From a virus, in IMG/VR virus record IMGVR_UViG_3300030012_003463, positions 1 to 58,048 of that record: a DNA stretch of 58,048 nt, one strand, 5' to 3'. How positions within the stretch are numbered: position 1 is the first letter of the stretch; each line of letters begins with the position of its first letter. The notes beneath the pieces are model-generated. The model searched no databases, was not told the DNA's origin, and saw only the letters and a program-made list of their open reading frames with translations. Below, one piece after another: positions 1 to 58,048 of this stretch. The position numbers were made by a program, and so were the translations under genes.

Positions 1-439
1 GTGCGTCAGAAAGAAGAGCAACACCGTCACCACCAGGGAAGTTGTTATCAAAACCATTATTTAAAATGTTTGCAGCTTTCACCTGTTTTGTGTTTGCCAT
101 GGAACGTGCAAGTGCTCTTGTATATCTTGCTGAGATTCTGTCATAAAGATTATCTTCAACAGCTTCCTCAGTGATTGCAAAACCAAGTGCAATTGTTTCA
201 TGTGTGTAACGTGCTGTGAAAGTTTCTGTTGCATTATCATAGATAATTGATCCACCTTCACTCTTCGTTCTTGCATTACCAAATCCTGATAACATTACTT
301 CTTCTTCGAATGCACGATCTGAAGTTTCTGTCTCAAAGATTTCTGCGTGTTGAGCGTCGTAGCGCCCATACTCCAAGCCGAACAGGGCGTTCAAACCTGG
401 CTCTAACTCTTTAACGAGTTGACTTCTAGAAATAGCCAT
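1..439 (-). CDS. Major capsid protein, N-terminal part (truncated by window edge)
   Basis: The 146 visible residues start MAISRSQLVKELEPGLNALF and continue with LEYGRY and a long stretch about antigenicity-neutral residues rich in E, T and R (FEEEVMLSGFGNARTKSEGG), ending LLSDA at the edge. I recognise this as the N-terminus of a HK97-fold-type major capsid protein as found in marine podovirus-like phages; the rest of the gene lies outside. The start ATG (437-439) follows a good GGAGG at 447-451. It is the last visible gene of the leftward head operon, after the putative decoration protein. The family call is by recognition, not by search. Confidence 0.75.
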   Translation of the reverse strand, partial: MAISRSQLVKELEPGLNALFGLEYGRYDAQHAEIFETETSDRAFEEEVMLSGFGNARTKSEGGSIIYDNATETFTARYTHETIALGFAITEEAVEDNLYDRISARYTRALARSMANTKQVKAANILNNGFDNNFPGGDGVALLSDA

Positions 440-450
440 AGTTTAACCTC

Positions 451-1029
451 CTATATGCCTGTAGTATCTCTATACTGATGTTTGTTGATTCTAACAAGAA
501 TGTTAGCGTTAGCAGCAGTATAGTCACTGTTATCAGGATCTGTTGAAAGATCATAAACAGCGAAGTTAGAAGCACTTGAAGTTGCAAATGTATCACCGTC
601 AATAGCGACATCGGAAATACCTGATTTTGTAGATCCTGCGCTATATGTAGCGATATTACATGTTGAACCGACTTGTGCTCGTCCAGCGTTTGAATCGTCA
701 CATTTGACTTCAAACACCACGTCTGGGTCTGTGATTACGCTTGCAACAATATCGTCTGCTACAATCGCCCCTGGATAGTGGTTTGAGAAAGTTGGTTTTT
801 GTGAAGTTGGGTCTGTATAGAAACAACCATTGAAAACACCAACAAGCTCAGCACCAGCAGAGGACCCACGAGAAATAGAACCATTTGCATTTAATACAAC
901 TGGGTCTCCCATGAAAATGGAATTCGTTTCATTGCTAGCAATGGTCATTTGTTGTTGACCTTGTCCGTTATAAGCGGAACCTTGCATAAGAACTGGACGA
1001 AATCCAAAGTTTCCTTGTTGATTTGCCAT
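451..1029 (-). CDS. Putative capsid decoration / head structural protein
   Basis: A 192-residue protein beginning MANQQGNFGFRPVLMQGSAY. It is rich in small and polar residues with many predicted beta segments (GDPVVLNANGSISRG, AELVGVFNG), no membrane segment and few lysines, as in head decoration or minor head proteins. It lies directly upstream of the capsid gene, 11 bp apart, in the classic place between scaffold and capsid. No catalytic motif is seen. The role is inferred from position and composition. Confidence 0.5.
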   Translation of the reverse strand: MANQQGNFGFRPVLMQGSAYNGQGQQQMTIASNETNSIFMGDPVVLNANGSISRGSSAGAELVGVFNGCFYTDPTSQKPTFSNHYPGAIVADDIVASVITDPDVVFEVKCDDSNAGRAQVGSTCNIATYSAGSTKSGISDVAIDGDTFATSSASNFAVYDLSTDPDNSDYTAANANILVRINKHQYRDTTGI

Positions 1030-1085
1030 TATATTACTCCTTTGTAATATGTTGTTAGTATTGGTCGTTCAACAAACCGTGCCGA

Positions 1086-1541
1086 TTACGACTTGTTTCC
1101 TTTACCAAATGTTACATTGGTACGCCTTTGGGGTTTACTGATCGGCATCCTTGGATCCTCGATTTTCAGTAGATCGCTGTCGACAGCCTCTTTTTGGCTC
1201 TCGGTTAGATTTTGATAATAAGCATTACGCTCTTCAACGGTTTCTACTGGCATACGAGCTAACAGTAACCCACCTACCCCTATCACACCTGCGTGTTTAC
1301 CATCTTCAATGGTTGGAAGTTGCCAGTCAGGATACTCATCGGCTCGGACTAATTCCCAACCTTCTCGTAATTTTCCCATGATATTTTTCGTATCATCATA
1401 ACCTCTGACTGATTCCCTAATCCATCGGTGTTTAAATCCATCCGGTGCTGGGGGTGCGTCTAACGAAGAAGGTCTAACCCAACCTTTTTTACGAGTTGTC
1501 TTTTCCCTAGTCTCGCTAGATCTTAGCATTTTATTTACCAT
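1086..1541 (-). CDS. Conserved head-operon protein of unknown function
   Basis: A 151-residue protein with a basic N-terminus (SSETREKTTRKKGWVRPSSL), then WIRESVRGYDDTKNIMGKLREGWELVRADEYPDW, then a Gly-rich segment (GVIGVGGLLLARMP) and a helical part (VEERNAYYQNLTESQKEA). It sits between the scaffold candidate and the decoration candidate, so a role in head assembly is likely. I do not recognise a named family. Confidence 0.45.
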   Translation of the reverse strand: MVNKMLRSSETREKTTRKKGWVRPSSLDAPPAPDGFKHRWIRESVRGYDDTKNIMGKLREGWELVRADEYPDWQLPTIEDGKHAGVIGVGGLLLARMPVETVEERNAYYQNLTESQKEAVDSDLLKIEDPRMPISKPQRRTNVTFGKGNKS

Positions 1542-1553
1542 ATTATCTCCAAT

Positions 1554-2480
1554 CTATACATATTTTGCGTATTGTTCAAGAGTAAGACCTAGTTTTTTTG
1601 CTATTGCAACTTGACTAGGAGTAAGTTTTACCTTTTTAGAACCGCCTGTTGTTTTTGAACGAGAGGCAGAAGCAACCACTTGTGGTGCTCTCTCTTTAGT
1701 TTCTTTGACTTCTTCTTGTTTTTGCTCGAACTTATGTGGAAATTGATTTTTCATATATGAATTAATTTCTTCATAATACTCATCGCTTTTAGGATCATAA
1801 CCTTCTCTTAAAAGTTTTTTATGATGAGCTAAGGCAGTAAAAGTCATCGCTTCATCTTGACCGAACCATTTGTTTTCTGAAGCCCATTGCTCGGCTCGTG
1901 GATCGGGTTGTCTTGGAGTAGGTTGTTGTGGTTGAGACTGTTGTTCAGCCATTAAACCTTCTTGCTGTTTTTGCAAGTTCTCTCTTTGTTGTTTAGAAGC
2001 AACTGCTCTCTCCTCTTCGATAGCTAGCCTGGTTAAAGCTCTTTGAGCCTCTACTTGTGCATTGATATCATTGTTATAAAGAGCATCTTGATAAGCTTTT
2101 TTAGCTTGCTCAATTTGAGATTTTACTCTCGTCTCATATTCACTAATATAATTTTCGTCTAAAGATTTAATCTTATTTTCGTAATCTTCATATTTTTTCT
2201 TTGCATTTTCTGCAAAACGAAGAGCTTCCTGTTCTCTTTGCTCAGTCTTCTCTATCCTGTCCAAAAGTTTTTTAATTCTTCTTTGAACATTTTTAGAATA
2301 CTTATCTAAGCCGTCATCTTTAGAATCGTCTTCTTCAGTTTGTTCTTGTTTGTCTTCAGTGGAAGCCTCTACTTTTTCTTCTTCAGCTTTATTCTCTTCA
2401 GTAGATTTATCTTCCTGTTGAAGTTCAACCTCTTGACCCTCTCCTGTGGTGTCAAGGTCTACCATTTTTTCTTCAGCCAT
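1554..2480 (-). CDS. Putative scaffolding protein
   Basis: A 308-residue protein. Residues 1-60 are extremely acidic (EGQEVELQQEDKSTEENKAE), residues 60-180 form a long charged coiled coil (RRIKKLLDRIEKTEQREQEA), followed by a Gln/Pro-rich linker and a basic C-terminal segment (SKKVKLTPSQVAIAKKLGLT). An acidic, helical protein with a small basic C-terminal tail that could bind capsid, encoded shortly upstream of the capsid gene, is the usual picture of a phage scaffold. No protease domain is fused. The assignment rests on composition and synteny. Confidence 0.65.
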   Translation of the reverse strand: MAEEKMVDLDTTGEGQEVELQQEDKSTEENKAEEEKVEASTEDKQEQTEEDDSKDDGLDKYSKNVQRRIKKLLDRIEKTEQREQEALRFAENAKKKYEDYENKIKSLDENYISEYETRVKSQIEQAKKAYQDALYNNDINAQVEAQRALTRLAIEEERAVASKQQRENLQKQQEGLMAEQQSQPQQPTPRQPDPRAEQWASENKWFGQDEAMTFTALAHHKKLLREGYDPKSDEYYEEINSYMKNQFPHKFEQKQEEVKETKERAPQVVASASRSKTTGGSKKVKLTPSQVAIAKKLGLTLEQYAKYV

Positions 2481-2491
2481 AATTGTCTCCT

Positions 2492-2911
2492 TTAATAAAG
2501 GGTTAGTACATCTTTAGGATCATCTAATTTTGCTAATACTTCATCATCGTTAAGAATGCGAATTTCTCCACCTTCAATCTTAACTCTGGAGCCTGCATAT
2601 TTTGCAAACACAATCCAATCTCCTTTTAAACACCAAGGTCCATTAGGAAATTTATTTTTATCAGCATAAGCATCTGGTCCCATATTTAAAATTAAACCAA
2701 CATTAGTTGTTAATTGTTGTTCTTCTATTGCTTTATCTGTCAACAATAAACCACCTTTGGTTTTTTCTACTCCCTTATAAGGAAGCACCACAATTCTCCA
2801 GCCTGTCGCTTGAGGAACTCTGTCCATGGCGGCCTTTTTATTCTCTTCTTTCTTTGTTTCATCTACTTTGGTTTTCTTTTGAAAACCTTTTGGAAGTATT
2901 ATTTTACTCAT
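2492..2911 (-). CDS. Phage GroES-like co-chaperonin (Cpn10)
   Basis: 139 residues. After a 30-residue charged extension comes a Cpn10 domain: GWRIVVLPYKGVEKTKGGLL matches the GroES N-terminal strand and mobile loop (GGLLL in place of GGIVL), followed by NVGLILNMGPDAY, KGDWIVFAKYAGSRVKIEGG and ILNDDEVLAKL at the usual C-terminal place. GroES normally has about 95-100 residues, so the surplus is the N-terminal extension. Phage co-chaperonins (T4 gp31, RB49 CocO) replace host GroES on GroEL for folding of the capsid protein; the location in the head operon agrees. The start has a GGAGG-like region shared with the upstream gene, which it overlaps by 8 bp. Confidence 0.85.
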   Translation of the reverse strand: MSKIILPKGFQKKTKVDETKKEENKKAAMDRVPQATGWRIVVLPYKGVEKTKGGLLLTDKAIEEQQLTTNVGLILNMGPDAYADKNKFPNGPWCLKGDWIVFAKYAGSRVKIEGGEIRILNDDEVLAKLDDPKDVLTLY

Positions 2912-3092
2912 CTTTCATTACCTCATTATATAAATCCTGGTAATCTATCAAAAACTGTTCTAGTCCGTGTAGCTTACCCAATTGATATTGGTATTCTTCA
3001 AAAGATTTCAAAGACCTTGATAGTAAATCCTCTTTCTTTTCCTCGATCTTCTGTTGAATTAGTTTTTTTACTTTATAATCGAAATGTTCCAC
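2904..3092 (-). CDS. Small coiled-coil protein
   Basis: 62 residues, almost wholly helical and charged (KLIQQKIEEKKEDLLSRSLK, LHGLEQFLIDYQDLYNEV). It overlaps the GroES-like gene at its 3' end and touches the holin gene at its 5' end, so it is translationally coupled to both. No known family recognised; such small helical proteins next to holins are sometimes lysis or assembly cofactors, but nothing shows that here. Confidence 0.5.
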   Translation of the reverse strand: MEHFDYKVKKLIQQKIEEKKEDLLSRSLKSFEEYQYQLGKLHGLEQFLIDYQDLYNEVMKDE

Positions 3093-3505
3093 TATTTGGT
3101 AAGCTTCTTACTTTTTTCCCAAGAGCGAAGGCCCGACATTCCGAGCAAGGCCGTGACGAGCGGGAATAAAGTCGACATATCAAGCTCTGGAAGTGGGTTA
3201 TGTTGAATACTGAAAGCAGCTAAAATAAAAACGATAAATTGTTTTAATACGAATTCCCACAATATCGCTAGGGCACAGGACATTCCGATTAGGGGCCTCC
3301 ACGACCGCTGCATTATACCACCAATACCTGTAGCAGTGGACTTAGCATCAGCTAAGTTAATATCCATTTGTTTAGAATTGATTTCGTTTTCTAGTTGTTG
3401 AAGTTTGATTTTGATTTGACCTTTTTCTTCCTCAGAAGTGTGGACACTGTCGATAACTTTACCAACAGTGTCTACTAAAGATCCGCCTAAAATTTTTGAT
3501 AACAT
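3092..3505 (-). CDS. Holin, GTA-type three-TM family
   Basis: 137 residues. The N-terminal half is an amphipathic coiled coil (EEEKGQIKIKLQQLENEINS, then INLADAKS), followed by the family hallmark QRSWRPLIGMSCALAILWEF and two further hydrophobic stretches (FIVFILAAF, LFPLVTALLGMSG), ending in a basic tail. This is the layout of the 'holin of 3TMs, for gene-transfer release' family. It would form pores in the inner membrane that let the endolysin pass. The likely endolysin lies far away at 30194-30583. Confidence 0.8.
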   Translation of the reverse strand: MLSKILGGSLVDTVGKVIDSVHTSEEEKGQIKIKLQQLENEINSKQMDINLADAKSTATGIGGIMQRSWRPLIGMSCALAILWEFVLKQFIVFILAAFSIQHNPLPELDMSTLFPLVTALLGMSGLRSWEKSKKLTK

Positions 3506-3508
3506 TGT

Positions 3509-3607
3509 TTAGAGGTATTGAGCTACGGCCCAACCGATAACTACGCCGATTACAAGCCATTTCTTCTTTGGGTGCTTTTCCCAAAGATCCTTAATCCATT
3601 TTTGCAT
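3509..3607 (-). CDS. Tiny single-TM protein next to holin
   Basis: 32 residues: MQKWIKDLWEKHPKKKWLVI followed by a hydrophobic segment (GVVIGWAVAQYL). A positively charged N-terminal half and one transmembrane helix suggest a small inner-membrane protein; beside the holin it may modulate lysis. Its ATG overlaps the stop of the gene before it by one base (TAATG), and a GGAG lies about 8 bases upstream of the start. Confidence 0.6.
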   Translation of the reverse strand: MQKWIKDLWEKHPKKKWLVIGVVIGWAVAQYL

Positions 3608-3777
3608 TAGAATACTCCTTCGAATTTAAGACCTTTAGAAGCGATACCATAACCTTTTTTACGCTTCTTATCCTCTGGCACAGATCCCACTGGCACTATT
3701 TTTCCATAAGGAATTTCCATCCCTTGAGACACAGGTCCTTTTTTGGGTGGTATTGTTTTGGTTAACTTTTTAGTCAT
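3607..3777 (-). CDS. Small basic protein
   Basis: 56 residues, MTKKLTKTIPPKKGPVSQGM at the start and KKRKKGYGIASKGLKFEGVF at the end. Proline- and lysine-rich, no membrane segment. It is linked to both neighbours by TAATG overlaps, which supports it as a real translated gene. Function unknown. Confidence 0.55.
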   Translation of the reverse strand: MTKKLTKTIPPKKGPVSQGMEIPYGKIVPVGSVPEDKKRKKGYGIASKGLKFEGVF

Positions 3778-4055
3778 TAGTGTAATGTTAAACTATTTTT
3801 AGGTGTTTGCAACTTACTAATTTGAGTAGTTATATAGGTGTCTGCAATATACTCTCCATAAGCATCTACCATTGCTTCACGACTCATACTTAACATAACT
3901 TGAGCTAATTCAACAAGATCTACTCCTTTTGCTGCTTGATCTTGAACAAAGTCCCTTGTTTCGTTAATTATTTTTTGAACACGTGCTTCTGTTTTTTTAT
4001 CTATCATATCCATAATGTAATATGGCTTAGGCACTTTTTCTACTCTTCTTTTCAA
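3777..4055 (-). CDS. Hypothetical helical protein
   Basis: 92 residues beginning MKRRVEKVPKPYYIMDMIDK and mostly helical after residue 18 (ARVQKIINETRDFVQDQAAK, LAQVMLSMSREAMVDAYGEY). It overlaps the 3' end of the small basic gene at 4027-4170 by 29 bases in another frame. Unknown function, head-operon position. Confidence 0.5.
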   Translation of the reverse strand: MKRRVEKVPKPYYIMDMIDKKTEARVQKIINETRDFVQDQAAKGVDLVELAQVMLSMSREAMVDAYGEYIADTYITTQISKLQTPKNSLTLH

Positions 4056-4170
4056 CTTTATTTATTGTGCCTTTATTTTTAGAAGCGTAAAATACTTTTT
4101 CGCCTTCTTTCTTTCCATATGTTTTTTTCATAGACTTCATGATTTTTTTACCCTTTTTGTTTAGAGGCAT
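4027..4170 (-). CDS. Small conserved basic protein (KGEKVFYASKNKG type)
   Basis: 47 residues: MPLNKKGKKIMKSMKKTYGK, then KEGEKVFYASKNKGTINKVE. The motif YGKK.GEKVFYAS.NKG is one I recognise from many phage head operons, next to portal genes; its function is unknown. The ATG at 4168-4170 is preferred over internal ATGs at 4138-4140 and 4129-4131 because a GGAG lies 6-9 bases upstream. It overlaps the portal gene 3' end by 23 bp and the next gene by 29 bp. Confidence 0.6.
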   Translation of the reverse strand: MPLNKKGKKIMKSMKKTYGKKEGEKVFYASKNKGTINKVEKKSRKSA

Positions 4171-6550
4171 CTCTTCTCTCCTGGTTCAATGTTTGAGTTG
4201 TCATTTTATCATACTGAACTTCTGCACGCTTATCTGCGATATCATAATCTTTTTGTATTCTTGCTTGATCAGTCGCAACTTTTTGTCTGAGTTTTTCAGC
4301 ATCTAATTGTAGTTTAGCTGCATCTATTTGAGCGTCTGCTTGATCTTTTTGTGCCTCTTGTTGTAATTCTTGTTTCTTTAATTCTACAACTGGATCAGGT
4401 TTTCCTGCACCGGATAATTGTTGTGATAATTGTTTTAATTGCTGCATTGACTGAGCTTCAAGTTGAGCAATCATTGTAGCAATTTGTTCAGGAGACATAG
4501 GTTGTTGCTGTGACATCATCATTGCCTGCTCTTTTGCTTTTAAAGAAACATGCTCCAATACGTGTTTTTGAAGCTTCATGGCCATCGGAGGATTACCTAA
4601 AATCATTTGATTAGTTCCAAAAATTAAATGGTTTTGAATGTGAGCGTCATGATTTTGTCCTTCGTAAGCTCGCATTAAATTTCCATCTAGTAAATCTGCG
4701 TGCTCCATTGCTGGATCTTTTGGTTCAACTGGAGTATCTTTTCTTAAAATCTGATCAACATCCTTTATTCCCAGGGCCTCATACATTCTTCGATAAGCCT
4801 CTTTCATGTTATGTAAATCAGGAGCGCTTTGAGCTAACTGTAGTTCTGTTTGAGCTAAAGTCACTCTTTGTGCAGTAGAGAATATATTAGGATCAGAAAC
4901 TGGTAAAACATCTAAGCTGCCATCAAAGTCTTCTGCTTTAATGGTGCGATCTGCACCCTCTACAGCGTAAGGATATGTTTCTGGTAAATAATCAGCAAAC
5001 ACTTTGTATAAAAGTTTAAATTCTTTTTTCTGAGAATAATAACAACGCTTATGAATCGCTGACATGATTCGAGATCCACGCTCCAATAAAGCAATGGTTG
5101 TTCCTACAGGGGCGTTTTGATTAGCATCACCTACTTGCATATCTGCAATCGAAGCAAAGCGTTGACCGGACTGAACTACAAAACCTAATAAACTATATAA
5201 AGTTTGTGATGGCTCTTTGTAAGGAAGAGGCATAAAAGAATTTCGAAGATCACCGTTCGGTGCATCAATATCTCTAAACTCTCCAGGCTGTAAAGGATCA
5301 GCGTCATCTCTCATACGAATACCGCGAGATTTAAATCCTGCTGGTAAATTTGATAAAGTTCCTGCATCTAATAACTGTCGTAAAATATCAGTAGCTGTTC
5401 TTGATAATCCACCTATCATGTGAATTAAACCAAAACCATAAAAACCTAATCCTGGCAAAAATTTATAATGAACAAAATATTGTTTCTTCATTTTCTTTGA
5501 ATCATCTTTTTCAAAGTTTCGACGAATGCCAACAACTTTACTTGATCCTTCTTCAATGGTGACAATATAAGGAATTTTAATTCCTGTTTTCTCTCCCATC
5601 TGATCTCTGTCTTCGAAATTTTTTAAATCAAGAGATACATGAAACTCATAAAGCTTAATTGCTTTATCAGCATAACTTGGTCTTATTCCCTCTAATTCAT
5701 CATATTTCTTTTGTACTTCATCAGCTTTATAATCTGAGGGTAAGATATCGACATCCTTATAAAAACCTGAAACTTGTTTTTTTCTAAAATCATTATAGCT
5801 CATGTTAATAACTTGACAGATTCTTTCACAGCTATCTAAGTCTGTAGCTAAATAATTAACAACTAAATCTTCTGCCGGGACAAACTTAGAAACAGGTCTA
5901 TCCATTAATTCATCGTAGTAAATTTTTTTAAATGTCGATCCCGCTAAAGGTAAGTGAAATAACATTTGATCATACTCAGGAGTGTAATCTTCCATTTTGT
6001 TCATTAACTGAAAATTCATAAACTCTTGAACGCGTCCGGCCTTTGCATATTTTTCTGGAGTCTCATCTCCCATGACGACTGTTCGCACAGGACCACCCGC
6101 TGGTAATAGTTCTTTAAATGCGGTTGCCTGGAACTGAGTTGCACTCTCGGCTAATAGTGGATGAGTCGCGGAACTCGCTCCGCGAAAAGGGTTTGTTCTC
6201 TCTACAAACTTTAAACCTAAAAGATCTAAACCTTTAATGTAAGCGTCTTCCCAATCTTTACGAGAAGACTTGTCGCTTTCAAAGTCTGCCATTAATTCAT
6301 CAGATAATTCACCTAGTTCTCCATCTTCTAAAACTTCTGCTAAGTTTGAGTAGAACTCTACTTCTTCAGGGATCGCGGCCATTGGATCGAAGTCAAGAAT
6401 TGCTCCTCCCTCTTCGTCCATTTGAATTTCTAATCCTTCAGGAGTAGGAATACGTTGACCATCAATTTCTACTTCAGTTTCTTTTTTGATGATCTCTAAT
6501 TCAGGCGGCCCACCTACTTGATACAAACCTTTATCGATATTATCTGCCAT
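4148..6550 (-). CDS. Portal protein (P22-like)
   Basis: 800 residues. An acidic N-terminus (about 1-100) is followed by the portal core with SSRKDWEDAYIKGLDLLGLK, RTNPFRGASSATHPLLAESA, FKELLPAGGPVRTVV, and FVPAEDLVVNYLATDLDSCE. The C-terminal 150 residues are a Gln/Lys-rich helical region (QQLKQLSQQLSGAGKPDPVV, then KKQELQQEAQKDQADAQ), like the barrel of P22-type portals. The size suits the long P22/SU10 class. It would form the dodecameric vertex through which TerL pumps DNA. Terminase genes lie upstream in the same operon. Confidence 0.85.
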   Translation of the reverse strand: MADNIDKGLYQVGGPPELEIIKKETEVEIDGQRIPTPEGLEIQMDEEGGAILDFDPMAAIPEEVEFYSNLAEVLEDGELGELSDELMADFESDKSSRKDWEDAYIKGLDLLGLKFVERTNPFRGASSATHPLLAESATQFQATAFKELLPAGGPVRTVVMGDETPEKYAKAGRVQEFMNFQLMNKMEDYTPEYDQMLFHLPLAGSTFKKIYYDELMDRPVSKFVPAEDLVVNYLATDLDSCERICQVINMSYNDFRKKQVSGFYKDVDILPSDYKADEVQKKYDELEGIRPSYADKAIKLYEFHVSLDLKNFEDRDQMGEKTGIKIPYIVTIEEGSSKVVGIRRNFEKDDSKKMKKQYFVHYKFLPGLGFYGFGLIHMIGGLSRTATDILRQLLDAGTLSNLPAGFKSRGIRMRDDADPLQPGEFRDIDAPNGDLRNSFMPLPYKEPSQTLYSLLGFVVQSGQRFASIADMQVGDANQNAPVGTTIALLERGSRIMSAIHKRCYYSQKKEFKLLYKVFADYLPETYPYAVEGADRTIKAEDFDGSLDVLPVSDPNIFSTAQRVTLAQTELQLAQSAPDLHNMKEAYRRMYEALGIKDVDQILRKDTPVEPKDPAMEHADLLDGNLMRAYEGQNHDAHIQNHLIFGTNQMILGNPPMAMKLQKHVLEHVSLKAKEQAMMMSQQQPMSPEQIATMIAQLEAQSMQQLKQLSQQLSGAGKPDPVVELKKQELQQEAQKDQADAQIDAAKLQLDAEKLRQKVATDQARIQKDYDIADKRAEVQYDKMTTQTLNQERRDASKQKG

Positions 6551-6578
6551 TTTTTATTTATACCACCTAATCGGTGTT

Positions 6579-8828
6579 TTACAACATGTCTATTTCAGGC
6601 AAAGGTATTACGTAACCACCTTTGGCTTTCTTTGTTGGTGACGTGTTTTTAGTATTTGAAGTCTTGCTCGATCGAATAGTTCCATCGGACTCGGTTTTGA
6701 GTTTTTGGTCGAGGACTTCTTGGGCTGCTGTTGCGTAATCTTTTGGTACACTTCTAACTCCTAACGCTGTATATAATCCTTGCTCAAGATACCATCTAAT
6801 GGCTTGAGTGTCACGAACTGTTTTTCCAATTAAATTGGATAAATCTGTCATGTATTTATCAAATATATTTTTATATTCTTTTGTAGGAGTCCCTGTATTC
6901 TCCAGGATTTTTCCATCTTTATCTTTCATAATATTTCCTTCAGCATCTCTCATGTACATACTTCCGCCCATTAATCTATTCATGCCTCTAATATTCCACA
7001 TATCAGTTACATTATTATCGTCTGTTCCATAGAGATTAGCCATAAACTCTCCAATTTTTGGACCGAAAGCTCTGTGTCCTGAATATATTTCATCCATTCT
7101 TACGCCTCCTGATGCTGGACCTAAATTTCCATATTCTTTTCTAAAATTATTTAACTCTCTACCTGTCATCTCTGAATGTAAAAACTCTAGGAAAGCTGGA
7201 AGACCGTTTTTTTGAATATAATTATTAGCTAAGTTTAATTGTTTAGCTAAATTAGTTCCTCTTTGAGTCCATCCTAGATTAGTGTTAGGATTTCTTAGAG
7301 GTATTTGTCCTGTGTCTGCGAATATATCAACAACTTGTAGTCCTACTTTAAAATCAGCTCCAACGTTTACGCCTGAAGAAGATATGGCCGTTGTGAAAAT
7401 TAATAAATCTTTTAAATCAGGATTATCTGCAAACTTTGGATTTATTTTTGGAGCAATCTCCATTGCTTTTCTAACACCCTCATCATACCACCCTTCTCCT
7501 GTAACCTCTTGCTGTAGCTGATAATTAATTTCTTGTAGACCTTCATCCAGCATTGCTTTGTAATCTGCTTCATTAAAGATATCTCTTTTTTTACCTTTAT
7601 CCAAAAATTCTAAAATATCAGGAATTTTTACATTCTTATCTTTTAACTTTGTAGCATTAGAAACAAATTCTGGTCCAGAGAATATTTGATCTGCTTTATC
7701 GAAAAATTCTCCTGCCTTTTTTCCTTCGATATCATATCCGAGTATTTTTACATCGACAGGATTACCTTCTTCATTAATAAAATCTGCATTTAATAAAATA
7801 TCACCTGCTTCTGTCAATGATCTTCCATAATTGTAAGTCTGTTGATTAACAAACTGTTCTTGTCCACTTGGGGCGCTAACAGTAATGTAAACAGGAATAG
7901 GAGTATCAGGATCTAATCTTCGAACATATTCTGCTCGATGTCTTCCCTCATGACCATCAATCTCTATTTGTCCTTTTTCATTTAAATTACCATTTAAGAA
8001 CGGAACACTTAATCCTGTATTAGTGTTTTCATAAAGTTTAAAGGCTGTCTTTGACTCTACAGTATTAAAATCTTTTTTTTCAGCCAACTTTAAAAAATCC
8101 TCTGGTTTCATATAAGTTAAAACTCTGTTTTTATATGTTGTCTCACCACCTGGGAAAGGATTAGCAGGATACTTAGCCCAAAATTTTCCTCCAACAGTAT
8201 CACCAATATATCCTCCTCTATCGATTGCTTCTTGTTTATAATCAACATTAGGGTTTCCTTTAACAAAATCTAAAATACTTTGATCTTTAAACATTTTGTT
8301 ATTTAGTCTCTCTTGAATTTCTTTTTCTTCATCAGATGGATTTTCTGGCGGCTCAAGAATTGTCATAATCATGTCTTGTAATCTAGGTGCAGGGGCCGCG
8401 GTCATTCCTATGTCATCAACAGAAACTTTTTCCTCTGGTGGAATAGGACTAGAAATTATTTGAGGAGTTTGATCTACTTGTGTAAACCCAATATCATCAA
8501 CTGTAACTTTTTTTTCTTCAGGAATAGGAGTAGATGTTGGTTTATTTAATATTTCCGATTCTTTTCTAGCTCTATCTAAATCTTCTTGAGTAGGCCCTAA
8601 ATAAACTCCATCAGGAGTATCTACACTTCCCATTTGATTAACAACAGAGCTAATAGGGGATCCTACTAAAATATTTAAAACATCATCAAAAGGAATTTGA
8701 TTATTAGAAAGCGCATTGATTATTTTATCTGCATTCTGTGCACCAACCGTGCTAATTAATAGTGGCCCTAAAATTTTAGGGTTCGATGCTGCCTGCTTTA
8801 AAATTGCTACGGGTATTTGTTGTACCAT
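6579..8828 (-). CDS. Large virion-module protein with ParB/Srx-like motif
   Basis: 749 residues between portal and TerS. About residues 200-340 contain KPEDFLKLAEKKDF and DGHEGRHRAEYVRRL followed by PIPVYITV; the G.EGRHRAEY motif resembles the ParB/sulfiredoxin-like fold (GxxRxxA). The N-terminal 150 residues are acidic and low-complexity with a repeated VDDIGFT/VDDIGMT element. The C-terminal third (QAIRWYLEQGLYTALGVRSV) is conserved-looking and ends KAKGGYVIPLPEIDML. A nuclease or DNA-binding role is possible, but a virion protein injected with DNA is equally compatible. Confidence 0.55.
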   Translation of the reverse strand: MVQQIPVAILKQAASNPKILGPLLISTVGAQNADKIINALSNNQIPFDDVLNILVGSPISSVVNQMGSVDTPDGVYLGPTQEDLDRARKESEILNKPTSTPIPEEKKVTVDDIGFTQVDQTPQIISSPIPPEEKVSVDDIGMTAAPAPRLQDMIMTILEPPENPSDEEKEIQERLNNKMFKDQSILDFVKGNPNVDYKQEAIDRGGYIGDTVGGKFWAKYPANPFPGGETTYKNRVLTYMKPEDFLKLAEKKDFNTVESKTAFKLYENTNTGLSVPFLNGNLNEKGQIEIDGHEGRHRAEYVRRLDPDTPIPVYITVSAPSGQEQFVNQQTYNYGRSLTEAGDILLNADFINEEGNPVDVKILGYDIEGKKAGEFFDKADQIFSGPEFVSNATKLKDKNVKIPDILEFLDKGKKRDIFNEADYKAMLDEGLQEINYQLQQEVTGEGWYDEGVRKAMEIAPKINPKFADNPDLKDLLIFTTAISSSGVNVGADFKVGLQVVDIFADTGQIPLRNPNTNLGWTQRGTNLAKQLNLANNYIQKNGLPAFLEFLHSEMTGRELNNFRKEYGNLGPASGGVRMDEIYSGHRAFGPKIGEFMANLYGTDDNNVTDMWNIRGMNRLMGGSMYMRDAEGNIMKDKDGKILENTGTPTKEYKNIFDKYMTDLSNLIGKTVRDTQAIRWYLEQGLYTALGVRSVPKDYATAAQEVLDQKLKTESDGTIRSSKTSNTKNTSPTKKAKGGYVIPLPEIDML

Positions 8829-9379
8829 TAATCGCCTTCCACGGTCCGCGTTTCGCTGGTCAATGACCTCTTGTCATCCTCCACAATCAGACCTCTATCA
8901 TGAGTTATACCTTGTGAATCATATTTTTCCAACAATTCAATAAGCTCATCCTTCGACATCTGATCCATCGACTCTTCTGTTTTATTTTTTAGATCATAGA
9001 ATCCTGCCACACGACCACGGGCCACTTCTGCGTTGATGGCCGCCGAGTAGTGTTTGTCACCGCGGGCCTCGTCCCGCATTTCTTTGAGCGCGGTTAAATG
9101 AGAAGCCATGGAGACACCGGATGTCTCATACAAATCTTGTTTCATCTCATTAATCGCTTCGACAATATACGGATTAATTTTAGGGTTTAATAATTCATAA
9201 GCCGTTTGCCGGGCACGATTTTGTGAGTATCCTGCCTTGCGGGCCGCCTCGCTTGCGGAAATTTTACCTGTTAAGGTTCCCTGAACGTAGTTCGTAACGA
9301 ATAACATTTGCTTGGGTGTTAACTTTTGTTTGAGTCTTCGATCTTCCGGATTTATTTTTTTAACCATTGTAGTATTCAT
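8828..9379 (-). CDS. Terminase small subunit
   Basis: The best start is the ATG at 9377-9379 (MNTTMVKKINPEDRRLKQKL), because a GGAG lies 11 bases before it; upstream in-frame ATGs lie further inside TerL. The N-terminal domain KLTPKQMLFVTNYVQGTLTG, SASEAARKAGYSQNRARQTA, YELLNPKINPYIVEAINEMK is the helix-turn-helix DNA-binding domain of the Terminase_2 family. It recognises packaging sites and stimulates TerL. The gene overlaps the 3' end of TerL by 20 bases, so the two are probably co-translated. Confidence 0.8.
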   Translation of the reverse strand: MNTTMVKKINPEDRRLKQKLTPKQMLFVTNYVQGTLTGKISASEAARKAGYSQNRARQTAYELLNPKINPYIVEAINEMKQDLYETSGVSMASHLTALKEMRDEARGDKHYSAAINAEVARGRVAGFYDLKNKTEESMDQMSKDELIELLEKYDSQGITHDRGLIVEDDKRSLTSETRTVEGD

Positions 9380-10844
9380 ATTTGCGTTGGCTCCTTGGTA
9401 TGTAGTTGTCCATATCATCATCATCAGCTAATTCGACCAAGTTTCCTTGGCGATATCTTAACAAAGCTAACGTCATTGCGTCAACCATGTCGTCATGTTC
9501 TCCATAAGGGAACGAGGCACACTCTTCCATCATTTCAATTGCAAAGTCATCATCGGATCGCCAAACTTGGCCCGCTTCAAATATAGGGGCGACTGTATTG
9601 ACACGGACATGTTTGTCCTGACCGCGGTTCGGGGAGTATGCTGTCGCGTGAATGCCCGCGCGCCGCAGCTCGTGGATCAAGGGCATTCCTGTTGCTTTCG
9701 CTTCAATAATAACTAGCTCAGGGTCCCAGTACCTAAGATTTTCCATGGCTTCTTTTTTAAGCTCCGGAAAATCCCATCGACCTTTTTCGACATCTAATAA
9801 AATAATATGAGGCTCTCTTCCTTCGTTTGGATAAAATATTCCCCAGGTTGCAATAACAGAATAGTCCGCCGTTTCTTTTTTTGAAAATGCAGTATCGTAT
9901 GTTTGAATTTTAAAGTAACACTCAGGTATATTAGGTTTATCCCACACTCTCCACCACTCACGTTTAATAATACTGGTTCCATCATAAGTAGGGTTTTGTT
10001 GCCACTGCGCGTTCCACTTACTAGGAACAAGGGATGCTTTTACTTTGTCTAGTTCTTCGAGCTTCCAATACTGTGGCCAAATAGGTTTTCTTTTTTCTTC
10101 GTCATCATCCTCTAAGATTGCAGGAAATTCTACGACATCCCACTTGTCAGCTTTTATGTCAGCCATTTTTTTAACTAATTGTGCGGTAAGATCTTTTTGA
10201 GACCAGCGAGTCATGACAATGGCAATAGATCCTCCAGGTTGTAAACGCTGTCGAGGACCTGATGTGTACCATTCGTAGGCATTATCCATTGCAGTTTCTG
10301 ATAATGCATCTTGTTCTGAATGAGGATCGTCAATAATTAATAAATCAGCACCACGACCAGTAATAGCTCCACCAACACCAGCAGCAAAGTATTCACCGCC
10401 GTGATTTGTTTCCCATCTACCAGCCGCCTGGTTATCAGTTCTTAAAGTTACACCAGGGAATATGCGTTTATATTCTTTTGAATTCATTAAATTACGAATT
10501 TTTCTTCCGAATCTGACTGCGAGCTCGCCTGTGTGGGTAGCTTGAATGATTTTTAATCTAGGATTGATACCCATCATCCATGCTGGAAACAAATAACTCG
10601 CAAATTCTGACTTTGTGTGTCTAGGTGGCATGTTAATGATTAGGCGACAAGCTTTTTCAGTAGAAAATTTTTGAAATTTTTCTGATGTTCGTAAATGATG
10701 TGGTCCTTCAACAAACTCAGGCCAAACCGCTTTAACAAAACGCATAAAATTAGTGCGTGCGCCTTCTTGTTCGATTTTTTGACGAAGCAAAACCATTGCT
10801 TTTAGTTGTTCTTTATCAAGATTTTTATATTTTTCTATGTCCAT
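9360..10844 (-). CDS. Terminase large subunit
   Basis: 494 residues. ATPase domain: Walker A-like CRLIINMPPRHTKSEFASYL near residue 75, Walker B and catalytic acid in GADLLIIDDPHSEQDA near residue 170, motif III-like IAIVMTRWSQKDL. Nuclease domain (RNase H fold): first acid in QTYDTAFSKKETADYSVIAT, second in ELVIIEAKATGMPLIHELRR, third in GEHDDMVDAMTLALL. This is the full set of a packaging motor, length normal for Terminase_6 types. It works with TerS and the portal. Confidence 0.93.
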   Translation of the reverse strand: MDIEKYKNLDKEQLKAMVLLRQKIEQEGARTNFMRFVKAVWPEFVEGPHHLRTSEKFQKFSTEKACRLIINMPPRHTKSEFASYLFPAWMMGINPRLKIIQATHTGELAVRFGRKIRNLMNSKEYKRIFPGVTLRTDNQAAGRWETNHGGEYFAAGVGGAITGRGADLLIIDDPHSEQDALSETAMDNAYEWYTSGPRQRLQPGGSIAIVMTRWSQKDLTAQLVKKMADIKADKWDVVEFPAILEDDDEEKRKPIWPQYWKLEELDKVKASLVPSKWNAQWQQNPTYDGTSIIKREWWRVWDKPNIPECYFKIQTYDTAFSKKETADYSVIATWGIFYPNEGREPHIILLDVEKGRWDFPELKKEAMENLRYWDPELVIIEAKATGMPLIHELRRAGIHATAYSPNRGQDKHVRVNTVAPIFEAGQVWRSDDDFAIEMMEECASFPYGEHDDMVDAMTLALLRYRQGNLVELADDDDMDNYIPRSQRKYEYYNG

Positions 10845-11050
10845 ATATAAATTTTACTCCATGACTGTGAAAATGCTGCTAGACCTAGGCCGCGCGCTGC
10901 AGACGCCGGGCCAAAAATCGGTGGGTGGGGGTAAAAATTTGTTCGCATTTTGTTCGTTTTCTCTAAGTACCTAGGCCCTCGGACCGCGATTGTTGCATAA
11001 TCTATATTATCGGTCCTTTCAACTCTATATTTTTCAACGTTTTTCGCATT
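10845..11050. other. GC-richer intergenic segment upstream of terminase with CCTAGG repeats
   Basis: 206 bp without a gene. It contains two copies of ACCTAGGCC (10883-10891 and 10969-10977), a run of G around 10920-10931 and a GC-rich block (10889-10916) that stand out in an AT-rich genome. TTCGCATTTT occurs at 10943-10952 and again near 11043. A regulator site or a packaging-initiation site are possible; no firm promoter seen. Confidence 0.35.
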
Positions 11051-11476
11051 TTATTTCCCCGTTTCGGGAATGCCACTATATATAGTGGGTCGATCGTCGA
11101 GTTGATCGCGGATCGCGTCCCAGTTTTTTCGGTCATCGGCGCGCGCACAGGGCTCGACGGGCCCATAATCGATAAAGCTTATCTTATCCGACCTATACAG
11201 AAGAATTTCTCTCGTAGAGAGGACCCTCTGCAAGATGAATAACTTATCGAATATCTTTGAGTATTTATGGTGGAAAGCTTTCTGATGTGGTCTCAGACTT
11301 TGTAACAATTTATCTCGCTCGCAAACCTTACATTCTATAAAAAGAACTTCTTTGTTTTTATTGAACAAGATCAAATCTGGAAAACCATTTATTGTAGTAG
11401 TTTCAATACGAATAGGCGAATAATCAGATAACTTTTCTTTAACCATTTTATACAAATTCTTTTCTGGTCCAGCCAT
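11051..11476 (-). CDS. VRR-NUC / PD-(D/E)xK-like nuclease
   Basis: 141 residues. The motif order ETTTINGFPDLILFNKNKEV then LFIECKVCERDKLLQ, RPHQKAFHHKY gives the G.PD..........E.K pattern of VRR-NUC-type nucleases (Holliday-junction or flap-cleaving, found in phages), with the conserved Q/H helix after the sheet. Likely acts in recombination, replication clean-up or removal of branched DNA before packaging, which fits its place next to the terminase genes. It is the first gene of the leftward operon, transcribed from somewhere in 11477-11800. Confidence 0.7.
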   Translation of the reverse strand: MAGPEKNLYKMVKEKLSDYSPIRIETTTINGFPDLILFNKNKEVLFIECKVCERDKLLQSLRPHQKAFHHKYSKIFDKLFILQRVLSTREILLYRSDKISFIDYGPVEPCARADDRKNWDAIRDQLDDRPTIYSGIPETGK

Positions 11477-11531
11477 AATTACACCGTTACATTATTTCAT
11501 ATAATGAAACAAATCAACTATACCAAAGCGT

Positions 11532-11759
11532 TACTAGAAGTTTTTCCAAAATTATATATTTAAATAAAATTTCTCTCAAAAACAGTCTAATGCCCAAGGG
11601 TATGGTACGTAATAGTGGAACACTTGGTACACTTCTCAAAATACAAGTGTGGACAGGTTTTACTATATTTCTCAACTATTCTAGACGAATGGAACAGTGC
11701 CACACTTCTTTTTTATAAAAAAACTTTTTTGTTTCAAATTTTTTCAAAAACTTCTAGTA
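11532..11759. repeat. 14-bp perfect inverted repeat, 200 bp apart
   Basis: TACTAGAAGTTTTT at 11532-11545 is the exact reverse complement of AAAAACTTCTAGTA at 11746-11759. The arms are too far apart for a simple terminator; they could be paired operator sites or the ends of an extruding structure. Between and beside them lies a second inverted pair GGAACAGTG/CACTGTTCC (11691-11699 and 11766-11774). Confidence 0.75.
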
Positions 11760-11829
11760 CCGTTCCACTGTTCCGCGCGCCGCGGTCCACGAACCGCTAT
11801 TTGTTCCACAATATGAAACAGCCGTTTTT

Positions 11830-12006
11830 CCCGTTTTAAGAGCCATACAGCGTACTTTAATTTATCATGATTTATCATACATGAACAACTCTATAACCTA
11901 TCTCGTTGGTCATTAAAATAGATTTAATTTTTTGACCCAATTTAAAACCGTACCATAATATATCATAAAAACCCGTTTTAAGGGCTCTACAGAGCATTTT
12001 AATATC
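11830..12006. repeat. Two imperfect direct repeats (CCCGTTTTAAG...TACAG...TTTAAT)
   Basis: Copy 1 begins at 11830 and copy 2 at 11972. Both start CCCGTTTTAAG, share GC, TACAG and TTTAAT at the same spacing, and differ at a few scattered positions. Copy 1 is followed by two tandem TTTATCAT units. Such pairs in a divergent control region may be iterons or phage-specific promoter or operator elements. Confidence 0.6.
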
Positions 12007-12090
12007 GAACATGAAAATTATCTCTCAAAAAAAGTCTTGACAGGTCCACGGGCCACGAAACGCAGATCACACTTTTCGGTCCATGTAAAG

Positions 12091-12116
12091 ACCGGGAAAA
12101 CAGTTTCTCCCGGTCC
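12091..12116. terminator. GC-rich hairpin in the divergent region
   Basis: GACCGGGA (12091-12098) pairs perfectly with TCCCGGTC (12109-12116) across a 10-nt loop. On the minus strand the stem is followed by TTTACAT, on the plus strand by no T run, so terminator activity is weak at best. It may stop stray transcription or be part of an origin. Confidence 0.4.
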
Positions 12117-12306
12117 CTGGTCGTCGTTTTATTAACAAAGAATCGAATACGAATATTCGTAATACTATGTGAAAAAATCTCGAAAAAATGCAAATAAAAG
12201 CAAAATAAAATACATTTTTTTATCCACAGGTTAAAAAAAGTTCTAAAAACCGCGAAAAATAAGGCTAAAAAAATTAATTTTTTTTCACTTTTTTTGTTCA
12301 TTTTTG

Positions 12307-12342
12307 TTGACACCATGTACCCATATGGTACTTTAAATTATC
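12307..12342 (+). promoter_or_regulatory. Promoter with overlapping dyad operator, upstream of the ribozyme leader
   Basis: A perfect -35 TTGACA (12307-12312) is followed after 16 bases by TACTTT (12329-12334) or after 20 by TTAAAT. The spacer holds the inverted repeat GTACC-CATAT-GGTAC (12317-12331) nested with ACCAT...ATGGT, placed exactly where a repressor would block RNA polymerase. Transcription would start near 12343 and run through the leader and ribozyme into the cassette genes. The -10 choice is uncertain. Confidence 0.5.
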
Positions 12343-12479
12343 TTATTTTATAAGATAGACCGAACGGGGGACCGGCGAACAAATAGACCCCAAGTCTAAA
12401 GGGCGAACTGGTAAGAAAACAGAGACACTTATTAAGAGGGTATCGCAGAGGATGCCACACCACCGGGAACAGTTACAAA
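12343..12479 (+). promoter_or_regulatory. Structured RNA leader upstream of hammerhead
   Basis: 137 nt without an ORF. Visible structure: hairpin AGAC-CCCAA-GTCT (12385-12397), whose CCC loop could pair with the G run at 12366-12370; hairpin GGUAUC-GCAGAG-GAUGCC (12439-12456); repeated CGAAC in GGCGAAC at 12374-12380 and 12402-12408 and CGAAC at 12361-12365. Compact, non-coding and base-balanced unlike the neighbouring A/T runs. It may be an aptamer or a folding guide for the ribozyme; no known riboswitch recognised. Confidence 0.4.
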
Positions 12480-12563
12480 CTCCAAAGCTATACTGATGAG
12501 GCCTTAATGGCCGAAACACAACACGGCGGGATATTCTCCCGCCAGTGTCTATGGCAATAGGAG
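12480..12563 (+). ncRNA. Type I hammerhead ribozyme
   Basis: Core read directly: CUGAUGA (12493-12499), stem II GGCC-UUAAU-GGCC (12500-12512), GAAA (12513-12516), stem III ACAC (12516-12519) with GUGU (12545-12548), cleavage base C (12549), cut before U12550. Stem I pairs GCUAUA (12487-12492) with UAUGGC (12550-12555), then an internal loop AAA/AAUA, then CUCC (12480-12483) with GGAG (12560-12563). A nested hairpin GGCGGGA/UCCCGCC (12525-12543) caps stem III. Every conserved core position, the 10.1-11.1 G-C pair and the 15.1-16.1 A-U pair are present; the stem I internal loop opposite loop II is as in fast natural hammerheads. The outer part of stem I hides the Shine-Dalgarno of the next gene. 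Confidence 0.92.
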
Positions 12564-12573
12564 GCCATTTATT
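12525..12573 (+). promoter_or_regulatory. Cassette leader 1 (cleavage site + SD-loop hairpin, AUGGC type)
   Basis: Hairpin GGCGGGA/TCCCGCC, then GTGTC (12545-12549), T, then ATGGC (12551-12555), loop AATAGGAG, GCCAT (12564-12568), start codon at 12574. The loop carries the Shine-Dalgarno. This copy is the cis substrate strand of the hammerhead. After cleavage the mRNA would begin at 12550 with a 5' hairpin, 24 nt before ATG. Confidence 0.9.
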
Positions 12574-12891
12574 ATGACTAAATTTGACACTCAAACTCAA
12601 TACAACGCAGCAATCGCAGCACTTGGTAAACACTTCAATGATGAGATGGACGGCAACGTTTACATTACTTCCTCTTACATTGTAGAAGCCAAGAACGCTT
12701 TCTTACTTGCTAACTATCTTAACGGTCAAGATACAATGCCAAGAGAACATGTCTTTCAGATTATCGAAGACAATGTTCCTAACTTCTACAAAGAAGTTGC
12801 TGAGATTTACGAAAACATCGACAGCATTAACCGTCAAAGATTAGACGCTTACAAAGATTATCTAAATAACCAAGGCGTCAAAATAAACTAA
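12574..12891 (+). CDS. Cassette gene 1, hypothetical acidic helical protein
   Basis: 105 residues, beginning MTKFDTQTQYNAAIAALGKH. Mostly alpha-helical (YIVEAKNAFLLANYLNGQ, NFYKEVAEIYENIDSINRQR), no membrane segment, no recognised motif. It is the first gene downstream of the ribozyme, with its Shine-Dalgarno GGAG in the ribozyme's stem I. It may be an early protein that acts on the host, judging from size and place, but nothing in the sequence shows a function. Confidence 0.75.
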   Translation: MTKFDTQTQYNAAIAALGKHFNDEMDGNVYITSSYIVEAKNAFLLANYLNGQDTMPREHVFQIIEDNVPNFYKEVAEIYENIDSINRQRLDAYKDYLNNQGVKIN

Positions 12892-12897
12892 ATACTA

Positions 12898-12942
12898 GGG
12901 GCCGCAAGGCCCCAGTGTCTGTAGCATGGGAGGCTACTTATT
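12898..12942 (+). promoter_or_regulatory. Cassette leader 2 (GNRA hairpin + cleavage-like site + SD-loop hairpin, GUAGC type)
   Basis: Hairpin GGGGCC-GCAA-GGCCCC (12898-12913, GNRA tetraloop), A, GTGTC (12915-12919), T, GTAGC (12921-12925), loop ATGGGAG, GCTAC (12933-12937), ATG at 12943. The stem differs from leader 1 at two paired positions, each compensated on the other side. Confidence 0.85.
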
Positions 12943-13464
12943 ATGAGAAAGAACAGAAGAAGAAAAAACAAAAAATTCAAAGTAACTTTATCAATGCCAA
13001 GACTAACTAATGATCCTTATGTAGAGAAACAGTTGATCAAGGCCACTCACTTTTTTGGTAAAGAGTTGATGTCAACAAGAATGCTAAACACCATCAGCAT
13101 CAAACTAAAAGTAAGAAAGACTACTCTAAAAGATTTTTCCGGAGCGGTCGTAAGTTACTGTAAAGGTTCTGAAAAACAAACTGAGTATGAAATTCTTTTA
13201 GACTACAACTTACCAACTCACGCTCTAATAGAAATTCTTGCTCACGAGATGCAGCATGTGCAGCAGATGGTTACTGGCAGACTTCAATACAGAGTATGGA
13301 AATCTGATCGTCAGCTTCATGCACGATGGGAAGGTAAAGAGGTAGGAACTGTTAATTCAATTCCTTATCGTCAAAGACCTTGGGAAGTTGAAGCATACTC
13401 AACTCAAACACCTTTATTCAAAAAGTATGAAAAACATACTTTAAAAACTAGGGGCTTTTTTTAG
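12943..13464 (+). CDS. Cassette gene 2, zincin-like metallopeptidase (HExxH)
   Basis: 173 residues. A very basic N-terminus (MRKNRRRKNKKFKVTLSMPR) is followed by a compact domain with LIEILAHEMQHVQQMVTGRL around residues 100-120: HEMQH is the HExxH zinc site. A downstream E in PWEVEAYSTQTPLF is well placed as third ligand, as in SprT/WLM-like and minigluzincin proteases. Could cut host or phage proteins, or be a DNA-bound protease. The stop codon lies in the 3' arm of the hairpin of leader 3. Confidence 0.65.
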   Translation: MRKNRRRKNKKFKVTLSMPRLTNDPYVEKQLIKATHFFGKELMSTRMLNTISIKLKVRKTTLKDFSGAVVSYCKGSEKQTEYEILLDYNLPTHALIEILAHEMQHVQQMVTGRLQYRVWKSDRQLHARWEGKEVGTVNSIPYRQRPWEVEAYSTQTPLFKKYEKHTLKTRGFF

Positions 13465-13501
13465 CCCCTGGTTGTGTCTATGGCATAGGAGGCCATTTAT
13501 T
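13451..13501 (+). promoter_or_regulatory. Cassette leader 3 (AUGGC type)
   Basis: Hairpin GGGGC (13451-13455) / GCCCC (13464-13468) includes the stop codon of the previous gene. Then GTGTC (13474-13478), T, ATGGC (13480-13484), loop ATAGGAG, GCCAT (13492-13496), ATG at 13502. Confidence 0.85.
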
Positions 13502-13870
13502 ATGAATAACGATCACATAACAGTAACATACAAAAGCGAAACAGATAACAATGACAACTATTACTTTCAAGTTTACAGACTTGAGGATGATGGTTTCAAA
13601 ATCAAAAACTTTTTAGACGGTGTTAAATTTAAAACTCCGGAAGAAGCAAACAATTGGATATACAAAAATTATCCAGATGAAGACGATTATCTTTTCATGG
13701 GTGTTATGCAAATTCCAAACAAACTTCCGGAACATTGGCATCATCCTTTTACTGCTTCTCTAAGCACTGAAGCTTTTTATCAGCACAATAGAGATAACGG
13801 TATCAACGCTGCGATCAACTGGACCAAAGATAAAAAGAGAGATCAATATATAAAAGAGCAGGGCGCATAA
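13502..13870 (+). CDS. Cassette gene 3, hypothetical
   Basis: 122 residues starting MNNDHITVTYKSETDNNDNY. The start is fixed by the SD-loop hairpin 6 bases upstream; a longer frame exists upstream but runs through the hairpins. Alternating beta segments (YYFQVYRLEDDGFKIKNFLD) and an aromatic/His segment (LPEHWHHPFTASLSTEAFYQ). No recognised family. Its stop TAA is in the loop of the following hairpin. Confidence 0.7.
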   Translation: MNNDHITVTYKSETDNNDNYYFQVYRLEDDGFKIKNFLDGVKFKTPEEANNWIYKNYPDEDDYLFMGVMQIPNKLPEHWHHPFTASLSTEAFYQHNRDNGINAAINWTKDKKRDQYIKEQGA

Positions 13871-13914
13871 GCGCCTTGTTCTTGAGTGTCTATGGCATAG
13901 GAGGCCATAAAATA
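13855..13914 (+). promoter_or_regulatory. Cassette leader 4 (AUGGC type)
   Basis: Hairpin GGCGC-ATAA-GCGCC (13862-13875), extended by wobble and Watson-Crick pairs out to 13855/13882, with the preceding stop codon in the loop. Then GTGTC (13886-13890), T, ATGGC (13892-13896), loop ATAGGAG, GCCAT (13904-13908), ATG at 13915. Confidence 0.85.
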
Positions 13915-14241
13915 ATGTGCGAACACAAGTACGATAAAGAATGTGATGTTCGTTATGCTGATCTAGGTGTCTTTGTAAAAGACTGGAAGGCACTAGATAG
14001 AAGACTCAGCATGACTGACGAAACTAACGCTTGTATTCTTTGTGGTAGAGATACCTCTACACAAAAAAATTATTTTTACACAATTGGTTTGGGATCACCT
14101 TACCATGCATCTCACAAAGATGATTACGATAACTGTGAGAGAAGCGGCGGATTTATGGGAGAGTATCCTATCGGGTCTGAGTGTGTAAAAAAAGTCATCA
14201 AAGCAGGATTTGGTGACTATGTTTACAAGTCTAATAAATAA
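13915..14241 (+). CDS. Cassette gene 4, Cys-rich putative zinc-binding protein
   Basis: 108 residues from MCEHKYDKECDVRYADLGVF. Cysteines and histidines occur as C.H.....C near the start and ACILCGRD in the middle, with further C and H (YHASHKDDYDNCERSGG, GSECVKKV), compatible with one or two zinc sites. Start chosen 6 bases after the SD-loop hairpin. Function unknown. Confidence 0.7.
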   Translation: MCEHKYDKECDVRYADLGVFVKDWKALDRRLSMTDETNACILCGRDTSTQKNYFYTIGLGSPYHASHKDDYDNCERSGGFMGEYPIGSECVKKVIKAGFGDYVYKSNK

Positions 14242-14247
14242 TTTTAT

Positions 14248-14295
14248 GGGAGCCTTTTTGGCTCCCAGTGTCTATGGCAATAGGAGGCCATCAAT
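14248..14295 (+). promoter_or_regulatory. Cassette leader 5 (AUGGC type)
   Basis: Hairpin GGGAGCC-TTTTT-GGCTCCC (14248-14266), A, GTGTC (14268-14272), T, ATGGC (14274-14278), loop AATAGGAG, GCCAT (14287-14291), ATG at 14296. Same sequence as leader 1 from the cleavage site to the end of the hairpin. Confidence 0.87.
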
Positions 14296-14751
14296 ATGAA
14301 ACTACCAAGTAATCTTAAAATCAAACTACCTAACATTAACTCAGTAGGTTCTTTAAACGCTTTTATGAAAGCAAGAACTTACTACCCTAGCAATATGTTA
14401 GAGGTGGGAACACCGGCCACAATTCACATGTGGTCAGATACCCACGCGGCAACGGTCCAGGAAGTCGTACAGACTAAAGCGGGCCGTACTTACCTTAAAG
14501 TCACAGAAGACGATAAGGTGGTGATCGAAAAAGCTAAAAGCTATAGCGATCAGCCTAAATATAAATTCACTCCAAACCCTAACGGGAGAGAGTGTTGGGG
14601 CGAGGTTGTCTTCTTTAAAGACGACAAAGAAGAGTTAGCTTTCTTAATTAAGAGGGCTGCTTATAACTATAAAACCAAGCGTTTTGTAAAAGACGGTTGG
14701 GCTATAGTTAGCCTCGGTGATCGTCGCGAATATCGCGACCCTCACTTCTAA
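14296..14751 (+). CDS. Cassette gene 5, hypothetical
   Basis: 151 residues, MKLPSNLKIKLPNINSVGSL at the start. Beta-rich middle (PATIHMWSDTHAATVQEVVQ, RTYLKVTEDDKVVIEKA) and a charged C-terminus. Codon use is less AT-rich at the third position around 14410-14500 than in neighbours (GCGGCAACGGTCCAGGAAGT), which may mark a different origin. No family recognised. Confidence 0.7.
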   Translation: MKLPSNLKIKLPNINSVGSLNAFMKARTYYPSNMLEVGTPATIHMWSDTHAATVQEVVQTKAGRTYLKVTEDDKVVIEKAKSYSDQPKYKFTPNPNGRECWGEVVFFKDDKEELAFLIKRAAYNYKTKRFVKDGWAIVSLGDRREYRDPHF

Positions 14752-14760
14752 AAATTTTCC

Positions 14761-14809
14761 GGAGGGTCTTATGGCCCTCCAGTGTCTATGGCATAGGAGG
14801 CCATTAATT
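14761..14809 (+). promoter_or_regulatory. Cassette leader 6 (AUGGC type)
   Basis: Hairpin GGAGGG (14761-14766) / CCCTCC (14775-14780) with inner U-G and C-G pairs and loop TTAT. Then GTGTC (14782-14786), T, ATGGC (14788-14792), loop ATAGGAG, GCCAT (14800-14804), ATG at 14810. Confidence 0.85.
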
Positions 14810-15151
14810 ATGAAAACACCAAAAACAATTGTTCACGTTAATCAGCACATGATTAAGTATAACCAAAAAAATAAAACTGAGTTTCCAGTTTTAACTGTGA
14901 AGCATAGAGGTAAGACTTACTATGCTCACGAAATAACTTATCACGGTCATTCAAAGACTGTTTATTCACCAAACAAACCATTAAGTTGTGGTGCTGTTTG
15001 TTGGGTTGAGACGGATTGTGATGCCACTCTTTACGACTGGACTGCAATTCACCAGGATAAGTATAAACATCCTTCTATCAAACAAGAGCGCAAAACAGTG
15101 CGCCACGTTGGTAGTAAAAAATGGATGGATATGGATATCCATACTAGATAA
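14810..15151 (+). CDS. Cassette gene 6, hypothetical
   Basis: 113 residues starting MKTPKTIVHVNQHMIKYNQK. Beta-rich with many His and Tyr (HRGKTYYAHEITYHGHSKTV) and two Cys in SCGAVCWVETDC. The start is set by the SD-loop hairpin; longer upstream frames pass through the structured leader. Function unknown. Confidence 0.7.
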   Translation: MKTPKTIVHVNQHMIKYNQKNKTEFPVLTVKHRGKTYYAHEITYHGHSKTVYSPNKPLSCGAVCWVETDCDATLYDWTAIHQDKYKHPSIKQERKTVRHVGSKKWMDMDIHTR

Positions 15152-15156
15152 TTATA

Positions 15157-15212
15157 GGGAGGGAAAATTAAATTTCCCTCCCAGTGTCTGTAGCAATAGG
15201 AGGCTACTTATT
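15157..15212 (+). promoter_or_regulatory. Cassette leader 7 (GUAGC type)
   Basis: Long hairpin GGGAGGGAAA (15157-15166) / TTTCCCTCCC (15173-15182), A, GTGTC (15184-15188), T, GTAGC (15190-15194), loop AATAGGAG, GCTAC (15203-15207), ATG at 15213. Confidence 0.87.
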
Positions 15213-15482
15213 ATGAATAACATTAAAAATGTAATACGAAAAATAGCACAAAGTGATGGTGGTGAAACTTTATCTAAAAGATATTCATTAAGACTTTTTG
15301 CAGTCGAGGATATCTTAAAAGATTATTTTCCAAACATCATTAAAAGAGAGACTCACAGCGATCACAAAAAAATTGTCTACAAAGAAATCGCAAAAGCATT
15401 TGAAGTAAAATTATCAGATGTAAAAAAAGCTGCAAAATATGCAGCGCAAGAAAAGTTAGACGATTTAGTTAAAGCTATATAA
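15213..15482 (+). CDS. Cassette gene 7, hypothetical helical protein
   Basis: 89 residues from MNNIKNVIRKIAQSDGGETL. The second half looks like a helical DNA- or protein-binding unit (YKEIAKAFEVKLSDVKKAAK), with an ARID/HTH-like spacing of short helices, but no firm match. Start set by the SD-loop hairpin. A small regulator is possible. Confidence 0.65.
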   Translation: MNNIKNVIRKIAQSDGGETLSKRYSLRLFAVEDILKDYFPNIIKRETHSDHKKIVYKEIAKAFEVKLSDVKKAAKYAAQEKLDDLVKAI

Positions 15483-15493
15483 ATACTTCCCGC

Positions 15494-15553
15494 GAGGCGC
15501 GGTCCTCCCACCGCGTCTCACTAAGTGTCTGTAGCAATAGGAGGCTACCAAAA
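15494..15553 (+). promoter_or_regulatory. Cassette leader 8 (GUAGC type)
   Basis: 10-bp hairpin GAGGCGCGGT (15494-15503) / ACCGCGTCTC (15510-15519), one G-U pair; then GTGTC (15525-15529), T, GTAGC (15531-15535), loop AATAGGAG, GCTAC (15544-15548), ATG at 15554. Here the hairpin is 5 nt, not 1 nt, from the site. Confidence 0.85.
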
Positions 15554-15721
15554 ATGAAACAAAAATTATTACAACACGATATTGAGAGAGAGTTAGAAGG
15601 ATTAACATTTGATGAACTTTCTCAAATAGCAATGTTAATTAATGAAATGTATTCCAAGTCTAACGGAAAACCTACATTAATTTTTAATTTGTTTAATTAC
15701 ACAAAGGAGAGCGAGCAATGA
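15554..15721 (+). CDS. Cassette gene 8a, small hypothetical protein
   Basis: 55 residues, MKQKLLQHDIEREL at the start and FNLFNYTKESEQ at the end, helical and acidic. Its TGA overlaps the ATG of the next gene (ATGA), so the pair is translationally coupled and forms one two-gene cassette. Function unknown. Confidence 0.6.
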   Translation: MKQKLLQHDIERELEGLTFDELSQIAMLINEMYSKSNGKPTLIFNLFNYTKESEQ

Positions 15722-15936
15722 AACATTTAAAGCAGTATCAAAAAGATAGGTTAGCTAATGAAATCTACGATTTTATTTTAAAAGATGTAGATGGTAATTA
15801 TCACATGGCCATCTGGTTTCAGCATAACATTGCATACTTAAAACCAGAGAAGCTTACAGAGATGCATAAAGATATGCTCTCTAAAAAAGAGGTTCGTAAA
15901 AAAGAAAAAATACGAGCAATTAATCAAGGCACTTAA
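15718..15936 (+). CDS. Cassette gene 8b, hypothetical
   Basis: 72 residues from MKHLKQYQKDRLANEIYDFI, with a basic C-terminus (MLSKKEVRKKEKIRAINQGT). A GGAG lies 12 bases before the ATG inside the upstream gene. The stop TAA sits in the loop of the next hairpin. Unknown function. Confidence 0.65.
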   Translation: MKHLKQYQKDRLANEIYDFILKDVDGNYHMAIWFQHNIAYLKPEKLTEMHKDMLSKKEVRKKEKIRAINQGT

Positions 15937-15977
15937 CGTGCCTTGGTTGTGTCTATGGCAAAAGGAGGCCATACGTT
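15922..15977 (+). promoter_or_regulatory. Cassette leader 9 (AUGGC type)
   Basis: Hairpin of 11 pairs with core CAAGGCAC-TTAAC-GTGCCTTG (15925-15945), stop codon of the previous gene in the loop. Then GTGTC (15949-15953), T, ATGGC (15955-15959), loop AAAAGGAG, GCCAT (15968-15972), ATG at 15978. Confidence 0.85.
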
Positions 15978-16253
15978 ATGAACACAATAAATATAGTAGA
16001 AGAATATGGTAAAGACATCCAGAAGAGAGAAGCAACTCCAAAAGAAGCTGCTCTTGTTTATGTTATGGAAGAAATAAGAAGAGCCGGATCACATCTTTCT
16101 GATCAAGTGACAAACAAACATCAGAAAAAATTCGTGATTGCTCTTGCTAAATTTCATAACCAGATCGCTAAAGATTTTAAAGGTGATTGGGAACCAATGG
16201 ATATCGACTTGATTGGCAAATACATTGATCAACAAATGAATGAACAATCATGA
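15978..16253 (+). CDS. Cassette gene 9a, hypothetical helical protein
   Basis: 91 residues, helical (PKEAALVYVMEEIRRAGSHL, KKFVIALAKFHNQIAKDFKG), no membrane segment. It overlaps the next gene by 4 bases (ATGA). No known family recognised. Confidence 0.65.
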   Translation: MNTINIVEEYGKDIQKREATPKEAALVYVMEEIRRAGSHLSDQVTNKHQKKFVIALAKFHNQIAKDFKGDWEPMDIDLIGKYIDQQMNEQS

Positions 16254-16438
16254 CCATAACAAATCAAGACGAACTTGAGATCGTACTGCGAGCAGTATCA
16301 AGACACGTTGATAGTTTAAGAAATGATTTGGACGCGGGTTTTACACCTATTACTACAAACATTCTTAAAGACGATCTAAAAATCTCAGAGCAACTTTTAA
16401 AAAAACTGAGAAAAGAAATACAGTCCAGGGCTTCATAG
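16250..16438 (+). CDS. Cassette gene 9b, small coiled-coil protein
   Basis: 62 residues, a single long amphipathic helix region (LEIVLRAVSRHVDSLRNDLD, LKISEQLLKKLRKEIQSRAS). Coupled by ATGA overlap to the upstream gene. Its stop TAG lies in the following hairpin. Function unknown. Confidence 0.6.
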   Translation: MTITNQDELEIVLRAVSRHVDSLRNDLDAGFTPITTNILKDDLKISEQLLKKLRKEIQSRAS

Positions 16439-16477
16439 CCCTGGGTTAGTGTCTGTAGCAATAGGAGGCTACTTATT
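16425..16477 (+). promoter_or_regulatory. Cassette leader 10 (GUAGC type)
   Basis: Hairpin CCAGGGCT-TCAT-AGCCCTGG (16425-16444) covering the stop codon of the previous gene, then GTGTC (16449-16453), T, GTAGC (16455-16459), loop AATAGGAG, GCTAC (16468-16472), ATG at 16478. Identical to leader 7 from the site to the start codon. Confidence 0.87.
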
Positions 16478-16657
16478 ATGGAAAGAATAATTACAGTAAA
16501 AATAAAAAACGTATATGGAAATGACTTAATTTATCCTATATGTGAAAAAGCCAAAAAATTTTCAGCACTTGTTGGAAAGAAAACTTTTAGTCGAACTGAG
16601 GTCTCTTGGATCAAAGACTTAGGTTTTGAAGTAAAAGTGGAGGCACAACAATTATGA
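16478..16657 (+). CDS. Cassette gene 10a, small hypothetical protein
   Basis: 59 residues, MERIITVKIKNVYGNDLIYP then CEKAKKFSALVGKKTFSRTE. Beta-alpha pattern; basic. Its TGA overlaps the start of the next gene (ATGA). Function unknown. Confidence 0.6.
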   Translation: MERIITVKIKNVYGNDLIYPICEKAKKFSALVGKKTFSRTEVSWIKDLGFEVKVEAQQL

Positions 16658-16893
16658 ACAATAACTGCGAATGTTATGGTAAAGGGTATGAAAAGAAAAA
16701 ATATCAAAATTTATTTTTTATTTCTCATTGCTCTGACTGTGGACTTTTTGACAATGACCAGGAAGCTTATGAAGAGGCCTGTCGATATGACTGGGACATT
16801 TATATGCAAGAGCAAAATAGATGTGCAAAAGGATTTACGATTGTTCCTTATGCTCTTCAACGTGGTGTCAAAAAAATAAACATAATCAAATAA
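16654..16893 (+). CDS. Cassette gene 10b, Cys-rich protein
   Basis: 79 residues, MNNNCECYGKGYEKKKYQNL, then ISHCSDCGLFDNDQEAYEEA and further C residues. CEC plus HCSDC gives a possible zinc site. It is the last gene of the cassette block and is followed by a strong hairpin at 16900-16924. Function unknown. Confidence 0.65.
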   Translation: MNNNCECYGKGYEKKKYQNLFFISHCSDCGLFDNDQEAYEEACRYDWDIYMQEQNRCAKGFTIVPYALQRGVKKINIIK

Positions 16894-16899
16894 AATGAG

Positions 16900-16924
16900 G
16901 GGGCCCGACTACCATTCGGGCCCC
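16900..16924 (+). terminator. Strong hairpin closing the cassette block
   Basis: GGGGCCCGA (16900-16908), loop CTACCAT, TCGGGCCCC (16916-16924). It has no T run and is followed by TGTTGTC and an AAAGGAGGGA that recall the cassette leader but lack GTGTC and the paired stem. It probably protects the 3' end of the last cassette mRNA rather than terminating transcription. Confidence 0.6.
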
Positions 16925-17087
16925 TGTTGTCAATGAAAGGAGGGAATGTTCACTTGTTGAACACCTAATATTATAGTGTATTTAAAAATATTTTCTCTAA
17001 AAAAATTTTATATATTTCGTTGAAAAAAATATAAAAACACACAATACATATATAAGAAATAAATTTAATTTTTTTGAAAAAAAAATG
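16925..17087. other. AT-rich non-coding stretch
   Basis: Contains a small hairpin TGTTCA-CTTGT-TGAACA (16948-16964) and long A/T runs, with no gene. With the next features it forms the 610-bp gap between cassette gene 10b and 17505. Confidence 0.4.
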
Positions 17088-17117
17088 TTGAATTTTTCGG
17101 GATTGGCCCGATATAGT
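17088..17117 (+). promoter_or_regulatory. Promoter for the tRNA-like RNA transcript
   Basis: -35 TTGAAT (17088-17093), 18-bp spacer, -10 TATAGT (17112-17117). Start of transcription would be near 17124, just before the structured RNA, and the next intrinsic terminator is at 17422-17445, giving a transcript of about 320 nt. Confidence 0.5.
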
Positions 17118-17149
17118 TATTAGAGAATGAAATTAGAGAGGAAATACAA

Positions 17150-17361
17150 GAGAACTTAAAACAAAATTAGGTTGCAAACTATTTTGCGGCACTCTGACTG
17201 AATAACGATTTTAAAACAGAGTCGTAAGGTACAGGGCCCAAGAAGTATGGACAAATGTCTGAGGTCTTGGGAAGTAGGTTCGAGTAGATGAAGATAAACT
17301 ATCTGTTCTACCGAAAGTTGTGGGTAGCAAGTTCAAATCCCACGAGTGCCCTTAAGTTCTC
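17150..17361 (+). ncRNA. Structured RNA with tRNA-like acceptor and T-arm
   Basis: Outer stem GAGAACTTAA (17150-17159) / TTAAGTTCTC (17352-17361), 10 perfect pairs. Inside: hairpin GCAAA-CTAT-TTTGC (17174-17187); a 7-bp acceptor-like helix GGCACTC (17188-17194) / GAGTGCC (17344-17350); directly before its 3' strand a T-arm-like GTGGG (17320-17324) ... TTCAAAT (17332-17338) CCCAC (17339-17343). A 7-nt insert TAGCAAG separates GTGGG from the T-loop. The middle folds into hairpins ACGATTTT/AGAGTCGT, CCCAAGA/TCTTGGG and AGATA-AAC-TATCT. Too long for a tRNA and without a D-arm; it may be a reduced tmRNA, a tRNA mimic or an attachment site copied from a host tRNA. Confidence 0.6.
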
Positions 17362-17394
17362 TTGCTTTTCAAGAATAATAACAAGGAGGCTATT

Positions 17395-17424
17395 ATGATT
17401 GTAATAGTTATCGACGACTGGTAG
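17395..17424 (+). CDS. Nine-residue ORF (leader-peptide-like)
   Basis: ATG at 17395 with a perfect AAGGAGG five bases upstream encodes MIVIVIDDW and stops at TAG (17422-17424), whose bases are the first of the terminator stem. The flanking ATAATA/TATTAT can present the Shine-Dalgarno in a loop as in the cassette leaders. A ribosome finishing this ORF would cover the terminator stem, so it could act as an attenuator; the run of Ile/Val codons may be the sensor. Confidence 0.4.
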   Translation: MIVIVIDDW

Positions 17425-17445
17425 CCCTTCGGGGCTATTTTTTTT
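17422..17445 (+). terminator. Intrinsic terminator with UUCG tetraloop
   Basis: TAGCCC-TTCG-GGGCTA (17422-17437) followed by eight T (17438-17445), a textbook rho-independent terminator. It ends the transcript with the tRNA-like RNA. Confidence 0.88.
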
Positions 17446-17446
17446 A

Positions 17447-17475
17447 GTGTCTATAGCAAATATTTTGTTATAATA
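17447..17475 (+). promoter_or_regulatory. Degenerate cassette leader 11 (site without SD loop)
   Basis: AGTGTC then TATAGC (17452-17457), which is the exact Watson-Crick complement of the ribozyme arm GCUAUA. TATAGC can pair with GTTATA just downstream, but the loop is AAATATTTT without GGAG. The gene after it (17505) uses its own AAAGGAAAG. Confidence 0.55.
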
Positions 17476-17504
17476 AATTACATTATATGAGAAAGGAAAG
17501 AATA

Positions 17505-17624
17505 ATGGAAAAATATAATTACGATCACTTAATTAAAAAACTAGTAAATGAGCATGGATGGTTAAGAGTTCCCTGGTGGATACCTGGAACTAATACTCAT
17601 CGATTAGAAGGAGTTGTACTATGA
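17505..17624 (+). CDS. Small hypothetical protein
   Basis: 39 residues, MEKYNYDHLIKKLVNEHGWL, then RVPWWIPGTNTHRLEG. Shine-Dalgarno AAAGGAAAG lies about 7 bases upstream; the stop overlaps the ATG of the next gene (ATGA). Function unknown. Confidence 0.55.
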   Translation: MEKYNYDHLIKKLVNEHGWLRVPWWIPGTNTHRLEGVVL

Positions 17625-17809
17625 GCACGGAACAAATGTGGATAGACAAACATGCAAAAAGAAAAAGAGAAATAGTTTCTCAACTAGAAAAATATATGAA
17701 AGTGAGAAACAAATCTAAGATAGCACTCGTTAATGAAAAAATTAATTATCAAATTAAAAAACTTCAAAACGAACTTCATAATATTAATATGTTGTTGGAT
17801 GTTATCTAA
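17621..17809 (+). CDS. Small coiled-coil protein
   Basis: 62 residues, MSTEQMWIDKHAKRKREIVS followed by a basic amphipathic helix (QLEKYMKVRNKSKIALVNEK, IKKLQNELHNINMLLDVI). Coupled to both neighbours by overlaps. Possibly a nucleic-acid-associated dimer; not recognised. Confidence 0.55.
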   Translation: MSTEQMWIDKHAKRKREIVSQLEKYMKVRNKSKIALVNEKINYQIKKLQNELHNINMLLDVI

Positions 17810-17916
17810 TGGGAGGAACTTTTGCGGTAAGAGTAAGCACCGATCCCGCTAAAAAAACAGGTGTTGCTAAAATGAAAAGAGTAGCAAAAAAGAAACGGAG
17901 AAAAAAGAAGAAATGA
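17809..17916 (+). CDS. Very basic 35-residue protein
   Basis: MGGTFAVRVSTDPAKKTGVA, then a tail in which most residues are Lys or Arg (KKKRRKKKK). Overlaps the previous stop (TAATG) and the next start (AAATGAG). A nucleic-acid-binding peptide is likely from composition; no family. Confidence 0.5.
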   Translation: MGGTFAVRVSTDPAKKTGVAKMKRVAKKKRRKKKK

Positions 17917-18062
17917 GTAGAGACAAAACTAAATGGGTGTCTCAAATGATATCAACTAAGACTAGAAAAATGTTAGAAGAGATATGTCAAAACACCCGGA
18001 GATCAGTTCCAACGGAACTAGAGATCATCGTCGAAAAAGAATATCAAAAAACAAAGAAGTAG
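17913..18062 (+). CDS. Putative ribbon-helix-helix DNA-binding protein
   Basis: 49 residues, MSRDKTKWVSQMISTKTRKM, then LEEICQNTRRSVPTELEIIV. The pattern of a short beta strand, a helix (RKMLEEICQNTRR), S-V-P-T turn and a second helix (ELEIIVEKEYQK) is that of Arc/CopG-like regulators. It is the last gene of the rightward block; its stop codon lies in a UUCG terminator. It may repress the dyad promoter at 12307-12342. Confidence 0.5.
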   Translation: MSRDKTKWVSQMISTKTRKMLEEICQNTRRSVPTELEIIVEKEYQKTKK

Positions 18063-18079
18063 GGTTTCGACCCTACTTC
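18056..18079. terminator. Bidirectional-shaped terminator with UUCG loop at a convergent junction
   Basis: GAAGTAGGGT-TTCG-ACCCTACTTC, 10 pairs. On the minus strand it is followed by TTTGTTTTTTG, a good T run, so it ends the leftward transcript from 21598; on the plus strand the T run is missing and it acts mainly as a 3' hairpin. Confidence 0.8.
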
Positions 18080-18231
18080 GTTCCACCACAAGTACAGACT
18101 TTACTGTCCATCTTTAACAATCTTTGTTGTAGATATTTTATGTATTGTTCCTGTAATTGTTTTTCTGACATTTTGTTTATCTCTAATTCTGTCAATTTCT
18201 TGACGGTAGTTTCCTTAAATTGTTTTTGCAT
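18073..18231 (-). CDS. Small coiled-coil protein with CxC tail
   Basis: 52 residues: MQKQFKETTVKKLTELEINK, helix MSEKQLQEQYIKYLQQRL and a C-terminal KVCTCGGTK. Shine-Dalgarno AAAGGAG about 6 bases upstream. The stop codon lies within the terminator. Function unknown. Confidence 0.55.
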   Translation of the reverse strand: MQKQFKETTVKKLTELEINKMSEKQLQEQYIKYLQQRLLKMDSKVCTCGGTK

Positions 18232-18343
18232 TTTTCGCTCCTTTTGTTTCAATTGTTATGCATGTGAACATGCGAGAACTCTCAGTATATCAAAATTCAT
18301 AATTAAATTTCTACAAATTTATTTTCAAAAACATAAAATAAAT

Positions 18344-18706
18344 CTATTGACTTTTCAATTTTTTGCTCAGTGGACACCGAGCCGGGGAGAAAGTAAAGCT
18401 ATCTCCGTCTATAATCATCAATATTACTCCTAATTTTTTCTGCGGGCCACTGGGCGCTCTTCGAATTTCTTTTCTCGAAGGCATCTTATACTTCTTTCTA
18501 AAAGAAACAGTCTTTACATCAATCAGATATAAATCCCCCTCTTCATCCATTGCAATAATATCTACTAAACCATTAGGAGATACGTTTTTATAAACTAATA
18601 AACCATGTTTTAAGAGAATTTCTGTGGCCTTTAACTCAGAGACAACACCTTTAACATGTTTCTCGTTGAGTAACTCGTTGTTAATCGAGTTCTTTTTTAA
18701 TGTCAT
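18344..18706 (-). CDS. PD-(D/E)xK-type nuclease (resolvase-like)
   Basis: From the ATG at 18704-18706 (MTLKKNSINNELL) 120 residues; a longer frame starts at 18778 but lies in the previous gene. KGVVSELKATEILLKHGLLV, then GLVDIIAMDEEGDLYLIDVK is the E...(G)xxDhhh...hh.DxK pattern of the PD-(D/E)xK fold (here D-V-K), as in group I intron-type and archaeal Holliday-type nucleases. Likely cuts branched or host DNA. The start is uncertain because no clear Shine-Dalgarno is seen. Confidence 0.6.
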   Translation of the reverse strand: MTLKKNSINNELLNEKHVKGVVSELKATEILLKHGLLVYKNVSPNGLVDIIAMDEEGDLYLIDVKTVSFRKKYKMPSRKEIRRAPSGPQKKLGVILMIIDGDSFTFSPARCPLSKKLKSQ

Positions 18707-18959
18707 CCGAGAACAATCGCAGCGGAATAGGTACTCGGTATATAATAGAACTTTTGTATAGCACGACTGTTCGACCACCCTCTTTATCTTTTCGGATCAT
18801 CGAAGCCATTAACTTTAACTCATCCTTATTTTCTTGAAGAACCCATCCAACCTCATCGCATATAGCGGTTTTTAATTTTTTCATATCACCATAAGTATGC
18901 CATCCGGCCTGCTCTTCAACAGTATCTCTCCAAACAACATACTCAAGCTGATAATCCAT
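18681..18959 (-). CDS. Hypothetical protein
   Basis: 92 residues, MDYQLEYVVWRDTVEEQAGW then HTYGDMKKLKTAICDEVGWV. Mixed alpha/beta; the segments KLMASMIRKDKEGGRTVVLY and IIYRVPIPLRLFSDD suggest a small compact domain. Overlaps the nuclease start. No family recognised. Confidence 0.6.
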   Translation of the reverse strand: MDYQLEYVVWRDTVEEQAGWHTYGDMKKLKTAICDEVGWVLQENKDELKLMASMIRKDKEGGRTVVLYKSSIIYRVPIPLRLFSDDIKKELD

Positions 18960-18980
18960 AGCTTTAGTATAGAAAATTAT

Positions 18981-19610
18981 TTATTTTTTTAAAGTATTCT
19001 GCCCAGGGACTAATTTTTCAAAAATTTTAAGTTTTTCGGGGTTTTTTCCAGCATACCAAGTTTGCTCTTGGCTGTAGTTAACCCCTAAACCTTTTGATTT
19101 TACTTTTGGTAAAGAAACTTTCACTGCTTCAGAAACAGAAGTTAAGCCATAATCATCACCAAACATGACTCCATCAGTTTTTAATTTGGGCCACCAATTT
19201 TCTATATCATCCATGACCGGTTCATATTCATGAGCTCCATCGACCATGATATAATCAATTGAATTGTCTTCAAACTTTTCTAAAATTTTAGGATCATCAG
19301 ATCTTCCTTGACAAGGTATCACCATTCTTTTCTGAATAAAAAATTCTAAGTTTTCTCTAAATGTAGATGAAAAATCTTTCGGTAAATCTAAATTTGCATG
19401 TTCTGAAGAACCTTGAAAAGTGTCTACAGAGTAAATTCTTACATTTTCTTTTCCTGCATTATATAACGCAGTCGCAAGATAGTGCGTAGATCTACCTAAA
19501 AAAGAACCTATCTCTACGACTTTTCCGTTATCTTGAATTTGATCGACAATGATGTCGTAACTTTCTGAGTAATTGAACCATCCAGGTATTTTAAAATAAC
19601 TATGTTTCAT
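18981..19610 (-). CDS. Class I SAM-dependent methyltransferase-like protein
   Basis: 209 residues from MKHSYFKIPGWFNYSESYDI; this ATG follows AGGAAAGG and is preferred over an ATG 8 codons upstream. Motif I DNGKVVEIGSFLGRSTHYLA (E-I-G-x-F-x-G-R-S), motif II IYSVDTFQGS, post-II IDYIMVDGAHEYEPVMDDIE with D-G-A-H as in the Methyltransf_24 family (sugar or antibiotic O-methyltransferases). Substrate unknown; could modify surface glycans or a small molecule. Confidence 0.75.
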   Translation of the reverse strand: MKHSYFKIPGWFNYSESYDIIVDQIQDNGKVVEIGSFLGRSTHYLATALYNAGKENVRIYSVDTFQGSSEHANLDLPKDFSSTFRENLEFFIQKRMVIPCQGRSDDPKILEKFEDNSIDYIMVDGAHEYEPVMDDIENWWPKLKTDGVMFGDDYGLTSVSEAVKVSLPKVKSKGLGVNYSQEQTWYAGKNPEKLKIFEKLVPGQNTLKK

Positions 19611-19815
19611 TTTTTTTCCTTTCCTGCATTTCAATAGCAGCTTGTAACATGACCTCTTGCATGTTCGTAAAATAATTTTTACCCATCATTTTTTCAGCTA
19701 ACTTTCTAGCTCTTCTTCTTCTGTCTTCCTCATACTTATGTCGCTCTGAAGCTCTTTTATCTGTTTGTTCGTAAACAGGTTTTTTCTGTAACTTATACTT
19801 TCTAGAATCCGACAT
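19600..19815 (-). CDS. Small basic helical protein
   Basis: 71 residues, MSDSRKYKLQKKPVYEQTDK, then RERHKYEEDRRRRARKLAEK-like charged helix and MQEVMLQAAIEMQERKK. Overlaps both neighbours by a few bases, so the four genes 18681-20150 form one operon. Function unknown. Confidence 0.55.
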   Translation of the reverse strand: MSDSRKYKLQKKPVYEQTDKRASERHKYEEDRRRRARKLAEKMMGKNYFTNMQEVMLQAAIEMQERKKNET

Positions 19816-19993
19816 AGTATTTATCTCCTCTCTCCATTAAAAATTCTACAGATTTAATTCTTACCTCTGTAATTTTTAAACTTCTATCATCCCAATTATC
19901 AATATCATTTCTCCACTTTTTCAACTGTCTTTGATAAAGGCTTAAAAGTTTTTCGTGATATCTTTTTATTGGAAAAATTTTTTTACTTCTCAT
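19802..19993 (-). CDS. Small hypothetical protein
   Basis: 63 residues, MRSKKIFPIKRYHEKLLSLY, QRQLKKWRNDIDNWDDRSL, with a helical middle and basic ends. Overlaps the genes on both sides. No family recognised. Confidence 0.55.
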   Translation of the reverse strand: MRSKKIFPIKRYHEKLLSLYQRQLKKWRNDIDNWDDRSLKITEVRIKSVEFLMERGDKYYVGF

Positions 19994-20150
19994 TTTTTAT
20001 ACTTTTACCTTCTAAGTATTCTTCCACTATTTTTACAGATTTTTGTAAATCTACACAAGTATCGTATTTACAGTAATTTAAAATGTCTCTCAATGCATGT
20101 TTAAGCTCATCTTCTCTAACAAATTTGTATTGATCATTTAAATCAGCCAT
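19983..20150 (-). CDS. Small hypothetical protein
   Basis: 55 residues, MADLNDQYKFVREDELKHAL then RDILNYCKYDTCVDLQKSVK, helical and acidic. It overlaps the end of the helicase gene by 13 bases and the next gene by 11, which supports translation. Function unknown. Confidence 0.55.
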   Translation of the reverse strand: MADLNDQYKFVREDELKHALRDILNYCKYDTCVDLQKSVKIVEEYLEGKSIKNEK

Positions 20151-21598
20151 TTCTTAAACTCCTCCCCCATAATTTGAGTTGCTATGTTTATTTTCTGTCG
20201 AAGACTTTTTAAGATGTTTTCATCTACGGTTCCTTCGCAAACCAAGTCAACGTATGTTACCTTACTTTCAGTTCCAATACGATGATTTCTTGCTTCTGCC
20301 TGTTCTCTTATTTCTAAGTCATAATCATTAGAATAAAAAACCATGGTTTTAGCTATCGTCAAAGTTAAGCCATAACCTCCTGTCCTGGGATGGCCTACTA
20401 AGAATCTCATATGATGATTAGGATCCATAAATCTTTCTAAAATTTTTGGTCTTTCCGTACTCGGCGTTTCACCATAAAAACCTTCCGCGGACCCTGATCC
20501 AAACTTCTTATCCAAAGTCTCAATTACCTTTTTAATATTATGTCGATACGAGCACCAAATAATTACTTTTCCATCAACCTCTTCAATTGTCTCTAATAAT
20601 TCTTTGAGTCTATTTTCCGAAAAATCAATTATCTCTCCATTATCCGTCGTCATGTATCCGCACGCAATTTGATGAAGTCTTTTTAACTGAGCGATCAACG
20701 TTGCTGTTGTGAGTTCACCTTCTTCTAATTGAACCAATGCCAGGCTCTTCATTTGAACATAAGCTTTTAATTGCTTCTCGTTCATGGGAACTCTTCTTTT
20801 CATATAAATTTTATCCGGTAAATCCAAAGCTTCATCTTTGGTGACTCGATAAGAGAATTGCCGCAGCTTCTCCGTAAGTTCATCTAATCTTTTGTAGCCG
20901 GTAACTTTGTTAAAACTACGGCCACCAAATGATAGCTTAACTTGATCGCAATATCTAGCTTTAAAAGAATAGATAGAACTGAAACCTAATAAGTCTTCAT
21001 TTAAAAAAGCACACTGACCATACAAGTCTTCCGGTGATTTTGTAATTGGTGAACCTGTTAAGATCACTCGATACTTTGCAGACTCTCCAATTTTAATACA
21101 ACGTTTTGTTCTTTTTGTTGACATGTTTTTAATAATCGTGGACTCATCAATACACATTAAAGTCTTCCCGGAGTAAGTAAAACTATCAGCAACTTTAGAA
21201 CCGTAAGCTGTAATAATGCTATCAACATTCATTACTAAAATTTTTAATTTACTATTGGCTACAAAAAGTTTTTCTTTAATTTCATTTTGTTCTTTTTTTG
21301 TTTTTGCACCTTCCCAAACATGAACATCAAATTCAATATGTTCAGCTAAATGTTTTTTTATTTCATCTCGCCAATTATATTTTATTCCGTTGGGACAAAT
21401 AACAAGTAGTTGATCAATCTTTCCGTTGTCATATAAAATAGATACACCATCAATTAAGACTTTAGTTTTACCGCAACCCATCTCCATAAATAAAGCATAC
21501 TCGGGACTACGATTTTCAAACTGAGCCATCATTCCCCCCAGGCCAATTAACTGGTGTTGCATAGGCTTGGTTTTAAACTTGTATTTTTCAACTAACAT
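20138..21598 (-). CDS. SNF2-family helicase/ATPase
   Basis: 486 residues. Motif I EYALFMEMGCGKTKVLIDGV, motif Ia LLVICPNGIKYNW, motif II LMCIDESTIIKN (D-E-S-T), motif III VILTGSPITKSPEDLYGQ. In the second RecA domain VIIWCSYRHNIKKVIETL (motif IV), LVGHPRTGGYGLTLTIAKTM (motif V) and YDLEIREQAEARNHRIGTES (motif VI). These are the motifs of SWI2/SNF2 enzymes, here without extra domains. Such phage proteins act as DNA translocases in replication or recombination. Head of the leftward early operon. Confidence 0.85.
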   Translation of the reverse strand: MLVEKYKFKTKPMQHQLIGLGGMMAQFENRSPEYALFMEMGCGKTKVLIDGVSILYDNGKIDQLLVICPNGIKYNWRDEIKKHLAEHIEFDVHVWEGAKTKKEQNEIKEKLFVANSKLKILVMNVDSIITAYGSKVADSFTYSGKTLMCIDESTIIKNMSTKRTKRCIKIGESAKYRVILTGSPITKSPEDLYGQCAFLNEDLLGFSSIYSFKARYCDQVKLSFGGRSFNKVTGYKRLDELTEKLRQFSYRVTKDEALDLPDKIYMKRRVPMNEKQLKAYVQMKSLALVQLEEGELTTATLIAQLKRLHQIACGYMTTDNGEIIDFSENRLKELLETIEEVDGKVIIWCSYRHNIKKVIETLDKKFGSGSAEGFYGETPSTERPKILERFMDPNHHMRFLVGHPRTGGYGLTLTIAKTMVFYSNDYDLEIREQAEARNHRIGTESKVTYVDLVCEGTVDENILKSLRQKINIATQIMGEEFKKWLI

Positions 21599-21630
21599 GA
21601 TTATAAAATTATTCTAAGGAAGAAATTATT

Positions 21631-21981
21631 ATGAATGATACAAAAAGTAAAGTTTATATCGTCCAGAATGTTATGAGAAAACATCAAGATGGAACAATAA
21701 GAGCGTTAGACTACTCTCAGGCAGAGAGATTTGGTGAGATTATCTTTTTATTTGATGGCCAAAAACAGGTGGTAATGTCTCCACAGCCCACAATAAGAAA
21801 ATTAAAAACAATGCTAAAAGATATAAAAGACACGGATTATATATTACTAGTTGGAGATCCTGCACTTATCGGCTTGACCACAAGTGTGGTTTCGTATATT
21901 CTCAACGGTAGATATAATATGTTGAAATATGATAGATTAGAAAAAGATTACTTTCCTATCAGAGTAGACATAAACGAATAA
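21631..21981 (+). CDS. Hypothetical protein at the start of the replication module
   Basis: 116 residues, MNDTKSKVYIVQNVMRKHQD then GTIRALDYSQAERFGEIIFL, with DTDYILLVGDPALIGLTTSV, an alternating beta-alpha pattern. It starts 32 bp from the divergent helicase start. AAGGAAG lies 8 bases upstream. No known family; first gene of the replication operon. Confidence 0.65.
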   Translation: MNDTKSKVYIVQNVMRKHQDGTIRALDYSQAERFGEIIFLFDGQKQVVMSPQPTIRKLKTMLKDIKDTDYILLVGDPALIGLTTSVVSYILNGRYNMLKYDRLEKDYFPIRVDINE

Positions 21982-21997
21982 GAAAGGCAAAAAACAA

Positions 21998-22489
21998 ATG
22001 ACCGAGAAACACGATAAGATAAATGGCGTTATAACGTATCATAAAAGAACGAAAAGCGGCATGGCAGTTTTTTATCCTAAGCATGATGTAACTATCAAGA
22101 AGGATGAAAAAATAATTCTTCACACTGTTCCAAGCAGACAAGACATTTTAAAACAATATGAAAAATGTCCTATTGTTAGTTATACAGTATGTGATGCAAC
22201 AGTAAGAACTGAAGACGCAGTAGCTGACGCATTAGCTGCTAGAATTTCAGACAAAGAATTTTCAAGTTCAGATAAAAAAATAATTAAAATGACAATCGAT
22301 GCATTGCAAAAGATTGATGACATGAACTTAGAAAAGAAAGATGTAAAAAAAGTCAAACAAGAAGTTTTAGACTCTTTTACAAAATTAATGGCAATTGGTA
22401 TCGCACAAAAAATTTACGATAAGCAATTGACAGAAATTAAAAATAAAAAAGCAGAAGAATTGAGGAGGCAATATGAGTCTAGATCTTAG
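21998..22489 (+). CDS. Hypothetical replication-module protein
   Basis: 163 residues: a beta-rich N-terminal part (GVITYHKRTKSGMAVFYPKH) and a long charged C-terminal helix region (DMNLEKKDVKKVKQEVLDSF, then EIKNKKAEELRRQYESRS). Overlaps the next gene by 17 bp. Function unknown. Confidence 0.6.
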   Translation: MTEKHDKINGVITYHKRTKSGMAVFYPKHDVTIKKDEKIILHTVPSRQDILKQYEKCPIVSYTVCDATVRTEDAVADALAARISDKEFSSSDKKIIKMTIDALQKIDDMNLEKKDVKKVKQEVLDSFTKLMAIGIAQKIYDKQLTEIKNKKAEELRRQYESRS

Positions 22490-23015
22490 AAGAGATAAAA
22501 AAGATTTTGAGGTCAATGAAGTCGATCCAATTTCTAAAGCTTGCCAAGATTATCTAAAATTCGAAACTGAAATAAATGATCTTGAACTTTTATTAAAAGC
22601 AAAAAAAGAAGGCTTACGTCAACAGAATGAGCACATCGTTCAACTTATGGAAGAGCGTGGAGTTCGTTCAATAAGAATGACTGATGGTCAGTCAGTTGAC
22701 ATTAAACCGTTTTATACTGGAAGCATAACTAAAGAGAAGCAAGAGGAAGCGTTCCAATGGCTTCGTGATAATGGTTATGATGACATTATAAAAACTCAAG
22801 TTGTAGTAAAATTTGGTAGAGCCGAAGACGAACAAGCTCTCAAAGTTTGGAATAGCTTGATGAACCAAGGCTTGGACACAGAAAGAAATACTAAAGTCGA
22901 GCCTATGACTCTCAAAGGTTTCATTCGTGAAATGATTGAGAATGGTAAAGAACTTCCTATGGAAACTTTTGGCGTTTTCGTAGGTCATAAAATAAACATT
23001 AAGAAAGGAAAATAA
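22473..23015 (+). CDS. Conserved replication-module protein, coiled coil N-terminus
   Basis: 180 residues. Residues 20-60 form a coiled coil (FETEINDLELLLKAKKEGLR), followed by SIRMTDGQSVDIKPFYTGSI and a globular part (EEAFQWLRDNGYDDIIKTQV). This arrangement is common beside recombination and SSB genes in phages of this type and is superficially like Gam-type nuclease inhibitors, but I cannot confirm that. GAGGAGGC lies 6 bases before the ATG. Confidence 0.6.
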   Translation: MSLDLRRDKKDFEVNEVDPISKACQDYLKFETEINDLELLLKAKKEGLRQQNEHIVQLMEERGVRSIRMTDGQSVDIKPFYTGSITKEKQEEAFQWLRDNGYDDIIKTQVVVKFGRAEDEQALKVWNSLMNQGLDTERNTKVEPMTLKGFIREMIENGKELPMETFGVFVGHKINIKKGK

Positions 23016-23016
23016 T

Positions 23017-23856
23017 ATGTCAGAGAAAAAAGAACAAGCGGTAGCTAAAAAACAAACAGGAAACGCGTTAGCGATGGGTGACTTGCTAAAGAAGACAGGA
23101 CCCTCTTTATCAGAAAGAGGCACTGAAGATTTTGCAATACCTTATTTAAATATCATTGGAGACACTTCTCCTCAAATAGATAAGGAAGACTCAGATTATA
23201 TCCCAGGAGCAGAAGCCGGAATGATCTTCAATAACGTAACTGACAAAGCTTACAAAGATATTGTTGTTTTACCTGTATACTACAGAAGACGTTATGTGGA
23301 GTGGGCTGAAAGAGGTGAAGGACCTGGCGCTCCCGTAAACATCTACACACCTGCGCAATTTGAACAAATGAAAAGAGAAGGTAAAGTTGTGAGAGGTGAA
23401 GACAACAAAGAGAGAATAGTAGGTGGTGATACTTATATTGAAAACACTGCTGAACATTATGTGATTGTTTTGGAGCCCGATGGTATGTGGTCAAAAGCAA
23501 TCATTAAAATGAAATCTACTCAGTTGAAGAAATCAAGAACCTGGAACTCTATTATGTCTAATCAAAGAAGAGTCGATGGTGATGAGGTCTACCAACCAAA
23601 AGATTTTGCACGTTCTTATGTTTTAAAAACTATAAGAGAAAAGAATGACAAAGGTAAATGGTTTGGTTGGGTTATCTCTGAAAGTAATTGGATTGATCAG
23701 TTAAATAATCCTAATGTTCAGAAAATCTATGAAGACGCTATGTTGTTTGAAAAACAAATACATAGTGGTGAAGTAGACTCAACACCACAACAAGAAGACG
23801 AGAAAGTTTCTGTTCAAGGAAATTCTGCAAAAGCAGATTCAAATTTACCGTTTTAA
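23017..23856 (+). CDS. Putative ssDNA-binding protein with SSB-like acidic tip
   Basis: 279 residues. A conserved core (DFAIPYLNIIGDTSPQIDKE, AGMIFNNVTDKAYKDIVVLP, YYRRRYVEWAERG, MWSKAIIKMKSTQLKKSRTW) is followed by a disordered acidic tail (EVDSTPQQEDEKVSVQGNS) ending DSNLPF. The tail resembles the C-terminal tip of SSB (DDDIPF) that binds partner proteins. It lies directly upstream of the primase. The binding role is inferred from tail and context; no OB-fold was demonstrated. Confidence 0.6.
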   Translation: MSEKKEQAVAKKQTGNALAMGDLLKKTGPSLSERGTEDFAIPYLNIIGDTSPQIDKEDSDYIPGAEAGMIFNNVTDKAYKDIVVLPVYYRRRYVEWAERGEGPGAPVNIYTPAQFEQMKREGKVVRGEDNKERIVGGDTYIENTAEHYVIVLEPDGMWSKAIIKMKSTQLKKSRTWNSIMSNQRRVDGDEVYQPKDFARSYVLKTIREKNDKGKWFGWVISESNWIDQLNNPNVQKIYEDAMLFEKQIHSGEVDSTPQQEDEKVSVQGNSAKADSNLPF

Positions 23857-23867
23857 ACGTAAGGGTG

Positions 23868-23896
23868 GGCTAGCCGATAATCTTGGCTAGCCTTTA
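23868..23896 (+). terminator. Hairpin between SSB-like gene and primase
   Basis: GGCTAGCC (23868-23875), loop GATAATCTT, GGCTAGCC (23885-23892), then TTTAAATT. Each arm is itself palindromic. It is an attenuator or weak intrinsic terminator, which could raise SSB over primase levels. Confidence 0.65.
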
Positions 23897-23910
23897 AATT
23901 CGGAGGCAAA

Positions 23911-25470
23911 ATGAATTTAGAATTAGTACAAAAATTTAAAGATATTTTTACTGGTTTAGAAAGGGCTCACGGAGTATTTGAGAAATCAAATGAGCCACAG
24001 AACGGTAAAAAAGTAGAGGCTCGAATGAAGACGGTCCACGAGCCGCCGACCATAGAAAAATTTGAACTGCACTTAAAAGGTGAATACCCGGCAATGGGTA
24101 TTGTTCCTATTAACGATGACAATGAGTGTATTTTTGGTGCAATCGATATCGATGTGTACCCTTTAGATCACAAAGCTTTACAAAAAAAGATACATGACAA
24201 AAAATTTCCTTTGATCATGTGTCTCTCAAAAAGTGGTGGTGCTCACTTGTATATCTTCATGAGCAAACAAGTCACTGCAAAAGAGATACAGTTAAAGCTT
24301 AGTGAGATGGCAACAGCTCTCGGTTATCCGGCCGCTGAAGTTTTTCCAAAACAAATTGAATTATTTGTTAAAGAGGGAGAAGAAAAAAGAGATACAGGAA
24401 GTTGGATCAATCTACCTTATCACGGCCGTAATCGATATGCGTTAAATGATGAAGGTTCCGCTGCTTCTTTGGAACAATTTTTTGAATTACATGAAAAATA
24501 TGTTGTTACTGATTTAAAGAAAATTAAAACTGATTTTAAAAATGAAGTAATAAAAGATGGTCCACCTTGTCTTCAAATTTTAACGGAAGACGGAATTGGT
24601 GAGGGTGGCCGAAACAATGCGCTATTTAATATCGGGGTCTATTATCGTAAATTTGATCCCGATAATTATAAAAATCTTATTGAGGACTATAATCGTCAGT
24701 ATATACAGCCTCCTTTAAAATCTGACGAGGTTTTAGTCATCATTAAGCAGGTGTCCCAGAGTGACTCCAATGGGGCACCACGATATTCTTACAGATGCAC
24801 GCAGCCTCCTATCGAAAGTCTCTGTAATAAGAGACTCTGTAAGAAGAGAAAGTACGGGGTGGGTGGTGAGAATGATCGGGAACACCCGGTTTATTCTGAC
24901 TTAAAGGTCTACAAATCTGATCCGCCTCGTTACTTTCTTAATGTTGATGACCGTAGAATTGAACTACCATCAACTGAAGACTTAATGACTCATAAAAAAG
25001 TTATTCAAGCTTGCATTGAACAATTGAATAAAGGTATTCCAAACATGGCCTTAAATGATTGGAACCAAACTTACACAGAACTTTTGGAAAATATTTCTAT
25101 TGATTATCCTCCGGAAGAGGTAACAAAAAAAGGTGAGTTCAGAGAACTTCTTGAAGAATTTATTTTACATCAGGGAGAAGCTGTCAGTATTGAGGACATC
25201 TTTTTAGGTAAGTCATTTACAGAAGAGGGTTTTACTTATTTTGCTTTGAAAGATTTAATGGATCATTTGAAAAGAAATGATTTTAAAGAGTCCAGGTCTT
25301 GGGTCACTGTAAGATTAAGAGAAGAATATAAAGCAGAAGACTTAACGAAAAGAATTAAAAAAGTAAAAGTTAGACTTTGGAAAATAAAAGAAATTTTATC
25401 TGATGATATTGAATTAGATGTTCCGGACATGAAGAGACCAGACATTGAAGAGGAGAATATTCCGTTTTGA
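23911..25470 (+). CDS. Archaeo-eukaryotic-type primase (AEP, PrimPol-like)
   Basis: 519 residues. Catalytic domain: FGAIDIDVYPLDHKALQKKI carries the D-x-D metal site, and LIMCLSKSGGAHLYIFMSK is the conserved S-K-S-G-G-x-H-x-Y strand, near residues 70-120. Around residue 225 EGGRNNALFNIGVYYRKF is a PriCT-like helix domain. A Cys cluster (CTQPPIESLCNKRLCKKRKY, near 285) can hold a metal. The C-terminus ends EEENIPF, an SSB-like acidic tip. It would make primers for the family A polymerase. Overlaps the next gene by three bases at TTGA. Confidence 0.82.
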   Translation: MNLELVQKFKDIFTGLERAHGVFEKSNEPQNGKKVEARMKTVHEPPTIEKFELHLKGEYPAMGIVPINDDNECIFGAIDIDVYPLDHKALQKKIHDKKFPLIMCLSKSGGAHLYIFMSKQVTAKEIQLKLSEMATALGYPAAEVFPKQIELFVKEGEEKRDTGSWINLPYHGRNRYALNDEGSAASLEQFFELHEKYVVTDLKKIKTDFKNEVIKDGPPCLQILTEDGIGEGGRNNALFNIGVYYRKFDPDNYKNLIEDYNRQYIQPPLKSDEVLVIIKQVSQSDSNGAPRYSYRCTQPPIESLCNKRLCKKRKYGVGGENDREHPVYSDLKVYKSDPPRYFLNVDDRRIELPSTEDLMTHKKVIQACIEQLNKGIPNMALNDWNQTYTELLENISIDYPPEEVTKKGEFRELLEEFILHQGEAVSIEDIFLGKSFTEEGFTYFALKDLMDHLKRNDFKESRSWVTVRLREEYKAEDLTKRIKKVKVRLWKIKEILSDDIELDVPDMKRPDIEEENIPF

Positions 25471-27053
25471 GTAAACCAATAGTTGTTATCGGGCCTCCGG
25501 GAACAGGTAAAACTACTTTTATCTTGAACAAGATTGAAGAGTATATTCAACAAGAAGTGAAGATTGATGAGATTGCTTTCTTTTCTTTTTCTAATAAAGC
25601 AGTAGACGAGGCCAAGCAACGGGCCGCGGACCGCTTTAAGATACCCATGAATCAATTAGAAAATTTCTCGACGCTGCACTCATTTGCTTTACGTCAAATG
25701 GGATTAACCCGAGAATACATATTAAGTAAAAACGATTGGAGAAATATATCAAATGTACTTAGGATTAATATTAATGTCAGTAATGACGATGACAGTTTTT
25801 TTAACTCATATGACGAAAAGTATATTCATCTTATAGAGAAAGCAAAAAGAAGAGATATCTCTTTAGATGATGCCTGGGCTATGTTTGCTCAAGACATTGT
25901 TAAACATAAATTAGAGTATATTGCTAAAGGTCTTATAGAATACAAAGACTATGGTTATGAAAACTTTACAGATGGTGTCACGGGTTTCATGACAAAAGAC
26001 GTAGGACCGAAAAAAGATTTTACGGATCTAATTCATGATTATGTAGTGAGCAGTCGAGTCAAAGAATTTAAAGTTGTTTTCTTTGACGAGGCTCAAGACA
26101 TGTCTACCATTCAATGGAAAATGGCTGAGAAAATTTGGAAGTCCTCTGAAACTTCTTATATTGCTATGGATCCTAACCAGGCTATTTATACTTGGGCTGA
26201 TGCAGATGTATCGAAAGCATTAGAAGTAAAAGAAAATGCCGAAGAAGTTATTGTTTTAGACCAGTCAAAAAGAGTTCCAAGAAAAGTTTGGGAAGTAGTG
26301 AACCGAGTAGAAGAGCAGATTACAAACTCCGAGGATATCGAGTGGCGACCCGCGGAGCGCGATGGTCAAGTCGAGTTTATTAGAAACATTTATCATTTAG
26401 ATATGAACAATGGGTCATGGTTGATTATGGGAAGAACCAGGTCCATTAGAGAAGACTTAGAAGAAATGTTAGTAAAGAAAAATGTATTCTTTCGTGTTAA
26501 GATGAGAGATAATAAATATCGATATTCGATTAAATCACAAGAGAGAAATGCGATACTAACTTGGAAGGACTTAACAATTTATAAAAACTCTGTCTCATTA
26601 AAAATGGTAGAGAATATGTACAAAGTTTTAGGAAAAGACTTTGTGACTAGAGGATATAAAAAGATAGTATCGGAGCAGAAAAAAGCTCTACCGGATAAAA
26701 AAGTTTCTTTTGACGAATTAGTTCAAGATTACGGTCTTGTTGCAAATAAAGATCAGTCGTGGGTGGAAGTCATGACTACTTTAAACACAGAAACAAGAGC
26801 TTACTTAGAAAACTTAGAGTCAAGAGGAGAGGATATCGGAAGAGAACCGAGAGTAACTTTGTCTACAATACATCAGCAAAAAGGCGGGGAAGCTGATAAT
26901 GTTATTGTTTCATTAGACATAGGTAAAATGGCCTATGAGGATTATAAGAAAAACCCTATTAGTGAGCATCGACTTTTTTATGTCGCCTTTTCAAGAGCAA
27001 AAGAAAATCTTTATATAGTAACACCAACAAGCAGGGAGGCATATAGGGTATGA
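25467..27053 (+). CDS. UvrD/Rep-like superfamily 1 helicase
   Basis: 528 residues with a TTG start overlapping the primase stop. Motif I IVVIGPPGTGKTTFIL, motif Ia EIAFFSFSNKAVDEAKQRAA, motif II FKVVFFDEAQDMSTIQWKMA (D-E-A-Q-D), motif III YIAMDPNQAIYTWADAD, motif V/VI VTLSTIHQQKGGEADNVIVS and HRLFYVAFSRAKENLYIV. This is the UvrD family set, without large 1B/2B insertions, similar in size to RecD2/T4 Dda-like enzymes. Likely a replication or recombination helicase. Confidence 0.88.
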   Translation: MSKPIVVIGPPGTGKTTFILNKIEEYIQQEVKIDEIAFFSFSNKAVDEAKQRAADRFKIPMNQLENFSTLHSFALRQMGLTREYILSKNDWRNISNVLRININVSNDDDSFFNSYDEKYIHLIEKAKRRDISLDDAWAMFAQDIVKHKLEYIAKGLIEYKDYGYENFTDGVTGFMTKDVGPKKDFTDLIHDYVVSSRVKEFKVVFFDEAQDMSTIQWKMAEKIWKSSETSYIAMDPNQAIYTWADADVSKALEVKENAEEVIVLDQSKRVPRKVWEVVNRVEEQITNSEDIEWRPAERDGQVEFIRNIYHLDMNNGSWLIMGRTRSIREDLEEMLVKKNVFFRVKMRDNKYRYSIKSQERNAILTWKDLTIYKNSVSLKMVENMYKVLGKDFVTRGYKKIVSEQKKALPDKKVSFDELVQDYGLVANKDQSWVEVMTTLNTETRAYLENLESRGEDIGREPRVTLSTIHQQKGGEADNVIVSLDIGKMAYEDYKKNPISEHRLFYVAFSRAKENLYIVTPTSREAYRV

Positions 27054-28930
27054 GCAAACAAATAGGAATGTTTAAACCAAAATCAGAGTGGCTGCCGCCA
27101 CAAGAATTTAAAGACATTAAAGACGCAAAAAGAATTGCTATCGACTTAGAAACAAAAGATCCGAACATTACATCGAAAGGACCAGGGTGGGCTACAAATG
27201 ACGGAAATATTATTGGCGTTGCTGTTGCTGTGGATGGTTGGGAAGGGTATTATCCCATTCGCCATGAAAATAGTTTTAATTTTGATCCTATTGTCACTTT
27301 GGATTGGTTAAAAGAAATGCTGTCCACTGATTGTGACAAGATTGCACATAATGCAACTTATGACTTTGGATGGCTACAAGCTGAAGGAGTTAGTTGGAAT
27401 GGTCGTATTATTGATACGATGATTGCTGCTCCTTTAGTGGACGAAAATAAATACAGTTATTCTTTAAATGCATTATCAAAAGAATATTTAGCTGACAGTA
27501 AATCAGAGTGGGGACTTTACGAAGCTGCTGCTCAGTTTGGTGTCGATGCTAAATCAGAGATGTATAAAATGCCGGCTACTTTTGTAGGAGAGTATGCCGA
27601 GCAAGATGCTACCTTATGTTTACGTTTATGGGATCGACTCCAGGAAGAAGTGACGAAGAGTGATTTACAAACAGTTCTTGATTTAGAGCTAGACCTGTTA
27701 CCTATTCTTATTGAGATGAGAACAAAAGGTGTGCGAGTAGATTTAGAAGCTGTTGATAGGGCTGAAAAAAACTTAATCAAAAGAGAGAATAAATTATTAA
27801 AATATATTCATGATGAAACAGGAATGAAATGTGATATTTGGGCAGCTCGATCCATTGAAGAAGTTTTTAGAGGATGCAAGATAGATTATCCTCAAACAGA
27901 AAAAGGTAATCCTAGTTTTACAAAAAGCTTTTTGGAAAATCATCCACATAAAATTCCTAAAGCGATTGTTGAAGCTAGAAGTTATAACAAAGCCAGGGGA
28001 ACATTTACTAATATGATTAATAAGTTTCATCATAACGGAAGAATACATGCGAATATTAATCAGTTACGTAGTGATAGCGGTGGAACAGTCACTGGAAGAT
28101 TTAGTTATAACAATCCAAACTTACAACAAATTCCTGCGAGAGACTCAGCCGATGCTGAACTAAAGATTGGAACGTTGATTAGAAGTTTATTTTTACCTGA
28201 AGAGGGACAAAAATGGGGTTCATTCGATTATTCTCAGCAAGAGCCGCGTTTGGTGGTTCATTATGCAAATAAAGTAGGACTTGACGGATCAAAAAAGCTT
28301 TTAGAGGCTTATAGAGAGGATAAAAACACCGACTTCCATACGATCATGGCCGAGATTGCAAGTATACCTCGTAAGAGCGCTAAAACCATAAATTTAGGAC
28401 TTTTCTATGGAATGGGTGTCGGAAAACTGTCAGATCAGCTAGGAATTGACTCAGACGAAGCAAAAGCTTTAATTGGTCAATATAATGAGAGAGTTCCGTT
28501 TGTAAGACAACTTGCAGACAAAGTTTCTGATCACGCGCAACGAAAAGGAAGGGTTCGAACTATCTTAGGACGACAATGTCGTTTTGATTTATGGGAACCA
28601 AAAAGCTTTGGTGTACATAAAGCTTATCCTTATGAAAAAGCCGTGGAAGAATATGGAAGTAATATAGGTTTAAAACGAGCAGGAACCTATAAAGCTTTGA
28701 ACAGATTGATCCAAGGATCAGCCGCGGATCAAATTAAAAAAGCAATGGTAGAATTGCGTAAAGAAGGTATCATACCAATGATACAGATACACGATGAACT
28801 AGCCATTAGTGTTGATGGCTTTAAAGAGCAACAAGGCAAAATTATAGAAGTTATGGAAAACTGTTTAGAAATGGAAATACCTTCTAAGGTGGATGTCGAG
28901 GTAGCAAATAACTGGGGAGAAACACAATGA
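27050..28930 (+). CDS. DNA polymerase, family A, with 3'-5' exonuclease
   Basis: 626 residues. Exonuclease domain: Exo I KRIAIDLETKDPN, Exo II KIAHNATYDFGWL, Exo III VGEYAEQDATLCLRLW. Polymerase domain: TVTGRFSYNNPNLQQIPAR, motif A KWGSFDYSQQEPRLVVHYA, motif B RKSAKTINLGLFYGMGVGKL, motif C IPMIQIHDELAIS. No 5'-nuclease domain, as in phage polymerases. The residue matching E. coli F762 is Leu (INLG). Main replicase of the phage. Overlaps the previous gene by ATGA. Confidence 0.94.
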   Translation: MSKQIGMFKPKSEWLPPQEFKDIKDAKRIAIDLETKDPNITSKGPGWATNDGNIIGVAVAVDGWEGYYPIRHENSFNFDPIVTLDWLKEMLSTDCDKIAHNATYDFGWLQAEGVSWNGRIIDTMIAAPLVDENKYSYSLNALSKEYLADSKSEWGLYEAAAQFGVDAKSEMYKMPATFVGEYAEQDATLCLRLWDRLQEEVTKSDLQTVLDLELDLLPILIEMRTKGVRVDLEAVDRAEKNLIKRENKLLKYIHDETGMKCDIWAARSIEEVFRGCKIDYPQTEKGNPSFTKSFLENHPHKIPKAIVEARSYNKARGTFTNMINKFHHNGRIHANINQLRSDSGGTVTGRFSYNNPNLQQIPARDSADAELKIGTLIRSLFLPEEGQKWGSFDYSQQEPRLVVHYANKVGLDGSKKLLEAYREDKNTDFHTIMAEIASIPRKSAKTINLGLFYGMGVGKLSDQLGIDSDEAKALIGQYNERVPFVRQLADKVSDHAQRKGRVRTILGRQCRFDLWEPKSFGVHKAYPYEKAVEEYGSNIGLKRAGTYKALNRLIQGSAADQIKKAMVELRKEGIIPMIQIHDELAISVDGFKEQQGKIIEVMENCLEMEIPSKVDVEVANNWGETQ

Positions 28931-29088
28931 ACTGCTGGCACTGTAATTCAGAATTGATTTGGGGAGCTGATCACGATATCTCTGAAGAAAACGAGGAATA
29001 TGTTATTGTAACAAACTTAAGCTGTCCAAAATGTAAAAGTTTTGTGGAAGTTTATTTACCTAAAGAAAAGGAGCAAGAAGATGACTAG
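28927..29088 (+). CDS. Small zinc-ribbon protein
   Basis: 53 residues, MNCWHCNSELIWGADHDISE then NLSCPKCKSFVEVYLPK. Two CxxC pairs (CWHC and CPKC) separated by about 30 residues are a classic zinc ribbon. ATGA overlap with the polymerase stop. It may be a replication or transcription cofactor. Confidence 0.7.
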   Translation: MNCWHCNSELIWGADHDISEENEEYVIVTNLSCPKCKSFVEVYLPKEKEQEDD

Positions 29089-29290
29089 AATTATGTATCA
29101 AGATGGAAAGCTTTATCTAAGTTTGACACGTGATGAAGTAAAAAAAGTACATGAAGATGAAGGAAAACCTGTTGAAATAGATATAGGTTTTTTGTCTGTT
29201 TTACATGAAGATGTGTCTAAATGCGTTACTCAGTACCTTAGATATGTTCAGATGAAAAAAGAATTATCGGAATGGAAAGAAGAAAAATGA
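29081..29290 (+). CDS. Small acidic protein
   Basis: 69 residues, MTRIMYQDGKLYLSLTRDEV then KKVHEDEGKPVEIDIGFLSV. Start at 29081 follows AAGGAGC; overlaps the previous gene by 8 bases and the next by ATGA. Function unknown. Confidence 0.6.
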   Translation: MTRIMYQDGKLYLSLTRDEVKKVHEDEGKPVEIDIGFLSVLHEDVSKCVTQYLRYVQMKKELSEWKEEK

Positions 29291-29604
29291 GAAAAATAAT
29301 TTATGATTCATATCAAAGTGTTATGGGTTGGAACAAAAACCCGCTAAGGCATATACAAGATTTTAATACACGACATTTGGTAACTCAGATATTGTGTTGG
29401 ATGTGGTGTGTAGTTTTTTCTATATTAGTGGGTAGCTGGACAGTGTTTGGTTTCACAGCAATTGCACATTTAATATTTGTTATGGCTATTTTTATAACGG
29501 TTGCAACATTTGAAACTGCAAAAAGAAAACCAGAGTTTTTTCATAAAGGAAGTAAAATTTTAAATTATGAAAAGATTCAAAGTAAATATGAAGACATTTG
29601 GTAG
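29287..29604 (+). CDS. Small membrane protein with two TM helices
   Basis: 105 residues, MRKIIYDSYQSVMGWNKNPL, then two hydrophobic stretches (QILCWMWCVVFSILVGSWTV and TAIAHLIFVMAIFITVATF) separated by a short GF turn. N- and C-termini are both basic. Probably an inner-membrane protein; superinfection exclusion or membrane anchoring of replication are possible but not shown. Confidence 0.6.
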   Translation: MRKIIYDSYQSVMGWNKNPLRHIQDFNTRHLVTQILCWMWCVVFSILVGSWTVFGFTAIAHLIFVMAIFITVATFETAKRKPEFFHKGSKILNYEKIQSKYEDIW

Positions 29605-29607
29605 AAA

Positions 29608-29714
29608 GGTAACGACAGTTAATAAATCACTATAGTTATTTGCAAGAGACACTAGATCTAAAAACTTTTGCTAATATACATAAAGTTACCTTCCTGTACA
29701 TTTTGGTCGTTACC
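29608..29714 (+). other. Structured intergenic segment with 9-bp closing stem
   Basis: GGTAACGAC (29608-29616) pairs perfectly with GTCGTTACC (29706-29714). Inside are two good stems: AATAA/TTATT and GCAAGAG/CTTTTGC (29642-29648 / about 29666-29672, with a G-U pair) and possibly a third around TACA/TGTA. This looks like a multi-branched RNA element in the 206-bp gap between 29604 and 29811. No known riboswitch recognised. Confidence 0.45.
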
Positions 29715-29810
29715 ATTCTGAGTAATAAAATATCATAACTGTTGTGCAAAATAAACATTTCTTTTTCTTTTATTGTTGATTAAAACCTTATCTCGAAAGG
29801 AAAAAATATT

Positions 29811-29990
29811 ATGTATAATTTAACAAATAAAGCAAAAGAACACTTCTTAAATTTTTTTAAGAGTGATGATAAAAAAGAAGAAGAGTTAATAGACTTCTTA
29901 AAAGCAGAATATAAAAAAGATTGGAAAGCAGCTTACGCTTGGTACTTAGAAGAAGGTACTTTACCTAATTACGTAAGAAGAAGTTTATAA
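29811..29990 (+). CDS. Small acidic helical protein
   Basis: 59 residues, MYNLTNKAKEHFLNFFKSDD, then KKEEELIDFLKAEYKKDWKA and AYAWYLEEGTLPNYVRRSL. CGAAAGG lies 8 bases upstream. Its 3' end overlaps the convergent gene on the other strand by 6 bases. Function unknown. Confidence 0.55.
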   Translation: MYNLTNKAKEHFLNFFKSDDKKEEELIDFLKAEYKKDWKAAYAWYLEEGTLPNYVRRSL

Positions 29991-30194
29991 TAAATCCTCT
30001 AGCAAGCCCGATGAAACGCACGTGAAATTTAACACGATAGTTTCATCACGGCTGTAGAGATCTTTTGATATAACATCGTAGTATTGATAGCACTCTTCAT
30101 AAGAAGTGAAAATCACTTCTGAACTTAGCCTGACACACTTTTGGTCTAGTCCTAGACCGACACAAGCCCATCCTACTAAGAAAAATTTTAGCAC
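29985..30194 (-). CDS. Small secreted or membrane-anchored protein after endolysin
   Basis: 69 residues, beginning MLKFFLVGWACVGLGLDQKC: a signal-peptide-like hydrophobic start with a Cys, then a polar domain with more Cys (YEECYQYYDV, NFTCVSSG). Adjacent, and coupled by shared bases, to the endolysin gene, so a spanin-like or periplasmic lysis role is possible. No lipobox match is certain. Confidence 0.5.
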   Translation of the reverse strand: MLKFFLVGWACVGLGLDQKCVRLSSEVIFTSYEECYQYYDVISKDLYSRDETIVLNFTCVSSGLLEDLL

Positions 30195-30583
30195 TAATAG
30201 CTATAGATGATTTGAGGAAGATCTGTGTACTTTTCTCTTTTATCCAAGTGTACAAAAGTTTTTGCTAAACCGACAGTCCAACCAAGTTCTAAAGCAACTT
30301 TAAAAAGCTTCACTAATAAAACTCCATCAGGTCTTTTCATATCAATAGCGCAAGTATCAGTACCATACTTATCGTTGTCCACTAAATGTAATGAATTGCT
30401 AGAGGCAGGATAACCACGTGACTGTAGCCACTCATTATGTTCTTCTGTTCTGCAACCCGAAGTGACCACGATCGGATGACCGAAAGCCTCTCTTAATTCA
30501 TCAAGATCGTCTCCAAAACCATCTTGTAGTTGAACTATTCCTGTTGTTGGGCAAGCTAGTTCAGATTCCTGGAAATATTTCAT
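30194..30583 (-). CDS. Endolysin, M15-type peptidase
   Basis: 129 residues. PIVVTSGCRTEEHNEWLQSR, then SNSLHLVDNDKYGTDTCAID and GWTVGLAKTFVHLDKREKYT match the M15 (D-Ala-D-Ala/L-Ala-D-Glu) peptidase: zinc ligands H (SLH), D (AID) and H (FVH.D), with the SGCRT motif. It would cut peptidoglycan cross-links at lysis. No signal peptide, so it needs the holin (3092-3505). Confidence 0.85.
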   Translation of the reverse strand: MKYFQESELACPTTGIVQLQDGFGDDLDELREAFGHPIVVTSGCRTEEHNEWLQSRGYPASSNSLHLVDNDKYGTDTCAIDMKRPDGVLLVKLFKVALELGWTVGLAKTFVHLDKREKYTDLPQIIYSY

Positions 30584-30646
30584 GTTCGTCCCTTTCGTCT
30601 TTTTTACTGAATAAGTTTATAATAAATGCCTTTAGTTTTCTAATCA

Positions 30647-31906
30647 TTATTTCAACATATATCCTAGACCACTGTGTTTATTAACAGATCCGCCTTTATT
30701 GAAAGAGAAAGAAAGTCCGCCCGATATTCCTCCTTGACCGATTGAAGCGCTTAGATCAACAGGAACACCATTTATCATTACAGTGTTTCCATAGTTCAAT
30801 TGAGGATTACCTCTAAATACATTGTCTAAACTAAAGTCACCATACTGTGTATTTAAAGTTGGATTACGAGCAAAATCATAAGCTGCTTTTAAACTATCTA
30901 ACCCTAAACCTGTGTTCTCAACTCTTGCATTAGCTAGAGATTTTTGAAAATTAGTTTGATCATTTATGTTATTAGGAATGGCTTTAAAAGGTAGGTTATC
31001 TAATCTTGAATCATATAAAAAGGGATAATCATTTCTAAAAGTAGCGTCTCCCTGTTGTGAGGGTGGAAGAAGAGCAGGTAATTGTTGTACTTCTATTTTT
31101 TGATCATCAAAAGTAGGTGAAACAAAAGTAGGTACTTCTGTCACTGTTATATCACTGCTCCCTCCAGTAGTAACAACTGGGTCTTTTGTAAAATAGTCAT
31201 ACACGCCTTTAATTCCTTCACCAATTTTCATTGCCATTCCTGCTCCTGGAATAATTGATAGAGGATTAATATTTGAGAACATTCCTGGTGTGGTTTGCAT
31301 AAAAGCAGTATTTACATTTTGCCCAGAAGGGAAAGGTCCTTGAAAATTTTGATCAGGATATTTTATACTATCATAGCCTGTAAACGCCCTTGAGATGTCA
31401 CCACCTAATTGACTTAAAGTAGGAGCTGAAGCAGTTAGTTCAGGCAACATTATGGAAAGAAACTTTTGCCCTGAAGAGTCCATAGGTTTGTTTTCCATAC
31501 CCATAAAACTAAAACGAGGAATACCGTCAGGTCCGATAAAAAATTTTCCACCTCCAGCAATACCTTCATTTAACATACGCATACGATCAGCATATCTTTC
31601 ATAATCAACAGGTCTGCGATATTTGGAGCCCATTTCTCCAATCTGTTGTCCTATTTCTTGATAAGTAACAGGTTCTGAAGTGTTGCCTTTAAATTGATTA
31701 ATAGCTTCTTGACCTTTTTTTATTTCCTCAACTTGATTTGGTGAAAAACCTGCAAGTCCTGTATTGCCTGCCATGGCCATTGATTGACCAGGTCCCATGG
31801 GTTGATTGGCAATCTTTTTAACGAAATCCGAAGCTCTTTTAGAAGCAGCTACCCCTTTTTGAACTCTTTTTTTAGTTTCCACATCAACTTTTTTTCCTCT
31901 AGCCAT
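30647..31906 (-). CDS. Virion-associated protein, C-terminal KGG motif
   Basis: 419 residues. Basic N-terminus (MARGKKVDVETKKRVQKGVA), long low-complexity middle rich in G, P, N and Q (QPMGPGQSMAMAGNTGLAG), and a C-terminal beta-like part ending NKGGSVNKHSGLGYMLK. No enzyme motif. It is downstream of the internal virion proteins in the same operon, so an internal or minor virion protein is most likely. Confidence 0.5.
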   Translation of the reverse strand: MARGKKVDVETKKRVQKGVAASKRASDFVKKIANQPMGPGQSMAMAGNTGLAGFSPNQVEEIKKGQEAINQFKGNTSEPVTYQEIGQQIGEMGSKYRRPVDYERYADRMRMLNEGIAGGGKFFIGPDGIPRFSFMGMENKPMDSSGQKFLSIMLPELTASAPTLSQLGGDISRAFTGYDSIKYPDQNFQGPFPSGQNVNTAFMQTTPGMFSNINPLSIIPGAGMAMKIGEGIKGVYDYFTKDPVVTTGGSSDITVTEVPTFVSPTFDDQKIEVQQLPALLPPSQQGDATFRNDYPFLYDSRLDNLPFKAIPNNINDQTNFQKSLANARVENTGLGLDSLKAAYDFARNPTLNTQYGDFSLDNVFRGNPQLNYGNTVMINGVPVDLSASIGQGGISGGLSFSFNKGGSVNKHSGLGYMLK

Positions 31907-34611
31907 TATGCTACCACCTGTGGTTTTTTAAACTTTTTTGATTCATAAACATCGACGATACCTCCATCAGCAGCTTGGAAAAGAGGTAACCCAACAGCTT
32001 CTAATCCAGCCACTGTTTGTGGGTTTATTGGTCCTACGCCTTGATTATTGGGCGCTAAAGGAAAATCTATTGGAGCTAATACGTTAGCTAAGTTCCCCGA
32101 GCCGCGAGTCGCGTCCGGTGCAACCATAGTCGGACTAGAGGGAACAGTAACCGAGGCCCCTGTTTTAGCAGGAATATCTAAATCATCCTGATCCACTCCC
32201 TCTTGAAACTCTATGGGTTGCTCAATGGGTCTCTCATCATCTTTGTCTGGCATCTGCTCAATAGCAATTTTTTTAACTTCTCCAACAAAGTTCATGTAAT
32301 CTAAAATATTTTGTCTTTTCTCTCCTACATTTTCGGCGGCTACTTCAGTTAGATGATCTAAAGTGATATCTAATAGTTTTAAAGCAGAGTTGTAACTTCT
32401 ATAATAAGGTATTCTAGAATCTATTGCCTCAAATAAAAATTTTGTATTTTGTGGATTAGAGAGAATTTTAGTTATTCCTCTCATTGTTAAAACTGTTCCC
32501 AGGCCAAACTTTGCTCCTTGATTAGCTACGTCTCCATAACCAAACATGTGCAAACCTAACAAGGTGCTTAAACCACCAAACATAGAAGCTCTTCTTAAGA
32601 AAGTAGCAGGATCAGGAACAAAAACATTTCCATGTTTTTCCATTAAATAAACTAAATCAACAAAATTTTCAGGATTAATCTTTTTACCTTGAGGCGACTT
32701 AGAGAACAGCTCTAACGCTCTTAAAAAACCCTCTTCTTTAGGACCTTTAGATCCTCCTTTTACGTATGTCTCAAAACTAGGAAGACCCAAATTCTCTCTA
32801 AATTTTTTAGGATCAAAGTTTAAGAAATTAAAAGTTTTTTCTGGTTCAGCACCACTTTTCGCTCCTTTTACTTTGGCAGTGTTTTCATAGGCATCATCAA
32901 GATATTTTCTTATGAAAAGACCAAACAATTCATCATCTTTTCCCATCAACTTATACAAATCATCGACAGATTCTTTTGATCCAAAACTTAATACGTCCTT
33001 AACTATTTCACTGTAATACTTTGTACCTTCTTCAGTGAGCTTAGTATCAAACATATTTTTCTTTGCTTTTGAAACTTTGTCAGCCATTGGTCTTTCATAT
33101 AAAGGCTTACCTTCAAAAAAAGTTCCTTTACTGTTATAGCCAAAATTAAAAGTCTTTTTAGCGATTGCATATTGTCTTTTGATTGCGTCAGCAATATCTT
33201 TTGGAATATTTGATAAATTAATATTTTCAATAGACTCTTCTGCTGCTTTTTTTAAAGCTATAATATCTCCGACAGAGGCCCCTCCCTCACTGGAGTAACT
33301 TTTGTTTTGAGCATTTTTTAAAGTTTTAGTGATAAATTTTCTTACCTCTTGAACAGGAATAAAGTTTCTATAAGCATACTCGTCATAAAAAACTTTTGCT
33401 GCTTTATAAGCTTCAGTATAGTTAGGATTGGTGGATTTTATATTCATTCCTCCAGCGTTTTGTATGATATCTTTTGCTACATCTAATAGATATGGCACCT
33501 GGCCAGACCCTTCTTTTAGTTTTTTGTTTGTTACCGGAACAATGTTTTTATCAAATTTAACAACCGTCCCTTTACCCATGGCTAAATCTTCGAAAGCCTT
33601 CCATTGCTTGGCATTATAATATTTCCATTTTTTATAAACTTTTTCGGAAGTCTCTACTAATTTTTTTCCCAACTCACTTGAATTAGTAGACGTTCCTGTA
33701 GGAGCGTAAGAATAAAAAAAGTTATCTAATTGTTGTAAAATTTTATTAGCTCTTCCTCTTATAGTTTTTTTTAAAGGACCAGGTACAAGAGGAAAAACAC
33801 CACCTGTTTGTAAGAAAAATCTACCTAAACCTGAGTCAGCAAAATCAGCAATGGTCATGTCTAGTTTTAAATTTTTTGCTCTTGTATAAATATCTTTGGC
33901 AAATTTATCTACCTTTACCAATCCTCTTTTTACAAGATAAGGAATTGTTCCAAAACCTAACGCTAATGCTTCATAAGTAGCTTCCGTTTGTAAGTCCTGT
34001 GGAAGTTTTTCCAATACCTCTTCTACTGTTTGTTCTTCACCGGTAATTTTTCCTTGTATAAAATCGTAAGCTAATTTTGCTTGCGTGCCTCCTAGTATTG
34101 CTCCTAGAGAAGTGTTTATAACCTGCAGTATAGGAGTGATTCTTCCTCCATAAGCTTTTAAGGCTTTATCTCCTACTTTTTTAACAATATCAGCTCCAAT
34201 AATAACCCCTGGAATAGAAGCGATGTCTCTGTTTAATCCAAAAATTTCTAATCCTTTTGCTATAACAGCGTCTTCTTCAGGCAGCGCCGTCTTTTGTCTT
34301 TTAAAATCAACACCAAATGTATCAGTAAAAAATTGATCTACTTTGTCGTAAGAATCTGGAGGCACGATCTCATAATCCTCCTCAATATCAGAATCACCTA
34401 AATAAATGTATCCGTCTTTTATTCTTAAAGCGTTTCCAAGAAAACCATCAAAATCTAACTCTGTTTTTTGAGGAATTAAATCAGCAAAATTATCTTCTGG
34501 AACATCCACCGGAGTCTCTTGAAAAGATGGTGAACCAGGAATTAAATCAGCAAAATTGTCTGTTATGACTAGCTTTTCTTGTTCTAGTGGAGCAATGGTT
34601 TCTTCAGCCAT
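31906..34611 (-). CDS. Large internal virion protein candidate
   Basis: 901 residues. The N-terminus repeats DNFADLIP twice (around residues 18-25 and 40-47), then amphipathic and hydrophobic helices (IASIPGVIIGADIVKKVGDK, VINTSLGAILGGTQAKLAYD) and long helical regions; the C-terminus is acidic and proline-rich and ends with ADGGIVDVYESKKFKKP. Size, helicity, Gly/Ala-rich membrane-active stretches and position resemble T7 gp15/gp16- or P22 gp16/gp20-like ejection proteins. Assignment is by character, not by homology. Confidence 0.55.
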   Translation of the reverse strand: MAEETIAPLEQEKLVITDNFADLIPGSPSFQETPVDVPEDNFADLIPQKTELDFDGFLGNALRIKDGYIYLGDSDIEEDYEIVPPDSYDKVDQFFTDTFGVDFKRQKTALPEEDAVIAKGLEIFGLNRDIASIPGVIIGADIVKKVGDKALKAYGGRITPILQVINTSLGAILGGTQAKLAYDFIQGKITGEEQTVEEVLEKLPQDLQTEATYEALALGFGTIPYLVKRGLVKVDKFAKDIYTRAKNLKLDMTIADFADSGLGRFFLQTGGVFPLVPGPLKKTIRGRANKILQQLDNFFYSYAPTGTSTNSSELGKKLVETSEKVYKKWKYYNAKQWKAFEDLAMGKGTVVKFDKNIVPVTNKKLKEGSGQVPYLLDVAKDIIQNAGGMNIKSTNPNYTEAYKAAKVFYDEYAYRNFIPVQEVRKFITKTLKNAQNKSYSSEGGASVGDIIALKKAAEESIENINLSNIPKDIADAIKRQYAIAKKTFNFGYNSKGTFFEGKPLYERPMADKVSKAKKNMFDTKLTEEGTKYYSEIVKDVLSFGSKESVDDLYKLMGKDDELFGLFIRKYLDDAYENTAKVKGAKSGAEPEKTFNFLNFDPKKFRENLGLPSFETYVKGGSKGPKEEGFLRALELFSKSPQGKKINPENFVDLVYLMEKHGNVFVPDPATFLRRASMFGGLSTLLGLHMFGYGDVANQGAKFGLGTVLTMRGITKILSNPQNTKFLFEAIDSRIPYYRSYNSALKLLDITLDHLTEVAAENVGEKRQNILDYMNFVGEVKKIAIEQMPDKDDERPIEQPIEFQEGVDQDDLDIPAKTGASVTVPSSPTMVAPDATRGSGNLANVLAPIDFPLAPNNQGVGPINPQTVAGLEAVGLPLFQAADGGIVDVYESKKFKKPQVVA

Positions 34612-34620
34612 TTTAACCTC

Positions 34621-37155
34621 CTATTCTATTCCTTTAAGTTGTTTTAATCTTTCAATTACCGCGGTTGGATCAGCACCTTCTATCACGGCTTTAATAGCGT
34701 TTTTAATATCAGGATCATTAATTGTTAAATCTTTTAATTCAGGAGGCATCATTGATTGAATTAAATTAAACTGCTTTACATTAAAATCATCATTTTTATT
34801 TTTTCTAGGTGCGCTAAAAATTTTAGGTACTTCGTAATCGATTTCTTCGACTCCAGGAAGCAACGCTCTTTGATCATTTGCTTTTTGAGACATTTCATTC
34901 CAAGCTTGTTCTAAAGAGTCCATTGCTCTTTGAGCATTACCTATTCCTGTTATATTTAAATCGTTTTTAACAAGATTTATTTCTCTAACAGGATTAGATC
35001 TACCGGTCTGTTCTCTTCGAACAGAGGCCATAGAAGTGGCAATAGCTGTTTCTAATCCCATAATTTCATCAATAACTGGTTTAAAGAAAAAACTTTCAAG
35101 AGGAAGATCAACATCATAACCAAAAGCATTAAATATGTCATCAACAGCTCCTAAGAGACCTTTTCCTACTCTCGTTCCAGAACCAAAAATTCCAAAGTAA
35201 AGAGGATTGTCATAAGCTAATTGATACATTTTTACAATATTTTCCATAGCTGTTTCAGCTTGCTTTAATTTACCTTTTGCTATTTCAGTATACTGTCCTC
35301 CCGTTTGATATTCCGGAGTCGCGGTATCTAAGTCTTGTAAAAAATCATCGCTTACGCCAATTACTTCTTGTTCGGATTGTTCCCCTCCCTCATCTGTTCC
35401 TGTGCTTCTGTAAACGATACCTCCATCCTTCTTGTCTTGAATGTTTGTAATAGGAACATTGATGTTAGGACTGAATGTTATTCCTGATAATTTTTCAAAC
35501 TTAAATAATTTTTTAACAGATTCCTCTTGCTTTAAATACGCGTTTTGAAGTTCATTGTATTTTGCGAGGCCGTCTGGAGTATTTAAATCAATAATCTCTG
35601 TTTTTATTGTGGTAGTACCATCTTTAGTGACAGGGTAAGACACTGTATATTCATTTTTCTTTTGTGTTTTAAAGGCTTGATTTACTGGAACATAGTTGTT
35701 GTTTAACAGTTCTGTTATCTTTGTCTGTCCCTCAGTGCTTCCTAAGTCTTGAATCTCTGTAGCAATAATTTGATTATTGTCATCCAATTTAACATATACT
35801 TCAGGATTTTTCATTCCCTTAGCGTCAGCTTTAATTTGCTCCAAAACTTTAGAGGTAAAGAAATCATACTGTTTATTAATAGCGTTAATCTGCATATCAG
35901 TGGTTGCTTTAGTTAAAGCTGCATTTTTGGTATTAGCAGCGTTAAATGCTAACATTTTTATCTTATCATTAAGAGCTTCCTGCGTGGCATCCTCTTGTAC
36001 TTTAGCTCCTATTAATGTTGTTGCTGTGTCTCCTGCCACGTTTAAAGGATCTTTTCCTCCTGCTAAAGCTAAACCTTCTTTTATTAACGTAGCCGCTGTA
36101 ATCAGAGGCATTTTAGATTTTTTAGGACCGCCTAAAAAACTTTGAATATTAGCATACTCCGCTTGAGGAGTTGTTTTATCTCCGACATTATAAAACAAAT
36201 TAGGAACTTGATTTTGTGCGGTTTGCGCTCCAAAAATAGATCCAGCTTGAAAAGCGTCTCCAACAGTGTCTTGGCCATACAAACCAAAGTTAGCCATTTG
36301 TTCTTTTGAAAAAGGACCCACCATTCCTGAGTAAACACCTTCTCCTCCAGTTCCATTTGCCAAATGAACAATTCCACCTTGATTCACTCTCATAGGCCCC
36401 TGAGGTCCCATAGTCATTTGAGGTTGCACAGCTTGAGCCATCATTTGATCTGCTCCTGGAGCTTGAGCAATACCTTGTTTTTCTTGTAATTCAAAAACTG
36501 GTTGTACTAAAGCTAACACAGACAATGGAGTGTCTTTAGCATCTTTCTCTCCAACCACACCTGCTAACTCTTGAACTCTTCCTTCCATTGAAACTTCATC
36601 TCCACGAACATCGTTCATGAGTTGCACATATTGCTCAGGAGATACTTTTGCAATTCCATCTTTTGAAGGATCACTCGAAGGTGTTTCTTCATCTAATCCT
36701 GAGGCAATGCCCACGGCATCAGACTCAACTTTACCTCCCTCAGCCATTAATCTTGGATCAATTGTTGGTTCATTAGGCATCGTTGCTGACTTAAGTCTTT
36801 CAAGAAAATTTAATTCTTGTTCAGGAATCTCAAAAGGTTTTGGTTCAATAGCACCTTTTTCTTTCATTTCATTTGCAATTTTAAAATTGGTAAACTCATT
36901 TAATAAACCGGTTAATAAACTAAAGTTCTCTGGAGTATTACCTATTAAAAGAGTGTCCAAAAGACTTTGACCTCTATCTCCATAAGTGCTTAATAAAAAA
37001 TTTTGAAACTCAGGATTAATAACAGCTTTACCATAATCATCTAGCTGAGGTTTTTGTTTCATTTCAATAACCATTTCTCCAGTTGAAGGTGTCCCTGTTT
37101 GACGTCTCACGATCCGCGGTTGAAACATCGGTCTTCTCATTACTGCATTCATCAT
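34621..37155 (-). CDS. Large internal virion protein candidate
   Basis: 844 residues. Polar, largely disordered or helical; contains EEIKKGQ-free but Q/N/A-rich regions such as QAPGADQMMAQAVQPQMTMG, and two GGIV motifs (NQGGIVHLANG, KKDGGIVYRSTG). The C-terminal 150 residues are helical and charged (QRAMDSLEQAWNEMSQKAND). Overlaps the next gene by 4 bases. A second ejection-protein candidate. Confidence 0.5.
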   Translation of the reverse strand: MMNAVMRRPMFQPRIVRRQTGTPSTGEMVIEMKQKPQLDDYGKAVINPEFQNFLLSTYGDRGQSLLDTLLIGNTPENFSLLTGLLNEFTNFKIANEMKEKGAIEPKPFEIPEQELNFLERLKSATMPNEPTIDPRLMAEGGKVESDAVGIASGLDEETPSSDPSKDGIAKVSPEQYVQLMNDVRGDEVSMEGRVQELAGVVGEKDAKDTPLSVLALVQPVFELQEKQGIAQAPGADQMMAQAVQPQMTMGPQGPMRVNQGGIVHLANGTGGEGVYSGMVGPFSKEQMANFGLYGQDTVGDAFQAGSIFGAQTAQNQVPNLFYNVGDKTTPQAEYANIQSFLGGPKKSKMPLITAATLIKEGLALAGGKDPLNVAGDTATTLIGAKVQEDATQEALNDKIKMLAFNAANTKNAALTKATTDMQINAINKQYDFFTSKVLEQIKADAKGMKNPEVYVKLDDNNQIIATEIQDLGSTEGQTKITELLNNNYVPVNQAFKTQKKNEYTVSYPVTKDGTTTIKTEIIDLNTPDGLAKYNELQNAYLKQEESVKKLFKFEKLSGITFSPNINVPITNIQDKKDGGIVYRSTGTDEGGEQSEQEVIGVSDDFLQDLDTATPEYQTGGQYTEIAKGKLKQAETAMENIVKMYQLAYDNPLYFGIFGSGTRVGKGLLGAVDDIFNAFGYDVDLPLESFFFKPVIDEIMGLETAIATSMASVRREQTGRSNPVREINLVKNDLNITGIGNAQRAMDSLEQAWNEMSQKANDQRALLPGVEEIDYEVPKIFSAPRKNKNDDFNVKQFNLIQSMMPPELKDLTINDPDIKNAIKAVIEGADPTAVIERLKQLKGIE

Positions 37156-38072
37156 CCGAATAATCCTCCTCCGCCGAAGCCGGATAGAGCTCCGAGGCCC
37201 GCGATTCCATAACCTGCGATCTGTTGTAAAGGAGAAGCACCTGCTCCTCCCGCAGAAGCCACTTGAGGTATAGATGGTGCATAACCAAATGCCGAACCTA
37301 AGAAACCTAACTCTGTAAATGGTTGTTGATATCCAGCAGCTTGATTAGCATAATCAATGTCAAAACCTCTCTGTGTCTGCTGCTGTTGTAAGTTTGCGAA
37401 ATCTAAAAGTGTTCCAATGTCTGTAAGACCTGCTCTTTGTACATCAAATCCTAACCCTGCTTGACCTGCACCCAGTTGACCTAACTGTGTTCCAAACTGA
37501 CCAAATTGTCCTGCAATATTTCCTAATCCACCAGCAGAGGCAGATTGAGAAGCTAAATAATTTTGAAGTCCCTGACCAAAGGCTTGAGCTTGTGCCTGAG
37601 CTAAAGCACCGGCTCTATTTTTTTCTAGTTCAGCTCTTAATACACCTTCGCGCCCACCACCAAAAGTACCGGCTGCAACTGAACCCGCTGCGGCTTCATT
37701 AGCAGCAATATCATAAGCACGATTAATTTCATCTCTAACAGCGTCTTGATAAGGATTGATAAAAGGCTGAATTTGTTCTGTTGTAGGAGCAGTTCCTAAT
37801 CCTCGATAAACATCGGCTGCCTCTTTAAGAACATCCTGTCCGGTTCCAATAGAGGAGACTCCTCCACCAATTGTTTCTTGTCCTGTCTGAACAAAAGGTT
37901 CAAAAGCTCCGATACCTTCGGTAAAAGCTTGTTCAGCGGCGGCATAGCGTTCATCTAAGTCGGCTAATTTTTGTTCAGGAATACCCTGCACATCACCGGC
38001 TCTTATATCGTCCAGAAGCTGCTTAATGCTGTCTAAATAACCTAAATATTTACCTTGAATCTCTTCTTCCAT
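37152..38072 (-). CDS. Gly/Ala-rich ejection-type protein
   Basis: 306 residues. N-terminal helix (GKYLGYLDSIKQLLDDIRAG), then AAEQAFTEGIGAFEPFVQTG and the conserved-looking INPYQDAVRDEINRAYDIAA, EAAAGSVAAGTFGGGREGVL, and a Gly/Gln/Ala-rich C-terminus ending GIAGLGALSGFGGGGLFG. Composition matches small injected proteins (P22 gp7-like) that insert into membranes. Function inferred from composition and operon place. Confidence 0.55.
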   Translation of the reverse strand: MEEEIQGKYLGYLDSIKQLLDDIRAGDVQGIPEQKLADLDERYAAAEQAFTEGIGAFEPFVQTGQETIGGGVSSIGTGQDVLKEAADVYRGLGTAPTTEQIQPFINPYQDAVRDEINRAYDIAANEAAAGSVAAGTFGGGREGVLRAELEKNRAGALAQAQAQAFGQGLQNYLASQSASAGGLGNIAGQFGQFGTQLGQLGAGQAGLGFDVQRAGLTDIGTLLDFANLQQQQTQRGFDIDYANQAAGYQQPFTELGFLGSAFGYAPSIPQVASAGGAGASPLQQIAGYGIAGLGALSGFGGGGLFG

Positions 38073-38073
38073 G

Positions 38074-39165
38074 TTATGCCATACCTATACTTTGTTGTGA
38101 TAACGTACCACCTTTTTCTAAATTTTTCATCATCTTATACATGTTTTTTGCTCCTTGCTTCCGCGATCCGCCGCCCGCGTTCCTCACAGCTTGAGCAGTC
38201 ATCACAAATTCGCCGTCACTTAACATTGCGGGAATATCATCGGAGGTTCCTGTGCCTGGTCCTGCAATCTCTCCAATTCTTTTTGGATGCTCTTTTACTT
38301 TTCCATCGGGGTGTTCAATTCTTCGACCATTGTTTGCAACACCACCGGTTACCTCACCGCCGTCCGCGGCGTAAGAAAAGAAGAAATCGTCTCTTGCTTG
38401 TTGATCAAATCCTGTTCCTTCTTCTTCAGGAGGATTGATAAATCTATCCGCTAAAGAAATTCCCTGTAATCCTGCATAAGCCAAAGGACCATATTGATAA
38501 GTAAATCCTGCCTCTTTAGGTACACCCATAGCAGCTAATTGTGCATCAGTTAAATTAGGATTAAACAATTTAAATTTTTTATACTCGGGATTAATTGTTC
38601 TTTGACTAGGATCAAAAGTAGCCATAAATTTATCGCCTACATTTTCAAAAAATCCTTTTTTAGGAGTAGCATAATCAATGGGAGGAGTATTGACTTGAAA
38701 GTTAACTGGTTGAGAAGCAGCATAATTAATTGCTTGATTGCTTGAAGGTAAGTTGGACATGTTACCTGCAACATTTGAAGGCATGCTTTGATAATTTAAA
38801 GCTTGATTTAAATTTGATTGACCGATTTGTGCAGGTGATCGCCCTAATCCTATAGATTCTAATTGCTCTCCAAAAGACTGACCAAATCTACCTCCACTAA
38901 GACTACTGGCAATTCCTGATGTGGCAGCTTGAAGTGCCATATTTTTTGCAATGTCAACTGGCTTCTGACCAGCGGCTAAACCAATTCCTGCTCCTATCAA
39001 TTGTTTTACTATTGGTCCGCCAGGTAAAAAAGGTAAAACAAAAGGAGCAATCGGAGCAACAGCTCTTGCAACACCTGTGACAGTGTCCTTGACATTTTGA
39101 AAGAAGTCACCGATCAGCGATCCGAGACCCATTTCATAAATCTGAGCGTACTCCTTTTGTTGCAT
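38074..39165 (-). CDS. Internal virion/tape-measure-like C-terminal domain protein
   Basis: 363 residues. An N-terminal membrane-active region (VKDTVTGVARAVAPIAPFVL, PFLPGGPIVKQLIGAGIGLA) and a C-terminal element GEIAGPGTGTSDDIPAMLSD, GEFVMTAQAVRNAGGGSRKQ, GAKNMYKMMKNLEKGG, a motif shared by many phage tape-measure or internal virion proteins. Also has AADGGEVTGGV. Probably ejected with the DNA. Confidence 0.6.
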   Translation of the reverse strand: MQQKEYAQIYEMGLGSLIGDFFQNVKDTVTGVARAVAPIAPFVLPFLPGGPIVKQLIGAGIGLAAGQKPVDIAKNMALQAATSGIASSLSGGRFGQSFGEQLESIGLGRSPAQIGQSNLNQALNYQSMPSNVAGNMSNLPSSNQAINYAASQPVNFQVNTPPIDYATPKKGFFENVGDKFMATFDPSQRTINPEYKKFKLFNPNLTDAQLAAMGVPKEAGFTYQYGPLAYAGLQGISLADRFINPPEEEGTGFDQQARDDFFFSYAADGGEVTGGVANNGRRIEHPDGKVKEHPKRIGEIAGPGTGTSDDIPAMLSDGEFVMTAQAVRNAGGGSRKQGAKNMYKMMKNLEKGGTLSQQSIGMA

Positions 39166-39167
39166 TT

Positions 39168-39419
39168 TTACTCCGGTAACGTATGTGCTCCCGCAAATAC
39201 ATTAGGAGCTGTTACATGAACATCTCTTCTTATATCTGCTTCGGTTGTTTCTGTGTTAGGATTATCAATGTCAGCTTGACACTCCTCGTGTGAATTATAC
39301 TCTTGACCTGTTTTAGTGTTGGTAATAGTCGTTTCCACCTTTGCACTATAAACAGGAACTTTTTCGCCATCGATCACGTCATAACGTAATATCTTTGGCT
39401 CATCTATAATTTTCGCCAT
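39168..39419 (-). CDS. Small virion-module protein
   Basis: 83 residues, MAKIIDEPKILRYDVIDGEK, beta-rich start, then SHEECQADIDNPNTETTEAD and a hydrophilic end. 2 bp from the next gene. Function unknown. Confidence 0.55.
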   Translation of the reverse strand: MAKIIDEPKILRYDVIDGEKVPVYSAKVETTITNTKTGQEYNSHEECQADIDNPNTETTEADIRRDVHVTAPNVFAGAHTLPE

Positions 39420-39434
39420 ATTATAGTTTTAACC

Positions 39435-40037
39435 TTAGTTTCCAAAGAAATCAATGATTTCGTTAGGAACTTTCTTACTGATATATTTGTGCTGTAAGTC
39501 AGTTAAAAAGTTTTTTTCTGTGACATTGTCATTCTTAATTAATGTCCAATTAGGCATCTTTTTTTCTAGCTCTAGCTTTAAGTTAACCTTGGACAAAAAG
39601 TCAATAATATAGGGTTGATCTGACATTCTATCTTGATTCATAATGACATAATTAGACCGATGTAGGTATCTAATCCAGTTGATATGAAACTCGCACCAAA
39701 GCTCTATAGCTCTAGGTAAACTCCATAATTCATTTTTTGTTTCAACTAAAAGTCTTGGATCGTGATAATCAGGAAATTGAGTCAAAGAATATTTGTTAAT
39801 AAATTCCTCATCATCTTCAATAATACTATTCATCCACCTAAGAGGAGACTTATAGGTAAAAATTAAGGGTGTATTTTGAAATAAGTGTGCTGTGGCTTGT
39901 TCTGAATCACCATTATGATTCCAAGACCAATGTCCAAAATCATTTACATTGCCATTCTTAGCAAAAAAATTTACATCAATATATTGTCTTGCTAATTTTG
40001 TATGTGTGTTTTGTAAACCAAAAATATAATACTTCAC
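39435..40037 (-). CDS. Sulfotransferase-like protein
   Basis: 200 residues. YIFGLQNTHTKLARQYIDVN at the start resembles a degenerate 5'-phosphosulfate loop (G-L-Q-N-T-H-T), followed by LIFTYKSPLRWMNSIIEDDE (3'-phosphate-binding-like R/S motif) and helical sections. It lacks the strict GLPRSG loop of the other sulfotransferase at 44979-45788, so activity is uncertain. Part of the carbohydrate-decoration cluster. Confidence 0.45.
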   Translation of the reverse strand: MKYYIFGLQNTHTKLARQYIDVNFFAKNGNVNDFGHWSWNHNGDSEQATAHLFQNTPLIFTYKSPLRWMNSIIEDDEEFINKYSLTQFPDYHDPRLLVETKNELWSLPRAIELWCEFHINWIRYLHRSNYVIMNQDRMSDQPYIIDFLSKVNLKLELEKKMPNWTLIKNDNVTEKNFLTDLQHKYISKKVPNEIIDFFGN

Positions 40038-40624
40038 GAAGCAAAACCTATGTTGCCTGAAATTGAAATCCTATAATCATCTGATGTATAGAAAGGATAA
40101 ACTTGATGATTAAGCGAAGCGGGAAACAAAGCCATTTTACCTTCCCATTCTTTATCGGCAGGTATTGCATGTGATGTAATGTTACCCATATCATTGTTCA
40201 TTAGAAAAACAAAATGCCCGGCTCTTATCTCTCCCTCTTTCATGTGTGGAAAACGAGCCTTTTCATCTTTCATGTGATAAGGCACTTTGTGCCATATAAC
40301 AAAACTAAATAATCCATCATGAATGTGCACAGGATTAAACTCATGTTTACTTTGATAATTTACCCAAAGACTATGAAGTTCTAATCGAAATTCCTTTTTC
40401 TTTTGCATTCCACTTATTCGTGCATAATAAGTAGGATATTTTTCAAAATGTGCTTGAATACATTTATCAATTAAAGGCCAAATAATAGGTTTCCCATCAG
40501 GAATCATAAACTCTTTTTGTATATTACCTGCTAAATCTTTGTTTGCTCTTTCGGTGTGTTTTTTACTTATGACTTCGTCTAGTTTATCAGACATATTTTG
40601 TGGGACACTTGTTATTAGATACAT
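40034..40624 (-). CDS. Putative 2OG-Fe(II) oxygenase
   Basis: 196 residues. FNPVHIHDGLFSFVIWHKVP is the metal-binding H-x-H-type strand of the phage-type oxygenases, GEIRAGHFVFLMNNDMGNI follows, and HQVYPFYTSDDYRISISGNI provides the distal H and the R/S that bind 2-oxoglutarate. Such enzymes hydroxylate proteins or sugars. Start and end overlap both neighbours. Confidence 0.65.
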   Translation of the reverse strand: MYLITSVPQNMSDKLDEVISKKHTERANKDLAGNIQKEFMIPDGKPIIWPLIDKCIQAHFEKYPTYYARISGMQKKKEFRLELHSLWVNYQSKHEFNPVHIHDGLFSFVIWHKVPYHMKDEKARFPHMKEGEIRAGHFVFLMNNDMGNITSHAIPADKEWEGKMALFPASLNHQVYPFYTSDDYRISISGNIGFAS

Positions 40625-41325
40625 TATTTATACGATTTTTTTGACCAGTGTAATGACTTATAATTATTAGCTATTTTTTTAAAAACGTCAAAAGTTATTA
40701 AAGTCTTTTTTTCTTGTGACAAATCACATACTTTTGTTTCCATTTTCCAAGATTCTCTTTTGAAAGGAAAAACCATAACCATTGGACTGCCTTCTTTTAT
40801 TATAAATCCTTTATCTAATCTGTGTGTCCAGTAAAAAGGAAAATGTATGTGTAAAGGAAAAGTGTCTGTATCTACTACTCCTGTGACTAAATCAAATGGA
40901 AGCACATGATTAAAAGGAGTAACGAACAAACAACTATATCCTATTGGAGTTTTTATTTGCCAAGGATTCATAAATTTAAAAACACCATCAACTGTCCTAT
41001 TAGGATGCATTATTCCCTCATTAACTTGACTTAAAGAATGTCCATCTACTCCAACTAAATTATGAAAGTTTGAAGGGATGTTACTATGTAAGTTAAATTT
41101 TACTTCACCTTTTTCTAGAAGCACTTCAATATCTGTTGGAAAAGGTATTATATATCCAGTTGTTAAAGCATCTAAAAAAGGTATGCATCTTTTTACCGTG
41201 GGTGCAGTTACGGTTTCGTGAAATAAATTTAAATCTTTGTACGCTTTAGGTATATCAATCAGTGATGGTTTAGGTTCTGATATGAAACCTTTTAAAGGTG
41301 AAGTGAAAGTAATTTTTTTATTCAA
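40624..41325 (-). CDS. Conserved phage protein of unknown function
   Basis: 233 residues, beta-rich (TGYIIPFPTDIEVLLEKGEV, WQIKTPIGYSCLFVTPFNHV, FPLHIHFPFYWTHRLDKG). A family of such cupin-like proteins is encoded in marine phages near 2OG oxygenases. No catalytic residue set certain. It may act on virion glycans or belong to the same modification pathway. Confidence 0.5.
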   Translation of the reverse strand: MNKKITFTSPLKGFISEPKPSLIDIPKAYKDLNLFHETVTAPTVKRCIPFLDALTTGYIIPFPTDIEVLLEKGEVKFNLHSNIPSNFHNLVGVDGHSLSQVNEGIMHPNRTVDGVFKFMNPWQIKTPIGYSCLFVTPFNHVLPFDLVTGVVDTDTFPLHIHFPFYWTHRLDKGFIIKEGSPMVMVFPFKRESWKMETKVCDLSQEKKTLITFDVFKKIANNYKSLHWSKKSYK

Positions 41326-41682
41326 TTATTGTTGTTGTTTTACTTCTAATACTGATATTTCAACCATTGCTCTAGAAGCTGCGTTTGCTTGTAGTTTCAT
41401 AGCATCACCTTCTTGATAGACGATAGAAGTTGAAATAGTGTTTGTGTCTGACGCTGATACATCTACTTGAAAAATTTGTAGATCATTACTTCCGTCATTG
41501 TGATCAATGTTAACTGTCACTGCACTTGATCCATCATAGTTGTGTGTATTTATAGTTTTTACGATAAATGTTGACACTGGTGTTGGTGGTGTTGCTGCAA
41601 CATTAGCTGTGGGCACTGTAAATACAGTTGTCAAATCTGTTGTTGTCAAATTTGCAATAAATCTTTTAAAAACATCAGCCAC
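41326..41682 (-). CDS. Small beta-rich virion protein (GTG start)
   Basis: 118 residues. GTG start at 41680-41682, MADVFKRFIANLTTTDLTTV; then a series of beta strands (STFIVKTINTHNYDGSSAVT, TISTSIVYQEGDAMKLQANA), looking like a small beta-sandwich virion protein. The start overlaps the end of the next gene. Function: head or tail decoration possible. Confidence 0.5.
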   Translation of the reverse strand: MADVFKRFIANLTTTDLTTVFTVPTANVAATPPTPVSTFIVKTINTHNYDGSSAVTVNIDHNDGSNDLQIFQVDVSASDTNTISTSIVYQEGDAMKLQANAASRAMVEISVLEVKQQQ

Positions 41683-41845
41683 TAAAAAACCATGCCCTTC
41701 TTGTAGACTCTTCCTGTGTATCCTGTGTATACTGTGTGTTTAATTGCTGTATCATTTCTTCAAGTTGTCTAGTTAGTTCGGCAGCTTGAGCTGCATCATA
41801 CTCAGGTCTTGGATCTGGAAATCTTTGTAATGTTAACTTAGCCAT
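41675..41845 (-). CDS. Small coiled-coil protein
   Basis: 56 residues, MAKLTLQRFPDPRPEYDAAQ, then AAELTRQLEEMIQQLNTQYT, and TRRAWFFSG at the end. Helix plus a C-terminal Trp/Phe tail, the pattern of many small phage proteins. Joined by TAATG to the 608-aa tail gene. Function unknown. Confidence 0.55.
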   Translation of the reverse strand: MAKLTLQRFPDPRPEYDAAQAAELTRQLEEMIQQLNTQYTQDTQEESTRRAWFFSG

Positions 41846-43671
41846 TATCTTCTACCATCAGGTTGAACATCGAAACGTTGCGTTCCCAATCTCCATGCAG
41901 TTCCTGCTGTGTTTGAAACAACATTGACAGTGAATTCTCTACCTCTGCCACGTAAACTTACAAACTCTGTTGCATCTGTAAAGGTTGCCGTTTTAGTAGT
42001 GCTAGTGCTCGTATTAGGATAGTTTTTAAATTCCAATTTAAAGTTTAAGGTGCCTGCTTGATTTTGAACGTCAGGTATAAGTTTTTGAACAAATAACATA
42101 TCATTACCCTCGCCTATCTCAACAGATCCTGATTTCACAAAGGCAGTCATTGCTGTTCCGTCTGCGTCATTACCTGTTTCATGTAAGAACATTTGTGTTG
42201 CGCCGTCTGTTAAGCCAGAGATTGTTTCATTATTGGCCGTTGTCGTTGGTAAGTAATCTGATGCTACAGGGTTTTCATAAACTTCTCTGTCAATCCAAGT
42301 CGTTCTATCTAATGTCCCCGTCCACCAAGTTTGTTCTAAATAATTATAGGCAACAATAGCGTTAATTGTATCCGATCCTGTTCTTGGGTAAAACCACATG
42401 ATTTCATTAAATTCACCATTATGACCAGCGAAAGCATTTTCTGCACCAGTAACATTAAGATTATCAAAAACAAATTGTTCCACGGTGCATGGTAATTTTT
42501 TTACGGTACCATCAAAGAGAAAGAATGAGTCTTGAGACATCCAGTACGCTACACCATTTAAATCAAGACCTGCGTGTATACCCACGATACCACAGTTTTG
42601 ACCTAATTGACGTAGACCAAATGTAAATGGTGGTCCAATAAACTGCATGGCGTGTAACGATGTATCTGTCCAAACTAAAATCTGACCTCTTGATCGCTCT
42701 GCTGCTACAATTCGTGATCCGTCAGCTATTCTCAATGAACCTGCAGTATTTTCTGCTGTTGGTTGATAAGTGGTAATATCTTCTTGATCAGAAAATCTAA
42801 TTAACAAATCATCTTGAGAACTCACTGTACCGATTGTATTTTCTGTTCCCATAAATACTAAGTGTCTATCGGGAGTTGAGACTAAACTTAATCTAGATGC
42901 TGTTGGTGCACCTGATATTGCCGCAGCTCTTGTGCTAACACCAGTGGAAGTGTCCCACTTAAAAGCACCACCGTTTAAAACGGTTGCAATTAAATCTTCA
43001 CCAAAATTATCTAATGACCATTGTCTCGCTTCTAAAGTAACATTAGATGTAGTGGAGGGAGTGCCCCATGTGCTTGAACCCCATGTGTCCGTTCCCCAAC
43101 CAAAAGCCGGCACAGATGTTTCAGGACCAATACTGATTTGATATTTTGCATTACCCGAACCTCCACCTCCTGATGTAGATCCTGAAGCAGCGGCTGTTGT
43201 GGTTACTATGTAAGCGTTGTTATTAGCGACTGACGTGATTTCAAACTCTTTGTTCATATCGAGACCGTCAATTGCTGAAAAAGAATCAAAAGTAACAAAG
43301 TCACCCTTTTGAGCACCATGTGCGGTATCAGTCACCACCACTGAAGTAGTGGCATTAGTAGTAAATGGATTTGTTAGGGCTTGAGTTTCTCTAATAGGTG
43401 TAATGTCATAAGCTCTACCCTCTTCTATGACGTAAAGTTTTCTATCTGTGCCTACAGCGTTGTATCTTGTGCCATCTAAAGCTACCCATGCGTGCTGATC
43501 ACGAGCGACACCCACTAAGGTAGTAGATATGAACTTTTCCCATCCTTTGATTTTTTGAGGCAATCCTTGAAAAAAGCGCACGTTATCACCGTCTGTCCAC
43601 TTGCCTTCGCCCGTGTAGTCGGTTACCTCTTTATTGATACCTGGTGCTGGTCTAAAATTAACTAATGGCAT
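41845..43671 (-). CDS. P22 gp10-like tail protein (packaged-DNA stabilisation type)
   Basis: 608 residues. N-terminus MPLVNFRPAPGINKEVTDYT, GEGKWTDGDNVRFFQGLPQK, GWEKFISTTLVGVARDQHAW is a phage hallmark; the middle is a beta-propeller-like repeat (VYVIEEGRAYDITPI-type and RLSLVSTPDRHLVFMGTENT), then a C-terminal beta region. I recognise it as the common tail/hub protein of short-tailed marine phages, by analogy with P22 gp10. It would sit under the portal-adaptor ring. Confidence 0.65.
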   Translation of the reverse strand: MPLVNFRPAPGINKEVTDYTGEGKWTDGDNVRFFQGLPQKIKGWEKFISTTLVGVARDQHAWVALDGTRYNAVGTDRKLYVIEEGRAYDITPIRETQALTNPFTTNATTSVVVTDTAHGAQKGDFVTFDSFSAIDGLDMNKEFEITSVANNNAYIVTTTAAASGSTSGGGGSGNAKYQISIGPETSVPAFGWGTDTWGSSTWGTPSTTSNVTLEARQWSLDNFGEDLIATVLNGGAFKWDTSTGVSTRAAAISGAPTASRLSLVSTPDRHLVFMGTENTIGTVSSQDDLLIRFSDQEDITTYQPTAENTAGSLRIADGSRIVAAERSRGQILVWTDTSLHAMQFIGPPFTFGLRQLGQNCGIVGIHAGLDLNGVAYWMSQDSFFLFDGTVKKLPCTVEQFVFDNLNVTGAENAFAGHNGEFNEIMWFYPRTGSDTINAIVAYNYLEQTWWTGTLDRTTWIDREVYENPVASDYLPTTTANNETISGLTDGATQMFLHETGNDADGTAMTAFVKSGSVEIGEGNDMLFVQKLIPDVQNQAGTLNFKLEFKNYPNTSTSTTKTATFTDATEFVSLRGRGREFTVNVVSNTAGTAWRLGTQRFDVQPDGRR

Positions 43672-43683
43672 TGTGTCAATATA

Positions 43684-44187
43684 CTACAAAATACGAAAAT
43701 TAAAAGCTAATGTGATTCTTTCGTGATTTGACTCATCACAGGGGCTTACAGAATGAGGTAACATGCCATTAAAAAACACCATACGTTTTTCCACAGGAGT
43801 AAATTCAAACTTATTAAAAACGATAGAGGGAACTAAATGATGAAAATTAGTGGTAGCTTTTTCACAACAAACTTTGTGATAATATATAGCAGACCAGTTT
43901 TGAAGATGATGAACGTGTAAATCATTATAATTTTCCCCTTGATTGATATTAAGCCAAAAACTAGCTAATTGAGCTTTTTTATTTATGAGAGCTAAACTAT
44001 TTATGGCAAACTGTATTAAATCTTTAAAACCAAAAGTAATAAAATTGCTTTGATAACCACCTCGATTACTTTGAGATCTACCTTTATCAAAACTTAGGAT
44101 GTGATCTATATGACTTTGAATAACATGAGAATCTCCAGGGTAATCATTTACATATACTGACTCTTTATAAACTACTTGCTCAATCAT
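43684..44187 (-). CDS. 2OG-Fe(II) oxygenase (PF13759-like)
   Basis: 167 residues from MIEQVVYKESVYVNDYPGDS. FWLNINQGENYNDLHVHHLQ, NWSAIYYHK is the H-x-H...S-hh-Y motif of this family, and MVFFNGMLPHSVSPCDESNH carries the distal His, with RITLAFNF at the end. The start ATG (44185-44187) overlaps the end of the glycosyltransferase by 8 bases. Hydroxylation of a protein or glycan is the known chemistry; target unknown. Confidence 0.75.
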   Translation of the reverse strand: MIEQVVYKESVYVNDYPGDSHVIQSHIDHILSFDKGRSQSNRGGYQSNFITFGFKDLIQFAINSLALINKKAQLASFWLNINQGENYNDLHVHHLQNWSAIYYHKVCCEKATTNFHHLVPSIVFNKFEFTPVEKRMVFFNGMLPHSVSPCDESNHERITLAFNFRIL

Positions 44188-44986
44188 TTTTTGGTGCAAC
44201 CAGAGAGCCAACATGTCCTTTGTAAGCTCTATTACCGAAGTGAGTTAAGGGCATTGCAAGATCCGCCCATATCTCTCCACCGCATTGCTCTGTCCAAAGT
44301 CTTGAGAAATAATAATCTTCTGACAAGTATCTTATCTGACCTTTTGTTTCGTAAGGACCAACAGCAAACAAGTCATAACAGTTATCTGATTTATACGAGC
44401 CGCCGTTTACTATTTGATCTGACTCATATTTTCTCTCTGGAAATTTTTTAAACATAGTTCTAAATACTTCTCTTTTTACCAACATCATACCAGTTGCCGC
44501 TTCGTTTACTTTAAAAAAACCATTCTCACCTTTTAACATTTCTGGATTGTCAAAGTTTACGTTGTAGCCTAAAGCTTTTGCTTCTATTTCTCCCTCATCG
44601 GCGTTTGGATTTTCTTCAAGAATTTTTTTTATTTTATTAAGGTAAATATGTTTTCTTGGATAAATACCACAAGCAACATCTTTATCAGCGCATAATAATC
44701 TTTCAATGTTTTGTGGTGTAAAGCCTATATCTGCATCAATAAATAAAAGATGTGTAGCAACAAAATCTGTTTGATCCATCATCATGGAGACGATAGTGTT
44801 ACGAGCTCTGGTGATTAAGCTTTCATTACCCATTGTTTGAATTCTCATTCCAATTTTGTTGGCTAGAGTCCAGGATTGTAATTCTAATAAACCATGCAGA
44901 GTAGCCTCTGTGAGCATCCCGCCATACATAGGCATTCCTAAAAATATTCTAAAGTTTTTATCTTTTAGTTCTTCTGGCTTAATCAT
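44180..44986 (-). CDS. GT-A type glycosyltransferase-like protein
   Basis: 268 residues. FRIFLGMPMYGGMLTEATLH at the start, NSLITRARNTIVSMMMDQ-type region and THLLFIDADIGFTPQNIERL with the D-x-D signature (DAD) of a nucleotide-sugar binding site. The C-terminal ILSEDYYFSRLWTEQCGGEI has the usual E/D catalytic region. It likely adds a sugar to a virion or host glycan. Neighbours are sulfotransferase- and oxygenase-like. Confidence 0.72.
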   Translation of the reverse strand: MIKPEELKDKNFRIFLGMPMYGGMLTEATLHGLLELQSWTLANKIGMRIQTMGNESLITRARNTIVSMMMDQTDFVATHLLFIDADIGFTPQNIERLLCADKDVACGIYPRKHIYLNKIKKILEENPNADEGEIEAKALGYNVNFDNPEMLKGENGFFKVNEAATGMMLVKREVFRTMFKKFPERKYESDQIVNGGSYKSDNCYDLFAVGPYETKGQIRYLSEDYYFSRLWTEQCGGEIWADLAMPLTHFGNRAYKGHVGSLVAPKND

Positions 44987-45788
44987 TTAAATATCCTAAG
45001 AATTTTAAGTATGAAAAATATTTTTCATTCAAAAAATCATTTGTTGTCGTATCAAAAGAATAAGTTTTATTTTCTTTAATCTCTTTACCTACTTTGTGAC
45101 TATATAAGAGCCTGGCTGCTATATGTCGATCTGAAAAATTTTCTTGTGTTATATTTTCTAAATCATGATTGAAATTTTCAACGCCCATAAAATTATAAAT
45201 ACTACTTAATATTTTTTGAGGGTCGGAGGTAAAGTCTTCATATTTAACAATAAGAACATTTTTTTGTAAAAATGTGTTTTGACAAAGTTCATTTATAAAA
45301 CTTATACCCCAATATAAAACAGGGACATTTTGTATATAATACTCAATCCTTTCTAAAAAAGGGTTTTTGCAATTTAAATTTACAAAAGACAAGTCATCAA
45401 AAATAACATTACTTTTTCTTTGATACTCTAAAGAACCAAAAATATCTTTAATATTTCTAACGGACAATATTACTTTATAATTTAAGTTTATTAAAGCAGG
45501 TAAAACCTTTAACCAAGCCTTGTTATGATCTATATATGTTTTATTATCAAGTGATTCTAATTTTGATATGCCACCAATAATGAAATTGTCTATTTTATTT
45601 TTTAAACTTTTTTCATTTTCTAAATAATTAAAGTGTTTATCAAGATTCTCTAATTTAGGTGCATTTAAAACTTGATATATTAGGTGAGGTAACACTGATT
45701 CGTGATTTACAAGTAAATTGTTGTTTTGTGATAAAATATTTTTTAAAAGGTTTGTGCCACTTCTTGGAAGCCCTGTGTAAATAATCAT
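44979..45788 (-). CDS. Sulfotransferase (P-loop, Sulfotransfer_3 type)
   Basis: 269 residues. MIIYTGLPRSGTNLLKNILS is the PAPS-binding loop (G-L-P-R-S-G-T-N); KVILSVRNIKDIFGSLEYQR gives the R..D/S 3'-phosphate motif; helices and IVKYEDFTSDPQKILSSIYN follow as in the family. It would transfer sulfate from PAPS to a glycan or protein. Overlaps the glycosyltransferase by 8 bases. Confidence 0.8.
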   Translation of the reverse strand: MIIYTGLPRSGTNLLKNILSQNNNLLVNHESVLPHLIYQVLNAPKLENLDKHFNYLENEKSLKNKIDNFIIGGISKLESLDNKTYIDHNKAWLKVLPALINLNYKVILSVRNIKDIFGSLEYQRKSNVIFDDLSFVNLNCKNPFLERIEYYIQNVPVLYWGISFINELCQNTFLQKNVLIVKYEDFTSDPQKILSSIYNFMGVENFNHDLENITQENFSDRHIAARLLYSHKVGKEIKENKTYSFDTTTNDFLNEKYFSYLKFLGYLND

Positions 45789-45792
45789 TTAT

Positions 45793-46407
45793 TTACTTTT
45801 CTGGTTGTCCTAAAAATTTTCTTTTATCAAATTTATAGTCTGCCAAATCACCCTCTTGATCAACATAATGAAGAAAAACAGTTATGAAGTGATCATGAGT
45901 ACAAGTCTCTCTCCAGTGTTCTTTGTCTTGACCTTGAAAAATTAAAGCATCGTTAAGTTTCATAGCATATTTATTTTCTATCTTATAAGCGGTTAGTTTT
46001 TTTGTATCCACATCTATATGTTTATAGTCGGAAGACGAATCCTGTTCTCCTAAAAAAATATCATAGGGCTTGTCTTCTGGATCAGAGCCCAAACAAAGAG
46101 CAACGGTATATTCACATGAATCTCTGTCGGTATGAGGTTTTAAATCAGAACCTTTGCCATATACTCGTAAAAATGAGTAAGTTGGCCATAATTTTTTACC
46201 TACGTTTTGTTCAATAACAGGAGTGCTCATATCCATAATTGTTTCCATTAAATAATCTGCATAATCCACGACAAGAGAGTCAGTTGAAGGATCAACTGTA
46301 AAAGTAGTTTTATTATTTAATTTAATGTAAAGATAAGATCGACAAAGATTTAATATTTGTTCTGGTAAAAAATTTTTTATAAAAATTGGTTTCATTAATA
46401 CACCCAC
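45793..46407 (-). CDS. 2OG-Fe(II) oxygenase
   Basis: 204 residues. PTYSFLRVYGKGSDLKPHTD, RDSCEYTVALCLG contains the H-x-D iron site (HTD), then LIFQGQDKEHWRETCTHDHF with the distal H and downstream VFLHYV. Prolyl-hydroxylase-like layout. Likely modifies a virion or host protein. Overlaps the next gene by 13 bases. Confidence 0.75.
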   Translation of the reverse strand: MGVLMKPIFIKNFLPEQILNLCRSYLYIKLNNKTTFTVDPSTDSLVVDYADYLMETIMDMSTPVIEQNVGKKLWPTYSFLRVYGKGSDLKPHTDRDSCEYTVALCLGSDPEDKPYDIFLGEQDSSSDYKHIDVDTKKLTAYKIENKYAMKLNDALIFQGQDKEHWRETCTHDHFITVFLHYVDQEGDLADYKFDKRKFLGQPEK

Positions 46408-46949
46408 GCTATTATAGCGTACCTCGTACCTAGTGTTATTTTGTTGACTTGATGAGGAAACATAAAGTTGGATGGAAATGCAATTGCGTCACCAACATTT
46501 TGTGGTATTTGTAGACCTTGATCTGCAAAAAAATCAAAAACAAACTCTCCTCCTTCATAATCGTTGTTGAGACAAATTGAAATAGATAAAGACCTTTTAT
46601 TAAATCCATGTCCAAAATCTACGTGAAATTTATACCCTGCATCAAATTCATTAGCTTCGTATTTTAAAATATCCATTTGTGAAATTTCTTTAAAACTAAA
46701 ATCTTTAAATTTTTTTTGATATTTTTCTGCAACAGTAAAAACTGCGCTTTTTAAATAATTGGTTATTAATTTATTACCTAATGTTTGAGGATACAAAAGA
46801 CTTCGTGTAGTGCAGTTTCTAATTTCTTTAATTGGTTTATCTGATCCAGATACCAAAGCATCTACCTCACTATGATCAACATAGGATATTATTTGATCAC
46901 AAATATTTTGTGGAATTAATTTTTTAATTTCTAAAACGTATTCTCTCAT
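46395..46949 (-). CDS. 2OG-Fe(II) oxygenase (prolyl 4-hydroxylase-like)
   Basis: 184 residues. GYKFHVDFGHGFNKRSLSIS (H-V-D iron site), ICLNNDYEGGEFVFDF, GDAIAFPSNFMFPHQVNKIT with the distal H and GTRYAIIAWVY with the 2OG-binding R. This is the complete HxD...H...R set of the P4H family. Fourth oxygenase in the cluster. Confidence 0.82.
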   Translation of the reverse strand: MREYVLEIKKLIPQNICDQIISYVDHSEVDALVSGSDKPIKEIRNCTTRSLLYPQTLGNKLITNYLKSAVFTVAEKYQKKFKDFSFKEISQMDILKYEANEFDAGYKFHVDFGHGFNKRSLSISICLNNDYEGGEFVFDFFADQGLQIPQNVGDAIAFPSNFMFPHQVNKITLGTRYAIIAWVY

Positions 46950-46968
46950 TTATTTTCTTACAGTATTA

Positions 46969-47403
46969 TTAATAAGTAATACTGTGCGCAGTGAGATAGT
47001 TAGTTCTCGCTGTGTTTGCAGTTGAGGTAGCATTTGCTTGAGAGTCTGCATCTCCCGCCATGGCATCATCAAAAGCTGTTTGCCAAGCATCTTGAGCTTC
47101 ACATCTTATAACAACGTTAGTTGCCCATTGAGGAAAAGAAGATAAAGATTCATTTTCTCTGTTATCAACATACTCTAACTTGCCAGTGTTTGTAGTAGCA
47201 TTCCACTGCATAGCGTGAACATTAGCATCAATCTCAGTATGTGATCGAATATTTAAGTAAGACTTGTTGTCAATCATAACATCGGATTCAGTATCCCCTG
47301 TACCTAATCTAGGTCCATTATTCTCGTTATCAACGTTTACGCCTGCATCAAAAATAATTGTTATTCTTGAGTTTGCTGTTGTGTTATTTACTGTTGTTGC
47401 CAT
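46969..47403 (-). CDS. Tail-fiber-associated protein, possible assembly chaperone
   Basis: 144 residues. Beta-rich N-terminus (RITIIFDAGVNVDNENNGPR), and a helical C-terminus (EAQDAWQTAFDDAMAGDADS) similar to tail-fibre assembly domains. Overlaps the next gene's start by 20 bases. Function inferred from position next to the fibre gene. Confidence 0.5.
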   Translation of the reverse strand: MATTVNNTTANSRITIIFDAGVNVDNENNGPRLGTGDTESDVMIDNKSYLNIRSHTEIDANVHAMQWNATTNTGKLEYVDNRENESLSSFPQWATNVVIRCEAQDAWQTAFDDAMAGDADSQANATSTANTARTNYLTAHSITY

Positions 47404-47821
47404 TTTTTTTTCCTTTCTTAACTTTTATCTTATTATTACTTAGATGTCTAATAGTTTCATCCTCCATTTTAGAATCATTTTCTTCAATAGCTTTTTGATG
47501 ATTACCTATTAATTCAAATATACTGACTGCATTCATTGCTAAATTTTTAGCTGAATCACTTCCTTGAAGAAGCTTATTCATAGCATTTTGAGATTTAACC
47601 ATCTCATTTCTAAATGATTCCGTGGCTGCTTGTGTGCCTTGTATGTGTTTTGCGTTTTCCACCATTAATAATGGCATCCAGGCTATAGAACATCCCCATT
47701 CTTGAACCGCTTGACCAGTTTGTGGGTGTGCTCCTTGTAGCATATTATACCAAATACATTGATGTTTGATGCACTTCTTATTTAACAACGGACATTTTCC
47801 GTCAGGGTCAAATATGGGCAT
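47384..47821 (-). CDS. Cys-motif protein near tail fiber
   Basis: 145 residues. The start MPIFDPDGKCPLLNKKCIKH, QCIWYNMLQGAHPQTGQAVQ, EWGC has four Cys (CPLLNKKC....QC......C), suggesting a metal or Fe-S site; the rest is helical (AATESFRNEMVKSQNAMNKL). I recognise this motif from marine phage genomes without known function. Adjacent to the fibre gene. Confidence 0.55.
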   Translation of the reverse strand: MPIFDPDGKCPLLNKKCIKHQCIWYNMLQGAHPQTGQAVQEWGCSIAWMPLLMVENAKHIQGTQAATESFRNEMVKSQNAMNKLLQGSDSAKNLAMNAVSIFELIGNHQKAIEENDSKMEDETIRHLSNNKIKVKKGKKNGNNSK

Positions 47822-48900
47822 TAATCTTTGTTAGCAATAATTACGTTTGCATATTTAACATCCATCGCAGGCATCGAGATTGTGCCCCCTAAAGATGAAC
47901 TTGAAACACTGAATGGATGTGAGTGAGAACCACCACCACCTGAATTATTCATAGCAGTCCCGGTTTGTGTTCTATTACCCTGACCACTAAAATAACTCTC
48001 TCCCAAAGTAGGAGTAGGTTGATTTGCATTGTTTGGATGGTTAGGAAATCTTGCTCTTATTGCGTGAGCGTGAGATGCGATAGTAGGTGTGGATAAAGTT
48101 GTGTCTCCAACAGTTCCTGAAACAGAAACAGTTGCCGATGTTAAGTCTGTATTTCTACTACTCGCAAAAGTTGTAAAGAAGGTATCTGAACCACCAGTAC
48201 CACCTCCTGTACCTGTAACAACTGCCATAGCAGCATCAGATAGTCCAGTTGCAGTTTGTTTTGTCCAACCAGTTGGTGCTGAAGCCTGATTAAACACCAT
48301 TGATGTTCCTGAAGGAAAAGGATCAACATCTGTTAGATTAGCTCCACTACCTGTGTATGATGTAGCGGCGACCACACCGTTTGAATTAAGTGTAATATTT
48401 TCGGTAACAATTTTTTTACCTGTTGCAACAGTAACATCATCATTAAAAGTTGCTGCACCTTTAACACCGACTGTTCCTAAAGATCCTGCAAAGAGGTCAA
48501 CAACTTTATTGTTGTTTGTTACATACATGATTGTATGTGCACCTTGAGTAATTGCAACAGCGTTACCTGCGTGACCAGTTGGTGCTACTGAAAGAGTTTG
48601 AGAACCTGTGGTATTGTTAAAAAAAATGTAATTATTTTCTACAGCGGGAACAAATACTTTAATGTCTCCAGTAAGAGCTCCGGTGAATTCTACTACTTTA
48701 TTAGAGGCCTCTGCTGCTGGATCTGCATTAGCAGTGGTAAGAGTAACGTCAGCAGAACCTGCTACAGATTTAGATAAATATCCGCCAGCGAAAGCGTCTA
48801 AAACGTTAAGATTGTTGTTAGTGTTAGTTCCCCATGTATTGGCGTTAGCGCCAGTTGCCATGAGTTCTAGTTTAAGTCTATCTGAATATGTACTTGCCAT
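47821..48900 (-). CDS. Tail fibre/collar protein
   Basis: 359 residues. N-terminus MASTYSDRLKLELMATGANA, then beta-strand-rich repeats, then PFPSGTSMVFNQASAPTGWT (phage tail collar domain), and a C-terminal Gly/Ser/His-rich region (SHAHAIRARFPNHPNNANQP, GGGGSHSHPFSVSS) typical of fibre tips that bind host surfaces. Host recognition is the likely role. Confidence 0.75.
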   Translation of the reverse strand: MASTYSDRLKLELMATGANANTWGTNTNNNLNVLDAFAGGYLSKSVAGSADVTLTTANADPAAEASNKVVEFTGALTGDIKVFVPAVENNYIFFNNTTGSQTLSVAPTGHAGNAVAITQGAHTIMYVTNNNKVVDLFAGSLGTVGVKGAATFNDDVTVATGKKIVTENITLNSNGVVAATSYTGSGANLTDVDPFPSGTSMVFNQASAPTGWTKQTATGLSDAAMAVVTGTGGGTGGSDTFFTTFASSRNTDLTSATVSVSGTVGDTTLSTPTIASHAHAIRARFPNHPNNANQPTPTLGESYFSGQGNRTQTGTAMNNSGGGGSHSHPFSVSSSSLGGTISMPAMDVKYANVIIANKD

Positions 48901-48950
48901 GTTTAAACCTCTCTAAAATATATCCTTTTTTGTTATTCAAGCAACACTTT

Positions 48951-49934
48951 TTATGCTGCATTTACCTCTGTCCACGTGTTACTCGCTCCCGTTACCACGT
49001 TCGCCCATGGAGTAGAGAAAGGATTACCTGTTACTATTGTTAAGTCAAGTCCTGTCACATTGACTAATGAATCACCAATAACAGTTTCAGTTCCTGTTGC
49101 AAAGCTAGAAGATAGTCCTGTTACGCTTACAATAACGCCTGTTCCACCTGTAGCTGTGGCTGTTCCAGCGGTAAAGCCCATTGTTAAACTACCAAGAGTG
49201 ACTAGAGCGTCTGCTTCTACAGTAGAGCTACCTAAAGCAGCGGTCATTGTCACTGGAACAGGATCTACTTGTGTAAAGATATCAATTACAGGAGTTCCAA
49301 TAGCAAAATCTAATTGATCGGATGGTGCTATGATTGCAACACTACCCTCACCTGATACTGTTGCTCCTGATAGAGCAACACCTACTGAAAGGCTATCTAG
49401 AGTTTCTAAAGCAGTTCCCGTTTGAGATGTAGTGCCTAGGGCACCTGTCATTTCTAAACCGGTTACAGAAACAATTACACCAGTTCCTACTTCTTGAGTC
49501 GTAGTGCCTAATGTAGAGGACATCGTCACACCTGTGACGTTGGTAATAAATTCTATATTTTCATTCCAGGCAAAAGATCCCCAAGAGCCACGACCCCAAC
49601 CTGCATCAACTGTTCCTGATGCACTTTCAGTGCCTACACCAAATGATGTAGATAAACTACTAAGAGTAACACTTGCACCTTCCTCGATGCTCGTGCTACC
49701 TAAATTAAATTGAGATGAAACACCTGTTGGAAAATAGACGTTTTCAGGTTCGCCTACTGCTGTTCCTAAAGCTGAAGTTGTTTGAAGTGAATCTAATGTG
49801 ACTACAGAGTCTGCTTCAACAGTTTCTGTACCAATAGCTGTTGTTGTCGATAACCCAGTAACAGATACTGTGATCGAACTTTGTTGGCCCCAAAAGCCTT
49901 GTCCCCACGTGCCCTCATTCCAAGCATCCGCCAT
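48951..49934 (-). CDS. Repetitive beta virion protein
   Basis: 327 residues made of about nine imperfect units with VTGL or LDSL, ALGT or AIGT and a following VEAD/VTL segment (for example VSVTGLSTTTAIGTETVEAD and VTLDSLQTTSALGTAVGEP). N-terminal MADAWNEGTWGQGFWGQQSS and a middle GWGRGSWGSFAWNENIEF carry repeated W-G motifs. Looks like a fibrous or adhesive virion protein. Repeats suggest expansion by recombination. Confidence 0.6.
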   Translation of the reverse strand: MADAWNEGTWGQGFWGQQSSITVSVTGLSTTTAIGTETVEADSVVTLDSLQTTSALGTAVGEPENVYFPTGVSSQFNLGSTSIEEGASVTLSSLSTSFGVGTESASGTVDAGWGRGSWGSFAWNENIEFITNVTGVTMSSTLGTTTQEVGTGVIVSVTGLEMTGALGTTSQTGTALETLDSLSVGVALSGATVSGEGSVAIIAPSDQLDFAIGTPVIDIFTQVDPVPVTMTAALGSSTVEADALVTLGSLTMGFTAGTATATGGTGVIVSVTGLSSSFATGTETVIGDSLVNVTGLDLTIVTGNPFSTPWANVVTGASNTWTEVNAA

Positions 49935-49951
49935 GGTAATGCTCCGCTAAA

Positions 49952-50395
49952 TTAAGATAGTCTTAATATAGCACTGTCTTTATCGTTAGTTGGGAATGCG
50001 ATTGTGAATGTACCGTTTGTTGATGTCTTTACACTTCCGAAATCAAGAACTGCAATAGCTGCATTAGTAGCACTTGATGATCTATTATAGATCAAAGCTG
50101 CTTGTGCAGAAATTGTTGCTGATGTAAAACTTGCGTTTGCAAAATCGACAAATGCTGTTGATGCTGTAACGCTAGTTGCTGTTAATCCAACAGTTGCACC
50201 CGTTAAAGTTGCACCACCTGCTGTATATGTTCCTGAATTACCTACTTCGTTTGTGGCTGAGTAGGCTGTTGTGTTTCCATTTAAAGTCGCAGAATCTGTA
50301 TAAAGGGCAAGATTGATTGTATCATTATCAATATCATGATCCCCTTGAAGCAATTGCTGTTTAAATGAAGCACAGACTGCTTGATTTATTGCCAT
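49952..50395 (-). CDS. Virion protein with beta structure
   Basis: 147 residues. MAINQAVCASFKQQLLQGDH is the conserved N-terminus known from many short-tailed phages, followed by Thr/Ser/Ala-rich beta strands (NTAYSATNEVGNSG-like pattern). No enzymatic motif. Probably tail or head surface protein. Confidence 0.55.
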   Translation of the reverse strand: MAINQAVCASFKQQLLQGDHDIDNDTINLALYTDSATLNGNTTAYSATNEVGNSGTYTAGGATLTGATVGLTATSVTASTAFVDFANASFTSATISAQAALIYNRSSSATNAAIAVLDFGSVKTSTNGTFTIAFPTNDKDSAILRLS

Positions 50396-50410
50396 GTTTA
50401 GTTACTCCCT

Positions 50411-51097
50411 TTATGGTGTTAGCGATTTCATTGGAATGCGTAACACACCATTTTGATACTCATCCCTACGTTTACGTCCCATTTGCTCTTGTGCATAATC
50501 TTGCAGAGCAACTTGGTACTTACCTTCGTATAATTGCATATCTTGTAAATTTTTCAAGTAGGAATAAGCCTCTGATAAAGTTCCATAAAGCAAAACCTCA
50601 GGTGCGTTGTTAGATAAAAAAGTTGTGGTTGAAGTTCCTGAAGAACCATTGCCTAATCTCTCAGGAGTTTCGTCATACCACATCTCGACCGTGTAAGCAG
50701 TGTTTGGGGTAGGAGCCACGATTAGTGTTGTTGCATCCCAGTTTCCCCAATACTTTGGCTTACCTGTAAAATTTGTATCTGTCGTAGATCTCTCTACAGA
50801 ATATTCATCCATAAAAGTAGCATCTCTTTGTTCTAGCCAAGTTCTAGTTCCATCGGTTTCTACTATCTGTAATCCTCTGGCAAAACGAAAACCACCCTCT
50901 GGTCCACTAACATCCAAGAAAGCGTTATTAGCCTCAAAGGTTGTAGTTGCATATCTTCTTTGATCATCAGAGTCTAGTTGTCTAGCTACTTTATTTTCTA
51001 TATTAGTTAAAAAAACATTAATTACAGAATTTGATAACACATCACTTGTTACCTCTGTGTAGTTTCTTACGTTATCTAAAAGTTCAGAATAATTCAT
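50411..51097 (-). CDS. Head-tail adaptor (SU10/phage-adaptor type)
   Basis: 228 residues. MNYSELLDNVRNYTEVTSDV, LSNSVINVFLTNIENKVARQ, and TATRTWLEQRDATFMDEYSV-like segments then TLIVAPTPNTAYTVEMWYDE, WYDETPERL, and TLSEAYSYLKNLQDMQLYEG, with the YxxxxE..Y helical C-terminus. This is the SU10 adaptor/gp6-like family that connects portal and tail. Overlaps the next gene by 4 bases. Confidence 0.65.
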   Translation of the reverse strand: MNYSELLDNVRNYTEVTSDVLSNSVINVFLTNIENKVARQLDSDDQRRYATTTFEANNAFLDVSGPEGGFRFARGLQIVETDGTRTWLEQRDATFMDEYSVERSTTDTNFTGKPKYWGNWDATTLIVAPTPNTAYTVEMWYDETPERLGNGSSGTSTTTFLSNNAPEVLLYGTLSEAYSYLKNLQDMQLYEGKYQVALQDYAQEQMGRKRRDEYQNGVLRIPMKSLTP

Positions 51098-51426
51098 GAT
51101 ATCTCCACAGTTACTTTACCAACACTTGATCCCATAATCAATGCTCTACTTTCTTCAGATGGTTGCATTCCATTAGAAGTAAATGAACTATCCCCGGAAC
51201 CACCTACAAAAACAATCATAGGCTCTTCTCTAGCGGGTCTTGTAAAAGGAAGTGCTTGAGCATCTGCCGCATGATAAGAGGGTTCTAATTGAGGATGTTT
51301 TGGTTCAAAACACTCTGGACAAACTTGTAAACCATTCCATTCTTTTTTTAGTTCCAAAAATTTATACTGTTGACCACATCGATCACAGATTGCTAAAGCA
51401 TATTTACCAGAAGCAAATACGGCCAT
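51094..51426 (-). CDS. Zinc-ribbon protein between adaptors
   Basis: 110 residues. CDRCGQQYKFLELKKEWNGL then QVCPECFEPKHPQLEPSYHA gives CxxC...CxxC, a zinc ribbon; the rest is disordered. Frequently seen in this position in marine podovirus-like genomes. It may be structural. Confidence 0.6.
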   Translation of the reverse strand: MAVFASGKYALAICDRCGQQYKFLELKKEWNGLQVCPECFEPKHPQLEPSYHAADAQALPFTRPAREEPMIVFVGGSGDSSFTSNGMQPSEESRALIMGSSVGKVTVEIS

Positions 51427-51427
51427 G

Positions 51428-52108
51428 TTATGATCCTACATAATAATTTTGAGGAACTATATGTACTGAAGCTCTTTGACCATCCTCTGTTAAAGCTCTT
51501 TGTAGTTCATCTTCATAATAAAGTTTCAACGATTGAGTCATTTGAGGATTTTTCTTTTGTGATAAATAAAAAGCTAGTCCTGACACCATGCAAGGAAGAA
51601 ATCTAAAAGGAGCGTCAGGCTGATTTGTATAAGCTCCGGCGTCCTCTATTCTTCCAATATAATTATAGTTGATCTGCGTATCAGTAGTGTCAGGTGTTTG
51701 ATAAAGATTAATTTCTACGTTAGATAGATTTCTTTCTACGTAATATTGTGATGGTTGACCTTGAGAAAATTTATTTGGAATAGCTTGATATTCAGATCTT
51801 GAAATTTTTGTCATGGTCGTATCGGTTGTTGTTCCACCAGAAATTTGTCTAAACGTCATTTCCAATACATCACTCGCATCTGCTGGAGCTGTATAGGTAG
51901 TCGTTCCTGCTGCTAAATTTGTAGTTTGATTTTCTACTTTCCACAAATGAATACCTCTGTTCATCCACTCCTGAAATAAAATATTTAGACTTCTTCTAGC
52001 TGATTTTAAATCATAACCAGATCTAGTTTGAACACCACATCTTTCGTATGCGTCTTCAACTATATCATCTATATCTAAATTAAAAGTGGTTGTTCCAGAG
52101 GTAGCCAT
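51428..52108 (-). CDS. Head-tail adaptor, P22 gp4-like
   Basis: 226 residues. MATSGTTTFNLDIDDIVEDA, YERCGVQTRSGYDLKSARRS, LNILFQEWMNRGIHLWKVEN is the gp4-like tail accessory factor start; then beta segments and a C-terminal helical part (AFYLSQKKNPQMTQSLKLYY, EDELQRALTEDGQRASV). It would bind beneath the portal ring. In P22 gp4 is also a muramidase; no such active site is evident here. Confidence 0.7.
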   Translation of the reverse strand: MATSGTTTFNLDIDDIVEDAYERCGVQTRSGYDLKSARRSLNILFQEWMNRGIHLWKVENQTTNLAAGTTTYTAPADASDVLEMTFRQISGGTTTDTTMTKISRSEYQAIPNKFSQGQPSQYYVERNLSNVEINLYQTPDTTDTQINYNYIGRIEDAGAYTNQPDAPFRFLPCMVSGLAFYLSQKKNPQMTQSLKLYYEDELQRALTEDGQRASVHIVPQNYYVGS

Positions 52109-52112
52109 TCAA

Positions 52113-52376
52113 TTACTTTTTCTTCATCATGCCGCCGCCACGCTTTTTCATCATGCCACCGCCACGCTTCTTCATTACTTGCTTTTTCTTAGGTGATCCA
52201 CCTGCCTTCATAGCGGTCATTCCTGAAGCCATCGCTTTTCTAGGAGACATCAACATTGCATCTCCACCCATGGCCATCTTCTTCATCATACCACCACCAC
52301 GTTTCTTCATGACTTGTTTCTTTTTAGTCATGCCACCGCCACGTTTTTTTTTAATTACTTGCTTTTTTTTCATCAT
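52113..52376 (-). CDS. Lys/Arg/Gly/Met repeat protein
   Basis: 87 residues with four copies of KK(K)RGGGM(M/T)KK (for example KKRGGGMMKK) separated by KKQV linkers and an inner, less repetitive MGGDAMLMSPRKAMASGMTA. Extremely basic and almost free of acidic residues. Likely binds DNA or RNA in the head, or is a substrate for modification. Repeat at the DNA level is visible as tandem CAT-CAT-GCC-GCC units. Confidence 0.6.
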   Translation of the reverse strand: MMKKKQVIKKKRGGGMTKKKQVMKKRGGGMMKKMAMGGDAMLMSPRKAMASGMTAMKAGGSPKKKQVMKKRGGGMMKKRGGGMMKKK

Positions 52377-52381
52377 GATAA

Positions 52382-52957
52382 TTACCTCTTTTTATTTAAT
52401 TGTTCATACGTATGTTGCCTTTCGGCTACCACTTCTTCGTAGTAATCCTTAGGCCATTTTTTATAATAACCTATCTTGTGTAGTTTGCAACTTGCTTCGT
52501 AAAGCTGTTTAAACTTCTGTATTAACATCATGGAATACTCCAACTGTGAGTGTTCCACAGGTTCTTCTGTAGGGTCACACAAGAAAGCTTCGTCATTAGG
52601 ATCTGCCGGGGTTTCAGGATGAAAACCCATAAAATATACATCTCTTCTATTATAAGTTTTATTATAAAAATCTATTTTATCTTGAAACTGTTCTGGAGAG
52701 TATTGTTCAAAAAAAGGGTCACAGTAAATAATTATATCGTGTTGTTTTTTATTCCAAGACTTAATTACAGAGGTTAATTGTTTTTCATATTTAGATTTGT
52801 CCATACGAACTTCTATTCGTACTTTTTTGTCTTTTCTCCACTTAGCTGCAAACGGACATGCGGGAAAGCCTATATGCTTGTTAATTGGTTCTAAGACTGT
52901 CTTAGACCAATTCACTACATCAGCTTTTATTTTTTCTGCTTGTTTTTTTCGAGACAC
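52382..52957 (-). CDS. Hypothetical protein
   Basis: 191 residues. MSRKKQAEKIKADVVNWSKT, a basic middle (WRKDKKVRIEVRMDKSKYEK) and an alpha/beta part DIIIYCDPFFEQYSPEQFQD, then DVYFMGFHPETPADPNDEAF. The two central strands with a P and E/D-rich loop suggest a small enzyme. No family recognised. Confidence 0.5.
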   Translation of the reverse strand: MSRKKQAEKIKADVVNWSKTVLEPINKHIGFPACPFAAKWRKDKKVRIEVRMDKSKYEKQLTSVIKSWNKKQHDIIIYCDPFFEQYSPEQFQDKIDFYNKTYNRRDVYFMGFHPETPADPNDEAFLCDPTEEPVEHSQLEYSMMLIQKFKQLYEASCKLHKIGYYKKWPKDYYEEVVAERQHTYEQLNKKR

Positions 52958-53237
52958 CTTGTTGTTTTCTAATACTATCTTTGCCTTTTTTAAATATGGA
53001 GGCTACTTTATTTTTTCCCATTACTTTTGCTCGTTGCTCTCCGACAGTGAGGATTTGGATTTTCCTAGCAAATGGTTTTTTAATTCTTTTAACCTTTGCG
53101 ACCGTTTTCTTCGCATCAGTTGGCGTAGCAAATTTAATACTGACAGTATCTTTAGGATTTTCATCTGTGTATAATCTCCTTCCAGAACCTTTGGGCTTCT
53201 TACCAGTACCCTCTTTAGGATCTCTTTTTTTGTCCAT
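52920..53237 (-). CDS. Very basic virion-associated protein
   Basis: 105 residues rich in Lys: MDKKRDPKEGTGKKPKGSGR, a small beta-like core (DTVSIKFATPTDAKKTVAKV), and a KR-rich tail. Overlaps neighbours on both sides. Probably binds nucleic acid in the capsid. Confidence 0.55.
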   Translation of the reverse strand: MDKKRDPKEGTGKKPKGSGRRLYTDENPKDTVSIKFATPTDAKKTVAKVKRIKKPFARKIQILTVGEQRAKVMGKNKVASIFKKGKDSIRKQQGVSKKTSRKNKS

Positions 53238-53499
53238 TTTTTTTCTTAATTATTGTTTTTACATTTGTTGGTTTTCCACCAACACCTTGAGCTTTTGATC
53301 TTTTTCTTGAAACTGCTGATTGTATTTGACCCTTAGTCATTCTATTAGCTTTTGCTCTTGGGACACACTTAGGATACTTTCGTTTAGCATCTTTCTTTTG
53401 TTTTGTTCTACCACATTTAGCAAAGCCTCCGCCTTTTTTCTTAGAACCAATATCAACCCAGTCCTGCTTAAACCACTCTTTAAGTCCACCCTTTGCCAT
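53215..53499 (-). CDS. DUF5872-like basic protein
   Basis: 94 residues, MAKGGLKEWFKQDWVDIGSK then KKGGGFAKCGRTKQKKDAKR, KYPKCVPRAKANRMTKGQIQ. GLKEWF..DWVDIG..KKGGG...CGR is the signature I associate with DUF5872, found in many phages and large viruses. Role unknown; it may be a virion DNA-binding protein. Confidence 0.65.
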   Translation of the reverse strand: MAKGGLKEWFKQDWVDIGSKKKGGGFAKCGRTKQKKDAKRKYPKCVPRAKANRMTKGQIQSAVSRKRSKAQGVGGKPTNVKTIIKKKNGQKKRS

Positions 53500-53799
53500 T
53501 TAAGCCATCTTTGTAGATTTTCTTTTACTTGCCATGACAGCTCCACAACCTCTAGCTACACCGCCTTTATTAAATTGTGAAACCTTCTTACGATCTTGAG
53601 ATATTTTATTGAAGTCTATGACACCACCATCCGCTTTGCCTGCAGGTTTAGGGCCTCTAAAATCTTTTCTTTTTTTACCACTTGGATCTTTAATTTTTCC
53701 TGCACAAATTTTTGAAGCGTAGGCGTTTGCATATGCTGAGGGGTAAACTTTAAATTTTCGCTTCGCTGCCGCCTTACCTCTTGGACATAATTTAGTCAT
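53500..53799 (-). CDS. Conserved basic phage protein (CPRGKAAAKRKF type)
   Basis: 99 residues. MTKLCPRGKAAAKRKFKVYP, SAYANAYASKICAGKIKDPS is a recurring motif in cyano- and marine phages. A KADGGVIDFNKI segment follows. Basic and small; probable DNA- or capsid-associated. The ATG at 53797-53799 overlaps the stop of the microprotein at 53796. Confidence 0.6.
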   Translation of the reverse strand: MTKLCPRGKAAAKRKFKVYPSAYANAYASKICAGKIKDPSGKKRKDFRGPKPAGKADGGVIDFNKISQDRKKVSQFNKGGVARGCGAVMASKRKSTKMA

Positions 53800-53864
53800 T
53801 TTTTATCTTCCTCTTCTGTTTCGAGCCCACAAATACAGACATAGTCCTCATTGCATTTACACAT
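53796..53864 (-). CDS. Microprotein with CxC-x5-CxC motif (22 aa)
   Basis: MCKCNEDYVCICGLETEEED plus two Lys, stop overlapping the next start (AAATGACT). Cys at positions 2, 4, 10 and 12, the same spacing as in 54249-54296. Start is joined to the previous stop (TAATG). Too short for a usual fold; metal binding is plausible. Confidence 0.45.
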   Translation of the reverse strand: MCKCNEDYVCICGLETEEEDKK

Positions 53865-54037
53865 TATTTGACTCTACCACCTTTTTTCATATATCCCATC
53901 TTATTTCTTACCTTAGTGGGTAATTTTGCAAGACCCGGATTTTTCTTTTTATCGACTGGTTTTAATCTTTTCTTTTTCATTTTTTTCGTACCTCCTGTAG
54001 ATACTTCTTGTTTCATTTGAGCTCGTGATATAGCCAT
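53864..54037 (-). CDS. Basic small protein
   Basis: 57 residues, MAISRAQMKQEVSTGGTKKM, then KKKRLKPVDKKKNPGLAKLP and TKVRNKMGYMKKGGRVK. It overlaps the 3' end of the next gene. Function unknown; part of the small basic protein group. Confidence 0.55.
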   Translation of the reverse strand: MAISRAQMKQEVSTGGTKKMKKKRLKPVDKKKNPGLAKLPTKVRNKMGYMKKGGRVK

Positions 54038-54264
54038 CAATACTCCACTGTTTTAATTAGGAACTCTTCAATCCACATTATTTTATCATCCATTTGAATA
54101 ATTTTTTCTTTGATCACAGCAATATCTTGTTGCATTTTTGCAACACTATCTGCCTTTTCTTCTACTGCATTTAAACGTTCTGACCACATACCCCATGTCA
54201 TTGCTATTGTTCCAAACAATACCAGATAGGGTAATACTGTTTTAATATCTATCTTAGTCGACAT
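54037..54264 (-). CDS. Small TM plus coiled-coil protein (holin/anti-holin- or spanin-like)
   Basis: 75 residues from MSTKIDIKTVLPYLVLFGTI; a TTG two codons earlier is possible. One TM helix (VLPYLVLFGTIAMTWGM) followed by a long coiled coil (RLNAVEEKADSVAKMQQDIA, VIKEKIIQMDDKIMWIEE). Like XhlA-type hemolysin/lysis helpers by shape. Coupled to the upstream microprotein. Confidence 0.5.
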   Translation of the reverse strand: MSTKIDIKTVLPYLVLFGTIAMTWGMWSERLNAVEEKADSVAKMQQDIAVIKEKIIQMDDKIMWIEEFLIKTVEY

Positions 54265-54296
54265 ATACAATCCGCATCTGTTTTACAATTACACAT
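54249..54296 (-). CDS. Microprotein with CxC-x5-CxC motif (15 aa)
   Basis: MCNCKTDADCICRLR, preceded by AAGGAGC with a spacing of about 6. Cys at positions 2, 4, 10 and 12, exactly as in 53796-53864. It overlaps the next gene's start, suggesting translational coupling. Either a real metal-binding peptide or a leader. Confidence 0.45.
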   Translation of the reverse strand: MCNCKTDADCICRLR

Positions 54297-54306
54297 AGTT
54301 AGCTCC

Positions 54307-54819
54307 TTATTTTGTTGCACTCATTCCACTTAAAGGGTTATTTAAGGCTTTGTCAATATTTAATTCAAGGTTTTCTTCTATCAGTTTAATCTCATTAAGT
54401 ATCTCTCTAGTGTCCTCTTTTTGTCTATCTTCCACGTCATTTACGATGGTGGTTATGTGACGTACGTCATTTTCCATGTTACGTATATCTGCTTTAAGGT
54501 CATCTTTAAGTTCTCTGCTAACCTGACTTATTAGGCTTATTTCTTCTAGAACTATATCTAATTCACTTTTCAAACCCTCCACCTTTTGTAAGACAATCTC
54601 CATTTGTGCATTTGTATTGCTTTCTACAAGTGCAATTTTCTTATCAAACCCTGAAAGGTCCGGCTCGGTATACTCCAAAATTTTTTCCTTCATTGAGAGA
54701 TAGTCGGAATAAAAATTGAAAACGGCCCACGCACCTGAACCAAGTGCACCTAATAAGGTAAGGATAGCGAAGACTTTCCCCCCAGATACCTTCATCCCGG
54801 CATACTCAATACTGGGCAT
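54307..54819 (-). CDS. TM plus long coiled-coil protein
   Basis: 170 residues. MPSIEYAGMKVSGGKVFAIL then TLLGALGSGAWAVFNFYSDY (TM segment), followed by about 110 residues of coiled coil (QMEIVLQKVEGLKSELDIVL, DDLKADIRNMENDVRHITTI). Inner-membrane anchored with a cytoplasmic or periplasmic rod; possible spanin or virion-envelope protein. Confidence 0.55.
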   Translation of the reverse strand: MPSIEYAGMKVSGGKVFAILTLLGALGSGAWAVFNFYSDYLSMKEKILEYTEPDLSGFDKKIALVESNTNAQMEIVLQKVEGLKSELDIVLEEISLISQVSRELKDDLKADIRNMENDVRHITTIVNDVEDRQKEDTREILNEIKLIEENLELNIDKALNNPLSGMSATK

Positions 54820-56251
54820 TTATCATCTCCTGAATAGTGTTTTCCTGTGCCATGTCAAACAGCATACCATACTGATCATCTATTGTCTTGTTTAAATACT
54901 CTGTAACATTTGTGTCTTGTATAAATGACTGACTATCAAAAAAGGTTTTCGTATTACCAAGTATCTGCATCACAATTAAAGTTTTAGTTTGAGCAGCATC
55001 ATCATATCTTGCTTTGTCATCAATCTTTTTTACAATTTTGGTGGCAGCTTTATCCTTCTTTGATACCTTAGGCTCTGATGGCTTCTCTTCTTCTACCGTT
55101 TCTTCTGGATCTTCTTCTTTTTGTTCTGTTTGCGGTTGTTCTTGTTCTGGTTCCTGTGATTCTTCTTGAGGTTCTTCGGTAATTTCTTCCTCAGGTTCAG
55201 CCTCAACAACTAAGACTTCTTCCATCTCCATTTCAATTTCCATCTCAACTTCTGTTTCAACCTCAACAATTTCGGGTTCGGGATCAGGTAAATTAATTTC
55301 AATTTCAGCTATTTCTAATTCGACACTTGCAAAGGAAACTTCTTCAACCTCAGGTTCAATCGGAGTGAAAGATATTTCTCCATCTTCCATACTAACATCG
55401 TTGTATTCAAAAACTTCTTCAACAAAATCTAATTCGATAGGATCAAAAATATTTAGATAATAGATTTCTTCAATAGTGGTTATGTGTTGAGTAACGATAG
55501 TATTAATTACATTATAGAAAACATTGACAGTGACATCATCAAACATTGGACCAACGGCCATGTTGATATCTCTACCGCCAACCTCAACAATAATTTTATT
55601 TAGTACACCACTGAAATCGAAAGACCCAGTGTACGATTGATAGCTTGATGCCACTCCAGACTCAGACAAGATGTCAGTGCCTGAAAAGACTGAAGTAGTT
55701 CCATTAAATCCTGAAACATGCATGTATATTCTATCTTGAGCATCTTGTTTATCTACCTTAATTGAGTACCTTACTTCTCCACCGTTATCTATTTGTAAAT
55801 CTGATATGTCAATAGTGTTAATAAATGTTGTACCCATACCTGATACACCCATGGTCGAAGTGCTATTACCACCTCCTGTAATCATGGCGCATTTATCTGT
55901 ACCTAACTGTCCGCAGCTATTGCCACTAGGCATACTTGCAGGGCCTTGACCACCCCAATCAATATCCATATCTCCTTCATACTTTGAGGTTACATAATCA
56001 TTATCGCCATCAAGGATATCTCCCGAGTCTTCGTTTGTGACTGTGGTTGTAGTGGTGGTTACGGTAGTTGTCGTTGTCGTAACAATCTCTGTTCCTAAGT
56101 CCTCTTCAGTAACATCTATTTCTGTTTCTTCTGTGATGGTGACACCTGGAGTGCAAAGTCCTAGCACATCAGGTAAGCAATTTGCTTTAGAATAAGAGGA
56201 GACCAGTAGTAATAACAAACAAAGTTTTAAACAGAGCAGCATTTTGTGCAT
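54806..56251 (-). CDS. Secreted Thr/Glu-rich protein with signal peptide
   Basis: 481 residues from MHKMLLCLKLCLLLLLVSSY (signal peptide, likely cut after SKA before NCLPD); this ATG has AAAGGAG 8 bases upstream and is preferred over one 37 codons earlier. Thr-rich segment (VTTTTTTVTTTTTTV), a beta domain (about 130-290), a long Glu/Val/Pro tract (EVEMEIEMEMEEVLVVEAEP), and a helical C-terminus. An envelope or virion surface protein; low-complexity tract suggests a flexible stalk. Confidence 0.6.
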   Translation of the reverse strand: MHKMLLCLKLCLLLLLVSSYSKANCLPDVLGLCTPGVTITEETEIDVTEEDLGTEIVTTTTTTVTTTTTTVTNEDSGDILDGDNDYVTSKYEGDMDIDWGGQGPASMPSGNSCGQLGTDKCAMITGGGNSTSTMGVSGMGTTFINTIDISDLQIDNGGEVRYSIKVDKQDAQDRIYMHVSGFNGTTSVFSGTDILSESGVASSYQSYTGSFDFSGVLNKIIVEVGGRDINMAVGPMFDDVTVNVFYNVINTIVTQHITTIEEIYYLNIFDPIELDFVEEVFEYNDVSMEDGEISFTPIEPEVEEVSFASVELEIAEIEINLPDPEPEIVEVETEVEMEIEMEMEEVLVVEAEPEEEITEEPQEESQEPEQEQPQTEQKEEDPEETVEEEKPSEPKVSKKDKAATKIVKKIDDKARYDDAAQTKTLIVMQILGNTKTFFDSQSFIQDTNVTEYLNKTIDDQYGMLFDMAQENTIQEMINAQY

Positions 56252-56750
56252 CACTAAACTCCTTTGGTTCTGGTTTATTGGCGGCAATATATTCTGGTTT
56301 GTATCTACTGCCGTCTGGAATCTTATCTGGATTTGCTTCCCAATATGCAGCAGCTTCAGCACCGATGAGGCCGTTTACAGGGCACGGGGTCCCCGCATCC
56401 ATCATACTTGTCCACACACGAGGGTCCTGACACAAGAGGGCCACCGCCGAGACTTTCATGCCAAAAGCGTACTGCGAGCGAGATAGCTTAAGAAGCTGAC
56501 ACAGCTCATCGTCGATTAGAACGCCTGTAGCAATACCTAAAACATTATTTTGAACCGCTCCTCCCACACCAACTTTACAAATATCACTATTTGAATTGGG
56601 CAGAACGGGTGCATTTGCTGTTGGGGGTGTATTGTTTACTACCGTACTCGACACGGTATTGGTCTCAGCGTAAAAATTTTTTGTGCCACCAATAACTATT
56701 GTTAAAGTTATTATAAGACAGCTTATTAAGTAAATAAACCAATTTCCCAT
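56187..56750 (-). CDS. Membrane-associated or secreted conserved protein
   Basis: 187 residues. MGNWFIYLISCLIITLTIVI is a signal-anchor, then a Cys-containing domain (GSDICKVGVGGAVQNNVLGI-like, DELCQLLKLSRSQYAFGMKV, ALLCQDPRVW, TPCPVNGLIGAEAAAYW) and a C-terminal hydrophobic end (FKTLFVITTGLLLF). Four Cys could form disulfides, fitting a periplasmic or virion protein. Overlaps the downstream gene's start. Confidence 0.55.
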   Translation of the reverse strand: MGNWFIYLISCLIITLTIVIGGTKNFYAETNTVSSTVVNNTPPTANAPVLPNSNSDICKVGVGGAVQNNVLGIATGVLIDDELCQLLKLSRSQYAFGMKVSAVALLCQDPRVWTSMMDAGTPCPVNGLIGAEAAAYWEANPDKIPDGSRYKPEYIAANKPEPKEFSDAQNAALFKTLFVITTGLLLF

Positions 56751-57026
56751 TCAACATCTCCAACGTTTACGTGCTTGTCTTAATCTTGAATTAGGATCTT
56801 TTGCGGCTTTAGGAAACTTTTTCATTTGTCCTGCACTTCTAGCACAGAACGACTTTCTTCTTTTTGCTGCCTTTGAACCGGGCTTTACTTTACCTGTCAC
56901 AGCAGTTTTTAATTTAGAGCCAGGGTTATCACGTCTATATTTAGCAACACCTGCCTTAGTCATTCCCGCCCCTTTTTTAGTGGGGCGGAAATATTTTTTA
57001 GTTTTTGGTGGCTGTTTGTCTGCCAT
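56751..57026 (-). CDS. DUF6321-like small basic protein
   Basis: 91 residues from MADKQPPKTKKYFRPTKKGA, then GMTKAGVAKYRRDNPGSKLK and RRKSFCARSAGQMKKFPKAA. The GMT..GV..YRR.NPGSKL...SFCARS.GQ signature is one I associate with DUF6321, widespread in phages. The ATG at 57024-57026 overlaps the stop of the previous gene (TAATG). A capsid-associated DNA-binding role is possible. Confidence 0.65.
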   Translation of the reverse strand: MADKQPPKTKKYFRPTKKGAGMTKAGVAKYRRDNPGSKLKTAVTGKVKPGSKAAKRRKSFCARSAGQMKKFPKAAKDPNSRLRQARKRWRC

Positions 57027-57298
57027 TATCCGAAGATGCAAGTCAGTGAAGTTACATTAGTTAATGTGGCGTGAATATTGTTTTGAAATCTCAAACCAGT
57101 ATCACCAATGTAAGTTTCAATTACTGCTGTAGCTGAGCCTGGAGTATCAAGATCTAGCAAAGTTGCTCCAGTGCTAGAGTCTTTTAGAACAATACTTCCT
57201 GCAGATCCTGCACAAACAGCGTGTATAGCTATTAGTCTTGCGGGACCAGTAGAAACATTTCCCGTAGCAGTTACTTTAGCCGATCTATAATTAATCAT
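57026..57298 (-). CDS. Small virion beta protein
   Basis: 90 residues, MINYRSAKVTATGNVSTGPA, RLIAIHAVCAGSAGSIVLKD, then beta strands. AAGGAG lies 6-7 bases upstream. Looks like a small virion protein with beta fold; no motif. Confidence 0.5.
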   Translation of the reverse strand: MINYRSAKVTATGNVSTGPARLIAIHAVCAGSAGSIVLKDSSTGATLLDLDTPGSATAVIETYIGDTGLRFQNNIHATLTNVTSLTCIFG

Positions 57299-57308
57299 AA
57301 CTTACTCC

Positions 57309-58048
57309 TTACGCAGGTCCGTCAGAGTATGTTACATCTCTATCTTGAGCACCCATCATGTAATCTAAAGTTGTTATCTTCTGACCTGTGGCATCACCTG
57401 ATACACTCATCGCCATCATTTTCATGTTAGCTGTTGGAATGTTTGTTGTGCTTGTTCCTGCATATTTTCTGTTGATGTAAAAATCAACCTTATTATTACC
57501 ATCACTGTTAGCTTTTGTTGCAACAAAACCTAAAGTTACGTAAGTATCGTTTGTTAAAGTTGATAAAGTTGTGTCTAAAGTTACAGTGGTTGCTGTATCA
57601 GAAGCCTCTGTTACACCAGCAATAACAGCACTACCATCAGTTAATAAGAAACCAATGATGTTTGATGATGCTAAAGCATTTTCAGGATTGGTTGTAAAAG
57701 TTTCTGTTAATCCAACGAGAACATCCATCTGATCAACATCAGACATTTTAATTCTTGTTTCATAATACAACTTATTACCTGCTGTTGAAGGAAGAGAAAA
57801 ATACTCTTGCTTTCCTTGAATTGAAGCACCGTCATTATCTGTTGTGTTCGCTGAAGTTAAGTTGAGCTCACCAGATCTAGCATCTGCAACGATAGCTGCG
57901 GCTGCTCCTGAATCTTTAACGATTGTCCATCTTAGTGTCTCGTCAATTGCTCCATGATCGTAATCATCGAACTGAATGAATTGATCATTCCATCTGGCAA
58001 TATTTAAATTTTCTAGTGCAGCTCTTTGCGCTGAAAATAATATTGGCC
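57309..58048 (-). CDS. Virion structural protein, lectin/jelly-roll-like (N-terminus cut by window edge)
   Basis: The open frame reaches the right edge: about 246 residues, from PILFSAQRAALENLNIARWN at the edge, then DQFIQFDDYDHGAIDETLRW, IVKDSGAAAAIVADARSGEL, YYETRIKMSDVDQMDVLVGL to the end TTLDYMMGAQDRDVTYSDGP. It resembles concanavalin-like virion proteins of marine phages that decorate capsids. A TTG at 57768-57770 is internal and unlikely as start. Confidence 0.6.
   Translation of the reverse strand, partial: PILFSAQRAALENLNIARWNDQFIQFDDYDHGAIDETLRWTIVKDSGAAAAIVADARSGELNLTSANTTDNDGASIQGKQEYFSLPSTAGNKLYYETRIKMSDVDQMDVLVGLTETFTTNPENALASSNIIGFLLTDGSAVIAGVTEASDTATTVTLDTTLSTLTNDTYVTLGFVATKANSDGNNKVDFYINRKYAGTSTTNIPTANMKMMAMSVSGDATGQKITTLDYMMGAQDRDVTYSDGPA

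Follow-up and report, generated by a model that had tools for sequence, protein, structure and literature searches.

A single hammerhead core stands at the head of a cassette operon in the viral record IMGVR_UViG_3300030012_003463 (positions 1-58,048; these 58,048 nucleotides are the window analyzed here), and the arms of that one core can pair with a sequence repeated before every cassette. We consider it likely, judging from sequence and modeled pairing, that this hammerhead, acting in trans or over long range, processes the operon mRNA at all cassettes. The original prediction had proposed just such recognition of all sites by one ribozyme, in long-distance cis or in trans, and it gains support from the co-occurrence of core and sites, the invariance of the enzyme arms, the covariation of stem II and the substrate-like character of the changes at the sites. 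A more specific version, that of a multiple-turnover trans-acting hammerhead in which a freed phage small RNA cuts every junction of the accessory operon by way of a shared 11-nt code, seems to us probable, if less firmly so.

The leader, the enzyme strand and its sites

The elements preceding the first cassette are these:

12307..12334, + strand: TTGACA-16-TACTTT, probable sigma70-type promoter of the leader and cassette operon, recognized by sequence
12338..12479, + strand: 5' leader RNA that precedes the ribozyme and is structured, with a hairpin at its 5' end and additional covarying helices
12480..12492, + strand: enzyme stem I arm CUCC-AAA-GCUAUA (substrate recognition), which pairs with the sites' GGAG and URURGC
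12493..12519, + strand: catalytic core, consisting of CUGAUGA, stem II (GGCC-UUAAU-GGCC), GAA and the stem III arm ACAC; A15.1 is 12516
12521..12543, + strand: second ACAC with GC hairpin (ViennaRNA folds, partition function)

A promoter-like TTGAxx-16-TAxxxT is found in nearly all contigs with the window's leader type, is not found in L010, L013 and L027, and in the window is unmatched in a stricter consensus promoter scan. The leader helices carry double changes (RNAalifold, 10 relatives), and the single-sequence folding z-score of 12338-12575 is -3.1. According to prediction, the enzyme's own GUGU is sequestered by the element at 12521..12543, so that the catalytic ACAC arm stays free. CUGAUGA and GAAA at 12493-12516, together with U16.1 at 12548, make up a hammerhead core; the combination of these motifs with a four-pair stem II occurs solely there in the window, which bears out the assertion that only site 1 has a core in cis. 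The sites and the hairpins on their 5' sides follow (SD, Shine-Dalgarno):

12545..12568, + strand: site 1, GUGUC / UAUGGC with SD hairpin; predicted cut 12549/12550
12898..12913, + strand: GC hairpin adjoining site 2 on its 5' side, the 3'-end hairpin of the upstream cassette
12915..12937, + strand: site 2, GUGUC / UGUAGC with SD hairpin; predicted cut 12919/12920
13474..13496, + strand: site 3, GUGUC / UAUGGC with SD hairpin; predicted cut 13478/13479
13886..13909, + strand: site 4, GUGUC / UAUGGC with SD hairpin; predicted cut 13890/13891
14268..14291, + strand: site 5, GUGUC / UAUGGC with SD hairpin; predicted cut 14272/14273
14782..14804, + strand: site 6, GUGUC / UAUGGC with SD hairpin; predicted cut 14786/14787
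15184..15207, + strand: site 7, GUGUC / UGUAGC with SD hairpin; predicted cut 15188/15189
15525..15548, + strand: site 8, GUGUC / UGUAGC with SD hairpin; predicted cut 15529/15530
15949..15973, + strand: site 9, GUGUC / UAUGGC with SD hairpin; predicted cut 15953/15954
16449..16472, + strand: site 10, GUGUC / UGUAGC with SD hairpin; predicted cut 16453/16454
17447..17457, + strand: site 11, terminal, GUGUC / UAUAGC, 3' of a terminator-like hairpin; predicted cut 17451/17452
13450-13469, 13862-13875, 14759-14782 and 16425-16444, + strand: similar pre-site GC hairpins

All eleven coordinates originally assigned to GUGUC-U with its [U]RURGC arm (ten cassettes and 17447) are correct. The accompanying count of nine further sites holds for the SD-hairpin sites besides site 1 and falls one short overall, since inclusion of 17447 makes ten core-less sites; GGAG, noted 3' of the arm, is present at all sites but 17447. 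Allowing at most one mismatch, GTGTCTRTRGC has 14 matches in the window against 1.45 expected from shuffles, and the 11 exact ones are the listed sites. When the 58 kb are searched on both strands by enzyme rules (four stem III pairs, ACAC:GUGU; U16.1 and an H17 that is not G, the NUH rule; six stem I pairs, GCUAUA:URURGC, with G-U allowed), 12 places qualify: the 11 sites, together with a chance match at 47186. A site pattern loosened from GUGUC to GUC adds matches by chance only. Each cassette comprises one or two small genes, and ten of them lie behind the one enzyme strand (12480-12519). At the terminal site, an equivalent of which is found in ten other contigs, the hairpin 3' of the site has no SD and the arm is fully Watson-Crick with that of the enzyme. 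A GC hairpin ends 0-1 nt 5' of GUGU in 47/65 non-redundant sites (median z -3.46).

Conservation of the core and of its sites

The same array is present in about 20 other marine viral contigs, the viruses concerned being ones that infect bacteria. All 18 of those with an assembled array start have a single core and none has sites without it, although these counts are not independent events, all contigs coming from a single clade of fairly close relatives (terminase identity 86-100%) and the sites having shared ancestry. Contigs in which no core is visible have an N gap exactly at its place (L056) or are cut off at the contig end (L058, L062, L064). The comparison of related contigs that had been proposed as a check thus finds core and sites together wherever the DNA is assembled, and no relative that keeps the sites while losing the core. 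With the cassette region as query, blastn finds no match among phage records; neither core nor array is found in the PolA-based cultured relatives HTVC027P, DSL-LC04 and 023Pt_psg01 (up to 50 kb read per record) or in the whole record of another, HTVC023P; and a genome-collection scan yields nothing beyond singletons and L064, a phage-like contig of 3 kb from the bin of a Bdellovibrionota MAG. An arm-agnostic hammerhead scan finds other hammerheads and no second many-site system.

CUGANGA/GAAA is unbroken in all 19 cores. Stem II has double, compensatory changes at three of its four pairs, with 180/180 cells paired, a level reached by 0/500 shuffles; in stems I and III almost nothing varies, which leaves little covariation there. 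The arm CUCC-AAA-GCUAUA is identical in all cores save that of L027, which has one A fewer, and variation in stem I is confined to the site side: the enzyme arm is uncompensated against its own site 1, remaining GCUAUA though that site reads UAUGGC or UGUAGC in many genomes.

The conserved block at the sites is exactly GUGU-H-URURGC-A, -4 to +7 around H17 (4 nt for stem III, H17, 6 nt for stem I, then one A), and its length matches the hammerhead substrate strand exactly. When SD hairpins are sought in 23 related regions by a search blind to the ribozyme motif (n=121), 118 turn out to be preceded by [G/T]TGT-H-T, and more than 20 further sites that have no SD hairpin retain the block (the terminal site, ncRNA-like cassettes and one gene family that has lost its SD hairpin and kept GUGUCURUAG); the contention that the SD hairpin leaves the conservation of GUGUC-U unexplained is upheld on both counts. 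Position 17 at the blind-search sites is C in 111, U in 5, A in 2 and G in none, and the exceptions to C are so few that the avoidance of G is consistent with the NUH rule and not significant; GUGUG is seen only outside the arrays, at a single homologous position in coding sequence. Single variants within the block affect H17 (C to A or U), the last base of the arm and, in one case, the first G. With three arm letters left free, ATG, GTA and ATA alone occur (98 sites), and an IMG/VR-wide scan done in this way gives one of these in 43/43; the three arm sequences used all rank among the 4 best of 1024 pairers with the enzyme arm, and the lack of UGUGGC could reflect a ceiling on SD hairpin strength. 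In 8 families of homologous cassettes the arm changes class, each time opposite an enzyme U and with a compensating change in the hairpin; site changes are limited to positions where the invariant U can still pair.

These details bear on what else might maintain the block. That the hammerhead cuts only the adjacent site 1, in cis, while a phage or host protein or an RNase binds GUGUCURURGCA at each cassette, is unlikely: the whole motif is indeed in cis at site 1, where RNAalifold recovers a cis hammerhead, and a protein site would likewise yield a short conserved block, but this block stops where a hammerhead substrate would, the changes it tolerates (A or U at H17, R facing U) are likewise those allowed in such a substrate, and GCUAUA stays unchanged opposite a varying site 1 while stem II there covaries. 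We know of no factor that binds this sequence at cassettes. Still less credence attaches to a non-cleaving antisense leader, catalytic only in the maturation of site 1, whose arm would cover URURGC...GGAG and block ribosomes at all cassettes. At each SD site the stem I arm does pair with the SD, and regulatory small RNAs typically set one unchanging seed against diverse targets; repression, however, needs neither GUGU, H17 (upstream of the SD) and U16.1, which are conserved at all sites, nor the SD-less sites, which are retained. Least probable of all is a DNA-level or historical cause (a promoter, or a remnant of recombination or duplication that was copied along with the cassettes and has no function as RNA). 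The cassettes are modular, with 52 ORF families behind one short, repeated element, as such a cause would have it, but the 12-nt block is intact between divergent flanks, is found on one strand of the arrays and never on the opposite one, changes as a substrate would and with compensation in its hairpin, and co-occurs strictly with a covarying catalytic core.

Predicted folding and a model of operon processing

The arms of the enzyme are complementary to all sites and open in predicted folds, in contrast to those of ordinary cis hammerheads: in isolated folds, which like all these predictions ignore tertiary contacts, the A15.1-U16.1 pair has a probability of 0.1 or less in 18/19 cores (0.23 in L027) and of 0.44-0.88 in 9/10 other phage hammerheads. 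This predicted weakness of stem III in cis also tells against cleavage confined to site 1. In cofolding, the minimum-free-energy complex is a complete trans hammerhead for sites 4 (13886) and 8 (15525), and most sites have other minima; stem III in trans has only 4 bp, stem I (-9.4 to -11 kcal/mol) must form at the expense of the SD hairpin (-3.5 to -5.5 kcal/mol), and the stem I arm is predicted to be partly occluded in the L009 group. Overall, the folding leans towards trans rather than long-range cis. Double hammerheads of the newt type were set aside because of the GC hairpin inside stem III.

In the model of a single hammerhead serving all cassettes, the structured 5' leader carries the one enzyme strand with its substrate arms (CUCC-AAA-GCUAUA and ACAC) open, and each cassette follows a module consisting of GC hairpin, GUGUC and a URURGC hairpin, the loop of which in most cases contains the Shine-Dalgarno sequence. 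Pairing of ACAC with GUGU, GCUAUA with URURGC and CUCC with GGAG would complete a type I hammerhead fold and allow a cut 3' of H17 in each module. The enzyme may be leader RNA freed by the cut at site 1 or leader still joined to another transcript; the alternative to trans action is looping inside one transcript. The upstream product would be an mRNA ending in a stable hairpin and GUGUC with a 2',3'-cyclic phosphate, an end that may stabilize it, and the downstream product a 5'-OH mRNA whose initial hairpin exposes the ribosome site; as this hairpin forms again, the enzyme arm would be pushed off and the product released. Under multiple turnover in trans, the next transcript would also be cut, and carriage of the 11-nt code would let new genes enter the operon.

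Relation to known processing systems

Selection here appears to display an enzyme-substrate relation, in which dozens of targets change only as one invariant arm tolerates. In the open-access literature we found no one-to-many hammerhead and no natural small self-cleaving ribozymes other than cis-acting ones, and on sequence grounds this appears to be the first natural hammerhead that would act on many separate targets. If so, an operon can be processed in vivo by an RNA enzyme, phage hammerheads acquire a concrete function, and engineered trans hammerheads have a natural model, the arrangement for product release included.

Cutting of a phage polycistron is familiar from T7, whose early mRNA is processed between cistrons by RNase III, leaving structured ends; there the enzyme is a host protein, whereas a phage RNA is proposed here. 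RNase P is a natural RNA enzyme with many separate substrates, as proposed here, but it has an unrelated fold and a protein partner, and its hydrolytic cut leaves a 5'-phosphate. With type I hammerheads, including RAGATH-1 (RF03152), the present element shares CUGANGA/GAAA, NUH, three helices, closed loops II and III and an open stem I. It differs from them in that its stem III pairs are discontinuous with the loop III hairpin and predicted to be open, and in Rfam scores far under the gathering cut-offs (RF00008, 15-18.5 bits vs 48.5; RF03152, 17.1 vs 56.3), a gathering score being a model's detection threshold rather than a structural definition, and a split stem III lying outside those models. 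The discontinuous hammerhead of mammalian Clec2 3'UTRs, which has a long helix I insertion (PMC6155905), likewise has enzyme and substrate strands distant in sequence, but acts on one substrate in the same molecule; the one-to-many arrangement is absent there. Clustered prophage hammerheads flank genes, are active in vitro and in E. coli, and have been proposed to convert long phage RNAs to gene-length mRNAs (Perreault et al. 2011, PMC3088659). L050, with five CUGANGA/GAAA cores, each 5' of a gene, resembles this classical kind. The array in the window has in common with clustered prophage hammerheads (PMC3088659) the phage setting and a position 5' of small genes; where each of their cuts has its own complete ribozyme, here there is one core per genome, and in the window one enzyme strand faces ten further sites that are substrate only.

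Enzyme strand, sites and genomic setting

The viral record from which the window derives, and most of which it covers, is 59,147 bp long. Gene content is of the marine-phage type (DNA polymerase A, UvrD-like helicase, terminase), and by PolA the closest cultured relatives are Pelagibacter and other aquatic phages, at 48-53% identity. The hammerhead strand and the sites lie among clustered small genes on the plus strand that have no known function, with transcription directed away from the terminase; one cassette gene (12943-13464) resembles the putative metallopeptidase families DUF6782 and M91 weakly, below Pfam cut-offs.

12480-12519: hammerhead enzyme strand, CUCC-AAA-GCUAUA-CUGAUGA-[GGCC UUAAU GGCC]-GAA-ACAC
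17447: eleventh site, 3' of a terminator-like hairpin

The motif is a hammerhead by its core, cleavage triplet and helices; the Rfam hammerhead models miss it. It is followed 3', in order, by a GC hairpin, GUGUC-UAUGGC and a hairpin with the Shine-Dalgarno (SD) GGAG in its loop, and GC hairpin, GUGUC and URURGC hairpin with SD form one module before each of ten cassettes. The original prediction placed the core at one locus only, and a single CUGANGA/GAAA with paired stem II was indeed found in the window; searching both strands by the enzyme rule recovered exactly the eleven reported sites, plus one chance match.

A promoter-like sequence lies at 12307-12334. The leader upstream of the ribozyme (12338-12479) is conserved and structured: several of its helices covary, and it matches no Rfam family; four related contigs (L010, L013, L027, L053) have another leader type at the equivalent position. 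A manA RNA-like structured RNA (RF01745; 17173-17353; 38.9 bits, E 1e-8; gathering score of 55.2 not reached) lies 3' of the cassette array and 5' of the terminal site.

Conservation of core and block among relatives

IMG/VR was scanned with three patterns (the site, the enzyme arm, and an arm-agnostic hammerhead), which yielded ~20 contigs with an array, all of one clade (terminase 86-100% identical). Nineteen cores could be read, the window's included, one per contig in whole-contig and collection scans. Four contigs show sites without a core because of an N gap or contig ends: in L056 ten N (3874-3883) cover exactly the core, where strong structure or strain variation may have broken the assembly; L062 begins inside a site; and contig ends cut off the arrays of L058 and L064. 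If one ribozyme serves all sites, relatives should not keep sites while losing the core, and in no assembled case were sites found without it. The L064 contig (3 kb), which has the terminal site and six cassette sites, is binned in a Bdellovibrionota MAG; it is probably stray phage DNA, or else a host hint.

The proposed conservation of GUGUC holds when SD hairpins are searched for independently of GUGUC and arm sequence: [G/T]TGT-H-T precedes 118/121 of them. Across 65 non-redundant sites, information content is near maximum from the G of GUGU through the A after URURGC and drops at once on either side. U16.1 is invariant across array sites, the first G is altered once, and H17 departs from C to A twice and to U five times, too few exceptions for a statistical test; the opposite strand gives no block match. 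Nor does the SD hairpin explain the block, which is kept at sites lacking one: the terminal site of eleven contigs (the window among them), three related non-coding cassettes (L026, L052, L055), two further sites (L013, L053), and a gene family whose hairpin has been lost and whose last arm base is altered. The three non-coding cassettes carry a conserved AAGGUAAACCAU.AAGGGGUAGG...UUUUACCC 3' of the site (L026 7581, L052 5646, L055 6960), more suggestive of a small structured RNA than of a gene.

A probable shared enzyme arm and predicted action in trans

Arm scans left three variable letters free; these were AUG, GUA or AUA only, at 98 sites in related records and 43/43 in the collection-wide scan. 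When 1024 possible arms are ranked by enzyme pairing, those in use (UAUGGC, UGUAGC, UAUAGC) all fall in the top four. The remaining one of the four is UGUGGC, which would require two G-U pairs and was seen 0 times versus 9.6 expected under independence (Fisher p about 1e-7); a constraint on how strong the SD hairpin may be is another possible reason for its absence. Site counts weigh less, because sites share ancestry. More than one arm class occurs within eight families of homologous cassettes, where the hairpin partner always compensates the change, which always faces a U of the enzyme. Aligned hammerheads have double changes in stem II, at three of its four pairs, and their stem I variation is confined to the site side; since stem I changes only there while stem II covaries, the enzyme arm is not adapted to its own site 1. 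It is a constant sequence that serves all three arm classes; this is what a shared enzyme would predict and a cis-only ribozyme would not.

Predicted folding (energies from short segments, tertiary contacts left out) favours action in trans. In the ensemble of the isolated segment the ribozyme's own GUGU pairs with the stretch adjoining the GC hairpin, not with the catalytic ACAC. The predicted probability of the A15.1-U16.1 pair in isolated segments is ≤0.1 in 18/19 cores and 0.23 in that of L027. Ten other phage hammerheads from these scans serve as comparison: nine of them reach 0.44-0.88, and the remaining one, L036, whose stem III is uncertain, has 0.2. Enzyme arms are mostly unpaired in predicted folds, less so in the L009 group of contigs. 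The cofolding minimum is a complete trans hammerhead for sites 13886 and 15525; the remaining sites gave competing structures.

The GC hairpin ends 0-1 nt 5' of GUGU in 47/65 sites, so that cutting would yield cassette mRNAs whose 5' end bears the SD hairpin and whose 3' end bears a further hairpin. Refolding of the SD hairpin may help to displace the enzyme arm, which would otherwise cover the SD.

Relation to other hammerheads

Other hammerheads and hammerhead-like motifs occur in the scanned contigs. L061 has a core with the same GCUAUA arm (14934-14964), no recognisable site adjoining, and a second, complete hammerhead ~210 nt after it. In the cultured pelagiphage Jormungand EXVC012P (L074), a hammerhead-like motif of the ordinary cis type I kind lies 3' of ArdA genes (about 6010); its cleavage triplet is GUA. 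Two phage contigs, L050 (five) and L039 (two), bear complete hammerhead-like cores, each 5' of a gene, like the classical many-ribozyme arrangement.

The open-access literature searched yielded no description of a single hammerhead that serves many sites. The discontinuous Clec2 hammerhead acts intramolecularly (PMC6155905). Prophage hammerhead clusters, for which mRNA processing has been proposed, have a full ribozyme per gene (PMC3088659), whereas the window has one enzyme strand and eleven sites; trans cleavage with turnover, if true, would make the system more than a hammerhead variant.
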